Positions 1-54,779 of a DNA stretch of 54,779 nucleotides are shown here, piece by piece. This DNA is from Lachnospiraceae bacterium. GTDB lineage: Bacteria > Bacillota > Clostridia > Lachnospirales > Lachnospiraceae. How positions within the stretch are numbered: the first letter of the stretch is position 1; each line of letters starts with the position of its first letter. Position numbers and translations under genes: made by a program. Location of the stretch: NCBI GenBank assembly GCA_024682835.1, contig JAIKYU010000150.1, positions 1 through 54,779 of the forward strand, written 5' to 3'. Below the pieces are notes generated by a model. That model saw nothing but the letters and a program-made list of their open reading frames with translations. It did no database searches and was not told where the DNA came from.

Positions 1-2
1 CC

Positions 3-509
3 CCTGCCTCCGGCAACTATCAGGCCGGCATGATCAGAATCTTCCTGTGTCAGGAGATGCCGGGATACCTGTTTGTCGTGACGGGACAGGGAACAAGGCT
101 TTTAAAGATCGTCGATGAGACGCACGCCGCGGCCTTTCAGACGATCCCGTCAAGCGCCAGCCGGGATCTCCTTGATATCACGCTCGGGGGCAGAAACGGC
201 ATTCGATTGATCGCGAGCACGGGGATGGAATATATCGCGGCCGATCAGATCCCTGTGTTTGACGGATTGACGCAGGAAGTCACGATCCCGGGGCAGGAGG
301 CAGTCTGGTACAGCATTGACGAAAGCCTGGCCGGATCCTCGGTGCCTGTCGTGAAGAGACCCGGGGACAGCGCAATCTATGTGTACAATAAATACGGGGA
401 TGTGGTCTATACGACGCATGTACAGGACGCCGGGAATGACCTTCCCATGCCCGGGGGCGGCAAGATTGTATTCCTGGGGGAGGCGGGCAGCTGCTTCACC
501 TTTCACTGA
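3..509 (+). CDS. C-terminal part of an unidentified protein, cut by the window edge
   Basis: The reading frame is open from the first bases of the window to a TGA at 507-509, so this is the 3' end of a longer gene. An internal ATG at 30 has no ribosome binding site and is probably not the start. The visible 168 residues look like a soluble beta-rich domain with many short hydrophobic strands separated by Gly, Pro and Asp turns, and no membrane segment. The opening stretch (SGNYQAG, then FVVTGQGTRLLKIVDE) vaguely recalls the C-terminal tail of serine hydrolases of the beta-lactamase type. I cannot identify the family, and that is only an impression. The next gene has its own extended -10 promoter. 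Confidence 0.6.
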   Translation, partial: PASGNYQAGMIRIFLCQEMPGYLFVVTGQGTRLLKIVDETHAAAFQTIPSSASRDLLDITLGGRNGIRLIASTGMEYIAADQIPVFDGLTQEVTIPGQEAVWYSIDESLAGSSVPVVKRPGDSAIYVYNKYGDVVYTTHVQDAGNDLPMPGGGKIVFLGEAGSCFTFH

Positions 510-556
510 GCGATCATGCTCATCAGACAGATTTGATGGAAACATTGCCGAATTCA

Positions 557-565
557 TGGTATGAT
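557..565 (+). promoter_or_regulatory. extended -10 promoter element before the aldo/keto reductase
   Basis: TGG followed by TATGAT forms an extended -10 element, about 45 bases before the start codon at 611. The -35 region (TGGAAA at 537-542, 17-base spacing) matches poorly, as is common for extended -10 promoters. The same TGG-TATGAT arrangement appears before the esterase gene. Confidence 0.45.
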
Positions 566-610
566 AGAGAGAATTCAATCGTATCTGCGTACTTTTTGGG
601 GAGGAGCAGC

Positions 611-1753
611 ATGAAGTACAGAAAATTCGGTAAACTCGACATAGAAGGTTCAGCGTTCGGCCTTGGATGTATGCGGTTTAACGGCGCGGCATCCGGGGAC
701 AGCACCATTGATGAGAAAAAGGCGATTTCGCTGATCCGAAGAGCCATCGACGGCGGCGTCAACTATCTGGATACTGCGTATGTCTATCTGGACAAAACAT
801 CTGAGATCGTGCTGGGAAAGGCGCTCCTTGACGGGTATCGCAATCGCGTGACCGTTGCGACCAAAATGCCGAAGGAGGCCGTGCATAACCGTGCTGAGAT
901 GCAGGCACTTCTGGATGAGGAGCTGAAAAAGCTTCAAACCGATCATATCGATTTTTACCTGATGCACGGCATCAACCGGGAAAAATGGGAAGCCTTCAAG
1001 GAAATCGGCGCACCGGAGTTTTTTGACGATATGAAGAAAGAGGGAAAGATACGGTATAAGTGCTTTTCCTTCCATGGCGATTACGAGGATTTTGCCTATA
1101 TCATTCAGGATTCCGACTGGGATATGGTGCAGATTCAGTACAATTTCATGGATATCGACCACCAGGCGGGAACAAAGGGACTGGAGCTGGCAGGCAGCCT
1201 CCGGATCCCGGTCGTCATCATGGAGGGGCTTCTCGGCGGCAGACTCGCCAACGCGCCGGACAATGTACAGGCACTGTATGATCGTTTTCCCGTAAAACGA
1301 TCTGCCGTGGAGTGGGCATTCAGATGGCTGTGCGACCGGCCGGAGATTGCAACGGTTTTGTCCGGCTGCAATGAGACGGCGCAGATTGACGACAACTTGA
1401 GAATCTTTGATTCCCTGGAGCCCGGGATTATGACTCCGGAGGAACATCACCTGATGGATGAGGTTCGCAAGGCCTATCTATCAAGAACAAAAATCGGATG
1501 CACCTCCTGCCGCTATTGCATGCCATGCCCGCAGGGCGTGAATATTCCGGGAATTTTCTCGGCGTGGAATGACGCTTCTCTCTATGGAACAGATCCGAAA
1601 AAGGACTGGGGCTTCCAGAATCTGGTTCGCAATGGCCAGACTGCCGATCACTGTGTCGCCTGCGGTGCATGTGAAGCCGCCTGCCCGCAGCATCTTCCGA
1701 TCATCGACAGCCTCAGACAGGCGTGGAAGGAGCTTGACGCTCCTGAGGGTTGA
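611..1753 (+). CDS. aldo/keto reductase with C-terminal 4Fe-4S ferredoxin domain
   Basis: A 380-residue NADPH-type aldo/keto reductase. The (beta/alpha)8 barrel occupies roughly residues 1-270 and shows the catalytic tetrad context: D and Y in YLDTAYVY, K in VATKMP, H in YLMHG. The C-terminal extension carries two cysteine clusters, CTSCRYCMPC starting at C297 and CVACGACEAAC starting at C348, a ferredoxin-like arrangement expected to bind 4Fe-4S clusters. This fusion is common in anaerobic Clostridia; the substrate is unknown. The start at 611 is chosen because GGGGAGGAG lies 6-12 bases upstream, although the frame is open further 5'. The stop overlaps the region where the radical SAM gene begins, so the two are probably co-transcribed. 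Confidence 0.93.
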   Translation: MKYRKFGKLDIEGSAFGLGCMRFNGAASGDSTIDEKKAISLIRRAIDGGVNYLDTAYVYLDKTSEIVLGKALLDGYRNRVTVATKMPKEAVHNRAEMQALLDEELKKLQTDHIDFYLMHGINREKWEAFKEIGAPEFFDDMKKEGKIRYKCFSFHGDYEDFAYIIQDSDWDMVQIQYNFMDIDHQAGTKGLELAGSLRIPVVIMEGLLGGRLANAPDNVQALYDRFPVKRSAVEWAFRWLCDRPEIATVLSGCNETAQIDDNLRIFDSLEPGIMTPEEHHLMDEVRKAYLSRTKIGCTSCRYCMPCPQGVNIPGIFSAWNDASLYGTDPKKDWGFQNLVRNGQTADHCVACGACEAACPQHLPIIDSLRQAWKELDAPEG

Positions 1754-1764
1754 AGACAGTACGG

Positions 1765-2472
1765 ATGCTGATCTTTGGACTTCAGAAACTGACCCTGCTG
1801 GATTATCCGGAGCATGTGGCATGCACGGTATTTCTCGGCGGTTGTGATCTGCGCTGCCCCTTCTGCCACAACTATGAGCTGGCAGACGGGACGGCGCAGC
1901 CGGTGATGGAGGAGGACGCATTTTTTTCTTTTCTTTCACGCAGAACCGGCCTTCTGGACGGCGTCGCGGTTACCGGCGGGGAACCCTGTCTGCAGCCGGA
2001 GCTTCCCGCGTTTCTTGCGCGTATCCGCGACATGGGCTATATGGTGAAGCTGGATACCAACGGTTTCCATCCGGATATGCTGAAAAAGATTCTGGACGCG
2101 CGTCTTGCGGACTATGTCGCGATGGACGTCAAGAACAGCCCGGCGAAGTATGCGCGCACAGTCGGACGCGCGGAGCCGGATCTGTCGCCCGTCCTGCGAA
2201 GCATCGCGCTGATCAGGGAGAGCGCGCCGGATTACGAATTCCGTACAACCGTGGTGCGCGAACTCCACACGGCGGATGATATTCATGAAATCGGAAGGAT
2301 GCTCCAGAGCGCGAAAAGATACTTCCTTCAGCCGTTTACAGATCGTGATACCGTTCCTCATGCGGGGTTTCACGCACCGTCATTACAGGAAATGAATGAA
2401 TATCTCGGGATTGCAGGAGTGTATATTCCGAATGCCTTGCTCCGCGGGATCGACAGCAAATCAGATCTCTGA
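1765..2472 (+). CDS. nrdG: anaerobic ribonucleotide reductase activating protein (radical SAM)
   Basis: A 235-residue radical SAM enzyme that would generate the glycyl radical on the class III ribonucleotide reductase encoded next. The cluster motif C-x3-C-x2-C is seen in GGCDLRCPFCHN near the N-terminus, followed by the SAM-binding TGGEPCLQPEL. The C-terminal YFLQPFTDRDTVPH stretch is typical of the NrdG2-like subgroup. The start is uncertain. A TTG at 1750 overlaps the previous stop but has no spaced ribosome binding site. ATG 1765 gives MLIFGLQKLTLLDYP, which matches how the family usually begins, with GAGGG 15 bases upstream. Translational coupling to the aldo/keto reductase is likely. 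It could activate another glycyl radical enzyme, but its position favours NrdD. Confidence 0.88.
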   Translation: MLIFGLQKLTLLDYPEHVACTVFLGGCDLRCPFCHNYELADGTAQPVMEEDAFFSFLSRRTGLLDGVAVTGGEPCLQPELPAFLARIRDMGYMVKLDTNGFHPDMLKKILDARLADYVAMDVKNSPAKYARTVGRAEPDLSPVLRSIALIRESAPDYEFRTTVVRELHTADDIHEIGRMLQSAKRYFLQPFTDRDTVPHAGFHAPSLQEMNEYLGIAGVYIPNALLRGIDSKSDL

Positions 2473-2526
2473 AATCGGCGAAAAATCGCCACAATATACC
2501 ACATCTTGGAAATTTCAAAAATTTTC

Positions 2527-2542
2527 ACACTAGATATTGATG
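2527..2542 (+). promoter_or_regulatory. possible NrdR box upstream of nrdD
   Basis: ACACTAGATATTGATG matches the NrdR consensus acaCwAtATaTwGtgt at most positions. A poorer second half-match lies at 2489-2504 (CCACAATATACCACAT). NrdR represses ribonucleotide reductase genes and normally binds two boxes spaced by whole helical turns. The spacing of 38 bases here is not ideal, so the pair is tentative. A small hairpin, GGCGA-AAAA-TCGCC, lies at 2477-2490. Confidence 0.4.
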
Positions 2543-2619
2543 TTTTTCCAACCCTGTGTTATTGTATTCATGTTCGCGTTAATCTCTGCAATTTCAAACG
2601 TAACTTCGTGGGAGGAATC

Positions 2620-5106
2620 ATGTATCAGGTTGTAAAAAGAGACGGCAAGGTGGCGGATTTTGACATCAGCAAAATCAGTGCTGCGATTACCAAGGCATTT
2701 GAGGCGCTCGGAAAGCAGTATCACTCCAGCGTCATCGAGTTGATAGCGTTGCATGTATCGGCTGATTTTGAGAAGAAAATCGTTGATGGCAAGGTCACTG
2801 TGGAAGAGATTCAGGACAGTGTGGAGAAGGTTCTCTCCGAATCCGGCTACGCAGATGTCGCCAAGGCTTACATCCTGTACCGTAAGCAGCGTGAAAAGGT
2901 GCGCAACGTCAATTCCGCGCTGCTCAACTATAAAGAGCTTGTGAACAGTTATCTGAAGATCAATGACTGGCGGGTGAAGGAGAATTCAACAGTCACCTAT
3001 TCTGTTGGCGGACTGATCCTGTCCAATTCCGGTGCAATCACGGCCAATTACTGGCTGAGCGAGGTTTATGACGAAGAGATTGCCGAAGCGCACCGGAGTG
3101 CCGCGATTCATCTGCATGACCTGTCGATGCTGACCGGATACTGTGCAGGATGGAGTCTGCGACAGCTCATCTGCGAAGGACTCGGCGGTGTGCCGGGAAA
3201 GATTACCTCCGCACCGGCCAGACATCTTTCCACACTTTGCAATCAGATGGTCAACTTCCTTGGCATCATGCAGAATGAGTGGGCGGGCGCACAGGCGTTT
3301 TCCTCCTTTGACACGTATCTGGCGCCGTTTGTCAAGATCGACAACCTCTCCCAGGAGGAGGTCATGCAGTGCGTGCAGTCCTTCGTCTATGGCGTCAATA
3401 CGCCCAGTCGTTGGGGCACACAGGCCCCCTTCTCCAATATCACGCTGGACTGGGTGGTGCCGAATGATATGCGCAATCTTCCCGCGCTGATCGGCGGACA
3501 GGAGATGGATTTCACCTACGGGGACTGCCAGCGTGAGATGGATATGGTGAACAAGGCGTTTATCGAGACCATGATCGAGGGCGATGCCAATGGGCGCGGC
3601 TTCCAGTATCCGATTCCGACTTATTCCATCACGCGCAATTTCGACTGGAGCGAGACGGAGAATAACCGCCTGCTTTTCGAAATGACAGCGAAGTATGGCA
3701 CGCCGTATTTCTCCAACTATATCAATTCCGATATGGAGCCCAGCGACGTCCGATCCATGTGCTGCAGACTGCGGCTTGATCTTCGGGAGCTGCGCAAAAA
3801 ATCCGGAGGATTCTTCGGTTCCGGCGAATCCACGGGATCCATCGGCGTGGTGACGATCAATATGCCCCGCATCGCCTATCTGGCTGCGGATGAAAAGGAT
3901 TTCTACAAGCGTCTGGACAACCTGATGGATATCTCCGCCCGAAGCCTGAAGACCAAGCGGACGGTGATCACGAAGCTTTTGGAGCAGGGACTGTATCCCT
4001 ACACAAAGCGTTATCTCGGCACCTTTAACAATCACTTCTCCACCATCGGACTGATTGGTATGAACGAGGTGGGCTTAAACGCGAAGTGGCTCAAGGCGGA
4101 TCTCACGAGCGAAAAGACGCAGAAATTCACGCAGGATGTCCTGAATCACATGAGAGAGCGTCTTTCCGATTATCAGGAAAAGTACGGCGATCTCTATAAT
4201 CTGGAGGCGACACCGGCAGAATCCACGACTTACCGTTTCGCCAAGCATGATAAAGAGCAGTATCCCGATATCATCACGGCCAACATGGACGGCACGCCGT
4301 ACTACACCAATTCCTCGCATCTGCCCGTGGGCTACACCGAGGACATTTTCTCCGCGCTGGATATCCAGGATGATCTGCAGACCCTTTACACCTCCGGAAC
4401 AGTGTTCCATGCCTTCCTTGGTGAAAAACTGCCTGACTGGAAATCAGCCGCCAATCTGGTTCGGAAGATTGCCGAAAACTATAAGCTGCCGTATTACACC
4501 ATGTCTCCGATTTATTCGATCTGCAGGGATCACGGCTATCTGACGGGCGAGCAGGTGACCTGCCCCGTCTGCGGCGCGAAGACCGAGGTATACAGTCGCA
4601 TCACCGGATACTATCGTCCGGTTCAGAACTGGAATGACGGGAAAACGCAGGAATATAAGGACCGTAAGGTCTATGATATCGGACACTCCATGCTGACGAA
4701 GAAGAAAGCGGAAGCCGCCAACAAAGAGACAGCAGCTGCGAAACAGGTGGCGGAACATCCGCAGCGGAGCACTGTCAGAGAACAGCAGGCAGGGGTCGTG
4801 GATATCTCGGGGCTGACCAAGACCATCGATATACTTGACCGGCAGACGGGGCATGTGATGACCGATGACAAGACGGTATTGCTTTTCAAGACCCAGACCT
4901 GCCCGAATTGCGTCAAGGCGGAATCTCTGCTTGACAAGGCAGGTGTCGATTACAGGGAACTGGATGCGGATGAGAATCGTGAGCTCGTCGCCAAGTACGG
5001 TGTCATGCAGGCACCGACGATGATTCTGGTCGAGGGAGATACCTTCCGGCAGTTCAGGGGTGTTTCTGATATCAGGGAATGGCTTTCCCAGAAGACGGGA
5101 GCATAA
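2620..5106 (+). CDS. nrdD: anaerobic ribonucleoside-triphosphate reductase fused to a glutaredoxin-like domain
   Basis: An 828-residue class III ribonucleotide reductase that converts NTPs to dNTPs without oxygen. Residues 1-90 form an ATP-cone (VVKRDGKVADFD at the N-terminus). The catalytic barrel follows, with cysteines in LTGYCAGW and STLCNQMVN. The zinc/radical region has CPVC at C648/C651 and the RITGYY motif with the likely glycyl radical at G663. Beyond the normal end of NrdD, residues about 745-828 form a thioredoxin-fold domain with the redox motif CPNC (C761, C764) and a cis-Pro site at QAPTMI. This suggests the enzyme carries its own reductant domain instead of using formate. The start at 2620 has GGAGGA ideally spaced. 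Activase nrdG is just upstream. Confidence 0.95.
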   Translation: MYQVVKRDGKVADFDISKISAAITKAFEALGKQYHSSVIELIALHVSADFEKKIVDGKVTVEEIQDSVEKVLSESGYADVAKAYILYRKQREKVRNVNSALLNYKELVNSYLKINDWRVKENSTVTYSVGGLILSNSGAITANYWLSEVYDEEIAEAHRSAAIHLHDLSMLTGYCAGWSLRQLICEGLGGVPGKITSAPARHLSTLCNQMVNFLGIMQNEWAGAQAFSSFDTYLAPFVKIDNLSQEEVMQCVQSFVYGVNTPSRWGTQAPFSNITLDWVVPNDMRNLPALIGGQEMDFTYGDCQREMDMVNKAFIETMIEGDANGRGFQYPIPTYSITRNFDWSETENNRLLFEMTAKYGTPYFSNYINSDMEPSDVRSMCCRLRLDLRELRKKSGGFFGSGESTGSIGVVTINMPRIAYLAADEKDFYKRLDNLMDISARSLKTKRTVITKLLEQGLYPYTKRYLGTFNNHFSTIGLIGMNEVGLNAKWLKADLTSEKTQKFTQDVLNHMRERLSDYQEKYGDLYNLEATPAESTTYRFAKHDKEQYPDIITANMDGTPYYTNSSHLPVGYTEDIFSALDIQDDLQTLYTSGTVFHAFLGEKLPDWKSAANLVRKIAENYKLPYYTMSPIYSICRDHGYLTGEQVTCPVCGAKTEVYSRITGYYRPVQNWNDGKTQEYKDRKVYDIGHSMLTKKKAEAANKETAAAKQVAEHPQRSTVREQQAGVVDISGLTKTIDILDRQTGHVMTDDKTVLLFKTQTCPNCVKAESLLDKAGVDYRELDADENRELVAKYGVMQAPTMILVEGDTFRQFRGVSDIREWLSQKTGA

Positions 5107-5125
5107 GACCGTCTCTATTGGGGAT

Positions 5126-5401
5126 ATGAAACACTCCGGAAAGAAAAGGGCGTATACAGAGACCATACAGCCGCAGGGATGTTTTGTTGACGAGAACGGG
5201 CGTGTGCATATCCGTGTTCCGAATCTGGGCGATGCGCCGGTGGCGGTCGTCCGGAGACGGGAAAGAGACAATCCGGTCACCTTTGAAACGGTAAGACCGA
5301 AGTCCGGGACAAAGGAGCAGCAGGAAGAGCCGCATGAGCCGGTTCACCGGCTGGAACGGGGCAGCAGAACGCTTCTGCAGCAGGTGGATGAGCGGTTATG
5401 A
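5126..5401 (+). CDS. small hypothetical protein
   Basis: An open frame of 91 residues starting 20 bases after nrdD, with a weak purine stretch (TTGGGGAT) before ATG 5126. The product would be hydrophilic and highly charged, rich in Arg and Glu, with a central short beta-like segment (GRVHIRVPNLGDAPVAVVRRR) and a C-terminal Glu/Arg-rich helix. No signal peptide, membrane segment or known motif is visible. Its stop TGA at 5399-5401 directly abuts the stop of the convergent FHA-GGDEF gene. Codon use resembles the neighbours. I do not recognise the family; it may ride on nrdD transcription. Confidence 0.5.
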   Translation: MKHSGKKRAYTETIQPQGCFVDENGRVHIRVPNLGDAPVAVVRRRERDNPVTFETVRPKSGTKEQQEEPHEPVHRLERGSRTLLQQVDERL

Positions 5402-6325
5402 CCGGAGGTATACCGCGATCCTGTCCTTTCCGGCATTCTTCGCCTGATACAGCGCCTGGTCGGCAAGCGCAACGAGGGAGGCGATATCCCGCCTGTCCTT
5501 CGCGTCACACACATCCACACAGCCGATGGTGACGTGTGCAGGAAACCCGGCAGATGCCGTCTTTTCCTGTATTCCTGACCGGATGCCCTCCAGTCGTTTA
5601 CTCACAGCACGTGACGATGCGGGGATGATTCCAACAAATTCGTCTCCGCCCCAGCGGCATACCTGACTCTCATATCGCACGGCATTGCGGAGCTCATCCG
5701 CGACGATTTTAAGCACGCTATCCCCTGCATTGTGACCGGCTTTGTCATTGATCCCTTTGAAATCATCCACGTCCAGGATAAACAATACCGCCTCCGCGTA
5801 GTCCTTCCTGTCTTTATTCTGAACCCACCAGTTCACAAAGGAATCCCGATCGACCAGATTGGTGAGATTGTCTCTCGAGGCCTGCTGAAGATTACGCCAC
5901 AGTCCGATCCTGCTTTCCGTGTTTGCATATACAAGAACGACGGAGTGATCGCTCCCGTCCTCGTCTGTCCAGGGGATGATCAGTTCGTCCCCGTCTATTA
6001 GCGTGATGTCAGCTCCCGGAGGGATGACGGTTCCGTTGAATTTAATGGGGTTGGTCGTCTCCGATGCGAGGTAATGCGTGGCATTTCCCTCGGTCACGAA
6101 TACGCCGTGTTCACGGGAAATAAAGCGCGCGTTGATCGGGATATCCGGGGTACGGTCTCCGGATGGCCTGCCCAAATGCTGGGTTCCGGAGAGACGGTAT
6201 TCCGATATGGTGCGCTCGTAACAGGTGAACAGCGTGGGACGTATCACCCGGTTTTCTTTGGTGCTGCGGTTATTCATGATCAGGGTGACCGTGTTTGCAA
6301 CCGGTTTTTTCTCAGATTTCTTCAT
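5396..6325 (-). CDS. FHA domain-GGDEF diguanylate cyclase
   Basis: A 309-residue protein made of an N-terminal forkhead-associated domain (about residues 48-120; LGRPSGDRTPDI and the SREHG phosphothreonine-binding motif are clear) and a C-terminal GGDEF domain (about 150-305) with an intact GGDEF signature at residues 226-230. It should synthesise c-di-GMP. The FHA domain suggests control by binding a threonine-phosphorylated partner, for example a substrate of a PASTA-type kinase. No membrane segment is seen, so it is probably cytoplasmic. The canonical RxxD inhibitory site is not obvious before GGDEF (RYES is found there). It is divergent from the esterase gene and convergent with the small gene at 5126. 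Confidence 0.9.
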   Translation of the reverse strand: MKKSEKKPVANTVTLIMNNRSTKENRVIRPTLFTCYERTISEYRLSGTQHLGRPSGDRTPDIPINARFISREHGVFVTEGNATHYLASETTNPIKFNGTVIPPGADITLIDGDELIIPWTDEDGSDHSVVLVYANTESRIGLWRNLQQASRDNLTNLVDRDSFVNWWVQNKDRKDYAEAVLFILDVDDFKGINDKAGHNAGDSVLKIVADELRNAVRYESQVCRWGGDEFVGIIPASSRAVSKRLEGIRSGIQEKTASAGFPAHVTIGCVDVCDAKDRRDIASLVALADQALYQAKNAGKDRIAVYLRS

Positions 6326-6356
6326 AAGAGTGTATTCTCCCTTTTTTTATGAGGAT

Positions 6357-6369
6357 TGTCAAGTTGACA
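6357..6369. promoter_or_regulatory. perfect palindrome between divergent genes, two overlapping -35-like hexamers
   Basis: TGTCAA-G-TTGACA is a perfect 6-1-6 palindrome between the FHA-GGDEF gene (minus) and the esterase gene (plus). Each arm is a consensus -35 hexamer, one facing each way, but neither has a well-placed -10 at 16-18 bases. It may therefore be an operator rather than a pair of promoters. The esterase has an extended -10 at 6403-6411. Confidence 0.4.
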
Positions 6370-6402
6370 GGGGGCGGAAGGGTTTTCGCATTCCTTTGTC
6401 TG

Positions 6403-6411
6403 TGGTATGAT
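6403..6411 (+). promoter_or_regulatory. extended -10 promoter element before the esterase
   Basis: TGG-TATGAT, identical to the element at 557-565. It would start transcription near 6418 and leave a leader of about 90 bases before ATG 6511. The -35 region at 17 bases is poor. Confidence 0.45.
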
Positions 6412-6510
6412 GGACTGGAATGCGGCGAACAATTTAAAAACGCCAGTTGATTATGATCGCGGGTATAAATCGATTTTTCAGCTGGTCACGCGTGAGACAA
6501 AGGGGGACAC

Positions 6511-7629
6511 ATGGACAAGGACAATGAAAGGGTTCTGCATGTTGACAGGTATTATGGGAGCCTGGCGACCATGCGGGCGCGCTTTGACAAGCGTTCCCGG
6601 CGGGATGCGTTTGCGGGCTCGACCGAGGAGGATTTTGCCGCCTGGCGGAGGGAGAGCAGACGCACACTGACGGATCTCCTTGGGCTTAACCGTATGGAGA
6701 CCTGTCCGCTTGAGCCTCTGGTTGATGATTCGGTGACGGTCGAGGGTGCGCGCACGGAGGACGGACGTGCCATCACCAGGGAGCATGTAATCCTTCAGGT
6801 GGAGCCAGGGATCTATATGACGGTCTATCTGCTGATTCCGGACGGCCCGTCCGCAACCGGCAAAACGCGGGTGGCGCTGGCGCTGCCAGGACATATGGGG
6901 GCCGGCAAGGAAAGCATAGCCGGCCGCGCGGAGATCCCCGCGGTGGCGGATTCCATCAAAATGTTCAATTATGATTACGGCTTACGGCTTGCCCGGATGG
7001 GGTATGTTGTTGCCTGTCCGGACTGCCGCGGTTTCGGCGAACGGCGTGACGAGGACCGGCAAAGCGACAGCGAGGAGGATTTCCTGAATTCCACCTGCTT
7101 CCAGCTCTCCCACATGGCTGAGGGGCTGGGGGAGACGGTCTGCGGGATGTGCACCTGGGATGCGATGCGCCTGATCGATTATATGACGGATCGCGCGGGA
7201 GACCCTGAGTGTAACTGGGACACGGAGAGTATTACCTGTGTAGGCTTTTCCGGCGGCGGCATGCAGACACTGTGGCTTGCGGCTATGGACGACCGCGTGA
7301 AGACTGCGCTGATCAGCGGCTATCTGTACGGTTCCCGGGATTCGCACCTCATCTTAAACGGCAACTGCAGCTGCAACTATGTTCCGCGGCTCTGGGAGCA
7401 TTTTGATATGGGAGATATCGCATCGCTCATCGCACCGCGCACCCTGATCGTGCAGTCCTGCCGTGACGATCATCTGAACGGCCCGCGGGGGCTGGAAAAT
7501 GTGTATGAGCAGATGGAAATCGTGCGCGCGGCCTACCGGCTCTTTGATGCGGAAGAACGCATCACGCATGATATTCGCGAAGGAGAGCATTGCTTCCACC
7601 CGGAGATTCTGCAACTGCTTGGAAAATGA
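6511..7629 (+). CDS. alpha/beta hydrolase, acetyl-xylan-esterase-like
   Basis: A 372-residue alpha/beta hydrolase of the dienelactone hydrolase / acetyl xylan esterase group. The nucleophile elbow is GFSGGG with Ser247. A likely acid lies in the SCRDDH stretch, and the catalytic His is in EGEHCFHPE near the C-terminus. An N-terminal extension of about 110 residues precedes the fold, as in family members acting on acetylated or methylated sugars. There is no signal peptide, so it is cytoplasmic and probably acts on imported oligosaccharides. AGGGGG sits 4 bases before the start. Its stop overlaps the ATG of the next gene (ATGA), so it is translationally coupled to a sugar-sensor cyclase and lies upstream of a GPH symporter. 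The actual ester substrate is not known. Confidence 0.85.
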   Translation: MDKDNERVLHVDRYYGSLATMRARFDKRSRRDAFAGSTEEDFAAWRRESRRTLTDLLGLNRMETCPLEPLVDDSVTVEGARTEDGRAITREHVILQVEPGIYMTVYLLIPDGPSATGKTRVALALPGHMGAGKESIAGRAEIPAVADSIKMFNYDYGLRLARMGYVVACPDCRGFGERRDEDRQSDSEEDFLNSTCFQLSHMAEGLGETVCGMCTWDAMRLIDYMTDRAGDPECNWDTESITCVGFSGGGMQTLWLAAMDDRVKTALISGYLYGSRDSHLILNGNCSCNYVPRLWEHFDMGDIASLIAPRTLIVQSCRDDHLNGPRGLENVYEQMEIVRAAYRLFDAEERITHDIREGEHCFHPEILQLLGK

Positions 7630-9590
7630 GTATGAAGAAGATAGCCGTCTTTCTTGACAACGCCTCCAATCATGCGATTTATTCGCGGATTTCCGGGCTT
7701 TTCCGGACAATCTATGAAATGGAACAGGATATCGCGATTTATCTGTATCGAAGCAGAGGCACCTGGAAATTTGACGAGGAATACAATCACGGGGAATACA
7801 ACATCTTCAGTCTTCCGGATCTGGATGAATTCGACGGGTTTGTTGTGATTTTCAATGACCTGTCTGCGGAGCGGTCGGAGTTTTCCGGCTGGAGGGCCTG
7901 TACCGAGGTGATCAGACGGATCAGAGAGACCGGGAAGCCCGCGATCTCTATCGGATCAAAGATTGAAGGGATGGCGCACGTCGGAATCGACAACTACACC
8001 TCCATGCTGGGCATCTTCAAGCACATGGTGGAAATGCACCGTTGCCGGTCCTTCTGGTTTATGATGGGACCTGAACGCCATCGGGAAAGCCAGCTTCGCG
8101 CGCAGGCAATCAAAAAGTACCTCGCCGGCTGGGACAACAGGGATTACAGTGAGTATTTCTTCTTTGACAGCTTCAACCCCTCCTGCGGAGAAAACGGATT
8201 CCGGTATTTTTACGACAAATACGGGACGATTCCGGACGCGATCATCTGCGCCAATGACCACATTGCGATCGGCGCCTGTACAGAGGCGGCAAGGCATGGC
8301 TTTCAATGTCCCCGGGATTATCTGCTGACAGGCTTTGACCATATCGACATAGCGAGTTTTCACACGCCGACCCTCACGACGATTGACCAGAACTGGTCGG
8401 AGCTGGGAAAGGTGTGTATCGATTTCCTCAATGCCAGATGGGCGGGCGAGGAATTCCCGGAGAGTACGGTAGTCTATACCAAGCTGATCCGAGGACAGAG
8501 TTGCGGCTGTGTAAGCGATACATCTGATGAAGCCGCTGAGCTGATCAACACGTTTATCCGCCAGAATATGGAGACGGAGAGCTTTAACAGACGCCTCATC
8601 CGCCTGGAAAACGATCTGATGAGCTGCGAGTCCGTGCGCGCGATCGGCGAGGTGTTTGCACCGATGCTGGCCTATCTGCATTGTGATGCGCTCTATCTGG
8701 TGCTGGACAGACGGTTTTATTCCGAACGGGAGCAGGCGGGATTGCTGAAGGACGGAATAAACGGAATACAGTCTCTGGACAGTCAGTTTCTGCGGGATGG
8801 ATATCCCCCCGAAATGATGCTTGCCTTTGGCTGTGAGGGCGACCGCGTGACCATGGCGGATGTGCCGGCGGACCGGCTTTACGAAATGGAAGCCTCAATC
8901 CCCGCGCCGAAGGACAGCCTGTTTCTTCCGGTTCATTTCGGGGATCGGGCAGCGGGCTATATGGTGCTGTGCCATGCGGAGTATCTGATCCGCAGTCCCT
9001 ACTTCGTGCGCGGAATACAGATGCTGCTCAGTGCCATAGAGAATTTCTACATTCGCAACCGGCTGCGCGGAGCCAACAGGCTTCTTTCCCGTGCCTCCAT
9101 CACGGACACCATGACCGGATTCTATAACCGGATGGGATTCCGTGAGGTCGGGGAGAGTTTTTTCCGCACCCGTCAGAACAACGGCAGGGGCATGGCAATC
9201 CTTTTTGCGGATATGAACGGGATGAAGCAGTACAATGACCGGTACGGTCACACCTGCGGCGATCAGGCGATCCTTGCGGTCACGCAGGCTATTCGCCGGG
9301 TCTCCCCGCCGGAGTCCGTCGTGGCGAGAATGGGCGGGGATGAATTCCTGATCATGCTGGACGAAACGGACGAGGAGCGCCTGCAGCAGATGATTGTCGA
9401 CATTCGAAGCGAGATACCGAAGACGGAGGCCGCGGGAAAGCTTCCCTATCCGCCGACGATGAGCATCGGGCTGGTGATTGTCGACGGGCAGGGGGATCGT
9501 TCGCTGGATGAGTATGTGAAACTGTCTGATGAGCGTATGTATGAGGAAAAGCGCATGTTCAAGGAGCGGTCGCGCGCGGATAAAGCGTAA
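7626..9590 (+). CDS. diguanylate cyclase with LacI-type periplasmic-binding sensor domain
   Basis: A 654-residue cytoplasmic protein. Residues about 4-290 form a type 1 periplasmic-binding-protein fold like the ligand domain of LacI/GalR regulators (AVFLDNASNHAIYSRISG at the start, PDAIICANDHIAIGACTEAARHG, LLTGFDHIDIA), but no helix-turn-helix precedes it. A middle region of about 310-480 looks GAF-like. The C-terminal GGDEF domain (about 485-650) has an intact GGDEF signature at 570-574. It would make c-di-GMP in response to a small molecule, probably a sugar. ATG 7626 overlaps the esterase stop; a second ATG at 7632 is possible. It appears to be in one operon with the esterase, and a terminator follows at 9607-9639. 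Confidence 0.92.
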   Translation: MSMKKIAVFLDNASNHAIYSRISGLFRTIYEMEQDIAIYLYRSRGTWKFDEEYNHGEYNIFSLPDLDEFDGFVVIFNDLSAERSEFSGWRACTEVIRRIRETGKPAISIGSKIEGMAHVGIDNYTSMLGIFKHMVEMHRCRSFWFMMGPERHRESQLRAQAIKKYLAGWDNRDYSEYFFFDSFNPSCGENGFRYFYDKYGTIPDAIICANDHIAIGACTEAARHGFQCPRDYLLTGFDHIDIASFHTPTLTTIDQNWSELGKVCIDFLNARWAGEEFPESTVVYTKLIRGQSCGCVSDTSDEAAELINTFIRQNMETESFNRRLIRLENDLMSCESVRAIGEVFAPMLAYLHCDALYLVLDRRFYSEREQAGLLKDGINGIQSLDSQFLRDGYPPEMMLAFGCEGDRVTMADVPADRLYEMEASIPAPKDSLFLPVHFGDRAAGYMVLCHAEYLIRSPYFVRGIQMLLSAIENFYIRNRLRGANRLLSRASITDTMTGFYNRMGFREVGESFFRTRQNNGRGMAILFADMNGMKQYNDRYGHTCGDQAILAVTQAIRRVSPPESVVARMGGDEFLIMLDETDEERLQQMIVDIRSEIPKTEAAGKLPYPPTMSIGLVIVDGQGDRSLDEYVKLSDERMYEEKRMFKERSRADKA

Positions 9591-9606
9591 TATGGATATG
9601 GAAGAG

Positions 9607-9639
9607 GCGGGGGTCTTGTTGCGAAGGCACCGCTTTTTT
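9607..9639 (+). terminator. Rho-independent terminator after the sensor cyclase
   Basis: GCGG-GG-GTCTT stem, GTTGCG loop, AAGGC-A-CCGC stem, then TTTTTT. It ends the esterase/cyclase operon. The T-run lies inside the spacer of the following promoter. Confidence 0.6.
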
Positions 9640-9647
9640 GTTATCAT
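9619..9647 (+). promoter_or_regulatory. promoter for the GPH symporter gene
   Basis: TTGCGA (9619-9624), a 17-base spacer, and TATCAT (9642-9647) preceded by TGT, an extended -10. The promoter overlaps the terminator hairpin and its T-run. Confidence 0.5.
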
Positions 9648-9745
9648 AGGATGTTGGGGTCAAAAGCGCATAAGGGAATCAGCGAATTCGGCGGTTTTCC
9701 TGTGTCGTGAACATAAAGGGATGCATGGCATATACGGGGTGGATG

Positions 9746-11143
9746 ATGAAAAAACTAAGTCTGCTTGAAAAAATCTCCTATGGTCTGGGGGCGGTCGGCA
9801 AGGACATGGTCTATATGCTTTCCGCGAGTTATATCCTGTATTATTACCAGGATCTTCTCGGCGTTCCTGCCTCCATGATGGGGCTGATTCTGCTGGTGGC
9901 AAGAATTTTCGATGCGTTCAACGATCCCATCATGGGTGTGCTGGTTGCCAAAACCAGAACCCGCTGGGGCAAGTTCAGACCCTGGCTTTTTGTCGGCACG
10001 ATCACGAATGCGGTGATTCTTTACCTGATGTTTGCCGCGCCGCCGGCCATGGATGTGGCCGGGATCACAGTGTATGCGGCCGTCACCTATATCCTCTGGG
10101 GAGTGACCTACACGATGATGGATATCCCGTACTGGTCCATGATTCCCGCCTTTACCGAGGGCGGAAAGGAGAGGGAGGGTCTGACCACGCTGGCAAGGAG
10201 CTGCGCCGGTGTCGGAAGTGCGATCATCACGATTGTGACGATGATGGCGGTTCACGCAATCGGCGGGGCGGATGAGGTAACGGGCTTTCGCTGGTTCACG
10301 CTGATTGTTGCCATTCTGTTTGTGGTGCTGATCACGATCACCTGTGTCAATGTGAAGGAGAAGGCGACAGTCAACATGGAATCCCCTTCCGTGGGACAGA
10401 TGTTCCGGGCGCTGATTCAAAACGATCAGGCGATGACCGTGGTGATTTCCATTGTGTTAATCAACTGTTCCATCTACACCACCTCGAATCTGGTCATCTA
10501 CTTCTTCAAATATGATTTCGGCGGAACGGGCTGGTTTAACAGCTACACCCTGTTCAACACCTTCGGCGGCGGCATGCAGATTCTGTCGATGATGCTGTTT
10601 TATCCGCTGCTCAGAAAATTCTTCACGAACATTAAAATCTTCTACATCAGTCTTGGAATGGCGATTGCGGGCTACGCGGCGCTTCTGTCCATCGCCTTTA
10701 CCTCCATGGACAATGTGGTGATCCTGTTTATTCCTGCATTCTTCATCTTCTCCGCCAACGGGATCTTAAGCGTCCTCACGACCGTTTTCCTGGCAAACAC
10801 CGTGGATTACGGCGAGTGGAAGAACAAGAGACGGGATGAATCCGTGATCTTTTCGATGCAGACCTTTGTCGTGAAGCTGGCCAGCGGCGTGGCGGTCTTT
10901 ATCGCATCCATTGCCCTGCAGATTTTCAATCTGAGCTCGGCGGAGACGACGGAGGCGGATAAGCTGATCGATTTTTCGGCTACAGTTTCCGCAAGCTCGC
11001 AGGTGGGGCTGCGCATGACCATGACGATTCTGCCCATCGCCGGATTGTTTGTTGCGATCCTCTGGTTTAAGAGGAGATTCATTCTGACGGAGGAAAAGGT
11101 GCAGGAGCTGGCGCAGCAGGTGAAAGCTGCCAGAGGGGACTGA
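9746..11143 (+). CDS. GPH family sugar:cation symporter (MelB-type)
   Basis: A membrane protein of about 465 residues with 12 predicted transmembrane helices, belonging to the glycoside-pentoside-hexuronide:cation symporter family. Family signatures are visible: SYGLGAVGKDMVY at the start, the D-x-x-N-D-P-x-M-G loop in FDAFNDPIMGVL followed by RTRWGKFRPW, and VDYGEWKNKRRDESV late in the protein. It would import a glycoside or oligosaccharide with Na+ or H+. The start is uncertain among ATG 9707, 9743 and 9746. I chose 9746 because GGGGTGG lies just upstream and the N-terminus (MKKLSLLEKISYG) then matches the family. Its context with an esterase and a sugar-sensor cyclase supports carbohydrate use. 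Confidence 0.9.
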   Translation: MKKLSLLEKISYGLGAVGKDMVYMLSASYILYYYQDLLGVPASMMGLILLVARIFDAFNDPIMGVLVAKTRTRWGKFRPWLFVGTITNAVILYLMFAAPPAMDVAGITVYAAVTYILWGVTYTMMDIPYWSMIPAFTEGGKEREGLTTLARSCAGVGSAIITIVTMMAVHAIGGADEVTGFRWFTLIVAILFVVLITITCVNVKEKATVNMESPSVGQMFRALIQNDQAMTVVISIVLINCSIYTTSNLVIYFFKYDFGGTGWFNSYTLFNTFGGGMQILSMMLFYPLLRKFFTNIKIFYISLGMAIAGYAALLSIAFTSMDNVVILFIPAFFIFSANGILSVLTTVFLANTVDYGEWKNKRRDESVIFSMQTFVVKLASGVAVFIASIALQIFNLSSAETTEADKLIDFSATVSASSQVGLRMTMTILPIAGLFVAILWFKRRFILTEEKVQELAQQVKAARGD

Positions 11144-11264
11144 TGCCGTCTGTGAAAGCAATCGGTAATCGTTGACAAGGGGAACGGGGATGTGCCGGAG
11201 CTTTCCGACGCTTCCGTAACAGGTGCGCGCGGGCAGAGGAGTCCGCAGAACAAAGGGAGGTTTT

Positions 11265-14200
11265 ATGCCGCAGAGAAATGATATCCACAAGGTGCTGATC
11301 ATCGGTTCCGGTCCCATTGTGATCGGCCAGGCGTGCGAGTTTGATTATTCCGGCACACAGGCGTGCAAGGCTCTGCGGTCGCTGGGCTACGAGATCGTGC
11401 TCGTCAACTCAAATCCGGCAACGATCATGACGGACCCGGAGATGGCGGACCACACGTATATTGAGCCGTTAAACGCGGAGCGTGTCGCCGCAGTCATCGA
11501 AAAGGAGCGGCCGGACGCGCTGCTTCCGAATCTGGGCGGGCAGTCTGGATTGAATCTCGCTTCGGAGCTATATAAAAAAGGCATTCTGGACATGTACGGG
11601 GTCAAGGTGATCGGCGTGCAGGTGGATGCCATTGAGCGCGGCGAGGATCGCGTGGAATTCAAGAAGACCATGGATGCGCTGGGGATCGGCATGGCGAGGA
11701 GCGAGGTGGCCTACAGTGTCGAGGAAGCCTTAAAGATCGCGGATCAGCTTCACTATCCGGTGGTGCTGAGACCTGCCTACACGATGGGCGGCACAGGCGG
11801 CGGACTGGTGTACAACCGTGAAGAATTAAAGACCGTGTGCGAGCGTGGGCTGCAGGCCTCTCTGATTCACCAGGTGCTGGTGGAGGAGTCCATTCTCGGC
11901 TGGGAGGAGCTTGAACTGGAGGTGGTCCGCGACAGGGAAAACAACATGATCACGGTCTGCTTCATCGAAAACGTGGATCCGGTTGGGGTCCACACCGGGG
12001 ACTCCTTCTGTACGGCTCCCATGCTCACGATTGATGACGAGCTGCAAAAGGAACTGCAGCGGCAGGCTTACGCGATTGTCGAGCACATCGGCGTCATCGG
12101 CGGGACGAATGTTCAGTTTGCACATGATCCCGTGAGCGGACGGGTGATCGTAATTGAGATCAATCCGCGGACTTCACGTTCTTCGGCGCTGGCCTCCAAG
12201 GCGACGGGCTTTCCCATCGCACTGGTCTCGGCCAAGCTTGCCACGGGCCTGACGCTCGCGGAGCTGACGGATTCCCGCTTCGGAACGCTGGATCATTATG
12301 TTCCGAACGGCGATTTTGTCGTCGTGAAGTTTTCCCGCTGGGCATTTGAAAAGTTCCACGGGGTTGAGGATCGGCTGGGAACGCAGATGCGTGCGGTCGG
12401 CGAGGTGATGAGCATCGGTAAAAACTACAAAGAGGCCTTCCAGAAGGCGATCCGCTCTCTGGAAAAGGATCGTTACGGTCTGGGCTTTGTAAAGGATTAC
12501 CATGAGAAATCGGTTGAGGAGCTCAAGCGTCTGCTGATTGACGTGAGCTCGGAGCGTCACTTTATTCTCTATGAGGCACTGCGAAAGGGAATGACGGTCG
12601 ATGAACTGTTTGAGATCACGAAGGTGAAGCGTTACTTCCTCGAGCAGATGAAGGAGCTTGTGGAGGAGGAGAATACGCTACTTACGCACAAAGGGAGCGT
12701 GCCGCCGGATGATTTGCTTATCAAGGCCAAACGGGACGGATTTTCGGACCGCTATCTGGCGCTGATTCTCGGGGTGCCGGAGGATGATATCCGCAACCGC
12801 CGGGAAGCGCTCGGCGTGACGGAAACCTGGGATTCGGTGCACGTCTCCGGCACTCAGGACAGTGTCTATTACTATTCCACCTATCAGCCGTCAAATAAGG
12901 CGAAAGTGCAGGAGACGGACGAAAAACGCCGCATCATGATTCTGGGCGGCGGTCCGAACCGGATCGGACAGGGAATCGAGTTTGACTACTGCTGTGTCCA
13001 TGCAGCGAAATCCCTCAAAGCGCTCGGCTTTGAAACCATCATTGTCAACTGCAATCCGGAGACGGTTTCCACGGACTATGATACCTCCGACAAGCTGTAC
13101 TTTGAGCCCTTGACCCTGGAGGACGTCCTCGCGATTTACCGTCAGGAGAAGCCGATGGGCGTCATTGCGCAGTTCGGCGGACAGACGCCGCTCAATCTTG
13201 CTTCCAAACTGGAAAAGGAGGGGGTGCGGATTCTCGGCACGACACCGGAGGTGATCGATCTGGCTGAGGATCGCGACCGGTTCCGAAAGGTGATGGATAA
13301 GCTTGGCATCCCGATGCCGGAGGCCGGCATGGCGACGACCGTCGAGGAGGCCAAGGCGGTCGCCGGACGGATCGGTTACCCGGTGATGGTCCGGCCCTCC
13401 TACGTGCTGGGTGGCCGCGGCATGGAGGTCGTCCGTGACGAGACGGCAATTGAGGAATATATGCGCGCGGCAGTCGGGGTGACACCGGACAGACCGATTC
13501 TGATCGACCGCTTTCTGCACCATGCGCTCGAATGCGAGGCGGACGCGATCTGCGACGGGGTCAATGCGTATGTCCCCGCGGTGATGGAGCATATCGAACT
13601 GGCGGGTATCCACAGCGGCGACAGTGCCTGTATTCTCCCCTCCAGGCATATCCCGGAGGATCTGCTGCAGACAATCCGCGAATACACAAAGAAGATCGCA
13701 GTGGAAATGCACGTCGTCGGTCTCATGAACATGCAGTATGCGATTGAGGACGGGAAGGTGTATGTGCTGGAAGCCAATCCGCGCGCTTCCAGGACGGTTC
13801 CGCTTGTGTCCAAGGTCTGCGGCATCCGTATGGTACCGCTGGCGGTCGAGATCATAACGAGTGCGCTGACAGGAAAGGCATCTCCCATAAGCGGCCTGGG
13901 AGAAAGAAAGATTCCGTATTACGGTGTCAAGGAAGCGGTCTTCCCCTTCAACATGTTCCCGGAGGTAGATCCGGTTCTGGGCCCCGAGATGCGCTCTACC
14001 GGCGAGGTGCTGGGCATTGCAAAGTCTACCGGTGAGGCATTTTTCAAGGCAGAGGAGGCTGCGAAATCCACGCTGCCGACGGAAGGAGCGGTGCTTATTT
14101 CCGTCAATGCCGAGGACAAGCCGGAAGCGGCGGAGCTGGCGAAACGCTTCCATGAGGACGGTTTTTCCATCCTGGCGACAGGCAGGACCTGCGATCTGAT

Positions 14201-14495
14201 TGAGGCCTCGGGCGTACCCGTCGTCCGGGTAAAGAAGAGCTACGAGGGAAGACCGAATGTGCAGGACATGATCACCAACGGAGAAATTGCGCTGATCATT
14301 AATTCGCCCGTCGGAAGGGATGCGGAGCATGATGACAGTTACCTGAGAAAATCAGCCATCAAAGCCCGTATTCCCTATGTGACGACTATGGCTGCCGGAT
14401 TTGCTGCGGAGGAGGGAATCCGGCAGGTCAGATCCGCGGCGGCATCTCCGATCTATTCACTCCAGGAGTGGCACGGAATGATCGCATGTGATTGA
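11265..14495 (+). CDS. carB: carbamoyl-phosphate synthase large chain
   Basis: A 1076-residue protein of full family length. It forms carbamoyl phosphate from bicarbonate, ammonia (from glutamine through CarA) and two ATP, feeding pyrimidine and arginine synthesis. The two homologous ATP-grasp halves are evident: IIGSGPIVIGQACEFDYSG near the N-terminus, with the matching ILGGGPNRIGQGIEFDYCC at about residue 560. Oligomerisation and allosteric (MGS-like) regions follow, ending near GEIALIINSPVG. The start at 11265 has GGGAGG 6 bases upstream; the frame is open a little further 5'. No carA gene lies beside it, so the small subunit must be elsewhere. The next gene is a purine permease with its own promoter. 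Confidence 0.97.
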   Translation: MPQRNDIHKVLIIGSGPIVIGQACEFDYSGTQACKALRSLGYEIVLVNSNPATIMTDPEMADHTYIEPLNAERVAAVIEKERPDALLPNLGGQSGLNLASELYKKGILDMYGVKVIGVQVDAIERGEDRVEFKKTMDALGIGMARSEVAYSVEEALKIADQLHYPVVLRPAYTMGGTGGGLVYNREELKTVCERGLQASLIHQVLVEESILGWEELELEVVRDRENNMITVCFIENVDPVGVHTGDSFCTAPMLTIDDELQKELQRQAYAIVEHIGVIGGTNVQFAHDPVSGRVIVIEINPRTSRSSALASKATGFPIALVSAKLATGLTLAELTDSRFGTLDHYVPNGDFVVVKFSRWAFEKFHGVEDRLGTQMRAVGEVMSIGKNYKEAFQKAIRSLEKDRYGLGFVKDYHEKSVEELKRLLIDVSSERHFILYEALRKGMTVDELFEITKVKRYFLEQMKELVEEENTLLTHKGSVPPDDLLIKAKRDGFSDRYLALILGVPEDDIRNRREALGVTETWDSVHVSGTQDSVYYYSTYQPSNKAKVQETDEKRRIMILGGGPNRIGQGIEFDYCCVHAAKSLKALGFETIIVNCNPETVSTDYDTSDKLYFEPLTLEDVLAIYRQEKPMGVIAQFGGQTPLNLASKLEKEGVRILGTTPEVIDLAEDRDRFRKVMDKLGIPMPEAGMATTVEEAKAVAGRIGYPVMVRPSYVLGGRGMEVVRDETAIEEYMRAAVGVTPDRPILIDRFLHHALECEADAICDGVNAYVPAVMEHIELAGIHSGDSACILPSRHIPEDLLQTIREYTKKIAVEMHVVGLMNMQYAIEDGKVYVLEANPRASRTVPLVSKVCGIRMVPLAVEIITSALTGKASPISGLGERKIPYYGVKEAVFPFNMFPEVDPVLGPEMRSTGEVLGIAKSTGEAFFKAEEAAKSTLPTEGAVLISVNAEDKPEAAELAKRFHEDGFSILATGRTCDLIEASGVPVVRVKKSYEGRPNVQDMITNGEIALIINSPVGRDAEHDDSYLRKSAIKARIPYVTTMAAGFAAEEGIRQVRSAAASPIYSLQEWHGMIACD

Positions 14496-14519
14496 CAAAA
14501 CCGGAAAAAGGTCTATTAT
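14492..14519 (+). promoter_or_regulatory. sigma-A type promoter for the purine permease
   Basis: TTGACA (14492-14497), a 16-base spacer and TATTAT (14514-14519). The -35 hexamer overlaps the carB stop codon. The leader to ATG 14563 is about 35 bases. Confidence 0.65.
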
Positions 14520-14562
14520 TTGATATGTTGTTTATTCTTAAATATATGCAGGAGGGAGAGTT

Positions 14563-15933
14563 ATGTTTGAGAAGTGGTTTCATTTAAAAGAGCACGGAAC
14601 CGATGTGCGCACGGAGGTGGTCGCCGGCATGACGACCTTCCTGTCGATGGCTTACATCCTGGCAGTCAATCCGAATATCCTGAGTGCCGGGGGCATGAAC
14701 CGGAGCGGCGTGTTCGTGGCAACCGCGATCGCGTCGGCGATAGCGACTTTCGTCATGGCTTTTCTTGCCAACTATCCGATCGCGCTGTCTGCGGGTCTTG
14801 GCTTGAACGCCTATTTTGCCTACACGGTGTGCCTGGGCGAGCTGGGCGGGGATGCCAATGCATTCCGTGTCGCCCTGACCGCGGTTTTCGTCGAGGGCCT
14901 CATCTTCATCCTGCTTTCCCTGTTTAAGGTGCGGGAGGAGATCATCAACGGCATTCCCTCCAATCTGAAGAACGGCATCACCGTCGGAATCGGTCTGTTC
15001 ATCGGCTTCATCGGTCTGCGCGGTGCCAACATCGTCATCCCGAGCGGCTCTACGACGGTTGAGCTGGGCAATTTCAGGGATCCCGGCATGACGCTGGCTC
15101 TGATCGGTTTCCTGATCATCCTTGTGCTTGCCTATTATAAGGTCAAGGGCGCGGTGCTGATCGGCATCCTGGCGACCTGGGTGCTGGGAATGATCGCACA
15201 GGCGGCCGGCTGGTATGTTGTGGATATCGAGGCAGGGGTTTACAGCGTGTTCCCGGATTTCTCACAGGGACTGAATCTCGGCGGCATTTCGGAGACGGCT
15301 TTCAAGCTTGATTTCGCCTGGGTGGGAGCTCACTTCATCCAGTTCGTCGCCATTGTCTTTGCGTTCCTGTATGTGGATCTCTTTGACACGATCGGCACCG
15401 TCGTCGGTGTCGCTGACAAGGCGGGCCTTCTGGACAAGGATGGAAAGCTTCCCCGCGCCGGCAAGGTGCTGATGGCGGACGCAATCGGCACAACGGCGGG
15501 CGCTCTGCTTGGCACCTCCACGGTCACCTCGTTCGTCGAATCGAGCGCCGGTGTCGCAGAGGGCGGCAAGACAGGTCTCACCGCATTCACGACGGGCGTC
15601 ATGTTCCTTGTGGCGCTGGTGCTTTCACCGATCTTCCTGGCAATCCCCGGCTTTGCCACTGCGCCGGCTCTGATCTACGTCGGTATGCTGATGATCAGCT
15701 CTGCCAAAAACATTCATTTTGACGGAGAGGTCGCCGATGTGGCCGGTGCCTATATGGCGATCATCATGATGCCGCTGTCCTACTCCATCGCGACCGGTAT
15801 CATGTTCGCGGTGGTAACCTGGGTCATCATCAAGATCTTCGAGGGCAAGACCAAGGATGTGAGCCCGGTGATGTGGGTGGTCTTTGTGCTGTTCCTGTTG
15901 CGCATCATCACACTGGTGACCAATTTCCAGTAA
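14563..15933 (+). CDS. NCS2/AzgA-type purine permease
   Basis: A 456-residue membrane protein of the AzgA subfamily of nucleobase-cation symporters (PbuG/PbuO-like). It would import hypoxanthine, guanine or adenine. Family hallmarks are the N-terminal KEHGTDVRTEVVAGMTTFLSMAYILAVNP, the SAGLGLNAYFAY motif, FVDLFDTIGT-like (YVDLFDTIGTVVGVA) and the GTSTVTSFVESSAGVAEGG motif. About 12-14 hydrophobic segments are visible. AGGAGGGAG lies ideally before the ATG. The following lipoprotein gene begins only 7 bases after its stop. The exact purine cannot be read from sequence. Confidence 0.93.
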   Translation: MFEKWFHLKEHGTDVRTEVVAGMTTFLSMAYILAVNPNILSAGGMNRSGVFVATAIASAIATFVMAFLANYPIALSAGLGLNAYFAYTVCLGELGGDANAFRVALTAVFVEGLIFILLSLFKVREEIINGIPSNLKNGITVGIGLFIGFIGLRGANIVIPSGSTTVELGNFRDPGMTLALIGFLIILVLAYYKVKGAVLIGILATWVLGMIAQAAGWYVVDIEAGVYSVFPDFSQGLNLGGISETAFKLDFAWVGAHFIQFVAIVFAFLYVDLFDTIGTVVGVADKAGLLDKDGKLPRAGKVLMADAIGTTAGALLGTSTVTSFVESSAGVAEGGKTGLTAFTTGVMFLVALVLSPIFLAIPGFATAPALIYVGMLMISSAKNIHFDGEVADVAGAYMAIIMMPLSYSIATGIMFAVVTWVIIKIFEGKTKDVSPVMWVVFVLFLLRIITLVTNFQ

Positions 15934-15940
15934 ACCTTTT

Positions 15941-17668
15941 GTGAAGAGGACAGGCATTTTCAATCGAATCAACCAGTATCGGAACGCGGGGCGTTACTGC
16001 CTTGCGTTCCTTTTATTGTGCTTTTTTGTTCTTTTTGTGCCAGCCGGCTGCGCCTTTCCCTACGCCGGATTTGAGGATGCGTATCCTGAGACCTCATCCC
16101 CGGAAAAGAAGAACGATGCGCCGGAGCAGGCCGTGACGGAGGAGTCTGCAGACGACGACCGGGACCTGCGGACGCCGGAGGAGCGGCTGGAGGATGATCT
16201 GAAAGCCGGCAAAATTTCCTGGGATAACGCGCCGGAGATTCATAACCGCGAGGAACTGATCAGTTACATGCGCCGGGTGCGGGATCACGATCTCACGGAA
16301 GCACCCGTGATCTACTGTGACGGGTATATGGCGGATTACGAGGAGATCCTGCGCGCAGTCAATCTCGCTTATATCGATTTTGAAATCCGTTCGGAACAGA
16401 AAAATTCGAAGCATGTGCTGTACACGCTGACCTACTATCCCGGAGAGCGCGTTGCGAAGGCGTACCATCTCGGAACGACCAGCGGGCTGAATGAGGAGGA
16501 GCTTGCGCTGTATCGTGACGCAGTCATCCTTGTTGAGGATGCCATGAAGCTGCCGGATGTCCTGCATCGTGAACTGTTTCTGCACGATCAGGTGATCGGA
16601 AGGGCGACCTACCACAATCGCAGGGAGCGGGTCGGGGTTCCGCGGTTTTGCACGGCGGTGGGCGCCATGCTCGACGGACAGGCAAACTGTCAGGGGTACT
16701 CGGATGCGTTCCTGATGCTCGCATCGATGACCGGGATGCAGGTTGGCAGACAGTCCGGTTTCGCCGATAACCAGGAGCATATGTGGAATACCGTATGCCT
16801 GGACGGACGCTGGTATGCGCTGGACTGCACCTGGGATGATGCTTCCTATACCCTGAACGGGACAGAATATACCAGTTACGCTTATTTCAATGCGCCGCTC
16901 GCGGTTTTACGCGCTACGCACAGTTTTGAGGACTACACGGTGGAGCATCCGGTGGTCGAAGAGCTGTCAGATGCACCGGATTACTTCTATCTCACGACGG
17001 AAGCGAGCAATGATTATTTTGGCCGATTCTATCCGTCTATGGAAGAGCTTGCGGCCGCGGCAGCGCAGCGGATGGACCAGGGCGTGCGCTACTTCTATGC
17101 GATGGCTCCGGCCGATCAGGAGAATTACGCGAGATACAGGGATGTCGCGGACTCGATTGACAGACATCTTCGCGTGAAAAAGGATTATGTGACGATTCTC
17201 ACAAACCGCGGGGAGTACGGATTCGTCACGATTGACGCGACCGGTTCCGAAGCGGAGGCGGAGGAGACGCAGAGCGACCGCGTATCTGAGGAACAGTCCG
17301 GTTTTCCGGGGGCGGATGCTTCGGAAAGCCCCACGGTTTCTGAGGACGGAATCTATACCCACGCGGAGGATGTGGCGCTCTATCTGCATCTTTACGGCAG
17401 GCTTCCGCAGAATTTCATCACAAAAAGCAAGGCCCGGGAGCTAGGCTGGAGCGGCGGCGGTCTGGAGGATTATGCGCCGGGTAAATGCATCGGCGGCGAC
17501 CGGTTCGGCAATTATGAGGGGCTGCTCCCTGAGAACGGTAAGTACAGAGAGTGTGATATTGACACGCTCGGTGCGGATTCACGCGGTGCAAAGCGGCTGA
17601 TTTACTCGGACGACGGCGGCATCTGGTACACGGAGGATCATTATGCAAGCTTTACGCGCCTGTACTGA
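15941..17668 (+). CDS. lipoprotein with transglutaminase-like domain fused to a barnase-type ribonuclease
   Basis: A 575-residue predicted lipoprotein. A hydrophobic signal ends in the lipobox PAGC (C37), followed by an acidic linker. Residues about 200-310 form a transglutaminase-like core with the triad C250 (NCQGYSDA), H280 (EHMWN) and D295 (LDCTWDD). Residues 474-575 are clearly a barnase/N1 ribonuclease domain: LPQNFITKSKARELGW, APGKCIGGDRFGN and DHYASF match barnase. Its catalytic set is intact, with K495, E537, R548, R552 and H567 in barnase spacing. The cell-surface C-terminus would carry guanyl-specific RNase activity. The GTG start has no visible ribosome binding site and lies 7 bases after the permease stop, so the start is uncertain. 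A barstar gene overlaps the 3' end and supports the RNase call. Confidence 0.9.
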   Translation: MKRTGIFNRINQYRNAGRYCLAFLLLCFFVLFVPAGCAFPYAGFEDAYPETSSPEKKNDAPEQAVTEESADDDRDLRTPEERLEDDLKAGKISWDNAPEIHNREELISYMRRVRDHDLTEAPVIYCDGYMADYEEILRAVNLAYIDFEIRSEQKNSKHVLYTLTYYPGERVAKAYHLGTTSGLNEEELALYRDAVILVEDAMKLPDVLHRELFLHDQVIGRATYHNRRERVGVPRFCTAVGAMLDGQANCQGYSDAFLMLASMTGMQVGRQSGFADNQEHMWNTVCLDGRWYALDCTWDDASYTLNGTEYTSYAYFNAPLAVLRATHSFEDYTVEHPVVEELSDAPDYFYLTTEASNDYFGRFYPSMEELAAAAAQRMDQGVRYFYAMAPADQENYARYRDVADSIDRHLRVKKDYVTILTNRGEYGFVTIDATGSEAEAEETQSDRVSEEQSGFPGADASESPTVSEDGIYTHAEDVALYLHLYGRLPQNFITKSKARELGWSGGGLEDYAPGKCIGGDRFGNYEGLLPENGKYRECDIDTLGADSRGAKRLIYSDDGGIWYTEDHYASFTRLY

Positions 17669-17942
17669 AAAGGTGTTTTATATGGACCTGTCCGATGTGA
17701 CGGACCGTGACGGACTGCAGCGGCTGCTGCGGGAGACGCTGCCGCTGCCGGAATACTACGGAGGCAGTCTGGATGCGCTTTATGACGTGCTCACGGAGCA
17801 CGGAAGCGGCTGGAACATCATTCTGTACCGCTATGCCGGTCTGGAACGGCTGCAGCCGAAAATCTTTGCCGGTCTGAAACGAGTGTTTCAGGACGCCGTC
17901 CTGGAGGTTCCGGGGTTACGCGTGCGATTCTTCAAAGGATGA
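17643..17942 (+). CDS. barstar family ribonuclease inhibitor
   Basis: A 99-residue protein of the barstar family, the intracellular inhibitor that plugs the active site of barnase. The signature helix region LPLPEYYGGSLDALYDVLTE matches barstar LPEYYG-x-LDALWD, including the two aspartates that contact the RNase active site. ATG 17643 overlaps the last 26 bases of the transglutaminase-RNase gene in another frame. An alternative ATG at 17682 gives MDLSDVTDRDG and would shorten the protein by 13 residues. The overlap argues for coupled synthesis of enzyme and inhibitor, which would protect the cytoplasm before the RNase is exported. A terminator follows. Confidence 0.9.
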   Translation: MQALRACTEKVFYMDLSDVTDRDGLQRLLRETLPLPEYYGGSLDALYDVLTEHGSGWNIILYRYAGLERLQPKIFAGLKRVFQDAVLEVPGLRVRFFKG

Positions 17943-17964
17943 CCGTGCGGAGCGCATTGGAAAA

Positions 17965-17994
17965 GCCCCGATTCGGAAATGATCGAACCGGGGC
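17965..17994 (+). terminator. terminator-like hairpin after the barstar gene
   Basis: GCCCCG-A-TTCG, an 8-base loop, CGAA-C-CGGGGC, a stem with a single mismatch. It is followed by CCTGTTATT, a poor T-run. A second small hairpin with a GNRA loop, GAGC-GAAA-GCTC, lies at 18004-18015. Confidence 0.5.
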
Positions 17995-18158
17995 CCTGTT
18001 ATTGAGCGAAAGCTCTGTGCCGAGTACTCAATTGACAATTATGATCATACAATAAGAATATGTCCGAATTGTGAACATGACCTAAAAGAAATCTAAAACT
18101 GTATGAAAAACCCGGAAACCGGATCGGATTTTCCTGACTGGTGTTATTCGAAAAAGTG

Positions 18159-18167
18159 TGATAAAAT
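18159..18167 (+). promoter_or_regulatory. extended -10 promoter before trpS
   Basis: TGA-TAAAAT, about 38 bases before ATG 18205, with a weak -35. A consensus TTGACA inside the palindrome AATTG-A-CAATT at 18030-18040 lies further upstream but has only a weak -10 partner. No T-box leader (specifier or the conserved TGGNACC bulge) is visible in the 262 bases between barstar and trpS. Confidence 0.45.
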
Positions 18168-18204
18168 AGAAACGCTATGTTTTCAGAGGAGGGATGTGTG
18201 CCTT

Positions 18205-19293
18205 ATGCAAAAAATCATTCTGACCGGTGATCGTCCGACGGGGCGGTTACATGTGGGACATTATGTCGGTTCCCTGAGGCGCCGCGTGGAACTGCAGAAC
18301 TCCGGCGATTTTGATGAGATCTATATCATGATTGCGGATGCGCAGGCACTCACGGATAATGCCGAAAATCCCGGCAAGGTGCGGGAGAATATCCTTGAGG
18401 TGGCGCTGGATTATCTTGCGGCGGGTCTTGATCCCGCGAAATCCACGTTGTTTATTCAGTCACAGATTCCGGAGCTGACGGAGCTCACCTTTTACTATAT
18501 GAATCTCGTGACGGTGGCGAGGCTTCAGCGCAATCCGACGGTCAAGACAGAACTCCAGATGAGACATTTCGACGGAGGCGGCGTTCCGGTCGGTTTCTTC
18601 ACCTATCCGATCTCCCAGGCATCCGACATCACAGCCTTTAAGGCGACGGTCGTCCCGGTAGGAGAGGATCAGGAGCCGATGCTGGAGCAGTGCCGCGAGA
18701 TCGTCCGCAAATTTAATTCCGTCTACGGGGAGACGCTTGTGGAGCCGGAGATCATGCTTCCCGATAATGCAGCGTGCTTAAGGCTGCCGGGAATTGACGG
18801 AAAGGCCAAGATGAGCAAATCCCTGGGCAACTGCATCTACCTCGCGGAAGAACCGGAGGATATCAAGAAAAAGGTGATGAGCATGTTTACGGATCCCGAT
18901 CACCTGCGGGTTGAGGATCCCGGTAAGACCGAGGGCAATCCGGTGTTCATTTATCTGGAGGCTTTTGCCAGACCGGAATACTTTGCGGAGTTCTGCCCGG
19001 ATTACCGGAATCTGGATGAGATGAAGGCACATTATGAGCGTGGCGGCCTCGGTGACGTCAAGGTCAAGAAGTTTTTGAACAACTGTCTGCAGGCGGAGCT
19101 GGAGCCGATCAGAAAGCGCAGGCAGGAGTATCAGAAGGATCTTGGCTACGTGGTTGACGTGCTGAAGAAGGGAAGTGAGGTCGCAAAGAAAAAAGCGGCA
19201 GAGACGCTGGCCGACGTCAAACGGGCTATGCGGATTGATTATTTCGACGATCAGGAACTGATTCGGTCGCAGGCGGCTAAGTATCAGGGATGA
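18205..19293 (+). CDS. trpS: tryptophan--tRNA ligase
   Basis: A 362-residue class I aminoacyl-tRNA synthetase that charges tRNA-Trp. The HIGH-type signature is HVGH ([11 protein letters not shown]) near the N-terminus and the KMSKS loop is intact ([11 protein letters not shown], about residue 200). The [10 protein letters not shown] stretch lies in the Trp-binding region. ATG 18205 is chosen: GAGGAGGG lies 11 bases upstream, and the in-frame GTG at 18196 would be too close to it. The protein is slightly longer than the typical 330 residues because of insertions in the C-terminal half. glgA starts 10 bases after the stop, so both are probably on one transcript. Confidence 0.95.
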
Positions 19294-19303
19294 AGGAGGC
19301 AGT

Positions 19304-20749
19304 ATGAAGAACATCTTGTTTGTGGCGTCGGAGGGTGTGCCGTTTATCAAGACGGGCGGGCTGGCGGATGTCGTCGGATCGCTTCCCAAGGAGATCGACA
19401 GCAAGTACTATGATGTCCGCATCATTCTTCCGAAGTATCTGTGCATGAAGCAGGAGATGACGGACAAGCTGGAGTACGTCACGAATTTCTACATGGATTT
19501 CCATTGGAAACGGGAGTATGTCGGCATATTTAAGGCCTGTGTGGACGGGATCACCTACTATTTCGTTGACAACGAGTTTTACTTCAGCGGAGACCGTCCG
19601 TACAGTGACAATGTCGTCTTTGAGATTGAGAAATATACCTACTTTTCAAAGGCGGCCCTGTCGATCCTTCCCGTGGTGGATTTCCGACCTGACATCATTC
19701 ACTGCCATGACTGGCAGACCGGTCTGATCCCGGTGTACCTCCGGGAACGCTTCCAGGGGAATGAGTTCTATCGCGGGATCAAGTCCATCATGACGATCCA
19801 TAACCTGAAATTCCAGGGGAAGTGGGATATCGATACGGTTAAGGACATCACGGGACTTCCGGACTATTACTTCACCCCGGACAAGCTGGGATTCTACAAG
19901 GACGGCAATCTCCTGAAGGGCGGTCTGGTCTATGCGGATGCGATCACGACGGTTTCCGCCACCTATGCGGAGGAGATCAAGATGCCCTTCTACGGCGAGG
20001 GACTGGATGGTCTGCTGCGCGCGCGGGCAGGCGATCTGCGCGGAATCGTCAACGGTATTGATTATGCGGACTTTGATCCGTCTGCTGACAGACATCTGGA
20101 GCATCCGTACAATCAGGTCAATTTCCGGAAGGAAAAGGGCAAGAATAAGACCGCGCTGCAAAAGGAGCTTGGTCTTGCGGTGGATGAGAAACGGATGATG
20201 CTGGGCATTGTGTCACGCCTCACGGATCAGAAGGGACTGGATCTGATTGCTTATGTGATGGATGAGCTCTGTCACGATGCGGTGCAGATCGTGGTGCTTG
20301 GGACCGGTGAGGATCAGTACGAGAATATGTTCCGTCATTTCGCCTGGAAATACCACGACATGGTGTCCGCGAACATCTATTATTCCGATGCCCTTTCGCA
20401 TAAGATTTATGCGGCATCGGACGCGTTCCTCATGCCTTCGCTGTTTGAGCCCTGCGGGCTCTCCCAGCTGATGGCGCTTCGTTACGGCACCATTCCGATT
20501 GTGCGTCAGACCGGCGGGCTTCGCGACACCGTGGAGCCGTACAACCGGTTTGAGTCGAGCGGAACGGGTTTTGGGTTCCTCAACTACAATGCGCACGAAA
20601 TGCTCGGAACCATCCGGGAGGCCGAGGCGCTCTATTATGACAATAAGCGTGAATGGAACAAGATGGTTGACCGCGCAATGAAGGTCGATTTCTCCTGGAA
20701 GGTTTCCGCCGGTAAATATCAGGAAATGTATATGTGGCTCTGCCCGTGA
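19304..20749 (+). CDS. glgA: glycogen synthase (ADP-glucose type)
   Basis: A 481-residue GT5 family glycosyltransferase that extends alpha-1,4-glucan from ADP-glucose. The N-terminal KTGGLADVVGSLPKE motif that binds the nucleotide sugar is intact. The C-terminal retaining-GT motif is seen as FEPCGLSQLMALRYGTIPIVRQTGGLRDTV. Length is as expected for the family. GGAGG is well placed before ATG 19304. No other glg gene is nearby; the context is trpS upstream and a flippase downstream, whose ATG overlaps the stop (ATGA-type overlap at 20747-20751). Confidence 0.95.
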   Translation: MKNILFVASEGVPFIKTGGLADVVGSLPKEIDSKYYDVRIILPKYLCMKQEMTDKLEYVTNFYMDFHWKREYVGIFKACVDGITYYFVDNEFYFSGDRPYSDNVVFEIEKYTYFSKAALSILPVVDFRPDIIHCHDWQTGLIPVYLRERFQGNEFYRGIKSIMTIHNLKFQGKWDIDTVKDITGLPDYYFTPDKLGFYKDGNLLKGGLVYADAITTVSATYAEEIKMPFYGEGLDGLLRARAGDLRGIVNGIDYADFDPSADRHLEHPYNQVNFRKEKGKNKTALQKELGLAVDEKRMMLGIVSRLTDQKGLDLIAYVMDELCHDAVQIVVLGTGEDQYENMFRHFAWKYHDMVSANIYYSDALSHKIYAASDAFLMPSLFEPCGLSQLMALRYGTIPIVRQTGGLRDTVEPYNRFESSGTGFGFLNYNAHEMLGTIREAEALYYDNKREWNKMVDRAMKVDFSWKVSAGKYQEMYMWLCP

Positions 20750-22449
20750 TGAGCAAAGGAGAAGACAGAAAAGAGGATCCGGACGCCGTTCACGGCAGAA
20801 ACGACTCCTCCGGAATGCTCGTTCAGGCCGGCATACTGGCAGCTGCCGGTATTGTGGTACGGATTATCGGCCTGCTCTACCGCAGTCCCCTGACAGGAAT
20901 CATCGGGGATGAGGGCAACGGTTATTACAATTATGCCTACAACTGCTATGTGGTCATTCTGCTGATTTCCGCCTACAGCATACCTTCCGCCATCTCCAAG
21001 GTGATCGCGGAGAGGCTGGCGCTTGGAGAGACGCGGAATGCGCAGCGCATCTTTCATGGTGCGCTCTGCTACGTCCTGTTGGTGAGCGGCGCCTTCTCTC
21101 TTTTTGTTTTTTTTGAGGCAAAGCTTCTGACCTTTGGTCATTCCGTGACGGTGCTCAGGGTTTTCTCGCCGACCATTCTGCTGTTCGGCTTTCTCGGAGT
21201 CCTGCGGGGCTTTTTTCAGGCGAGGCGGACGATGGTGCCGACCTCCATTTCCCAGATTCTTGAACAGATTGTCAATGCCGCGGTATCCCTTGCGGCCGCC
21301 TGGCTCTTTATCCGCGGCGCCGGTGCGGGAGCGGGCGAGACGGAAAAGGCAGTGCGCGGCGCGGTCGGCAGTGCGCTCGGGACGGGCGCCGGGGTTCTTG
21401 CAGCACTGTTGTTTATGGTGGTTGTCTATTTCAGGAGCAGACGGGAAATCGTCTCCCAAATGGAGAAGGATGAGGACCGGAATCCGGAACCGGTGCGCAA
21501 TATCATGAAGCTTCTGTTCGTGACTGTCACACCTTTTATTTTAAGCACCTTTATTTATAATTTTTCCACCATGCTTGATCAGACGATCTTTCAGAGGATT
21601 CTGATCCATGTGCGGCACTATACCGAGCAGAATACGGCCATCGCATACGGGATTTTCTCCACCAAGGCGGTTGTCATCGCCAATATTCCGATCGCCCTTG
21701 CCAATGCCCTTTCCAGTGCGATGATGCCGAATCTCTCCGCCAGCTATGCACGCAGGGATCTGGATGAGACCGGTTCCATTGTTTCCCGCGCCCTGCACTG
21801 CACCATGATCATTTCCGTGCCCTGTGCCGCCGGTCTCGTGGCGCTCGCAAAACCGGTGATGATGCTGTTGTTTCCGCAGAGATCTTCCCTTGATCAGGCG
21901 GCCGCCCTTCTGGCCGGGATCGCGGTCACCGTGGTTTTCTACAGCATTTCCACCGTTACCAATGCGGTTCTGCAGGCAATCGGAAAAATGAACCTGCCGG
22001 TTTACAACGCACTGACCGCGCTGCTTGTTCAGGGCGCAGTCCTGGCGTTGCTGCTTCTTTTTACCGGACTGGACAACAGAGCACTGGTCATTGCAACGAT
22101 CCTTTACTCGGCGCTTATGTGTCTTTTGAATCACAGGGCGATGAGCAGCAGACTGCGGGTTTCTATCGATCTCAGACGCTTCTTTGGCGCACCGTTTGCG
22201 GCGTCCTTGGTCATGGCGGTGATGTCAAGACTGGTTTACGGGGGAACCTCATTTCTTCTCGGAAGGCTTCTCACACCGCGCGGCTATCTGATGAATCTCC
22301 TTGCCCTGCTTCCGGCTTTATTTGTGGCCGTTCTCCTGTACAGCCTGCTGCTTATCCGGCTTCACGGCGTCACAAGGGAAGAACTCATGCAGATGCCGAA
22401 AGGAGCGGCGCTTGTGCGTCTGCTTGAGAAGATCCGGATCCTGCAGTGA
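20749..22449 (+). CDS. polysaccharide/lipid II flippase of the MOP superfamily (SpoVB/MurJ-like)
   Basis: A 566-residue integral membrane protein with about 14 hydrophobic segments and a hydrophilic N-terminal tail. The pattern GIVVRIIGLLYRSPLTGIIGDEGNGYYNYAYNCY near the N-terminus is typical of the SpoVB / polysaccharide biosynthesis branch of the MOP superfamily, which flips lipid-linked saccharides such as lipid II across the membrane. The start is taken at ATG 20749, overlapping the glgA stop; an in-frame ATG at 20734 is inside glgA. No clear ribosome binding site is present, so translation probably depends on coupling. Whether it serves peptidoglycan, spore cortex or exopolysaccharide cannot be told. 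Confidence 0.85.
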   Translation: MSKGEDRKEDPDAVHGRNDSSGMLVQAGILAAAGIVVRIIGLLYRSPLTGIIGDEGNGYYNYAYNCYVVILLISAYSIPSAISKVIAERLALGETRNAQRIFHGALCYVLLVSGAFSLFVFFEAKLLTFGHSVTVLRVFSPTILLFGFLGVLRGFFQARRTMVPTSISQILEQIVNAAVSLAAAWLFIRGAGAGAGETEKAVRGAVGSALGTGAGVLAALLFMVVVYFRSRREIVSQMEKDEDRNPEPVRNIMKLLFVTVTPFILSTFIYNFSTMLDQTIFQRILIHVRHYTEQNTAIAYGIFSTKAVVIANIPIALANALSSAMMPNLSASYARRDLDETGSIVSRALHCTMIISVPCAAGLVALAKPVMMLLFPQRSSLDQAAALLAGIAVTVVFYSISTVTNAVLQAIGKMNLPVYNALTALLVQGAVLALLLLFTGLDNRALVIATILYSALMCLLNHRAMSSRLRVSIDLRRFFGAPFAASLVMAVMSRLVYGGTSFLLGRLLTPRGYLMNLLALLPALFVAVLLYSLLLIRLHGVTREELMQMPKGAALVRLLEKIRILQ

Positions 22450-22459
22450 AACGTTAGCC

Positions 22460-22488
22460 TTGTTTTTTTTCCGGTGATGGGGTAATAT
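22460..22488 (+). promoter_or_regulatory. possible promoter before the DUF349 gene
   Basis: TTGTTT (22460-22465), a 17-base spacer and TAATAT (22483-22488). It would give a leader of about 110 bases before ATG 22607, in which I see no further structure. Confidence 0.4.
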
Positions 22489-22606
22489 GAGCATATTGAA
22501 TACGGCTCATGACGCAGCCGGCGTATGATGATGCCCGCGTGCGGCCGTGAGTCGGGATCACAGACAGCTGACAATGGCTACCACAAAGACGACACGGAGA
22601 TGAAAA

Positions 22607-24112
22607 ATGGAAACGACACAGGAAATGATGGAAACGACGACACACGAAACAGACAATCGGGAGATGACTGCACAGGAGACGGCCGGACAGCCCGCGGAAG
22701 CCGTGACCGAAGAAGCGACGGAACAGGCCGGCGAGGCACCCGCACCGGAGGTCAGTGAGATCAGCGAGGCACCAGCGCAGGAGGTCGGCGGGGCATCCGC
22801 ACAGGAGGTCAGCGAGGCACCAGCGCAGGAGGCCGGCGGGGCATCCGCACAGGAGGTCAGCGAGGCACCCGCACCGGAAGCTGCGGAGGGCGCCGAGGCA
22901 CCCGCCGAACAGGAAGCAGCAGAGAGCAGCAACGATTCTCCGGAGGAGAGTGTAGATGAAAAGAAGGCTGCCGAGAAGGCAGCAATCAGGGAGGATATAG
23001 CCAGGGAAAAGCTCGCCAGGGAAAAGCGGGCCATTCTCCGTGAAGCCAGAGAGGCTCTGCGGGCGGATGAATACGACCCCGATGCCATAGCGGCGATTCT
23101 TGACCGGTTTGACAAAGCCGGAGATGCCGGTGAGATGGCGGAGGCCGAACTGGCACGCCAGCGCGAGGAGATCGTGCAGCGCAATGAAGCGAAAAAGAAC
23201 CGGATCGCCGAACGGGCGGGCAATGCCGAGAAAAAGCGCGGTCTGATCGCGATTGCCAAAGAGCTGGCGGATTCAGAGGATTGGAAGGGAACGAGCGCAA
23301 AATTCAAAACCCTCATGGAGGACTGGCGCAAGGCCGGTAACGCCGGTGAGGAGGGCGACTCGCTCTGGGAGGAGTTCAATGCCGCGAGACAGGCGTTTTT
23401 TGCGAGGCAGCGTGCGCATTATGATGAGCTGGACAGCCGTAACGCCGAGCGCAGGCAGGAAAAGGAGAAGCTGATTGCCGCTGCAAAAGAAGCGGCTGAG
23501 GATAGCACGGACTGGAAGAAAACACATGAAAAGCTGGAGGAGATCTTTGCCTCCTGGAAGCAGGTCGGTTCCGCGGGACGTGACGATGAGCGCCTCTGGA
23601 GGGATTTCCAGAACGTGCGCAACGCCTTCTATGAAAGAAGAACCGCCGCGAGAAATGAACAGGAGCAGATCTTCAAGGTGCGCCGGGAGGACAAGGAGGC
23701 GCTGGTTGCTCAGGCGGAACGCTTCGTAAGCACGAGAGACTACAGCCCCAAGGCCATGGAGCGCATGCGTGAGATGGGCGGCGACTGGAAGGATATCGGT
23801 TTCTGCGGACGCAAGCAGGAGAATGAGCTCTGGGAGCGTTTCCACACGGCGCAGGACACCTACTGGAAGGGCAGGAGAGCCGCCAGTGAACAGCGCCATG
23901 AGGAATGGGCCGAAAAGACGCGCGGAGCCATAGAGCGCCGCACAGACAGGGTGGCCCGACTGAAGGATAATATCGATAATCTTAAGGAGCGCGCAGAGAC
24001 GGCGGGAGAGGAAAAGAAAGCACAGATCGCCGGATGGATTGAGGAAAACGAGGAGCAGATTAAAACACTGGAAGCGGAAATTGCCCGTATGACAGCGGAA
24101 CTGGAGAAATAA
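22607..24112 (+). CDS. DUF349 domain protein with acidic Ala/Glu/Pro-rich N-terminus
   Basis: A 501-residue hydrophilic protein with no signal peptide. Residues 1-125 are low-complexity, rich in Glu, Ala, Pro and Thr, and contain a 16-residue repeat (VSEAPAQE-VGGASAQE). From about residue 130 it is charged and alpha-helical. It carries three DUF349 repeats, at about 210-265, 288-345 and 365-425, each with the pattern DWK...W+..G.....LW..F...R..F. A terminal coiled coil follows (LKDNIDNLKERAETAGEEKKAQ). DUF349 proteins are of unknown function; a link to RNA or stress has been proposed for some. A small hairpin, GGGAAA-GGA-TTTCCC, follows at 24113-24127. Confidence 0.85.
   Translation: METTQEMMETTTHETDNREMTAQETAGQPAEAVTEEATEQAGEAPAPEVSEISEAPAQEVGGASAQEVSEAPAQEAGGASAQEVSEAPAPEAAEGAEAPAEQEAAESSNDSPEESVDEKKAAEKAAIREDIAREKLAREKRAILREAREALRADEYDPDAIAAILDRFDKAGDAGEMAEAELARQREEIVQRNEAKKNRIAERAGNAEKKRGLIAIAKELADSEDWKGTSAKFKTLMEDWRKAGNAGEEGDSLWEEFNAARQAFFARQRAHYDELDSRNAERRQEKEKLIAAAKEAAEDSTDWKKTHEKLEEIFASWKQVGSAGRDDERLWRDFQNVRNAFYERRTAARNEQEQIFKVRREDKEALVAQAERFVSTRDYSPKAMERMREMGGDWKDIGFCGRKQENELWERFHTAQDTYWKGRRAASEQRHEEWAEKTRGAIERRTDRVARLKDNIDNLKERAETAGEEKKAQIAGWIEENEEQIKTLEAEIARMTAELEK
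22761..22873 (+). repeat. 48-bp tandem repeat inside the DUF349 gene
   Basis: Copies start at 22761, 22809 and 22857 (the last partial), spaced exactly 48 bases, or 16 codons. The first two differ by only about one base, which suggests recent duplication or homogenisation. The reading frame is preserved whatever the copy number. Confidence 0.85.
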
Positions 24113-24151
24113 GGGAAAGGATTTCCCGTAGTTATCAGAGGAGGAAAAACA

Positions 24152-25798
24152 GTGAAAAACGGGATTTACAGGAGAATCATTGCGGCGGTGATCAGCGCGG
24201 GGCTGGTATTGACATCCGTCGTCGTGAGTCCGCAGGGTGCAGTGCAGGTGGAGGCGGCAGCAAGAACGGTTGCGATCCGTTCCTGCGTGATTCAGGGCCC
24301 CAATGTCGTTACGACGGTTCATGCGGATCAGCTGCCCGCAAGCGATGACGGTGTGTATTATCTATACGCGAATGAGGTGTATCAGGACGGGCCGGTCGGT
24401 CAGAATGTCGCCCAGGCTCCGATTGCCGCGGATACGCAGCTTGTCTGTCCGCTCAATTTCGGGGCGCCGGACAACAATATGATGCGCAAGTTCATCGTGT
24501 GCGTCCGTCAGGGCGGCTCGATGCAGCAGGTGAGTGACGAGCATTATATCACCAATCCGGAAGCGGTGGCCACGGAGACCTCCAGGCGCAATGATCACGG
24601 CATCAAGGGTATTCTGCCGCACGTAGCGGAAGCATCGACCTTTAAGGACCTCGGCGTCGCACAGATGGTGTACAATCTCTATCTCGGCGATATCGTGGGA
24701 CCCTCTTCGGATCCAGCGCTTCCGACGATTGAATTCCCTTACTGCGGCAATGTGTATCAGTTCAACACGAAAGCGCTGCAGCAGTATGACGGCTTTGTGG
24801 GCTGGTGCAGCGGCAACGGCTTTCAGCTGACGATGACGATTATCAACAACAAGACGGCAGCAGGGGCCGATCTGATTCATCCGCTCGCCAGAGACGGTCA
24901 TGTCTGCCCGGGCTATGCCATGAACACCAAGGAACCCGGCGGAACGGCGCACCTGAAAGCGATCGCGACCTTCCTCGCGGCGCGTTACTCCGGGACGGAC
25001 GGACACGGTCAGGTGGATAACTGGGTGATCGGCAATGAGGTGAATGCCCGAACCGAGTGGTATCACATGAGCAGCGCCAATCTGGAACTCAATGTCAGCG
25101 AGTATGTCAAGGCGTTCCGCATTTTCTATAACGGGATCAAGAGCGTCAACGGCAATGCACGCGTATACAACTCCATTGATCAGGAATGGGGAAGAAAATC
25201 CAATCCCGGCTGCTTCCTGAGCAGGGAATACCTGGACCGCTTCACCTACTATATGAATCGGGAGGGCAATATCGATTGGGGACTCTCCTTCCATCCCTAC
25301 AATGCGCCGCTTTATGACCCCTACGCCTGGAAGCAGCAGTCCTGCTGGGTGCGCAACGACCAGTCCACACCGTATATCACCATGGAAAACATCGACCTGC
25401 TGACGGGGTATATGTCACAGCCGGGATATCTGGCCCCCAACGGACAGGTGCGGAGCATCTCGATTTCGGAGATCGGATACACGTCCAGCTTTGGCGAGGA
25501 CATACAGGCGGCCTCGATCGTTTACGGCTACCTGATGGCGGCATCCAATCCGCATATCGATGCGTTTATTCTCTATCGTGAGACGGATGATGCGCATGAG
25601 ATGCAGAGCAATATCGCACAGGGTTTAAAGCGGCCGGACGGATCGCAAAAGCCTTCCTATGCCTGCTACAAGGCGTTGGGCACCGGCAATCAGGGCAGCG
25701 CTGTGCAGCTTGCGTCGCAGGTGATCGGTCAGGATGTGCAGGCGATGGTGAACTCCAGAACCTTCCTGCTCAGGGGAGGCTGGGATCTGAATTCATAA
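24152..25798 (+). CDS. secreted DUF5722 protein, glycoside-hydrolase-like
   Basis: A 548-residue exported protein. The GTG start has AGAGGAGG well placed. The signal peptide covers about residues 1-37 (hydrophobic IIAAVISAGLVLTSVVVS, likely cleavage after VEAAA). A small beta-rich N-terminal part (residues about 40-140) precedes a domain that looks like a (beta/alpha)8 barrel. It contains WVIGNEVN and SISEIGYTS, reminiscent of the acid/base and nucleophile glutamates of clan GH-A hydrolases. The family matches DUF5722 as I remember it; the substrate is unknown. No sortase or cell-wall-binding repeat is seen. The c-di-GMP protein at 25820 follows 21 bases later and is probably co-transcribed. 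Confidence 0.8.
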   Translation: MKNGIYRRIIAAVISAGLVLTSVVVSPQGAVQVEAAARTVAIRSCVIQGPNVVTTVHADQLPASDDGVYYLYANEVYQDGPVGQNVAQAPIAADTQLVCPLNFGAPDNNMMRKFIVCVRQGGSMQQVSDEHYITNPEAVATETSRRNDHGIKGILPHVAEASTFKDLGVAQMVYNLYLGDIVGPSSDPALPTIEFPYCGNVYQFNTKALQQYDGFVGWCSGNGFQLTMTIINNKTAAGADLIHPLARDGHVCPGYAMNTKEPGGTAHLKAIATFLAARYSGTDGHGQVDNWVIGNEVNARTEWYHMSSANLELNVSEYVKAFRIFYNGIKSVNGNARVYNSIDQEWGRKSNPGCFLSREYLDRFTYYMNREGNIDWGLSFHPYNAPLYDPYAWKQQSCWVRNDQSTPYITMENIDLLTGYMSQPGYLAPNGQVRSISISEIGYTSSFGEDIQAASIVYGYLMAASNPHIDAFILYRETDDAHEMQSNIAQGLKRPDGSQKPSYACYKALGTGNQGSAVQLASQVIGQDVQAMVNSRTFLLRGGWDLNS

Positions 25799-25819
25799 AA
25801 ACACAATCCGGGGGACGGC

Positions 25820-27484
25820 TTGGCAGTTCAGACGTCAGAAGAAAGAAAGATCATACTGGATGAGATGTACCGGGCTTTTTCGATTGCCTCGGAGGGAGCG
25901 TACGCCTATGTGTGCGACTTAAAAACCGATCTTTCCCGCTGGTCCAGGGAGGCGGTTGCCTATTTTGACATGCCCGGGGAATATATGCTCCATGTCAACG
26001 CCATCTGGATGGATCGGATTCATCCCGAGGACAGAAGCGAATTCCGCGATTCGATGGAAAGCATTTTCACCGGCGTGGGGGTGACACACGATCTGCAATA
26101 CCGCGTGAAAAACGGAGACGGGCTGTATGTCATCTGCACCTGCCGCGGTATCGTGTTAAGAGATCCGGAGGGAAATCCCAATTACTTTGGCGGAGTGATC
26201 CGCAATCACGGTTCACAGAGTCATATCGACCCGGTGACCGGTCTGCACAATCAATATGGCTTTTTTGAGGATATCCGTTCCTATTCGCACCGGAAGCAGC
26301 CGTGTAATGTGCTGCTTCTGGGCATCAGCCGTTTTTCCGAAATCAATAATGTATATGGTTACGCGACCGGCAACCGGGTGCTGCAGACGCTGGCGCGCCA
26401 CCTGGAGCAGACGGTGGGAGAGGATGGAAGAGTTTACCGCATGGACGGCGCGAAATTTGCCGTGGTGTCTTCCACGCTCACCGAGGAGATGTACAGGAAG
26501 CGGTATCGTGAACGCAAGGCGGCGCTCATGAGCGGATTTGATGTGGACGGGAACCGGTACTGCCTGGTGGTCAACGGCGGTATGTTGAGCGTTGACTGTT
26601 ATGATGTGGGTGATGAGGCGATCTACGCCTGCCTGAACTATGCCTATGACGAGTCCAAGGACAGGCAGCAGGGCGAGTTGGTCGTGTTTCACAACACGGT
26701 GAACCGGGAGAGCAGAAAGACGCTGGAAATCGTGCACGTCATCCGGGACTGCATCGTGGACAACTGCCGCGGATTCTATCTGTGCTATCAGCCGATCATG
26801 GATGCGGAGACGGAAAAGCTTTCCGGCATGGAGGCTCTGATCCGCTGGAAGAATGAGAAATACGGAGAGGTGCCGCCGAATGACTTTATCCCGATTGTGG
26901 AAAAGGATATGTTGTTCCCGAAGCTGGGCGACTGGATTCTTCGTCAGGCGATGACGGATGGCAAAAAGTTTCTCACGCAGTATCCGAATTTCGTGATGAA
27001 TGTCAATCTTTCCTACGCCCAGCTGGAAAAGGCGGATTTTGTCCATACGGTACTGACAATCCTTGAGGAGACCGGCTTTCCGCCCGAAAATCTGTGTCTC
27101 GAAATCACCGAACGCTGTCGGCTGCTGGATCTGGAGATGCTGCGCAATATCATCGCACAGCTTCGTGAGCGGGGCGTGAAGTTCGCGCTGGATGATTTCG
27201 GCACCGGTTACTCATCCATCAGCATTCTGAAGGAGCTTCCGGTGGATGTGGTCAAGATTGACCGTGAGTTTGTCAAGGACATCGAGCAGGATCAGCACAG
27301 CATGGCAACCGTGGAGCATATTTCCGGTCTGGCATCGGTGTACGGATCTCACGTCTGCGCGGAGGGAATAGAGTCATCCGCCATGCGGGATCATCTTCGC
27401 CGGTTTTCCGTGAACAGTCTGCAGGGATACTATTATTCCAAGCCGATCCCGTTCGATCACTTTATGAAATTGAACATTTCCTGA
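25820..27484 (+). CDS. PAS-GGDEF(degenerate)-EAL c-di-GMP phosphodiesterase
   Basis: A 554-residue cytoplasmic signalling protein. A PAS-like sensor occupies about residues 20-130. A GGDEF domain follows (about 135-290), with its signature degenerated to MDGAKF (208-213), so it should not make c-di-GMP but may bind GTP as a regulator. A C-terminal EAL domain (about 305-554) retains the EAL motif (338-340), the DDFGTG metal-binding loop (458-463) and KIDREFVKD, so it should hydrolyse c-di-GMP. The TTG start at 25820 has GGGGGA a few bases upstream. It sits directly after the secreted DUF5722 protein. It opposes the two cyclases elsewhere in the window. Confidence 0.92.
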   Translation: MAVQTSEERKIILDEMYRAFSIASEGAYAYVCDLKTDLSRWSREAVAYFDMPGEYMLHVNAIWMDRIHPEDRSEFRDSMESIFTGVGVTHDLQYRVKNGDGLYVICTCRGIVLRDPEGNPNYFGGVIRNHGSQSHIDPVTGLHNQYGFFEDIRSYSHRKQPCNVLLLGISRFSEINNVYGYATGNRVLQTLARHLEQTVGEDGRVYRMDGAKFAVVSSTLTEEMYRKRYRERKAALMSGFDVDGNRYCLVVNGGMLSVDCYDVGDEAIYACLNYAYDESKDRQQGELVVFHNTVNRESRKTLEIVHVIRDCIVDNCRGFYLCYQPIMDAETEKLSGMEALIRWKNEKYGEVPPNDFIPIVEKDMLFPKLGDWILRQAMTDGKKFLTQYPNFVMNVNLSYAQLEKADFVHTVLTILEETGFPPENLCLEITERCRLLDLEMLRNIIAQLRERGVKFALDDFGTGYSSISILKELPVDVVKIDREFVKDIEQDQHSMATVEHISGLASVYGSHVCAEGIESSAMRDHLRRFSVNSLQGYYYSKPIPFDHFMKLNIS

Positions 27485-27622
27485 TATTCCATGATGAAGA
27501 TGCAATCCTGCGGGCAGAGCGGATTGCCGGTTTGGGTTTTGGATGCGGTTGGTATAAGCTCACGTCGGCGTCTGCTCCCGATGGAAGGGCAACGCGTTTT
27601 TAAGCAGAAAAAGGAGGAGCGT

Positions 27623-29638
27623 GTGATCAGATTCGGATTCATCAAGGGTCGCCGCACGCAAAAGAGAATGGCCCTGCTTCTGGCAGCTGCATTGCTGCTT
27701 GGCGGCTGCGGCGCGGCGGGACATGCTGATCTGGCGGATGCGGCAAACGTCAGTATCAGTCAGGAACAGGCGGTCCCTGAGACGGCCGAAGAACCGCAGG
27801 AAAAGCAGGATGCCGCGGAGGCTTCCGGTGAAGAGACAAAAACGGAAGCGGATCAGGATGCCCGTGAATCCGTGCCCATCGGAAAAAACCGCCTTCTGCC
27901 CGGGTATCAGGTGCTCTTTGAGGTGCAGGGGGACGGCACGCTTCGCGAGCTTCTGGATGTGGGCAATGCGGAATATATCATGTACGCGGATGCCGGGGAA
28001 GCCGGCTGTTATGCCGTCACCGAATCACGCGAGTCGGGAGAGGGAGCAGAAAAACTTTACTACGTGGATCCGCAGGGGACGGTGGTGAACTGCCCGCTTT
28101 ACCTGGGGGACAGCGGCAACAGCTTTGTTGCGCATTCCTTTGCCGTGGTGGATGGAAAACTGGTCTATCATCTGAGCGGGGATGATCCGACGATCTATGC
28201 CTATGATCCGGAGAGCGGAAAGATTGCGGAAGACACCGCGCTCACCGATCTGCAGAAGAAGCTGCAGAAGCTGATTGACGATACCAAATGGGCACTGAAG
28301 TACAATACAGCCGCCCCCGCCATGCTGGAAAGAAGCGGCGGCTTCCTGCTCACGGACAATGACGGGTACCTGTACCGCTATGATGCACAGGGGGAGGAGA
28401 TTGAAACCTGGAATGTGCTGATGCCCTCCGCCTGGTACATTCCGCTGGATGAAAATACCGTCGCCGGACTGGACGTGGAGATCCGCGACGGAGGCAATAT
28501 CGTTCACGGTTTTATATACAATCCGGCGGAGCATACGATACGAAGCTTTACCCCCGGAAAAATGGACAACCCTTACGCCTCGGATGTAATCATCGGCACC
28601 ACCGGTCAGGGACGTTACGTGTACTACCTCACACAGATGGAAGAAGGGAACGCGCAGAATTCCAGAACCGTCCGGTCCCTTTACTGCTTCGATACGGACA
28701 ATCCGGAGACCGGCGAGCAGGAGGTCTTTTCGGCAACGATTCCGTCCGGCTTTTCGGAGCCCTACGCGACGGATGATAACGGCGCGATGCTGAACGCCGG
28801 CCGCGTGTGTATGGTCGGTGAGGATGTGTACTATCTGGACTACCTGGAGGATGAAGGCTTTGTCTGGATGAAACGTCCGCTCAATATGAGCGCCCCGGCA
28901 CAGAAGGCGGGAGGTGTTGACAGTGATCTTCCCTATGCGGCCTACGGCAGGGTCGTTCGCGAAAAGGAAGTGAAAAGCAACGCGGAGTATAACGGCAAGG
29001 AGTATTTTACAAGGGAGCTTGAGCGCTTTATTGTGCGGGATGATGTGCCCGGAGCCGCCGGGATCAACGCGGCGCTGGAAGAGGTCTATGCGCGGATCAG
29101 GGAAATGGCAGACGGCATGGAGGAGCAGGCACAGAAGGACTTCTTCGGCGAGGAGTCGGAGGAAGGGATGGTGGAGAACATTCCCGGCTACAGTTACACC
29201 TTTACCTTTACCAATGTGACGGTGCCGGCAAAGAATTACCTGCAGATCAGCTTCGACGGATACGAATACTGGGGCGGTGCGCACGGAATGCCGTTCAGAA
29301 CGATCTGTCTTTTTGATGAACGCACGGGAAAGCGGCTGGAGCTGGCGGATCTGTTCCCCGGCGACGAGGAGGCGTTTAAGGATCTCGTGGCGGATTATAC
29401 CTTGGAAGACTGGAAAAAAGACAGTTCTCTCTACTATGAGAGCTACAACCCGGACGACACGGAGCAGATCAGTAAACAGCGGGAAAGCTTCCGTGAATCG
29501 GCTTCCCTGTCCATGGATACAACCTTTGAGGAAAACGGAATCCGGGTGTCTTATTCTCCGTATGCAGTGGCTCCATATGCGGCGGGCTATGTTGATATCT
29601 TTATTCCTTATGATGCGCTGGGCTTTCACCTGCAATAG
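27623..29638 (+). CDS. lipoprotein with C-terminal DUF3298 domain
   Basis: A 671-residue predicted lipoprotein. The GTG start at 27623 has AAAGGAGGAG upstream; the frame is open further 5' but the signal peptide fixes the start. The lipobox LLGGC puts the lipidated Cys at residue 29. An acidic linker (about 35-85) is followed by a long beta-rich region (about 90-480) that may be a propeller or WD-like fold. At the C-terminus is a DUF3298-type domain (YTFTFTNV, then EYWGGAHGMPFRTICLFD), as in RsiV and PdaC relatives. That fold binds lysozyme in RsiV; here the function is unknown. It is followed closely by the DUF4317 gene. Confidence 0.8.
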   Translation: MIRFGFIKGRRTQKRMALLLAAALLLGGCGAAGHADLADAANVSISQEQAVPETAEEPQEKQDAAEASGEETKTEADQDARESVPIGKNRLLPGYQVLFEVQGDGTLRELLDVGNAEYIMYADAGEAGCYAVTESRESGEGAEKLYYVDPQGTVVNCPLYLGDSGNSFVAHSFAVVDGKLVYHLSGDDPTIYAYDPESGKIAEDTALTDLQKKLQKLIDDTKWALKYNTAAPAMLERSGGFLLTDNDGYLYRYDAQGEEIETWNVLMPSAWYIPLDENTVAGLDVEIRDGGNIVHGFIYNPAEHTIRSFTPGKMDNPYASDVIIGTTGQGRYVYYLTQMEEGNAQNSRTVRSLYCFDTDNPETGEQEVFSATIPSGFSEPYATDDNGAMLNAGRVCMVGEDVYYLDYLEDEGFVWMKRPLNMSAPAQKAGGVDSDLPYAAYGRVVREKEVKSNAEYNGKEYFTRELERFIVRDDVPGAAGINAALEEVYARIREMADGMEEQAQKDFFGEESEEGMVENIPGYSYTFTFTNVTVPAKNYLQISFDGYEYWGGAHGMPFRTICLFDERTGKRLELADLFPGDEEAFKDLVADYTLEDWKKDSSLYYESYNPDDTEQISKQRESFRESASLSMDTTFEENGIRVSYSPYAVAPYAAGYVDIFIPYDALGFHLQ

Positions 29639-29646
29639 GAGGTATC

Positions 29647-30783
29647 ATGAACAGATCAGAAGTGAACGAAATCAAAAAGAATCTGACCGGAGACCGGCTG
29701 AGTATCGATCGGATCTGCGGCTGCTACGTGGATTATGAAAAGAAGAAAAAGGTCCAGTTCACCAAGGCGTTCGGACAGCTGTCGGAGGAGGAAACCTTCA
29801 AATACTTTGAGATTTTTAAGCATACGCTGTCCGGAACGATCGGGAAAAACCTGATTCCGCTTGAGTTTCCGACGGATCAGGAGATGACGGGCGGCGCGCA
29901 GGAGTTCCTTCTGACCCTGAGAAATACGGGGCTTGGGGAGGACGCGCTGGTGGAGCAGTTCTTTGACCGGGTGATCGACAGCTACATCGATCCCGAGAAC
30001 TATTACATCATCCTGATACACGGCGTTTATGACGTCCCGGGAGTGACGAAGGACAGGATCCTGAATGACGATGCCTCCGATACGGTTTACGACTTTATTC
30101 TGTGTTCCATCTGTCCGGTCAGGCTGTCCAAGGGCGGTCTTTCCTATATTGCGCAGGAAAAGATGATTATGGAACGGATCCGCGACTGGGTGGTGGAGCC
30201 GCCGGTCAAGGGTTTCCTGTTTCCCTCCTTTATGGATCGGACCGATGATATCCATCACACCCTGTATTTTTCAAAAAAGGCGGACGATCTGCAGCCCGGC
30301 TTCATCGATGCGCTGTTCGGAGCTGCTGCGCCGCTGTCCGCACCGGAGCAGAAGGAAACCTTTCAGACGATCCTTTCCGAGACCATCGGCGAGGACGGAG
30401 ATCTGAGCATTGTCAAGAATGTGCATGAAATGCTTTCCGAGATGGTGATCGGCAGTGCGGACCAACCGGAGCCGCTTCTGATCGGCAGGAAGGAGATGCG
30501 TCAGATCCTGGAGGATGCAGGTGTGGCACCGGAACAGATGGAACGCTTTGACGAGGCCTATGAAAACGCGGTGGAAAGCGAAGATGAACCGATGCTGGTG
30601 ACCAATGTGTCCGATGTGAAAAAGCTTTCGATCGAGACGCCCAATGTGGTGATCCGCGTGAAACCGGACCGCGCCGATCTGGTGATGCCGCGCATTATCG
30701 ACGGCAGAGAGTGTCTGATCATCGCGGTGGATGATCACGTCGAGGTCAACGGAATCAATGTGCGCACGATATTCAAGAGGTAA
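29647..30783 (+). CDS. DUF4317 family protein
   Basis: A 378-residue soluble protein recognised as DUF4317, a family found mainly in Clostridia. The N-terminus (MNRSEVNEIKKNLTGDRLSIDRICGCYVD) and the central CPVRLSKGGLSYIAQEKMI are as I recall for the family. No function is established. It has no signal peptide or membrane segment. TAGGAGG, which includes the previous stop, forms its ribosome binding site, so it is coupled to the DUF3298 lipoprotein. The ABC exporter gene starts 3 bases after its stop, so it may belong to the same operon as the exporter pair. Confidence 0.85.
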   Translation: MNRSEVNEIKKNLTGDRLSIDRICGCYVDYEKKKKVQFTKAFGQLSEEETFKYFEIFKHTLSGTIGKNLIPLEFPTDQEMTGGAQEFLLTLRNTGLGEDALVEQFFDRVIDSYIDPENYYIILIHGVYDVPGVTKDRILNDDASDTVYDFILCSICPVRLSKGGLSYIAQEKMIMERIRDWVVEPPVKGFLFPSFMDRTDDIHHTLYFSKKADDLQPGFIDALFGAAAPLSAPEQKETFQTILSETIGEDGDLSIVKNVHEMLSEMVIGSADQPEPLLIGRKEMRQILEDAGVAPEQMERFDEAYENAVESEDEPMLVTNVSDVKKLSIETPNVVIRVKPDRADLVMPRIIDGRECLIIAVDDHVEVNGINVRTIFKR

Positions 30784-30786
30784 TCC

Positions 30787-32541
30787 ATGTTAAGAACGCT
30801 GGCAAGGCAGATCGGCGAGTTTAAGCTCACGGCCATCATTTCTCCGCTCTTTATGATCGGAGAGGTGATCTGCGAGATGATCATTCCGGTGCTGATGGGA
30901 CAGATCGTCGACCGGGGAATCTATGGCGGCGATATGGGATTTATCGGTGCCACGGGCGTGCGGATGGTGATTGTGGCTCTGGGAGGCCTGTTCTGTGGCA
31001 TGATGGGGGCTTACACAAGGGCAAAGGCGAGTGCTGGTCTGGCCAGAAATCTTCGGAAAGCGATGTACGAAAATGTACAGCGTTTTTCTTTTTCCAACAT
31101 TGACAAGTTCTCTACCTCCGGACTGGTTACCCGTATGACGACGGACGTGACCAATATCCAGAATGCCTTTCAGATGCTTCTTGCAATGGCTGTGCGTGCG
31201 CCGGGATCCATGATTGTGGCGATGTGCATGTCTTTTTATCTGAGTGTGCGGCTGGCGAGTATCTATCTTGTGGCCGTCGTGTTCCTCTCGATCATTCTGG
31301 TGTTTTTGATGAAAAGCACAACCAGGTATTTCAAACGGGTGTTTGAAAAGTATGACGCGCTGAATGAATCGGTGCAGGAAAACGTCTCCGCAATCCGGGT
31401 TGTCAAGGCCTACGTCCGGGAGGAGCATGAGATCTCCAAATTTGAAAAGGCATCGGCCAATATCTACCGCATGTTCATATCCGCCGAGAAACGCGTGGTG
31501 ACCATAGGACCTCTCATGACCGCCACGGTCTATACCTGCATTCTGCTCATCAGCTGGATCGGTGCGCATATGATTGTCGGCACAGGCGGCGTCAGCACAC
31601 TCACCACCGGCGAGCTCATGAGCCTTCTGACCTACTGTATGAATATCCTTATGAGTTTGATGATGGTCTCCTTTATTTTCGTGATGATCACGATGTCGGA
31701 GGCCAGCGGACGAAGAATCGCTGAGGTGATCAATGAGGAAAGCAGTCTGAAGAATCCGGAGCATCCGGTGATGGAGGTGCCGGACGGCAGGATCGAATTT
31801 GACCATGTACAGTTTGCCTATCATACGGAATCGGCGGAGCCGGTGCTCAAGGATGTCAATCTGCGGATTGAAGCGGGAGAGAGCATCGGGATCATCGGTG
31901 GAACGGGATCCGCCAAAACCTCACTGGTGAGTCTGATCAGCCGTCTCTACGATGTGACGGAGGGGAGTGTGCGGGTCGGCGGAACGGATGTGCGCGATTA
32001 TGATATGGAGGTTCTGCGCAATCAGGTGTCCGTGGTTTTGCAGAAAAATGTCCTCTTCTTCGGGACGATCTACGAAAACCTGCGTTGGGGCAATCCCGAG
32101 GCGACGGAGGAGGAGTGCCGGCGGGCCTGCGCCCTCGCCTGCGCGGACGAATTCATCGAAAAGATGCCGGAGGGGTATGAAACCCGCATTGAGCAGGGAG
32201 GAACCAACGTGTCCGGCGGACAGAGACAGCGGCTCTGTATTGCCCGGGCACTGCTCAAAAAACCGAAAATTCTGATCCTGGATGATTCCACGAGTGCGGT
32301 GGACACCGCGACGGATGCGAAAATCCGCAGGGCGTTTGCCAGGGAGATCCCTGAGACCACAAAACTGATCATCGCACAGCGCGTATCCAGCGTGGAGGAC
32401 TGTGACCGCATCATCGTCATGAATGACGGCAGAATCGACGGGATCGGCACACATGAGGAACTGCTCAGAAACAACGCGATCTACCGCGAGGTCTATGAAT
32501 CACAGACCGGCGGCGACAGAGATTTTGACGAGAAGCAGTGA
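30787..32541 (+). CDS. ABC exporter half-transporter with degenerate nucleotide site
   Basis: A 584-residue type IV ABC exporter subunit: six transmembrane helices (about residues 15-310), then a nucleotide-binding domain (about 340-570). Walker A is GGTGSAKT, with Ala where Gly is usual. The signature is canonical (VSGGQRQR). After Walker B the catalytic Glu is replaced by Asp (LILDDSTS), and the switch His is replaced by Gln (IAQRVSS). These changes mark the degenerate member of a heterodimeric exporter of the TM287/288 class. The partner is the next gene. The substrate is unknown. Its last codons take part in a 16-base inverted repeat with the downstream intergenic element. Confidence 0.93.
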   Translation: MLRTLARQIGEFKLTAIISPLFMIGEVICEMIIPVLMGQIVDRGIYGGDMGFIGATGVRMVIVALGGLFCGMMGAYTRAKASAGLARNLRKAMYENVQRFSFSNIDKFSTSGLVTRMTTDVTNIQNAFQMLLAMAVRAPGSMIVAMCMSFYLSVRLASIYLVAVVFLSIILVFLMKSTTRYFKRVFEKYDALNESVQENVSAIRVVKAYVREEHEISKFEKASANIYRMFISAEKRVVTIGPLMTATVYTCILLISWIGAHMIVGTGGVSTLTTGELMSLLTYCMNILMSLMMVSFIFVMITMSEASGRRIAEVINEESSLKNPEHPVMEVPDGRIEFDHVQFAYHTESAEPVLKDVNLRIEAGESIGIIGGTGSAKTSLVSLISRLYDVTEGSVRVGGTDVRDYDMEVLRNQVSVVLQKNVLFFGTIYENLRWGNPEATEEECRRACALACADEFIEKMPEGYETRIEQGGTNVSGGQRQRLCIARALLKKPKILILDDSTSAVDTATDAKIRRAFAREIPETTKLIIAQRVSSVEDCDRIIVMNDGRIDGIGTHEELLRNNAIYREVYESQTGGDRDFDEKQ

Positions 32542-32715
32542 GCCAAAGTCGCGCGAAAACCGTGCTTGCACGGTCTTTCGTGCGACCTTGGCGAACGCAA
32601 CGACATGAGCAACGAAGGAAAATCCGGAGCGAAGCGAAGGATTTTCAGAAGTTGCGAATGTCGAAGGCCGCGGAAAGCCGCGAAGCGGCGAGCGGCCGAG
32701 CTTCTCGTCAAAATC
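32521..32715 (+). repeat. structured intergenic repeat element, copy A
   Basis: A 195-bp element between the two ABC genes. An exact 16-base inverted repeat (32521-32536 with 32700-32715) closes it; the left arm is the last coding part of the upstream ABC gene. Inside are three hairpins. P1 is 32542-32592 (GCCAAAGTCGC outer arm, apex GTGC-TT-GCAC). P2 is 32619-32645 (AAAATCC/GGATTTT). P3 is 32666-32697 (GGCCGC outer stem, inner GCCGC-GAA-GCGGC). CGACATGAGCAAC (32601-32613) precedes P2 and GTTGCGAATG (32651-32660) precedes P3. The same order and linkers recur at 48024-48200. Confidence 0.8.
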
Positions 32716-32721
32716 GGCAGA

Positions 32722-32759
32722 GCAACGACATGAGCAACGAAGGAAAATCCGGAGCGAAG
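32722..32759 (+). repeat. 38-bp direct repeat of the core of element A
   Basis: An exact copy of 32597-32634, covering the CGACATGAGCAAC linker and the left half of hairpin P2. It is placed just before the ribosome binding site of the second ABC gene. It looks like a partial second element or a tandem duplication. Confidence 0.9.
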
Positions 32760-32775
32760 TGAGGAAGAAACATCT

Positions 32776-34761
32776 ATGGCGGATGAGAAGGTGAAGGAAG
32801 TAAAGCTCGGCCGCGGTCACAGAATGGGTCCGAGACCGAAGATCAAGAATCCAGGAAAAATTTTTGCCCGGCTGTTTTCCCTGCTGTTTCGTTACTACGG
32901 ACCGCAGATGCTGTTAGTCGGGGTCTGTATCGTCGTCAGTGTCCTCGCAGGCGTCCAGGGAACCCTTTTTACCCGAACGCTTATCGATGAATACATCACA
33001 CCCATGACAACACAGCCAAGCCCGGATTACGGCCCCCTCGCCGGTGCGATCCTTCGGGTGGCCTGCTTCTACGCGCTGGGTGTCGCGGCCTCCTATATCC
33101 AGTCTCTGACCATGGTTTTTGTGACACAGGGAACGCTGAACCGGCTGCGTGTCATGCTTTTTAAGCACATGGAGAGTCTGCCGATCAAGTATTTTGACAC
33201 CCATGCCCACGGGGACATCATGTCGATCTACACCAATGATATCGATACACTGCGCCAGATGATCAGCCAGTCGGTTCCGCAGCTTCTCAACAGCGCGATC
33301 ACGATCGTCAGCGTGCTGATTTCCATGATCCTGCTCAATATTCCGCTGACTGTTGTGACCGTGCTCATGGTTGCGATTATGCTGTTTGCTTCCGGTATGG
33401 CCACCAGGGCCTCCGGCAGGAATTTTATTGCGCAGCAGAAAAATCTCGGCGCGGTTAACGGTTACATTGAGGAGATGATTACCGGGCAGAAGGTCGTCAA
33501 GGTGTTCTGTCACGAACAGGAGAGCATGGAGGGCTTCAACAGACTCAATGAAGCACTGTTTGAAAGCGCCTTCAAGGCGCAGACCTTTTCGGGCTTCCTG
33601 GGACCGATCAACGCCCAGCTTGGAAATGTGAGCTATGTGCTCTGCGCGCTGTTCGGCGGGGCATTGGCGCTGACCTCGGATATGACGGCCGGAAAGACGG
33701 CGGCCTTCTTCCTTGCACTGGTGCAGCTTTTCGGCGTGCTGTCTGTCGGCTCCCTCGCCAGCTTCCTCACCTTCAACAAGAACTTTTCCATGCCGATCAA
33801 TCAGATCAGCATGCAGTTTAATTCCATCATCATGGCGCTTGCGGGCGCAGACCGCGTGTTCAAGCTGATGGATGAAGAGCCGGAGAAGGACGACGGCTAC
33901 GTTACCCTGGTCGACGCCGAAATCGGAGACGGCGAGGTGAGAGAGGCGGATCATCACACGGGCCGCTGGGCGTGGAAGCATTATCATAAGGCGGAGAATA
34001 CGACCACTTACGTGCCGCAGGAGGGCGATATCACTTTTCTCGGCGTGGATTTCGGGTATACGGACGACAAGATGGTTCTGCATGATATCAGGCTTCACGC
34101 GCTGCCCGGACAAAAGATTGCCCTGGTGGGCTCCACCGGTGCGGGGAAAACGACGATCACCAACCTGATCAATCGTTTCTATGACATTCAGGACGGAAAG
34201 ATCCGATATGACAACATCAATGTCAATAAGATAAAAAAGGCGGATCTGCGGCATTCTCTGGGAATGGTGCTGCAGGATACCCACCTGTTTACCGGTACGG
34301 TCAGGGAGAATATCCGGTACGGAAAGCTTGACGCGACGGATGAGGAAATTGAAGCGGCGGCGAAGCTCGCCAATGCGGACGGATTTATCCGGCGCCTTCC
34401 CAAGGGATATGATACCATGCTCACGGGTGACGGCGCCAATCTATCCCAGGGACAGCGACAGCTTCTTTCCATCGCGCGGGCGGCGATCGCCGACCCGCCG
34501 TGCCTGATTCTGGATGAGGCGACCAGCTCCATTGATACACGGACGGAGAAAATCGTTCAGGACGGCATGGATAAGCTGATGCGGGGGCGTACGACCTTTG
34601 TGATCGCGCACCGTCTCTCAACCATTCGCAACAGCGACTGCATTCTCGTCATGGAACAGGGAAGAATCATCGAGTCGGGCACCCATGAGGAACTGCTCGC
34701 TCTTAAGAAAAAGTATTATCAGCTTTACACCGGCAACAAGCCGGAGGAGCAGGCCGGATAG
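32776..34761 (+). CDS. ABC exporter half-transporter with canonical ATPase site
   Basis: A 661-residue ABC exporter subunit: a basic N-terminal tail (about 30 residues), six transmembrane helices (about 35-340), a spacer insertion of about 60 residues (370-430) and a nucleotide-binding domain. Walker A GSTGAGKTT, Walker B with Glu (LILDEATSSID) and the switch His (IAHRLST) are canonical, while the signature is altered to LSQGQ. With the previous gene this gives one degenerate and one consensus ATP site, as in heterodimeric bacterial multidrug or lipid exporters. GAGGA lies 11 bases before the ATG. The substrate cannot be inferred. Confidence 0.94.
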   Translation: MADEKVKEVKLGRGHRMGPRPKIKNPGKIFARLFSLLFRYYGPQMLLVGVCIVVSVLAGVQGTLFTRTLIDEYITPMTTQPSPDYGPLAGAILRVACFYALGVAASYIQSLTMVFVTQGTLNRLRVMLFKHMESLPIKYFDTHAHGDIMSIYTNDIDTLRQMISQSVPQLLNSAITIVSVLISMILLNIPLTVVTVLMVAIMLFASGMATRASGRNFIAQQKNLGAVNGYIEEMITGQKVVKVFCHEQESMEGFNRLNEALFESAFKAQTFSGFLGPINAQLGNVSYVLCALFGGALALTSDMTAGKTAAFFLALVQLFGVLSVGSLASFLTFNKNFSMPINQISMQFNSIIMALAGADRVFKLMDEEPEKDDGYVTLVDAEIGDGEVREADHHTGRWAWKHYHKAENTTTYVPQEGDITFLGVDFGYTDDKMVLHDIRLHALPGQKIALVGSTGAGKTTITNLINRFYDIQDGKIRYDNINVNKIKKADLRHSLGMVLQDTHLFTGTVRENIRYGKLDATDEEIEAAAKLANADGFIRRLPKGYDTMLTGDGANLSQGQRQLLSIARAAIADPPCLILDEATSSIDTRTEKIVQDGMDKLMRGRTTFVIAHRLSTIRNSDCILVMEQGRIIESGTHEELLALKKKYYQLYTGNKPEEQAG

Positions 34762-34766
34762 AAGAA

Positions 34767-34789
34767 GCGGACAATCAGTCGCTGTCCGC
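34767..34789. terminator. possible bidirectional terminator hairpin
   Basis: GCGGACA, a 9-base loop, TGTCCGC: a perfect 7-bp stem between the convergent ABC gene and the pseudopilin operon. It overlaps the 3' end of the latter. No T-run follows on either strand. Confidence 0.35.
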
Positions 34790-35251
34790 CGGATCTCCCG
34801 GGGTCCCTGCACCGGACACGGGCAGGTGCCGTTCATAGCTGGCGTCATCGATGGGTTCGATGCGCCATTTTTTGATGCGGTACAGACGGTCATCTTTGTC
34901 AGAGGCATCCGGATAGCGGAAATCCAGGGACACACAGAGAGACTGCGTGTCGTTAATCGGAATGACCGTTTCACTCGCAAGCTCTGCCGTGCGGGCAAGA
35001 TAGTCCGCCTCATCCGTGCTCGCCGAACGGGCAGCGCGAAGCTTCGCGTCCGTGACGGCGACAAAGGCTTCGGCTTCATGTGCGGCGGAATAATACTGGA
35101 CCGTGTGCTCGGCCAGCTTGTCGGAAAGGCGCTCGTCTGCCTGGGCACCGGCCAAAGACAGCGAACCAAAGGACACCAGCGCCAGCGTCATAAAGATGAG
35201 CAGGAGCGAAGAGGTGCCGATATGCGCGCCGAATCGTGATTCGTGCTTCAT
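34775..35251 (-). CDS. single-pass pseudopilin-like protein, last gene of the minus-strand operon
   Basis: A 158-residue protein with a short N-terminus, one hydrophobic helix (about 13-35, SSLLLIFMTLALVSFGSLSLAGA) and a soluble C-terminal domain of alternating helix and strand. The layout is that of minor pseudopilins or Tad-like pilus proteins, but no classical G-FTLxE processing site is present. Its ATG overlaps the stop of the preceding gene (ATGA at 35248-35251). I infer a role in the small type II/IV-like assembly system encoded by this operon only from architecture and context. The C-terminal tail is Pro/Gly/Asp-rich and probably disordered. Confidence 0.75.
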   Translation of the reverse strand: MKHESRFGAHIGTSSLLLIFMTLALVSFGSLSLAGAQADERLSDKLAEHTVQYYSAAHEAEAFVAVTDAKLRAARSASTDEADYLARTAELASETVIPINDTQSLCVSLDFRYPDASDKDDRLYRIKKWRIEPIDDASYERHLPVSGAGTPGDPADSD

Positions 35252-35760
35252 TCCGCGCCTCCCTTCGCATCACCCAGATAATGGTCGATATGCAAGTCGC
35301 CAAGCGGAGTGCCTTTTTTCAGGGACTGCGCCAGAATGCTTGCGGTCACGGCCTGTCCTTCACCCGCTTCCGCACCGTACACCTCCCGGGCCGTAGTAAG
35401 CTGCCCGGTCAGAACAATGGAGTAGGCGGCTTCGGCGGTCCGGCCGGCGGGGAGTATCTGCCAGTTCTCATCATAGCAGAGGGTAAGCGTTCCGTCTTCG
35501 GGGTTGGTGCCTGTGAGATCGGGCACCTGTCCGGGATAATATTCAGTCACGCGGTCCAGATCGCCGTCACAGAAGATCCAGATCTCCGCCAGGGATTCTG
35601 CGGCGCGTGTTGCCCGTCCCACATTCACGGACCGCGTACCGGTCTGTGAGGCGTAAACAAACAGGCGGACACAGACCACGGATACCAGAGAGAAAAACGC
35701 GATGACGACGATGAGCTCCATCAGAAACAGCGCCGTATTGGAATTGGAGTTCTGCTTCAT
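35248..35760 (-). CDS. prepilin-like protein
   Basis: A 170-residue protein starting MKQNSNSNTALFLMELIVVIAFFSL. The hydrophobic segment has Glu at position 5 after a possible processing point (A before LFLME), as in type IV prepilins, although the residue before the cut is Ala rather than Gly. The C-terminal domain of about 130 residues would be the globular head. The frame is open upstream to 35802, but ATG 35760 is chosen because it overlaps the previous stop (ATGA) and gives a proper N-terminus. A dedicated prepilin peptidase is not in this window. Confidence 0.75.
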   Translation of the reverse strand: MKQNSNSNTALFLMELIVVIAFFSLVSVVCVRLFVYASQTGTRSVNVGRATRAAESLAEIWIFCDGDLDRVTEYYPGQVPDLTGTNPEDGTLTLCYDENWQILPAGRTAEAAYSIVLTGQLTTAREVYGAEAGEGQAVTASILAQSLKKGTPLGDLHIDHYLGDAKGGAE

Positions 35761-36257
35761 GACGCATCCTCCTTTTCTGCCTCCGAGCGGATCCCAAGAC
35801 AAAAATCCTCGGACTCCCCGCTTGCGAGTTCCAGATGGACAGACAGCAGATGGGCGTCCGTCATTTCTGCTTCCATCGCGTGAAGCGGCAGGATTTCCTG
35901 CCCAGCGGCCGGATCCGGGGTCATGTCCGCGCGGAGTAGCTGCTCACGCAGCGAACCGTCGAAAAGATAAAGCCAGGTGGCGTAATCGCGGTCGCCGACG
36001 TGTTTCGTCAGGACGAGGGCGGGGGTTCCGTTCAGCGTGTCCGTACGCACGCTTCCTTCGGCATCCGCCTGGCGTACCTTCTGGATCAGATAGGCGCTCG
36101 CTGTGCGTCTGTCGTAATTGATCTGCGTGGTGTCCACGTTTTTCTGATAGACGTCGGCTCCCAGCGCGATCAGCATGATTGCCGAAAAGGCAAACAGAAA
36201 CAGAAGCGCGATGACGAAGAGCAGATCGACGACGTGACGTTCTTTCCGGAAATCCAT
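35757..36257 (-). CDS. single-pass protein of the pilus-like operon (possibly DUF4860)
   Basis: A 166-residue protein with a short charged N-terminus (MDFRKERHVVD), one hydrophobic helix (about 12-33) and an extracytoplasmic domain with several beta strands. It resembles the DUF4860 family found beside GspF-type genes in Clostridia; that identification is from memory and uncertain. It lies 3 bases after the small gene upstream and overlaps the next start by 4 bases. No Gly-type prepilin cleavage site is visible. A structural role in the pseudopilus is inferred from context only. Confidence 0.7.
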   Translation of the reverse strand: MDFRKERHVVDLLFVIALLFLFAFSAIMLIALGADVYQKNVDTTQINYDRRTASAYLIQKVRQADAEGSVRTDTLNGTPALVLTKHVGDRDYATWLYLFDGSLREQLLRADMTPDPAAGQEILPLHAMEAEMTDAHLLSVHLELASGESEDFCLGIRSEAEKEDAS

Positions 36258-36260
36258 GGC

Positions 36261-36590
36261 TTACCGCCTTTTCTTTAACACGGTCACATCCGGGTACAGA
36301 TTGGCTGCGATCGGTTCATAATCCACAAAAAACGTGTTTTCATCCCAGGTCAGCCCGTAGTGATTCTGCAGATAGGCAAGATCGGGCGGGTAGACGCCCT
36401 CCAGCGCATAGCACTGGATGATGTCGCGGTGGATGGCATTTTCCAGACTCTCCTGCTGGCGCTCAAGGGTGCTCTGGCCGAAATCATGCAGAATATAGAG
36501 GAAAACGGCTGCCACTGCGATAAAGAGTGCGATGAAAAAAGCACTCTTTGCCCGGGAGAGGGTTCTTCTTGTCGTGCTTCCGAACCGCAT
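36261..36590 (-). CDS. small single-pass protein of the pilus-like operon
   Basis: A 109-residue protein: a basic N-terminal segment (MRFGSTTRRTLSRAKS), one transmembrane helix (about 17-35) and a short extracytoplasmic domain (YPPDLAYLQNHYGLTWDENTFFVDYEP). It starts 4 bases after the stop of the GspF-like gene. The YPxDLxxL pattern is like that at the start of pseudopilin heads, where a conserved YP begins the soluble part. I do not recognise the family; its place in the operon suggests a minor pilin or accessory role. Confidence 0.65.
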   Translation of the reverse strand: MRFGSTTRRTLSRAKSAFFIALFIAVAAVFLYILHDFGQSTLERQQESLENAIHRDIIQCYALEGVYPPDLAYLQNHYGLTWDENTFFVDYEPIAANLYPDVTVLKKRR

Positions 36591-36594
36591 GGCC

Positions 36595-37647
36595 TTATCC
36601 GATGCTTGACATGATGCCCATGAGCGGCAGGATCACCGACAACAGGATCAGTCCGACAATCAGCGAGAGAATGATGACCAGCGTGGGCTCAAGGACGGCG
36701 ATGATGGAATAGATCCGTCTGTCCGTATCGCGCTCGTAGCGCTCGGCAATCTGCCCCATGACGACATCCATGGAGCCGGAGCGGAAACCGACCGAAACCA
36801 TACGGGCATAGAGCTTGGAAAAGATGTCGGACTGCGTGAGCGCATCCGGGAAACTCTCTCCCTCCACGATCAGCTTCCGGCATTTCTCGATCTTTTCCGA
36901 TATTTCCTTGTTTTCTACCAGCTTCAGGGTCAGATCCAGTCCGTTGAAGGTGTCCATGCCCGAGGACAGAGCGAGAGCCATGCCGCTGGCAAACCGTCCG
37001 GCGGCGATTCCTTCATAGAGCGAGCGCGTCGGACCGAATTTGGAAGCAAAGGCAATGAATCGCTGCCTCCCGGATTTGGTGGCCGAGAAGTAGTAGAACA
37101 GCAGGGCGATGAGAATGATGATGCCGATCAGAATGAAGGAATACCGGTTCAGATTTGCACCGAGATTCAAAAGACTCTGGGAGAACGCGTTCATGGAGGT
37201 GCCAAGCTGGGCAAACACCTGGGAGAAGATCGGCAGCACCTGTGTGATGAGCACGATGATGACAATAAACATCATGCCGATCATGACAAGAGGGTAGCTT
37301 AACGCGCTGCGCAGATTGGCCCGGATGTTGTCTTCGCGTTCGTAGTAATTGGCCAGACTTTCCATCACCGTATCCAGCGTGCCGGACTGCTCGCCGATGG
37401 CAATCATGTTCAGGACATATTCCGGAAACGCGCCTGTTGCGGCGATCGCGTCGTGATAGTTGGCCCCCTCGCGAAGCGGTGCCTGTATCTGCTCCAACAG
37501 GGCGCGCCCCTTCGGATCCTCTGTGTCCTGCATGAGAATGTCTATGCCCAGAGCCGGAGCGATACCGGCCTTCAGAAGCATCGTCGTCTGACGGCAGAAC
37601 ACGGAAATCTCGTAATTGGACAGCTGGCGTTGTGTTGTTTTTTTCAT
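36595..37647 (-). CDS. type II secretion / type IV pilus inner-membrane platform protein (GspF/PilC family)
   Basis: A 350-residue protein with the two repeated GspF domains (about 15-135 and 215-340). Each has a cytoplasmic helical bundle followed by transmembrane segments; hydrophobic stretches lie at about 120-145, 170-195 and 320-345. Family motifs are seen in CRQTTMLLKAGI, IGEQSGTLDTVM and the repeat copy VGFRSGSMDVVMGQIAERYE. It forms the membrane platform on which the assembly ATPase acts. GGGGGAAAAC is a good ribosome binding site. No GspE/PilB ATPase gene is present in the operon, which is unusual. Confidence 0.93.
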   Translation of the reverse strand: MKKTTQRQLSNYEISVFCRQTTMLLKAGIAPALGIDILMQDTEDPKGRALLEQIQAPLREGANYHDAIAATGAFPEYVLNMIAIGEQSGTLDTVMESLANYYEREDNIRANLRSALSYPLVMIGMMFIVIIVLITQVLPIFSQVFAQLGTSMNAFSQSLLNLGANLNRYSFILIGIIILIALLFYYFSATKSGRQRFIAFASKFGPTRSLYEGIAAGRFASGMALALSSGMDTFNGLDLTLKLVENKEISEKIEKCRKLIVEGESFPDALTQSDIFSKLYARMVSVGFRSGSMDVVMGQIAERYERDTDRRIYSIIAVLEPTLVIILSLIVGLILLSVILPLMGIMSSIG

Positions 37648-37663
37648 GTTTTCCCCCGGTACT

Positions 37664-38806
37664 TCAGTAGCTGTATTTGAGCTCGTAATTATCCCCCGAG
37701 CCGATGAAGGATTTCAGTTCCGATTCATTGGAATTGGCGGCAAAGGTGGGATCCATCATCTGCCAGTCCTGTCCGTCAAATTCCACGATCCCGTTGACCC
37801 AGCCGATCTCTTCAATATAAGTGCTGATCCAGGCGTGGTAGGCAATGCCGGCGTAACCGACCTCCAGCCGCGTGGGGATCCGCTGGGAGCGCAGCATGGC
37901 GGCCATCAATGCCGCATAGTCAAGGCAGATGCCGGTCTTTCGCTCAAGCACCGCATCGACGTCCGGAATGTAGCCGCTCTGCACACTTGTGGCTTCTTCC
38001 GAGTCGTAGGTTACGTTGGCGATCAGCCAGTTGTAGACGTTGGCAATGACCTCAAGATCGTCCGAGCAGGGCGTGGCAAGCTCCTTTCCAAGCGCCACGG
38101 CGGCACTGTTTTTGTCAAACCGGACATACTGATTCGGGTAGAGAAAGGGGCGGTTGCGATCACTTAAGACCACGACGAGGGAGGTGGAGTAGGCGGCGGC
38201 ATACTGGCTGCCCTCAATATTTTCGTAGACGGTAACCTGATACTCCCCGTCGCCGGAGGCAAGAGGAAACACCTCCTCCTCGCCGCCTCCCTGACAGTTG
38301 AAGGTGTAGGTCACCTCGTTTTCGCCGGTGATCTGGAGCTTCACCTTCGGACAGTCTCCCAGATAACTCACGATGATGTAGCCGTCCGAGGTGTGCGACG
38401 CATCAATCTGAGCCAGCTCGTTGCCGTAGATCACTTCGCCGGCCGCGTCGGGGATGAGACATTTCGGCGTCGCGTCCCGCGTGCCGACCCCTGTCTTGAT
38501 GGCCGCGGCTGCCGCTTCCTTTTGCGCGTTCGATCCGGAAGCCTTTGACCAGGGAGCGCTGCAGCCGCTAAGCAAAAGAAGCAGCACGGCGATCAGCAGG
38601 ACGGCCGCAATGCACAGAACGACCAGACCGGCCTTCTTGCCGTTTCCCTTCTTTGACTTAAGGTGCTCGAAGCCTTGACTGTTCGGCGCTTTCCCGGCCG
38701 CTTCAAAGACCTGGGCAAGGGTTTTTTCGGCATCCGTTCTGTTCATCCGGTATGCCTCGTCCTGTCGAAAAATATTGCTGATTTTCTCTGTCAGTCGGTT
38801 GCTCAT
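37664..38806 (-). CDS. membrane-anchored transglutaminase-like protein coupled to an ECF sigma factor
   Basis: A 380-residue type II membrane protein: a cytoplasmic N-terminus of about 58 residues, one transmembrane helix (about 59-81), then an extracytoplasmic region. A beta-rich part (about 120-235) is followed by a transglutaminase-like core with the triad C294 (GICLDYAAL), H324 (YHAWIS) and D352 (MMDPTF). LLSGC follows the helix and looks like a lipobox, but the preceding segment is too long for a lipoprotein signal. The ATG overlaps the stop of the sigma factor gene. This is the position normally held by an anti-sigma factor, so the N-terminus may bind the sigma factor. That role is inference. 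Confidence 0.85.
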   Translation of the reverse strand: MSNRLTEKISNIFRQDEAYRMNRTDAEKTLAQVFEAAGKAPNSQGFEHLKSKKGNGKKAGLVVLCIAAVLLIAVLLLLLSGCSAPWSKASGSNAQKEAAAAAIKTGVGTRDATPKCLIPDAAGEVIYGNELAQIDASHTSDGYIIVSYLGDCPKVKLQITGENEVTYTFNCQGGGEEEVFPLASGDGEYQVTVYENIEGSQYAAAYSTSLVVVLSDRNRPFLYPNQYVRFDKNSAAVALGKELATPCSDDLEVIANVYNWLIANVTYDSEEATSVQSGYIPDVDAVLERKTGICLDYAALMAAMLRSQRIPTRLEVGYAGIAYHAWISTYIEEIGWVNGIVEFDGQDWQMMDPTFAANSNESELKSFIGSGDNYELKYSY

Positions 38807-39372
38807 GATCTGCCTTCATCCATCAGACTGCGCAGCTTATCCTGCGCACTGAGAAGATGCCGTTTGACGGTACTTAACGATGCTCCGGTCGCACTGGCGA
38901 TCTCAGGGAGCTTCATGTTGTTGTAGTAACGCAGAATAATGATCTGCTTATCCCGGAAATCAAGCTGGTCAATTGCCCGGCGGAGACGTTCGGTTTCCAT
39001 CTTCCGCACGGCCGTGCGTTCCGGATCAATGTCCTCATGAATCTCATCCTCCAGAAAGTCGAATACGGAGGTGCCGGGCATATCGTAGCCGGGATTCTTG
39101 CGCCGCGTCATGTCGTAGCAGGTGCGGAAACTGATCTGGTTGAGCCATGCCACAAAGAGAGTCGGGTCATTGAGCTTGCGGATGTTGGTCAGAGCGGTCA
39201 CATAGATCTCCTGAACGGCATCCTGTGCGGCAAACGCGTTGCGCAGATAGTGACGGCAATAGTTATATACTTTGTTGTAGGTGAGTGCGTACAGCTCGGC
39301 GAAAGCGTCACTGTCATCGCGCTGGCTGGCTTCCACCAGCTTTGCCATGTAGGCGTAATCCTCATCCCTCAT
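38803..39372 (-). CDS. ECF-type RNA polymerase sigma factor
   Basis: A 189-residue sigma-70 family protein of the extracytoplasmic-function group. Region 2 lies at about residues 20-90 (FAELYALTYNKVYNYCRHYLRN, then AQDAVQEIYVTALTNI). Region 4 lies at about 130-185, with a helix-turn-helix in LPEIASATGASLSTVKRHL. It leads the operon and overlaps the start of the transglutaminase membrane protein by 4 bases. It probably directs transcription of its own operon. An extended -10 (TGA-TATAAT on the minus strand) lies about 40 bases upstream. The ribosome binding site is weak. Confidence 0.92.
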   Translation of the reverse strand: MRDEDYAYMAKLVEASQRDDSDAFAELYALTYNKVYNYCRHYLRNAFAAQDAVQEIYVTALTNIRKLNDPTLFVAWLNQISFRTCYDMTRRKNPGYDMPGTSVFDFLEDEIHEDIDPERTAVRKMETERLRRAIDQLDFRDKQIIILRYYNNMKLPEIASATGASLSTVKRHLLSAQDKLRSLMDEGRS

Positions 39373-39412
39373 GTCGGTGCCGTTTGTCCGGGTTGCATTT
39401 TTTCATTGGAGT

Positions 39413-39421
39413 ATTATATCA
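39413..39421 (-). promoter_or_regulatory. extended -10 promoter for the sigma factor operon
   Basis: On the minus strand this reads TGA-TATAAT, a perfect extended -10. At 17 bases the -35 region reads TTCTAT, a weak match. Transcription would begin about 34 bases before the sigma factor ATG. This looks like a housekeeping promoter rather than an ECF promoter. Confidence 0.5.
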
Positions 39422-39452
39422 TGATTCAGACGTTAATAGAATATGATACTTC

Positions 39453-39488
39453 GAAAGAAGAGAAAGAAGAGAAAGAAGAGAAAGAAGA
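39453..39488 (+). repeat. four tandem copies of a 9-base purine repeat before mnmA
   Basis: GAAAGAAGA occurs four times without a break, ending one base before the mnmA start. It also supplies the only purine-rich ribosome-binding-like sequence. In the mnmA frame it would read as repeated Lys-Glu-Glu if translation began at ATG 39421. Confidence 0.9.
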
Positions 39489-39489
39489 G

Positions 39490-40554
39490 ATGTCTCACGT
39501 GGTGGTCGGTCTGTCCGGGGGAGTGGACTCCTCCACAGCCGCATGGTTATTGAAACAAAAGGGATATGAGGTGACCGGCATGACGGCCCGGGTGTGCATT
39601 GATCCACAGGCAGGCTGGGAGGAGGAGGAAATTGCCGCCGCGCGACGCGTGGCAGAGTTTCTCGGCATCCCCCACCTGATCCGGGATTTCCGGGAGGACT
39701 TCGACCGTGAGGTGGCCACGCGGTTTACGGAGGAATACCTTTCAGGCCGGACCCCGAATCCCTGTATCATCTGCAACCGTGAGATCAAGTGGCGTGCGCT
39801 CCTTGCCTGCGCGGATGAGATCGGGGCGGAATTTGTGGCAACCGGGCACTATGCCAGAATCAGACAGCTGGAGAATGGGCGCTTTGCGGCAGCAGCCTCT
39901 GCGACCACGCAGAAGGATCAGACCTATGTGCTGTTCGGTCTCCCGCAGGAGGCGATTGCAAGGACATTGATGCCTGTCGGCGATTACACGAAGACGGAAA
40001 TCCGGCGGATCGCGGAGGACGCGGGGATTCCTTCGGCGCACACGCCGGATTCGCAGGATATCTGCTTTGTTTCGGGCAATGATTACGCGGCATTCCTGGA
40101 CAGGAGAGTTCCGGAGCGCATGCCGGGAGAGGGCGACTATCTGTCTGCCGATGACGGACGGAAGCTGGGTCGTCATCGCGGCTACGTGCATTATACCATC
40201 GGCCAGCGGAAGGGACTGGGAATCGCAGCGGGACACCCGCTCTATGTGTCCGCCATCCGGCCGGAAACCAATGAGGTTGTGCTTTCGGATACCGATGTGT
40301 ACGGCAGTGAGCTGGACTGCGAGGACCTGCGGTTTATGGGGATTGCATCGGACGACCTGCCGGTCGGGGTCTCGCGCCCCGCAGTCGGAAAAGTGCGCTA
40401 TGCGCATGCGGGGACGCCCTGCGTGATCTCACGGACGGAAGAAAACCGCCTGCATGCCGTGTTTTCAGAGCCGGTTCGCGCGATCACCCCGGGACAGGCG
40501 GCGGTTTTTTATGATCAGGACGGATTCATTCTCTGCGGCGGATGGATCTCATAG
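39490..40554 (+). CDS. mnmA: tRNA-specific 2-thiouridylase
   Basis: A 354-residue enzyme that thiolates U34 of tRNA-Lys, -Glu and -Gln using ATP and a persulfide donor. The PP-loop SGGVDSS is at the N-terminus (MSHVVVGLSGGVDSSTA). Catalytic cysteines are in NPCIICN and DICFVSG, and the C-terminal beta-barrel domain is complete. ATG 39490 gives the normal family N-terminus. An in-frame ATG at 39421, with GGAG nearby, would add 23 residues made mostly of the Lys/Glu repeat. I prefer 39490, but the upstream start is possible. A PHP phosphatase gene follows 8 bases after the stop. Confidence 0.93.
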   Translation: MSHVVVGLSGGVDSSTAAWLLKQKGYEVTGMTARVCIDPQAGWEEEEIAAARRVAEFLGIPHLIRDFREDFDREVATRFTEEYLSGRTPNPCIICNREIKWRALLACADEIGAEFVATGHYARIRQLENGRFAAAASATTQKDQTYVLFGLPQEAIARTLMPVGDYTKTEIRRIAEDAGIPSAHTPDSQDICFVSGNDYAAFLDRRVPERMPGEGDYLSADDGRKLGRHRGYVHYTIGQRKGLGIAAGHPLYVSAIRPETNEVVLSDTDVYGSELDCEDLRFMGIASDDLPVGVSRPAVGKVRYAHAGTPCVISRTEENRLHAVFSEPVRAITPGQAAVFYDQDGFILCGGWIS

Positions 40555-40562
40555 GAGGAAGC

Positions 40563-41402
40563 ATGGCGATACTTGCGGATCAGCATGTGCACAGTCATCA
40601 TTCGGGGGATTCCACGGAGCGGATGGAAGCGGTTGCGGAGCGTGCCGTCCGGCTGGGAATGACGGATCTGTGCTTCACGGACCATAACGATTTTGATTAT
40701 CCCGATGTCGGAGATCCGCGGGTTACTCCGACGACCTTTTGTCTGGACACGGATGCCTATTATCGGGAATACCTGGATCTGCGCGCGCATTACGCCGGCA
40801 GGATCAGCCTGCAGTATGGTGTGGAGCTCGGCCTGCAGCCGCAGCTTGCCGGAGAAAACCGCGCATTCGCCGCATCAAAGCCCTTTGACCTGATCATTGC
40901 CTCGATCCATGTGGCAAACCGCAGGGATCCCTATTATCCGTCGTTTTATGAGGGCAGAACCGAGGAAGAGGCCATGCGGGAGATGCTGGAGGCGACGCTG
41001 GAAAACATAAGCCTTTATGATGATTTCGATGTGCTCGGACACCTGGATTACATCATCCGCTATTTTCCGAGCGGCAGACAGACTATGGATATGACGCCTT
41101 TTTCGGGCCTTCTGGACGATATCCTCCGCCTGCTTATCCTGCGCGGTCAGGGACTGGATCTGAACACCGCGCCGCTCTGGAAAAAAGGTTACCCGGAGAT
41201 GAATCCCTCGCGGCAGATTCTTACGCGATACAGAGAACTGGGCGGCCGAATCGTCACCTTCGGATCCGATGCCCATCAGGCTGAGCACGTGGGGGATGCC
41301 TTTGACCTGGCTGAAAAACTGGCGGTTGAAAGCGGGTTCACCGAGTACGCAGTCTTCAGAAATCGGAAACCGGATATGAGAAAACTGACGTCTGTCTCTT
41401 GA
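40563..41402 (+). CDS. PHP-domain phosphatase, histidinol-phosphatase-like
   Basis: A 279-residue PHP metallophosphoesterase. Metal-binding motifs are the N-terminal DQHVHSHHSGD, FTDHND, the central ASIHV, GHLDYI and the C-terminal GSDAHQ. The set matches the histidinol-phosphatase (HisK/HisJ) branch, which hydrolyses histidinol phosphate to histidinol, but no other his gene is nearby and other substrates are possible. AGGAGGAAGC precedes ATG 40563, which is clearly better than the in-frame ATG at 40542 inside mnmA. Probably co-transcribed with mnmA. Confidence 0.88.
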   Translation: MAILADQHVHSHHSGDSTERMEAVAERAVRLGMTDLCFTDHNDFDYPDVGDPRVTPTTFCLDTDAYYREYLDLRAHYAGRISLQYGVELGLQPQLAGENRAFAASKPFDLIIASIHVANRRDPYYPSFYEGRTEEEAMREMLEATLENISLYDDFDVLGHLDYIIRYFPSGRQTMDMTPFSGLLDDILRLLILRGQGLDLNTAPLWKKGYPEMNPSRQILTRYRELGGRIVTFGSDAHQAEHVGDAFDLAEKLAVESGFTEYAVFRNRKPDMRKLTSVS

Positions 41403-41426
41403 AAAATACAAAAGAATCAGTATAAT
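41399..41426 (+). promoter_or_regulatory. promoter of the branched-chain amino acid transport operon
   Basis: TTGAAA (41399-41404), a 16-base spacer and a consensus TATAAT (41421-41426). The leader to ATG 41489 is about 55 bases and shows no clear attenuator. Confidence 0.65.
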
Positions 41427-41488
41427 TGATTTAATTTTTTATCACTGTATTCGTATCCGCATGGGCGGGTACGGGAGGGGAGGAGATT

Positions 41489-42679
41489 ATGAAGAAATAT
41501 CGATTGATCAAGGCGGTTATCTCATCGGCAGCGGCTGTGGCGCTCACCTGCAGCCTCGCTGCCTGCGGCAATCCGTCCGCCGGCAATGAGGGCGCGATCC
41601 GGATCGGCGGTTCCGGGCCGCTGACGGGCCCCGCAGCCGTGTACGGCAATGCCGTCAAGGCTGCCGCGGAAATGGCTGTCGAGGAAGTGAACGCCAAAGG
41701 CGGTCTGCAGTTTGTGCTGGATTTTGAGGACGACACCCACGACGCGGAAAAAGCAGTCACAGCTTACGGCGTGCTCAAGGACTGGGGCATGCAGGTGTCT
41801 CTTGCGACGGTGACTTCCGCACCGGGCGCCGCAGTTGCTCCGATGTATCAGGATGATCGCATTTTCGCCATCACGCCGTCAGGCTCCTCGCTTGCCATTA
41901 TCTACCGCGATCCGGACAATGCGGCGGATCCTTACGGCAACATCTATCAGATGTGCTTTACCGACCCGAACCAGGGAATCGCGAGCGCAGACTATCTTTC
42001 GACGCACACCGATCTCGGCACGAAGATCGCTGTCATCTATAAGAACGATGACAACTATTCCAGCGGAATCTATGCGAAGTTTAAGAGCCAGGCGGAGGCA
42101 GACGGTCTGGAGATCGTCTACACGGGCACCTTTGATGATTCCAATGCGTCCGATTTCACGGTGCAGCTCAAGCAGGCACAGGATGCGGGCGCAGATCTGG
42201 TGTTCCTGCCGATCTACTATGATCCGGCATCTCTGATCCTGACACAGGCCAATCAGATGGGTTATGCGCCCACCTTCTTCGGCGTGGACGGTATGGACGG
42301 TATCCTCACGCTGGAGGGCTTTGACACATCCCTCGCGGAGGGTGTGTATCTGCTGACGCCCTTCTCAGCTGACGCGACGGATGATCTGACCAAAAACTTC
42401 ACGGATCATTATCAGAAAAAGATGAACGATGTCCCGAATCAGTTTGCCGCGGATGCCTACGACTGTGTCTATGCCATCGCGCAGGCCTGCGAATCGGCAG
42501 GCGTCACGCCTGACATGAGCGCCTCCGAGATCTGCGACAAGCTGACGGCACAGTTTACTTCCATGACCTTTAACGGCCTGACCGGTCAGAATGTGACCTG
42601 GTCCGCAAGCGGAGAGGTTTCCAAATCGCCCAAGGCGGTTGTCATCAAGGATGGCGTGTATGTAGGTGTCGATAACTGA
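41489..42679 (+). CDS. branched-chain amino acid ABC transporter, substrate-binding lipoprotein
   Basis: A 396-residue periplasmic-binding-type lipoprotein. The signal peptide ends in the lipobox SLAAC with lipidated Cys26. The mature part is a Leu/Ile/Val-binding-protein fold (IRIGGSGPLTGPAAVYGNAVKAAAEMAVEEVNAKGG is the family opening). It delivers an amino acid, probably Leu, Ile or Val, to the LivHM permease. GGGAGGGGAGGAG gives a strong ribosome binding site. It is the first of five transporter genes in the correct order for a Liv system. Related proteins bind other amides, so the ligand is inferred. Confidence 0.93.
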   Translation: MKKYRLIKAVISSAAAVALTCSLAACGNPSAGNEGAIRIGGSGPLTGPAAVYGNAVKAAAEMAVEEVNAKGGLQFVLDFEDDTHDAEKAVTAYGVLKDWGMQVSLATVTSAPGAAVAPMYQDDRIFAITPSGSSLAIIYRDPDNAADPYGNIYQMCFTDPNQGIASADYLSTHTDLGTKIAVIYKNDDNYSSGIYAKFKSQAEADGLEIVYTGTFDDSNASDFTVQLKQAQDAGADLVFLPIYYDPASLILTQANQMGYAPTFFGVDGMDGILTLEGFDTSLAEGVYLLTPFSADATDDLTKNFTDHYQKKMNDVPNQFAADAYDCVYAIAQACESAGVTPDMSASEICDKLTAQFTSMTFNGLTGQNVTWSASGEVSKSPKAVVIKDGVYVGVDN

Positions 42680-42700
42680 TCTGGACGATCGGGAGAGCAT

Positions 42701-43576
42701 ATGGACTTTTTATCCTATCTGATCAACGGCCTGGGGCTGGGCAGCGTGTATGCGATCATCGCCCTGGGATACACAATGGTTTACGGTATCGCCAAGATGC
42801 TGAATTTTGCGCACGGCGATGTCATCATGGTGGGCGCTTACGTGGCGTTCTTCGCGATCAGCAATCTTGGACTGCCGCTTTTGCCGGCAGTCCTTCTCTC
42901 GATCGCGGTGTGTACGGTGCTGGGCGTCGTGATCGAGCGCCTGGCCTACAAGCCGTTACGCGCAGCATCATCCCTTTCGGTGCTGATCACCGCGATCGGT
43001 GTCAGCTATTTTCTGCAGAATGCCGCGCAGCTGCTGTGGTCCTCTTCGACCAAGGTCTTCCCGTCCGTCATCTCAAACGGCGGCATTTCCTGGAACGGAC
43101 TCACGGTTTCCTGGCTCACGCTCATTACCATCAGCGTCTGCGTGCTGGTGATGATCTGTCTGGTGCTGTTTATCAATCGTACAAAAACCGGACGTGCCAT
43201 GCGCGCCTGTTCGGAGGACAAGGGCGCTTCCACGCTCATGGGCATCAACGTCAATCTCATGATTTCCATCACCTTTGCCATCGGCTCGGGACTGGCGGCG
43301 ATCGCATCGGTTCTTCTGTGCGCCGCGTATCCTTCAGTGTTTCCGACCCTGGGCGCGATGCCCGGCATCAAGGCGTTTACGGCCGCTGTTTTCGGCGGTA
43401 TCGGATCCATACCGGGCGCCTTTCTCGGCGGTTTGCTGCTGGGGGTCATCGAGATCTTCGCAAAGGCCTATATCTCCACGCAGCTGTCGGATGCCATCGT
43501 GTTTGCCGTGCTGATTCTCGTGCTGTTAATCAAGCCGACAGGACTGCTCGGTAAACGGATTCGGGAAAAGGTGTGA
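42701..43576 (+). CDS. livH: branched-chain amino acid ABC transporter permease LivH
   Basis: A 291-residue integral membrane permease with about eight hydrophobic segments. Family signatures are the N-terminal INGLGLGSVYAIIALGYTMVYGIAKMLNFAHGD and the C-terminal AFTAAVFGGIGSIPGAFLGGLLLGVIE, near the ATPase-coupling EAA-like loop. It forms the translocation channel with LivM. GGGAG lies 6 bases before the ATG. It begins 21 bases after the binding protein gene. Confidence 0.95.
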   Translation: MDFLSYLINGLGLGSVYAIIALGYTMVYGIAKMLNFAHGDVIMVGAYVAFFAISNLGLPLLPAVLLSIAVCTVLGVVIERLAYKPLRAASSLSVLITAIGVSYFLQNAAQLLWSSSTKVFPSVISNGGISWNGLTVSWLTLITISVCVLVMICLVLFINRTKTGRAMRACSEDKGASTLMGINVNLMISITFAIGSGLAAIASVLLCAAYPSVFPTLGAMPGIKAFTAAVFGGIGSIPGAFLGGLLLGVIEIFAKAYISTQLSDAIVFAVLILVLLIKPTGLLGKRIREKV

Positions 43577-43589
43577 CGGAGGGCCGCGG

Positions 43590-44672
43590 ATGAAAACAAA
43601 AAAGAAACTGCCGGCGCTGATGTCGGCCAAATATCGCGGAAGGACGGCCTCCTACGGCTGTGTGCTGGCCGGATGGCTGATTCTGGAAGTGATGATGCAT
43701 ACGGGCAATCTGTCCAGCCTTTTCACCAGTCTGCTGGTGCCGGTCTGCTGTTATATTGTGGCGGCGATCGGCCTGAATCTTAATGTCGGCGTGTCCGGCG
43801 AACTGAATCTGGGACAGGCCTGTTTCATGAGTGTCGGTGCATTTACCGCGGTCTGCCTCTCGGGCAGTCTCGCCCGGACGATTCCGGCGCCTCTTCCCAG
43901 ACTGATTCTGTCGATTCTTGCGGGAGCGCTGATCGCAGCGATCTTTGGCATCCTGATCGGCATTCCGGTCCTGAAGCTGGAGGGCGATTATCTTGCCATC
44001 GTGACGCTGGCATTCGGCCAAATCGTCAAGAGTCTGATCACAAATATGTATCTGGGTGTGGACGAGAACGGCTTTCATTTCAGCTTTGTGGACAATCAGG
44101 TGAACATGGCGCCGGGTGGAAAAATGCTGTTAAACGGCCCGATGGGAGCAACCGGAACGGAGCGGATCTCCACCTTCACGGCCGGGGTCATTCTGATCCT
44201 GCTGGCGCTCATCGTCGTCTATCATCTGATGTATTCGCGCAGCGGCCGCGCGATCATGGCGGCGCGCGACAACCGGATCGCGGCGGAGTCCGTCGGGATC
44301 GGGATCTTTAAGACGAAAATGCTGGCATTTGCCGTGTCCTCCTGCCTGGCAGGAGCGGCCGGCGCGTTGTACGGGCTGAATTATTCGACCCTCGTGCCGG
44401 CGAAATTTGATTTCAACACATCCATATTGCTGCTTGTCTATGTGGTTCTCGGCGGGCTGGGCAACATGACGGGAACCATTGTGGCGACGGTTGTGCTGGT
44501 GCTGCTGCCTGAGCTGCTTCGCTCCATGCAGGATTACCGGATGCTTATTTACGCGGTCGTTTTGATTCTCATCATGCTCTTAACCAACAACGAGACCCTG
44601 AAAACCTGGGTACAGAAGCTGAAAAAGCGCTATACGGCAAAAGGGGGGACGGCACATGACACAGAATCGTAA
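43590..44672 (+). CDS. livM: branched-chain amino acid ABC transporter permease LivM
   Basis: A 360-residue permease partner of LivH with about ten hydrophobic segments. The conserved LNLNVGVSGELNLGQACFMSVGAFTA and the C-terminal KLAFAVSSCLAGAAGALYG-like stretch (MLAFAVSSCLAGAAGALYG) identify it. A basic N-terminal tail of about 28 residues precedes the first helix. Its 3' end overlaps livG by 17 bases, showing tight coupling of the permease and ATPase. Confidence 0.95.
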   Translation: MKTKKKLPALMSAKYRGRTASYGCVLAGWLILEVMMHTGNLSSLFTSLLVPVCCYIVAAIGLNLNVGVSGELNLGQACFMSVGAFTAVCLSGSLARTIPAPLPRLILSILAGALIAAIFGILIGIPVLKLEGDYLAIVTLAFGQIVKSLITNMYLGVDENGFHFSFVDNQVNMAPGGKMLLNGPMGATGTERISTFTAGVILILLALIVVYHLMYSRSGRAIMAARDNRIAAESVGIGIFKTKMLAFAVSSCLAGAAGALYGLNYSTLVPAKFDFNTSILLLVYVVLGGLGNMTGTIVATVVLVLLPELLRSMQDYRMLIYAVVLILIMLLTNNETLKTWVQKLKKRYTAKGGTAHDTES

Positions 44673-45429
44673 GCCCGTCCTGGAGGTCCGGGAGTTGGGA
44701 ATTGATTTCGGCGGCCTTTCCGCCGTCAACGATTTCAACATGGAGGTGTACGAAGGCGAGATTGCCGGCCTCATCGGCCCCAACGGCGCCGGCAAGACAA
44801 CGGTCTTCAACATGCTGACCAAGGTTTATCAGCCGACCCGCGGGACGATCCTTTTTGACGGGGAGGATACCGCCAAAAAGACGGTCGTGGAGATGAATCA
44901 CGCCGGAATTGCGCGCACCTTCCAGAATATCCGCCTGTTTTCCGGCCTTTCCGTTCTGGACAATGTCAGAACCGGTTTTCACGGGCGTGTGGTTTATTCG
45001 CCGGTTGCGGCGGTTCTGCGCCTTCCGTCCTATCGCGCAAAGGAGCGGGAGATCGAGGAAAAATCCCGGGAACTGCTTTCCATTTTCGGATTGGAGGAGG
45101 AAGCGGACAACCTGGCTTCCAATCTGCCGTACGGCGCGCAGCGAAGACTGGAAATCGCGCGTGCGCTGGCGACAGGGCCGAAGCTGCTTCTGCTGGACGA
45201 GCCCGCTGCGGGTATGAATCCGCAGGAGACGGAGGAACTGATGCAGATGATCCGCCTGGTTCGCGATCATTTTCACACCTCCATCCTTCTGATTGAACAT
45301 GACATGAAGCTCGTGATGGGCATCTGTGAGCGGATCACGGTGCTCAATTACGGAATGATGCTTGCACAGGGCACGCCGGAGGAGATCCAGTCCAATCCGG
45401 AGGTGATCAAGGCGTATCTGGGCGAGTGA
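44656..45429 (+). CDS. livG: branched-chain amino acid ABC transporter ATP-binding protein LivG
   Basis: A 257-residue ATPase. Walker A is GPNGAGKTT, the signature region is LPYGAQRRLEIARAL, Walker B is LLLLDEPAAGMNP and the switch His is in LIEHDMKLVM. The LivG-type signature LPYGxQR differs from the usual LSGGQ, as is normal for this subfamily. It powers uptake together with LivF. The start overlaps livM, with GGGGGG upstream. Confidence 0.95.
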   Translation: MTQNRKPVLEVRELGIDFGGLSAVNDFNMEVYEGEIAGLIGPNGAGKTTVFNMLTKVYQPTRGTILFDGEDTAKKTVVEMNHAGIARTFQNIRLFSGLSVLDNVRTGFHGRVVYSPVAAVLRLPSYRAKEREIEEKSRELLSIFGLEEEADNLASNLPYGAQRRLEIARALATGPKLLLLDEPAAGMNPQETEELMQMIRLVRDHFHTSILLIEHDMKLVMGICERITVLNYGMMLAQGTPEEIQSNPEVIKAYLGE

Positions 45430-45463
45430 TAAAACAGTGTTTTATAGAGGTGAGTGACGGGGT

Positions 45464-46168
45464 ATGCTTAAGATATCGGACCTGAAGGTCAGCTATGGAA
45501 TGATCGAGGCCATCAAGGGGATCTCCTTTGAGGTCAACAACGGGGAGATCGTAACTCTGATCGGAGCAAACGGCGCCGGCAAGACCACGACGATGCACGC
45601 AATCTCGGGTCTTCTGAAGCCGCGCGGAGGAAGCATCACCCTGGACGGCACGGAGCTTACGAAGCTGCCTCCCCACAGAATTGTCAGTATGGGGCTTGCA
45701 CAGGTTCCGGAGGGCAGACGCGTCTTTGCCCAGCAGACGGTGGAAGAGAATCTGGCGCTCGGCGCCTATTCCAGAAAGGACAAAAATGAGACGGCCTCTG
45801 ATCTTACAGAGGTGTTTACGCTGTTTCCGCGGCTTTTGGAACGCAGAAAGCAGATGGCAGGGACGCTCTCGGGCGGAGAACAGCAGATGCTCGCCATGGG
45901 CAGAGCACTGATGGCCAGACCGTCGATTCTGCTTCTGGATGAGCCCTCCATGGGGCTTTCACCGCTTCTGGTATCGGAGATCTTCCACATCATTGAGGAG
46001 ATCAACCGGAAGGGCACGACAATCCTGCTTGTGGAGCAGAATGCGAAGCGGGCGCTTGCGATTGCGGACAGAGCGTACGTGCTGGAGACGGGACTGATCA
46101 CTCTGAGCGGCACGGGCAGCGAACTGGCAAATGATGAACGGGTGAAGAAGGCATATCTGGGAGGGTAA
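45464..46168 (+). CDS. livF: branched-chain amino acid ABC transporter ATP-binding protein LivF
   Basis: A 234-residue ATPase. Walker A is GANGAGKTT, the signature is LSGGEQQMLAMGRAL, Walker B is ILLLDEPSMGLSP and the switch His position holds Gln (LVEQNAKRAL), as is usual for LivF. It completes the five-gene transporter. GAGGTGAG lies upstream of ATG 45464. The CBS-ACT gene begins 4 bases after the stop, so that gene is almost certainly in the same operon. Confidence 0.95.
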   Translation: MLKISDLKVSYGMIEAIKGISFEVNNGEIVTLIGANGAGKTTTMHAISGLLKPRGGSITLDGTELTKLPPHRIVSMGLAQVPEGRRVFAQQTVEENLALGAYSRKDKNETASDLTEVFTLFPRLLERRKQMAGTLSGGEQQMLAMGRALMARPSILLLDEPSMGLSPLLVSEIFHIIEEINRKGTTILLVEQNAKRALAIADRAYVLETGLITLSGTGSELANDERVKKAYLGG

Positions 46169-46172
46169 GACT

Positions 46173-46853
46173 ATGTACGTCAAAGACCACATGACAGCGG
46201 ATCCGATTACGATTTCCGGGGAAACCGTGATTTCCAAGGCGGTGGAGATCATGCGCAAAAACCAGTTTCACCGTCTTCCGGTTACGGATGAGAAGGGAAA
46301 GCTGGTCGGGCTGATTACCGGCGGACTGGTGGAGGAGCAGAGCGGTCAGAAAAACACCTCACTGTCCATATTTGAGTTGAACTATCTGCTGTCGAGAACG
46401 ACGGTATCGGATATCATGATCCGTGATGTGACGACGATCCATGAGGATGTCTTTCTCGAGGAGGCCGCGCAGGTCATGATTGACAAGGAGATTTCCGTCC
46501 TGCCGGTGGTGGACGCTCAGATGCGCGTCATCGGAATCATCACGGAAAAGGACATCTTCCAGGCCTTCAATGATCTGCTGGGACACCGGCATCGCGGGAC
46601 GCGGTTCATCGTCCCCTGCGAGGACCATCCGGGCTTCCTTGTGAATGTCGCGAAATGCTTTGCGGACAACGATGCCAATCTGGAGTCGATTGCGGTCTAT
46701 CATTCAAAGGAGCGCGGGACGGAGCTGCTGATCAAGGCAACCGGGGAAATTTCCGTGGAGAACATGACAAAGATCCTGACCGATGCCGGCTATCGGGTCA
46801 CCGGAATCGCACAGACCCTGGAGGACGGAACGGTCAAACACTTTTCGGCATAA
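46173..46853 (+). CDS. CBS-pair and ACT domain regulatory protein (AcuB-like)
   Basis: A 226-residue cytoplasmic protein with two CBS motifs (about residues 5-60 and 78-135, each opening with the M-x-x-x-x/T-I pattern, as in HMTADPITISGETVISKAVEIM and IMIRDVTTIHEDVFLEEAAQVM). A C-terminal ACT-like domain (about 143-215) follows. CBS pairs bind adenine nucleotides and ACT domains bind amino acids. Directly behind a Liv transporter, it may sense cell energy state and branched-chain amino acids. No enzymatic or DNA-binding part is seen, so its target is unknown. No terminator is visible before the gap promoter. Confidence 0.88.
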   Translation: MYVKDHMTADPITISGETVISKAVEIMRKNQFHRLPVTDEKGKLVGLITGGLVEEQSGQKNTSLSIFELNYLLSRTTVSDIMIRDVTTIHEDVFLEEAAQVMIDKEISVLPVVDAQMRVIGIITEKDIFQAFNDLLGHRHRGTRFIVPCEDHPGFLVNVAKCFADNDANLESIAVYHSKERGTELLIKATGEISVENMTKILTDAGYRVTGIAQTLEDGTVKHFSA

Positions 46854-46909
46854 GGCGCTTACGACAAAACAGTAACAGTTGGAATTCATAAAAGTTTCAC
46901 ACTTATGTC

Positions 46910-46938
46910 TTGAATTTTCACGGACGATTCGCTAGAAT
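46910..46938 (+). promoter_or_regulatory. strong promoter for gap
   Basis: TTGAAT (46910-46915), a 17-base spacer and TAGAAT (46933-46938). The leader to ATG 46987 is about 42 bases with a good AGGAGG. Confidence 0.75.
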
Positions 46939-46986
46939 GAAATCTGTTGGTTTCAACAAATTTTTCAATACTCAGGAGGAAATACC

Positions 46987-48024
46987 ATGGCAGTAAAAGT
47001 AGCAATCAACGGTTTTGGACGTATCGGTCGTCTTGCTTTCCGCCAGATGTTCGGCGCAGAGGGTTATGAAGTGGTCGCGATCAACGATCTGACGAGCCCC
47101 AAGATGCTTGCGCACCTGCTCAAGTATGACACCGCACAGGGCGGTTATGCCGGCAAGTTCGGCGAGAATCTTCACACGGTCGATTTTGATGATGATGCAA
47201 ACACGATCACCGTGGACGGCAAGACGCTGAAGATCTACAAGGAGCCCGATGCGAACAACTGCCCTTGGGGCGAGATCGGCGTGGATGTGGTTCTGGAGTG
47301 CTCCGGCTTCTACACCTCCAAGGAAAAGGCACAGGCTCATATCAACGCCGGTGCAAAGAAGGTCGTCATCTCCGCGCCTGCCGGCAATGATCTGCCGACC
47401 ATCGTATACAACGTCAACCACAAGACCCTGACCAAGGATGACAAGATCATCTCCGCGGCGAGCTGCACGACCAACTGCCTGGCTCCCATGGCGAAGGCTC
47501 TCAATGACTTCGCACCGATCCAGTCCGGTATCATGTGCACGATCCACGCCTACACCGGCGATCAGATGATCCTTGACGGACCGCAGCGCAAGGGCGATCT
47601 CCGCAGATCCCGCGCGGGTGCTGCCAACATCGTTCCCAACAGCACGGGTGCTGCGAAGGCCATCGGCCTGGTCATCCCTGAGCTCAACGGTAAGCTTATC
47701 GGTGCAGCACAGCGCGTTCCCACTCCGACCGGTTCCACGACCCTTCTGTTCGCGGTTATCGACAAGAAGGATGCCAAGAAGGAAGATATCAATGCTGCCA
47801 TGAAGGCTGCTGTGACCGAGTCCTTCGGCTACACCGAGGATCAGATCGTTTCCTCCGATATCATCGGCATGCGCTACGGCTCCCTGTTCGATGCCACGCA
47901 GACCATGGTCTCCCCGATGGAAGACGGCAAGACCCTCGTTGAGGTCGTGTCCTGGTACGACAACGAGAATTCCTACACCAGCCAGATGGTAAGGACGATT
48001 AAATACTTCGCAGAGCTGGGATGA
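46987..48024 (+). CDS. gap: glyceraldehyde-3-phosphate dehydrogenase
   Basis: A 345-residue type I GAPDH that oxidises glyceraldehyde 3-phosphate to 1,3-bisphosphoglycerate with NAD+. The N-terminal [15 protein letters not shown]ossmann motif and the catalytic Cys in [12 protein letters not shown] are intact. Codon use is visibly biased, with preferred codons such as AAG, AAC and ATC, as expected for a highly expressed gene. CAGGAGGAA is ideally placed. A structured repeat element begins right at its stop codon and separates it from pgk. Confidence 0.98.
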
Positions 48025-48200
48025 TATAAGCCGTCAGGCGGCCGCACAGATGGCCGCGCTTGCACGGCCAGATGTGTGGACATCTGACGGCAAGACGACA
48101 TGAGCAATACAGCGACGCGAAACCGCAGGTGAGCGGCGCGAATTGCGAATGGCGGCGCCGATCGCGAGAGCTGCGAAGCAGCGTAGCGATCGGCTTATAT
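48024..48200 (+). repeat. structured intergenic repeat element, copy B
   Basis: A 177-bp element directly after gap, closed by ATATAA (48024-48029) with TTATAT (48195-48200). P1 is 48030-48091 (GCCGTCAG with CTGACGGC, then CCGCACA with TGTGTGG, tandem GA/GA, and apex TGGCCGCGC-TT-GCACGGCCA). The linker CGACATGAGCAA lies at 48096-48107 and TTGCGAATG at 48143-48151. P3 is 48157-48194 (GCCGATCGC with GCGATCGGC, inner GCTGC-GAA-GCAGC). Hairpin order, apical TT, GAA loop and both linkers match copy A, while the stem sequences differ. Confidence 0.8.
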
Positions 48201-48217
48201 CAGAGAATAGTCAATAA

Positions 48218-48248
48218 GCGGTCCGGTCCCTTTGGGCCGGGCCGCTTT
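48218..48248 (+). terminator. terminator-like hairpin in the pgk leader
   Basis: A 12-bp stem with two G-T pairs (GCGGTCCGGTCC with GGGCCGGGCCGC), loop CTTT, followed by TTTAG. It lies only about 10 bases before the pgk ribosome binding site. It could end gap transcripts, act as an attenuator, or stabilise a processed pgk end. Confidence 0.5.
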
Positions 48249-48271
48249 AGTAATCAAAAGGAGGTATACCC

Positions 48272-49507
48272 ATGTCACTCAACAAGAAAACCGTGGACGA
48301 TCTGTCCGTCAAGGGCAAGCGTGTCCTTGTCCGTTGCGATTTCAACGTCCCGCTTAAGGCCGGCGAGATCACTGATGAGACGCGAATTGTTGCGGCGCTT
48401 CCCACCATCAATAAGCTAATCTCCGGCGGAGCGAAGGTCATCCTCTGCTCCCACCTCGGCAAAGTGAAGAACGGCCCCAACGACGGCGAGAGCCTCGCAC
48501 CTGTCGCAAAGCGTCTCTCCGAGAAGCTCGGCAAGCCCGTTAACTTCGTCGCCGATTTCAATGTGACCGGTGAGGCGGCTACGGCGGCCGTGAACGCGAT
48601 GAACGAGGGCGATGTCGTCCTGCTTCAGAACACGCGCTTCCGCGGCAAGGAAGAGACCAAGCCCACCGAAGCGGGAGAGGCATTCGCGAAGGAGCTTGCG
48701 GATCTCGCGGACGACTATGTCTGCGATGCGTTCGGTTCCTCTCATCGCGCCCATGCATCCGTTTCCGTTGTCACGAAGTATATCAAGGAAAAGGGCGGCA
48801 ACAATGCGGTCGGTTACCTGATGCAGAAGGAGATCGATTTCCTCGGCAACGCGGTGGAGAATCCGGTTCGTCCTTTTGTCGCCATCCTCGGCGGCGCCAA
48901 GGTTGCTGACAAGCTCAACGTCATCAACAATCTTCTGGAGAAGTGCGATACGCTCATCATCGGCGGCGGCATGGCCTTCACCTTCTTAAAGGCACAGGGC
49001 TGCGAGATCGGCAAATCCCTGGTCGATGATGAGAAGCTTGACTATTGCAAGGAGATGATCGCGAAGGCAGAGAAGCTTGGCAAGAAGCTCCTGCTCCCGG
49101 TCGACACGGTCGTTGCGGACAGCTTCCCGGATCCGATCGACAAGGCGGATATCGCTGTCGCGACCGTGGATTCCGATAAGATTCCCGCGGACAAGGAAGG
49201 TCTTGATATCGGCGAGAAGACCCGCACCCTGTATGCGGATGCCGTCAAGAGCGCCAGGACCGTCGTCTGGAACGGCCCGATGGGCGTGTTCGAAAATCCG
49301 GTCCTCGCAGAGGGCACCAAGGCGGTCGCCAAGGCGTTGGCAGATACCGAAGCCACGACCATCATCGGCGGCGGTGACAGCGCGGCAGCGGTCAATCAGC
49401 TCGGCTTTGCTGACAAGATGAGCCACATTTCCACCGGCGGCGGCGCCTCCCTTGAATTTCTTGAGGGCAAGGAACTGCCGGGCGTGTGTGCGGCGGACGA
49501 TAAGTGA
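48272..49507 (+). CDS. pgk: phosphoglycerate kinase
   Basis: A 411-residue enzyme that transfers phosphate from 1,3-bisphosphoglycerate to ADP. The N-terminal VRCDFNVPL motif, the HLGKVK substrate loop, FLGNAV and the C-terminal GGGDSAAAV nucleotide loop with [14 protein letters not shown] are complete. Codon use is strongly biased, like gap. AAAGGAGG lies upstream of ATG 48272. It has the gap-pgk-tpiA order, with long structured spacers on both sides. Confidence 0.98.
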
Positions 49508-49606
49508 ATATGACGAGCAACGCGAACGAGAATCTGCGAAGCAGATTCGAGTCTGCTTATGCGCGTTTAGAAAGATATTTTCAACTTAGCGTGTTTTTCA
49601 AACACG
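49508..49606 (+). repeat. degenerate third copy of the structured element and a second hairpin
   Basis: After pgk, CGAGCAAC (49514-49521) is followed by GAATCTGC-GAA-GCAGATTC (49530-49548), a perfect 8-bp hairpin with the same GAA loop as P3 of copies A and B. Hairpin P1 and the closing stem are missing. A further perfect hairpin, CGTGTTT-TTC-AAACACG, lies at 49590-49606. Confidence 0.55.
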
Positions 49607-49628
49607 GCGAATCTGGGTTCGTGTCGTT

Positions 49629-49670
49629 ACCGTTGCGTTTTTCATGAAGCGGGAACGCCCGCCGAACGGT
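49629..49670 (+). promoter_or_regulatory. hairpin in the tpiA leader
   Basis: ACCGTT (49629-49634) pairs with AACGGT (49665-49670), enclosing GCGGG-AACG-CCCGC (49649-49662). It ends about 27 bases before the tpiA ribosome binding site. Whether it regulates tpiA or is part of the repeat remnant is unknown. Confidence 0.4.
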
Positions 49671-49707
49671 CGAACTCAGGATGAGCCTTTTCGAAAGGAG
49701 AAATATC

Positions 49708-50454
49708 ATGGCGAGAAGAAGAATCATTGCCGGCAACTGGAAGATGAACAAGACCCCCAGTGAAGCCGTCGCGCTCTGCGCGGAACTCAAGGATCTGGTC
49801 AAAAATGATGCCGTAGACGTCGTCTATTGCGTGCCTGCGATCGATATCGTCCCTGTGGTCGAGGCGGTGAAGGGCACGAACGTTCTGGTCGGTGCCGAGA
49901 ATTTTTACATTGAGGACAAGGGCGCTTTCACGGGCGAGATCTCCGCTCCGATGCTCAAGGATGCCGGTGTCACCTACATCATCATCGGCCACTCCGAGAG
50001 AAGAGACATCTTCGGTGAGAACGATATCCTCATCAACGCCAAGGTGAAGAAGGCATTTGCGGCCGGGCTGAAGCCGATCCTCTGCTGCGGCGAGTCCCTT
50101 GCGCTTCGCAAAGCAGGAACCTATGCCGAGTGGATACGCCGTCAGATCACCTGGGATCTGGACGGTGTGAGCGCCGATCAGGTGAAGGATCTGGTCATCG
50201 CCTATGAGCCGATCTGGGCGATCGGAACCGGCGAGACCGCGACGGCGGATCAGGCACAGGAGGTCTGCAAGATGATCCGCGACCTGATCGCTGAGCTCTA
50301 TGACCAGACGACCGCAGAGGCGGTCCGCATTCAGTACGGCGGTTCGATGAACGCGGGCAATGCGGCTGAGCTGCTTGCCAAGCCGGACATCGACGGCGGA
50401 CTGATCGGCGGCGCTTCGCTGAAGGCTGACTTCGGTCAGATCGTTAACGCTTGA
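49708..50454 (+). CDS. tpiA: triosephosphate isomerase
   Basis: A 248-residue TIM-barrel enzyme that interconverts dihydroxyacetone phosphate and glyceraldehyde 3-phosphate. Catalytic residues are present: N and K in GNWKMNKT, His in IIGHSERR and Glu in [14 protein letters not shown] 49708 with AAAGGAG upstream is the start; an in-frame ATG at 49681 would add nine residues not seen in the family. The TGA stop overlaps the TTG start of mutY. Confidence 0.98.
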
Positions 50455-51503
50455 AAAAACCGGTCAGACAGCTTTTAGACTGGTATGAGATCAACAGACG
50501 GATCCTTCCCTGGCGGGAGGATCCGTCTCCTTATCATGTCTGGATTTCGGAGATCATGCTCCAGCAGACACGTGTGGAGACCGTAAAGCCATACTATGCC
50601 CGTTTTCTGAAGGCACTTCCGGATATCTGCGCGCTGGCCGGTGTTGCTGACGATGATCTGATGAAGCTATGGGAGGGACTGGGATACTATTCCCGCGCAC
50701 GGAATCTCAAGCGCGCCGCACAGATGATTCTTCGAGACTGCGGCGGTGAAATGCCCGCTTTTCCGGGCGAGCTGATGAAGCTTCCGGGGATCGGCAGCTA
50801 TACGGCAGGAGCAATCGCCTCGATTGCATATGGGGGTGCCTATCCTGCTGTGGACGGAAATGCCATGCGCATCTGGACGCGGGTACGTGCGGATTCCCGG
50901 GATATCGGAAAAGCCGGGACAAAGCGCGCCATAGAAGAGGAAATCGCCGCCGTTCTTCCGGAAACACCCTTCGACGCCGGGCGATTCAATCAGGCACTCA
51001 TGGATCTCGGGACGGCCGTCTGCCTTCCGAACAGCGCTCCCCGCTGCCCGGAATGCCCGTGGAAGGACAATTGCCGGGCGCACAGGGACGGGTGCGAGAC
51101 GGAATTTCCTGTGAAAGCCGGCAGGAAACCGCGGCGCATCGAGGAGAGAACCATTCTACTTATAGAGGACAACGGCTCCGTGCTGATCCGCAAGCGTCCG
51201 GAGCAGGGGCTTCTGGCTGGACTCTATGAGCTGCCGGGGCTTTCCGGACATCTCTCGGAGAGTCAGGTTCTTTCCTGGTGCAGAAAGCAGGGAGTGGAAG
51301 CCATAAGGATCCGCCCGCTGCCTGCGGCGAAACATATCTTTACGCACATCGAGTGGCATATGCGCGGATACCTGATCCATGTCGACGCGCTTTCCGATTT
51401 TGTCCCCGGAAAACTGGACGGCATCATGGCCGACAAGCGCGCAATCTCAACTAGATATTCGATACCGAGTGCTTTTTCAAACTACATATTGTATATCACA
51501 TGA
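50451..51503 (+). CDS. mutY: A/G-specific adenine DNA glycosylase
   Basis: A 350-residue base-excision repair enzyme that removes adenine mispaired with 8-oxoguanine. The HhH-GPD core has [12 protein letters not shown] and [12 protein letters not shown] with catalytic Asp in VDGNAMR. A 4Fe-4S loop follows with C-x6-C-x2-C-x5-C spacing ([18 protein letters not shown]). The C-terminal NUDIX-like domain (about 225-345) recognises 8-oxoG. Translation starts at TTG 50451, overlapping the tpiA stop (TTGA), so expression is coupled to a glycolytic gene. The last 20 residues look slightly divergent. Confidence 0.95.
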
Positions 51504-51528
51504 TTTTGATTATTACGAAAATTTATAT

Positions 51529-51557
51529 TTGACATTTCGTTTTTTTGGTCGTAAAAT
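51529..51557 (+). promoter_or_regulatory. strong promoter before the TetR gene
   Basis: Consensus TTGACA (51529-51534), a 17-base spacer and TAAAAT (51552-51557), in an AT-rich stretch that stands out from the rest of the window. ACGAAA and TTTCGT form an inverted repeat around the -35. GTAA and TTAC form another over the -10 and start site. Either could be the operator for an autoregulated TetR repressor. Confidence 0.7.
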
Positions 51558-51613
51558 AACGAATGTTACAGCTGAAACGGAGGTCATTTTCAAATCCCTT
51601 AGGAGAACGTCAT

Positions 51614-52168
51614 ATGCCAAGAAAGGCAACCATCACCCAGAAAGAGATCGTCGGTGCGGCATTCAAGCTTACGAGAAAGGAAGGCTTTGAAGCGATCACC
51701 TCGAGAAAGCTTGCGGCGGCAGCCGGATGCTCCACGCAGCCGATATTTCGAATCTATGAAGGGATGGCGGATCTGAAGAAGGATGTTTATGCCAAATCCG
51801 TGGAGTATTATGAGGAATTCTTCGCTGCGGCGGACAAATCCCACGATATCCCGTTTGTCGATCTCGGCCTCTGCTATATCAATTTCGCCCAGAAGAATCC
51901 GCACCTGTTCCGTCTGCTTTTCCTGTCCGAACGGTCGGAGGAGACGAAGAGCATGTATGATCTCGTCAACGGTGACGGGGGTCATATCGCCGCGGAGATC
52001 AGCAAAGCCTCCGCTATGGGCGCGGAGAATGTGCAGCATCTGTTCATGCAGATGTGGATCTTCATCCACGGTGCAGCCTGTATGGCGGTTTCCGGGGATT
52101 ACGATCTGGCGGATGAGGACACGGTGTCCCTTCTGACAGCCGCCTATCACGCCTTTTCAGGTATCTGA
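51614..52168 (+). CDS. TetR/AcrR family transcriptional regulator
   Basis: A 184-residue regulator. The N-terminal helix-turn-helix (about residues 8-55) reads ITQKEIVGAAFKLTRKEGFEAITSRKLAAAAGCSTQPIFRIYEG. The pattern SRKLAAAAGCSTQPIFRIY, with Gln-Pro in the recognition helix, is common in a Firmicutes subgroup. The C-terminal half is a helical ligand domain with aromatic residues and Met, and the ligand is unknown. AGGAGAAC lies before ATG 51614. The following gene starts 7 bases after its stop, so the repressor may control the flavoprotein-cmk-ispH set. Confidence 0.9.
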   Translation: MPRKATITQKEIVGAAFKLTRKEGFEAITSRKLAAAAGCSTQPIFRIYEGMADLKKDVYAKSVEYYEEFFAAADKSHDIPFVDLGLCYINFAQKNPHLFRLLFLSERSEETKSMYDLVNGDGGHIAAEISKASAMGAENVQHLFMQMWIFIHGAACMAVSGDYDLADEDTVSLLTAAYHAFSGI

Positions 52169-52175
52169 GCCGCAA

Positions 52176-53444
52176 GTGCCCACACAAAAGAAACAGATTG
52201 CAGTCATAGGAAGCGGAGCCGCCGGTTTGATGGCGGCTTTTTCTGCGGCCACCGCTGCCGGCTCAGGCAAAGCGGCTGTCACGGTGTTTGAGAAAAACGA
52301 GAAAGCCGGGAAAAAGCTCTATATCACCGGAAAGGGACGCTGCAACTTTACCAATGTGCGCCCTGTTGCGGATTTTTTCAGCGGAATCATCACCAATTCC
52401 CGTTTCCTCTATAGTTCCCTGTACGGCTTTTCGCCGGAGGATGTCTTCGCCTTTTTCGAGGAGAGCGGCTGTCCGGTTAAGGTGGAGAGAGGAAACCGCG
52501 CGTTTCCGAGGTCGGACCACGCATCCGACATCATCCTGGCGCTGACAGAGCGCTGCGGGCAGGCGGGCGTGACGATCCGGACCCACACGGCCGTGCGGGG
52601 AATCGAAACGACAGATGGCTGTGTGACAGCGGTTCTTCTTGAAAACGGCGATCGGGTTCCGGCGGATGCCGTGATTCTTGCCACCGGGGGCAGAAGCTAT
52701 CCGTCCACGGGATCCACGGGGGACGGGTACCGGTTTGCCGAAACACTGGGCCACCGGATCATTCCGCAGGAGCCGTCCCTTGTGCCCCTTATCATCAGGG
52801 AGGAATTCTGTGAAAGGCTCCAGGGACTGTCCTTAAAAAACGTGACGCTCACCATGTGGGCAGACGGACGGAAAAAACCGGTGTTTACGGAATTCGGGGA
52901 GATGCTGTTCACCCACTTCGGCGTGAGCGGGCCACTTGTGCTTTCGGCCAGCGCGCATTATCATAAAGAGATGAAGGACGTACGTCTGGAGGTGAATCTG
53001 AAGCCCGCGCTTACGGAGGAACAGCTGGATGCGCGCCTGATTCGCGAATTTGAAAATCACCGCACGAAGGCTTTTAAGAATGCGCTTGAGGGCTTGTTTC
53101 CCGCAAAGCTTGTGCCGGTAATGGCGGAACTCTCCGGCATACCGCCGATGACGCATGCAGGGGAGATTGACCGGAAGAGCAGACAGTCCTTTGCGCAGCT
53201 GATCCGGCATCTGCCGATGACCGTGGAGGGGACGCGGGGCTTCGAGGAGGCGGTGATTACGCGCGGAGGTGTGGACGTCCGTGAGATCGATCCGCACACC
53301 ATGGCCTCAAGACTGGTCGGGGGACTTTTTTTTGCCGGGGAGATTCTTGATGTGGATGCCCTGACCGGCGGGTACAATCTGCAGATCGCCTGGTCGACGG
53401 GACGCCTCGCCGGAATCTCGGCAGGGGAGTGGATTTCAGAGTAA
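52176..53444 (+). CDS. BaiN/HI0933 family flavoprotein (FAD-dependent oxidoreductase)
   Basis: A 422-residue FAD-binding protein of the HI0933/YhiN/BaiN family. The Rossmann GxGxxG (IAVIGSGAAGLMAA) is at the N-terminus. GKKLYITGKGRCNFTN is the family fingerprint, LATGGRSYPSTGSTGDGY is the second dinucleotide motif, and FAGEILDVDALTGGYNLQIAWSTG is at the C-terminus. BaiN was described as a bile-acid-modifying enzyme in Clostridium scindens, but the family is widespread and mostly uncharacterised, so no bile acid role should be assumed. The GTG start is 7 bases after the TetR stop with a weak ribosome binding site. cmk follows 12 bases later, a neighbourhood I recall from other Clostridia. Confidence 0.92.
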   Translation: MPTQKKQIAVIGSGAAGLMAAFSAATAAGSGKAAVTVFEKNEKAGKKLYITGKGRCNFTNVRPVADFFSGIITNSRFLYSSLYGFSPEDVFAFFEESGCPVKVERGNRAFPRSDHASDIILALTERCGQAGVTIRTHTAVRGIETTDGCVTAVLLENGDRVPADAVILATGGRSYPSTGSTGDGYRFAETLGHRIIPQEPSLVPLIIREEFCERLQGLSLKNVTLTMWADGRKKPVFTEFGEMLFTHFGVSGPLVLSASAHYHKEMKDVRLEVNLKPALTEEQLDARLIREFENHRTKAFKNALEGLFPAKLVPVMAELSGIPPMTHAGEIDRKSRQSFAQLIRHLPMTVEGTRGFEEAVITRGGVDVREIDPHTMASRLVGGLFFAGEILDVDALTGGYNLQIAWSTGRLAGISAGEWISE

Positions 53445-53456
53445 GGAGGAAGAATC

Positions 53457-54119
53457 ATGGCGGCAATCGCAATCGACGGCCCCGCGGGTGCGGGCAAGAG
53501 CACAGTGGCAAGACGAGCAGCATCGGCACTTCATTTCATTTATGTGGACACCGGCGCGATGTACCGCGCGATGGCACTTTTCATGCTGCGTGAGGGCGTG
53601 AATATCTCGGATGAAGCGGCAGTGGCGGATGCCGCGGAGCGGGCGCAGATTTCCATCCGCCATGAAAACGGGGAACAGGTCGTCATTTTGAACGGGGAGA
53701 ACGTGAACGGTCTCATCCGCACGGAGGAGGTCAGCCAGACCGCCTCAGCCGTGAGCACGGTGGGTCGTGTGCGCGCCCGTCTGGTGGCGCTGCAGCAGGA
53801 ACTGGCCCGGCAGACGGATGTCGTGATGGACGGCAGGGATATCGGCACGGTGGTGCTTCCCGACGCGGAGTGCAAGATCTTTCTCACTGCCAGTTCCGCC
53901 GTGCGGGCGCACCGGCGCTCTCTGGAGCTGAAAGCCCGCGGGGAAGCGGCGGATGAGGAGCAGATCCGGCAGGACATTGAGGAGCGGGATGAGAGGGACC
54001 GCACGCGGGAAATCTCCCCTCTTAGGCAGGCAGAGGATGCGGTGCTCCTTGACACCTCCGACATGACCATCGACGAGGCGTCCGAGGCGGTGCTTGCGCT
54101 GTACCGCGACCGGACGTAA
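53457..54119 (+). CDS. cmk: cytidylate kinase
   Basis: A 220-residue P-loop kinase that phosphorylates CMP and dCMP. The P-loop GPAGAGKST is at residues 8-16. DTGAMYRA is the substrate region and DGRDIGTVV is the conserved NMP-binding motif. The LID region is rich in Arg (ERDERDRTREISPL). AAGGAGGAAG precedes ATG 53457. It completes nucleotide supply together with nrdD and carB in this window, although they are far apart. Confidence 0.97.
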   Translation: MAAIAIDGPAGAGKSTVARRAASALHFIYVDTGAMYRAMALFMLREGVNISDEAAVADAAERAQISIRHENGEQVVILNGENVNGLIRTEEVSQTASAVSTVGRVRARLVALQQELARQTDVVMDGRDIGTVVLPDAECKIFLTASSAVRAHRRSLELKARGEAADEEQIRQDIEERDERDRTREISPLRQAEDAVLLDTSDMTIDEASEAVLALYRDRT

Positions 54120-54131
54120 GGACAGACGGCT

Positions 54132-54779
54132 ATGGAAGTGATTCTGGCCGAACATGCCGGCTTCTGCTTCGGCGTGAAGCGGGCGGTGGAGCTTCTGGAA
54201 CAGGAAATCACGGAGCACGGCGGGGAGCTGCCGATCTATACCTGGGGGCCGATCATTCACAATGAGGAGGTTGTCCGGGAATTTGCCGCGAAGGGTGTCC
54301 GGGTGCTGGAATCGAAAGAGCAGCTCGCTGATGCGGCGGGTAAAGGAACGGTTGTCATCCGGGCGCACGGGGTGCCGCAGGAGACAGAACGTCAGATCCG
54401 GGAGAACGGGTTTGATGTGATCGACGCCACCTGTCCGTTTGTCAAACGGATCCACGGGATTGTACAGGACGCCGCGGCGGAGGGACAAAGAATCATCGTC
54501 GTAGGAGACCCCGGTCATCCGGAGGTGCAGGGAATCGTCAGCAGGGCGGGAGGGCACACCGCGTCGAACGTGTGTGTTGTGGAAACCGCTGAGGAGGCGC
54601 GTCAGATCGGATTTCCGGCGGGCAGCAGGGTGACGGTCGTTGCGCAGACCACGTTTCATGTGAATAAATTTCAAGAAATCGTTGCAATTATAAAAACGAA
54701 AGAGTATGATGTTAATATTGCGGCTACAATATGCAGCGCTACTGACGAGCGTCAGAAGGAGGCAGCAGAGCTGGCAGCC
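54132..54779 (+). CDS. ispH: 4-hydroxy-3-methylbut-2-enyl diphosphate reductase, truncated by the window end
   Basis: The frame from ATG 54132 is open to the end of the window (216 codons). It carries the IspH fingerprints: HAGFCFGVKRAVE with the first cluster Cys, WGPIIHNEEVV, IRAHGVPQ, DATCPFVKRIH with the second Cys, GDPGHPEVQGI, VVAQTTFHVNKF and ICSATDERQ with the third Cys. It makes IPP and DMAPP in the last step of the MEP pathway and needs a 4Fe-4S cluster. In many Clostridia ispH next to cmk is fused to ribosomal-protein-S1-type domains. The missing 3' part could therefore encode S1 repeats, but that cannot be seen here. The gene starts 12 bases after cmk. Confidence 0.96.
   Translation, partial: MEVILAEHAGFCFGVKRAVELLEQEITEHGGELPIYTWGPIIHNEEVVREFAAKGVRVLESKEQLADAAGKGTVVIRAHGVPQETERQIRENGFDVIDATCPFVKRIHGIVQDAAAEGQRIIVVGDPGHPEVQGIVSRAGGHTASNVCVVETAEEARQIGFPAGSRVTVVAQTTFHVNKFQEIVAIIKTKEYDVNIAATICSATDERQKEAAELAA

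Follow-up and report, generated by a model that had tools for sequence, protein, structure and literature searches.

In the window (the whole stretch of 54,779 nt of Lachnospiraceae DNA that was analysed), a single frame of 575 codons joins an N-terminal transglutaminase-like (TG) domain to a complete barnase-type RNase at the C-terminus, and a barstar gene overlaps the 3' end of this frame. The gene starts with GTG at the stop codon of a permease gene and contains a terminator-like hairpin in its signal-peptide codons. With a probability of roughly one half, we regard its product as an RNase displayed in the cell envelope on a TglA-like scaffold, coupled in synthesis to the permease, with the barstar as protection, and serving probably for RNA breakdown.

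Fusion protein and overlapping barstar gene

The fusion gene occupies positions 15941-17668 of the forward strand, on which all features described below also lie. The preliminary description took the fused polypeptide to be real and named a sequencing error joining two genes as what could overturn it. The reading frame, the Pfam matches and the same frame in relatives confirm the fusion, and because four other assemblies share the same fused frame (five with that of the window), an artefact of sequencing or assembly is ruled out. The signal peptide (residues 1-37; 15941-16051) ends at Cys37, which is invariant in six orthologues (the protein of the window and those of loci L001, L002, L003, L004 and L072). 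The lipobox claimed earlier stands in part: all five other orthologues fit what we take to be the PS00013-type pattern, but the VPAGC of the window is non-canonical and fails it. The protein is presumably exported, and it is probably lipid-anchored in the envelope.

The TG part (residues 60-445; 16118-17275) was modelled with a mean pLDDT of 88.7, and among solved structures the fold of the model is closest to PDB 9crn, the TglA of Streptococcus pyogenes. By this model, the TG part is a TglA-like protein with a transglutaminase/cysteine-protease fold; proteins of this sort are widespread in Lachnospiraceae. A model of the whole protein, built from six alignment rows, had a mean pLDDT of 52.3 and was set aside. 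Transglut_core (PF01841) matches residues 214-296 (E 5.7e-6, 27 bits vs. a cut-off of 23); the match of L004, at 21 bits, is just under this cut-off, while the other five orthologues are above it. The complete Cys-His-Asp triad reported in the preliminary description was found as C250, H280 and D295 (codons 16688-16690, 16778-16780 and 16823-16825, within 16688-16825). It is invariant in the six orthologues and in all 23 rows of an alignment that combines them with 17 of 22 other TG relatives (L006, L159, L162, L166 and L168 were omitted by choice). With machine-picked starts, the lipobox pattern fits 10 of these 22 relatives. The score of the window protein against NF045980 (MAG6410 TG-related lipoprotein) is 47.8 bits, below the curated cut-off of 450.

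A variable linker, delimited by the orthologue alignment (residues ~441-470; 17261-17350) and unconserved in sequence among the six, leads to the RNase domain (residues 471-575; 17351-17665, as bounded by Pfam, by matches to solved structures and by comparison of rows). The close match to barnase claimed for the C-terminus was borne out: Ribonuclease (PF00545) matches residues 483-574 (E 2.8e-18, 66.7 bits vs. a cut-off of 24), so that the absence of a match, named earlier as a possible refutation, does not apply, and the best solved structure is binase (E 6.1e-23), with barnase at ~7e-22. The catalytic residues K495, E537, R548, R552 and H567 are all present and are retained in all five fusions. 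The claim that every catalytic position is conserved needs one restriction, namely that Tyr525 stands at the place of Arg59 of barnase. Tyr is likewise found there in 71 of 86 RNase rows (the set left, also for the tree below, after removal of loci with fewer than 70 residues or with identical last 60 residues). Since Tyr replaces an Arg of the guanine loop, a guanine preference is not assured. The domain is presumably active and appears to represent the exported guanyl-type RNase that is usual in the genus.

The barstar gene (17643-17942, ATG start, 99 aa) overlaps the end of the fusion frame by 26 bases, as described previously, and matches PF01337 with E 1.2e-14. Its ribosome-binding site GGAGG (17632-17636) lies 6 nt before the ATG, inside codons of the RNase. 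Both GGAGG and the overlapping ATG are kept in L001, L002 and L004; in L072, the genes do not overlap and the barstar starts ~100 bases further on. The alternative starts ATG 17682 and GTG 17673 were rejected, as no start exists there in L001 and L004, while the overlapping ATG is kept. D44 and D48 stand at the places of Asp35 and Asp39 of barstar. The 99-aa protein would bind and block the RNase domain. Among the fusion loci, the identity of barstars to that of the window is only 42-59%, vs. 75-82% for the RNase.

Start codon and hairpin at the end of the permease gene

The permease gene (14563-15933; PF00860 Xan_ur_permease, E 3.4e-40) encodes an NCS2/AzgA-like protein, presumably with a purine substrate, and its stop codon in the window ends 7 nt before the GTG of the fusion. 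The same permease gene is upstream in six of six orthologous loci, with carB before it, and in L002 an extra frame of 553 codons separates the two. The barstar gene is downstream in all five fusions, and trpS is downstream in the window, L001, L002, L003 and L004, being absent from the short stretch available for L072. The names carB and glgA were assigned by eye and those of the permease and trpS by Pfam.

All six orthologues start with GTG. In L002, L004 and L072 it overlaps the stop codon of the permease gene, and in the window, L001 and L003 it stands 10-13 bases past the first base of this codon. The GTG of the window is not preceded by a ribosome-binding site; L003, with AGAGGAG directly before the GTG, is an exception. 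Because the conserved GTG sits at the permease stop codon, translation of the fusion is likely coupled to the permease gene by re-initiation. The odd GTG without a ribosome site, noticed in the preliminary description, is thus real, but coupling to the permease explains it better than the stand-alone weak start that was proposed.

A hairpin of 12-13 pairs followed by TTTT, terminator-like in form, lies within the signal-peptide codons (15981-16010). In five orthologues its distance from the GTG is exactly 40 nt and in one it is 37 nt, with dG values of -19.4 to -29.5. Few synonymous recodings match its stability: among 2000 recodings of the same residues for each of the six orthologues, 34, 40, 0, 139, 3 and 31 were equally stable. 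The hairpin is not a common repeat, since the genome contains its sequence pattern only twice, and the other copy is paired less well. Covariation does not support it, because the alignment shows no two-sided changes and its 97.2% pairing is reached by 55 of 500 column shuffles. A terminator scan of the region gave no excess (3 vs. 3.1 expected). In 24 members of the genus without a TG gene at this site, the permease stop is mostly followed by an ordinary terminator at the same place, as judged by eye. The hairpin may represent the permease terminator absorbed into the coding frame, and it likely damps transcription. A G+C-rich inverted repeat, seen by eye, follows the barstar gene (~17964-17997); in L003 it directly follows the TG part.

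Relatives, selection and origin of the fusion

Six loci were obtained when genomes from 84,980 species were scanned: full-length L001, L002 and L004, L003 with the TG part only, L005 with an RNase without the TG part in a genome of Erysipelotrichaceae, and L006 with a remote TG match. L001, L002, L003 and L004 are from Lachnospiraceae MAGs, of which those of L002 and L003 are from the rumen. The orthologues are 60-65% identical to the protein of the window. In the survey of homologues that had been proposed for the same fusion, five of 79 genomes of the window's genus, its own included, encode it whole (G000, G454, G432, G451 and G457), and G443 encodes the TG part only; we take G454, G432, G451 and G443 to be the same as L001, L002, L004 and L003, respectively.

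An RNase without the TG part is found in 53 of the 58 RNase-bearing genomes of the genus, so the suggestion that the RNase of homologues might always be independent holds for most of them but not for all. Barstar adjoins 23 of 24 inspected RNases of this kind, and the lipobox pattern was counted in at least 12 of 24 (with machine-picked starts, several of them clearly too short). TG proteins that lack an RNase occur widely in Lachnospiraceae. Among the matches listed for 397 genomes of the family (at most three candidates scored per genome), that of the window alone joins TG and RNase. Twenty places were inspected, 15 of them for long frames, of which they are a selection, or for divergent RNases, and tblastn at 1e-3 gave no TG match in any of these 15. 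By frame length alone, the 391 genomes of the class, some of them shared with the family set, contain no RNase frame longer than 386 aa except that of the window. Mobile or phage origin was considered and rejected, as no record covers 80% of the query among 72,556 plasmid and 50,697 phage records.

Several other arrangements of the RNase were noted in passing. In Acetoanaerobium noterae (NZ_CP154629.1:1911079-1911621), a match without a listed gene covers residues 401-575 with 39% identity and so includes, besides the RNase domain, the linker and the end of the TG part before it. Divergent barnase-type domains, 33-47% identical, are in other frames, some of them long (L137:5466-5672, in a frame of 531 codons with an N-terminus toxin-like by eye; L139:621-953; L132:5253-5468; L130:5629-5769; L131:1064-1204), and the available stretches gave no match to the barstar of the window. 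Two RNases of the common type (L129:5993-6328 and L141:1812-2147) follow repeats that by eye resemble bacterial Ig-like domains, which is another way of fitting this RNase to surface modules. In L133, L136 and L138, of the same genus, long Gly/Ser-rich stalks carry the RNases, and a lipobox was not visible by eye; that of L134 is also on a Gly/Ser-rich stalk.

In L003 (5776-7143), the frame ends cleanly in the linker, with the shared inverted repeat directly next to it, and both RNase and barstar are missing. The extension of a match as far as query residue 491 was taken as chance, and L003 was rejected as a decayed copy, its DNA ending cleanly in the linker. As PF00545 was not found elsewhere in this genome (81% complete) either, the RNase seems dispensable. 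In a permease tree of 14 rows, eight of them outgroups, L003 groups with L002 and L004 with a support of 94/91, slightly short of the mark for strong support, and this grouping makes loss of the RNase in L003 likelier than separate gains in the other loci. The five fused RNase domains do not form one clade in a tree of 86 rows and 116 columns, built by a quick method and with long branches, but such a clade is not rejected (p-AU 0.355), so that one fusion event and several are both compatible with these data.

Both domains are under purifying selection, with omega values relative to the window of 0.045-0.186 for the RNase and 0.111-0.167 for the TG part (dS 1.07 to 3.2; one TG pair was not computable). 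The four other fusions are 75-83% identical to the window in the RNase and 62-70% in the TG part.

Proposed function and relation to known systems

In the mechanism that we favour, the RNase would be carried through a flexible linker on a TglA-like scaffold instead of being a separate protein, and the TG part would supply the anchor and itself act in some way on envelope polypeptides. The barstar encoded by the overlapping gene would stay in the cytoplasm and block the RNase before its export. Through the GTG at the permease stop, synthesis of the fusion would be coupled to the upstream purine-type permease, and the hairpin would probably damp it. RNA would be broken down at the cell surface, and the products or bases would feed salvage. 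RNA breakdown is favoured because the RNase is of the genus's ordinary exported type and the gene adjoins the stop codon of a purine-type permease. Of the three roles proposed in the preliminary description, RNA digestion fits best, and nothing specific speaks for the contact toxin. Ten proteins encoded beside RNases without TG, at five loci, were compared, and none concerns nucleotide salvage or purine transport (they include a TPP enzyme, a CitMHS transporter, a pectinesterase, GH88, a redoxin and one NTP_transferase); the permease link thus appears peculiar to the fusion clade and may be due to chance.

A contact-dependent antibacterial toxin, i.e., a lipid-anchored RNase shown to neighbouring cells with barstar as immunity for self or kin, is a less likely role than RNA breakdown and in our estimate a rather unlikely one. 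Polymorphic toxins with N-terminal TG domains (Zhang et al. 2012; PMC3482391) share with the fusion the signal peptide, the TG domain, the C-terminal toxin-type nuclease and the immunity-type gene behind it, and the surface anchor also follows their logic. Lipoprotein SitA toxins with C-terminal nucleases are known in myxobacteria (PMC8546572). However, the TG domains reported in those polymorphic toxins (PMC3482391) have lost triad residues and have RHS repeats after them, while the triad of the fusion is intact and Pfam detects no RHS, LXG or other toxin leader. The C-terminus is also unswapped in the six loci, being the same RNase in five orthologues and absent in one; PADLOC finds nothing, and the genome of the window contains no second barstar.

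Shedding of the RNase by a TG domain that acts as a protease on its own or a partner's linker, which would make the fusion a releasable enzyme, is unlikely: the linker is unconserved with no shared cleavage site visible, TG relatives that lack the RNase have nothing comparable to release, and the fold does not show the type of reaction. The clean absence of RNase and barstar from the same site in L003 would suit a drifting fusion, in which selection would act on the TG protein and the RNase-barstar pair would be carried along as an almost neutral passenger. The RNase is nevertheless better conserved than the TG part, its omega values are low and its catalytic residues are kept in five fusions, which makes the passenger very improbable. 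We give just as little credence to a surface weapon or tool with two functions, whose active TG domain would crosslink or cut envelope polypeptides of its own or a neighbouring cell and thereby place or free an RNase directed against that cell, while barstar would make kin immune; if true, it would represent a lipid-anchored toxin of Gram-positive bacteria with a working TG delivery enzyme.

Taken by themselves, the parts of the putative envelope-displayed RNase are known. In sequence, catalytic residues and adjoining barstar (PF01337), it is like barnase and binase (RNase N1/T1, PF00545), but these are small secreted enzymes and not the C-terminus of a 575-aa TG protein. TglA of S. pyogenes and the Lachnospiraceae TG proteins compared are, unlike the fusion, without RNase. 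The exported barnases of the same genus, many of them lipid-anchored, also have a barstar neighbour, and their domain is up to 74% identical, but they contain no TG domain and their gene neighbourhoods are different. Balifase of Bacillus licheniformis (PMC5021464) is an exported relative of barnase in one operon with its inhibitor and induced by phosphate starvation, but a small free enzyme without TG. No published description of a TG-RNase fusion was found in the open-licence literature searched, and the combination appears new and, in the genomes searched, restricted to one small clade.

In this clade, an RNase-inhibitor pair of a usually stand-alone kind is joined to a surface enzyme scaffold, and the relative that lacks the pair at the same locus offers a natural experiment on the recombination of exported nucleases and surface enzymes. 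With a start codon at the permease stop and a hairpin among its signal-peptide codons, the fusion gene provides a case, open to testing, of a gene that has extended across the terminator of its neighbour. The fusion also bears on the boundary between nutrient RNases and contact toxins.
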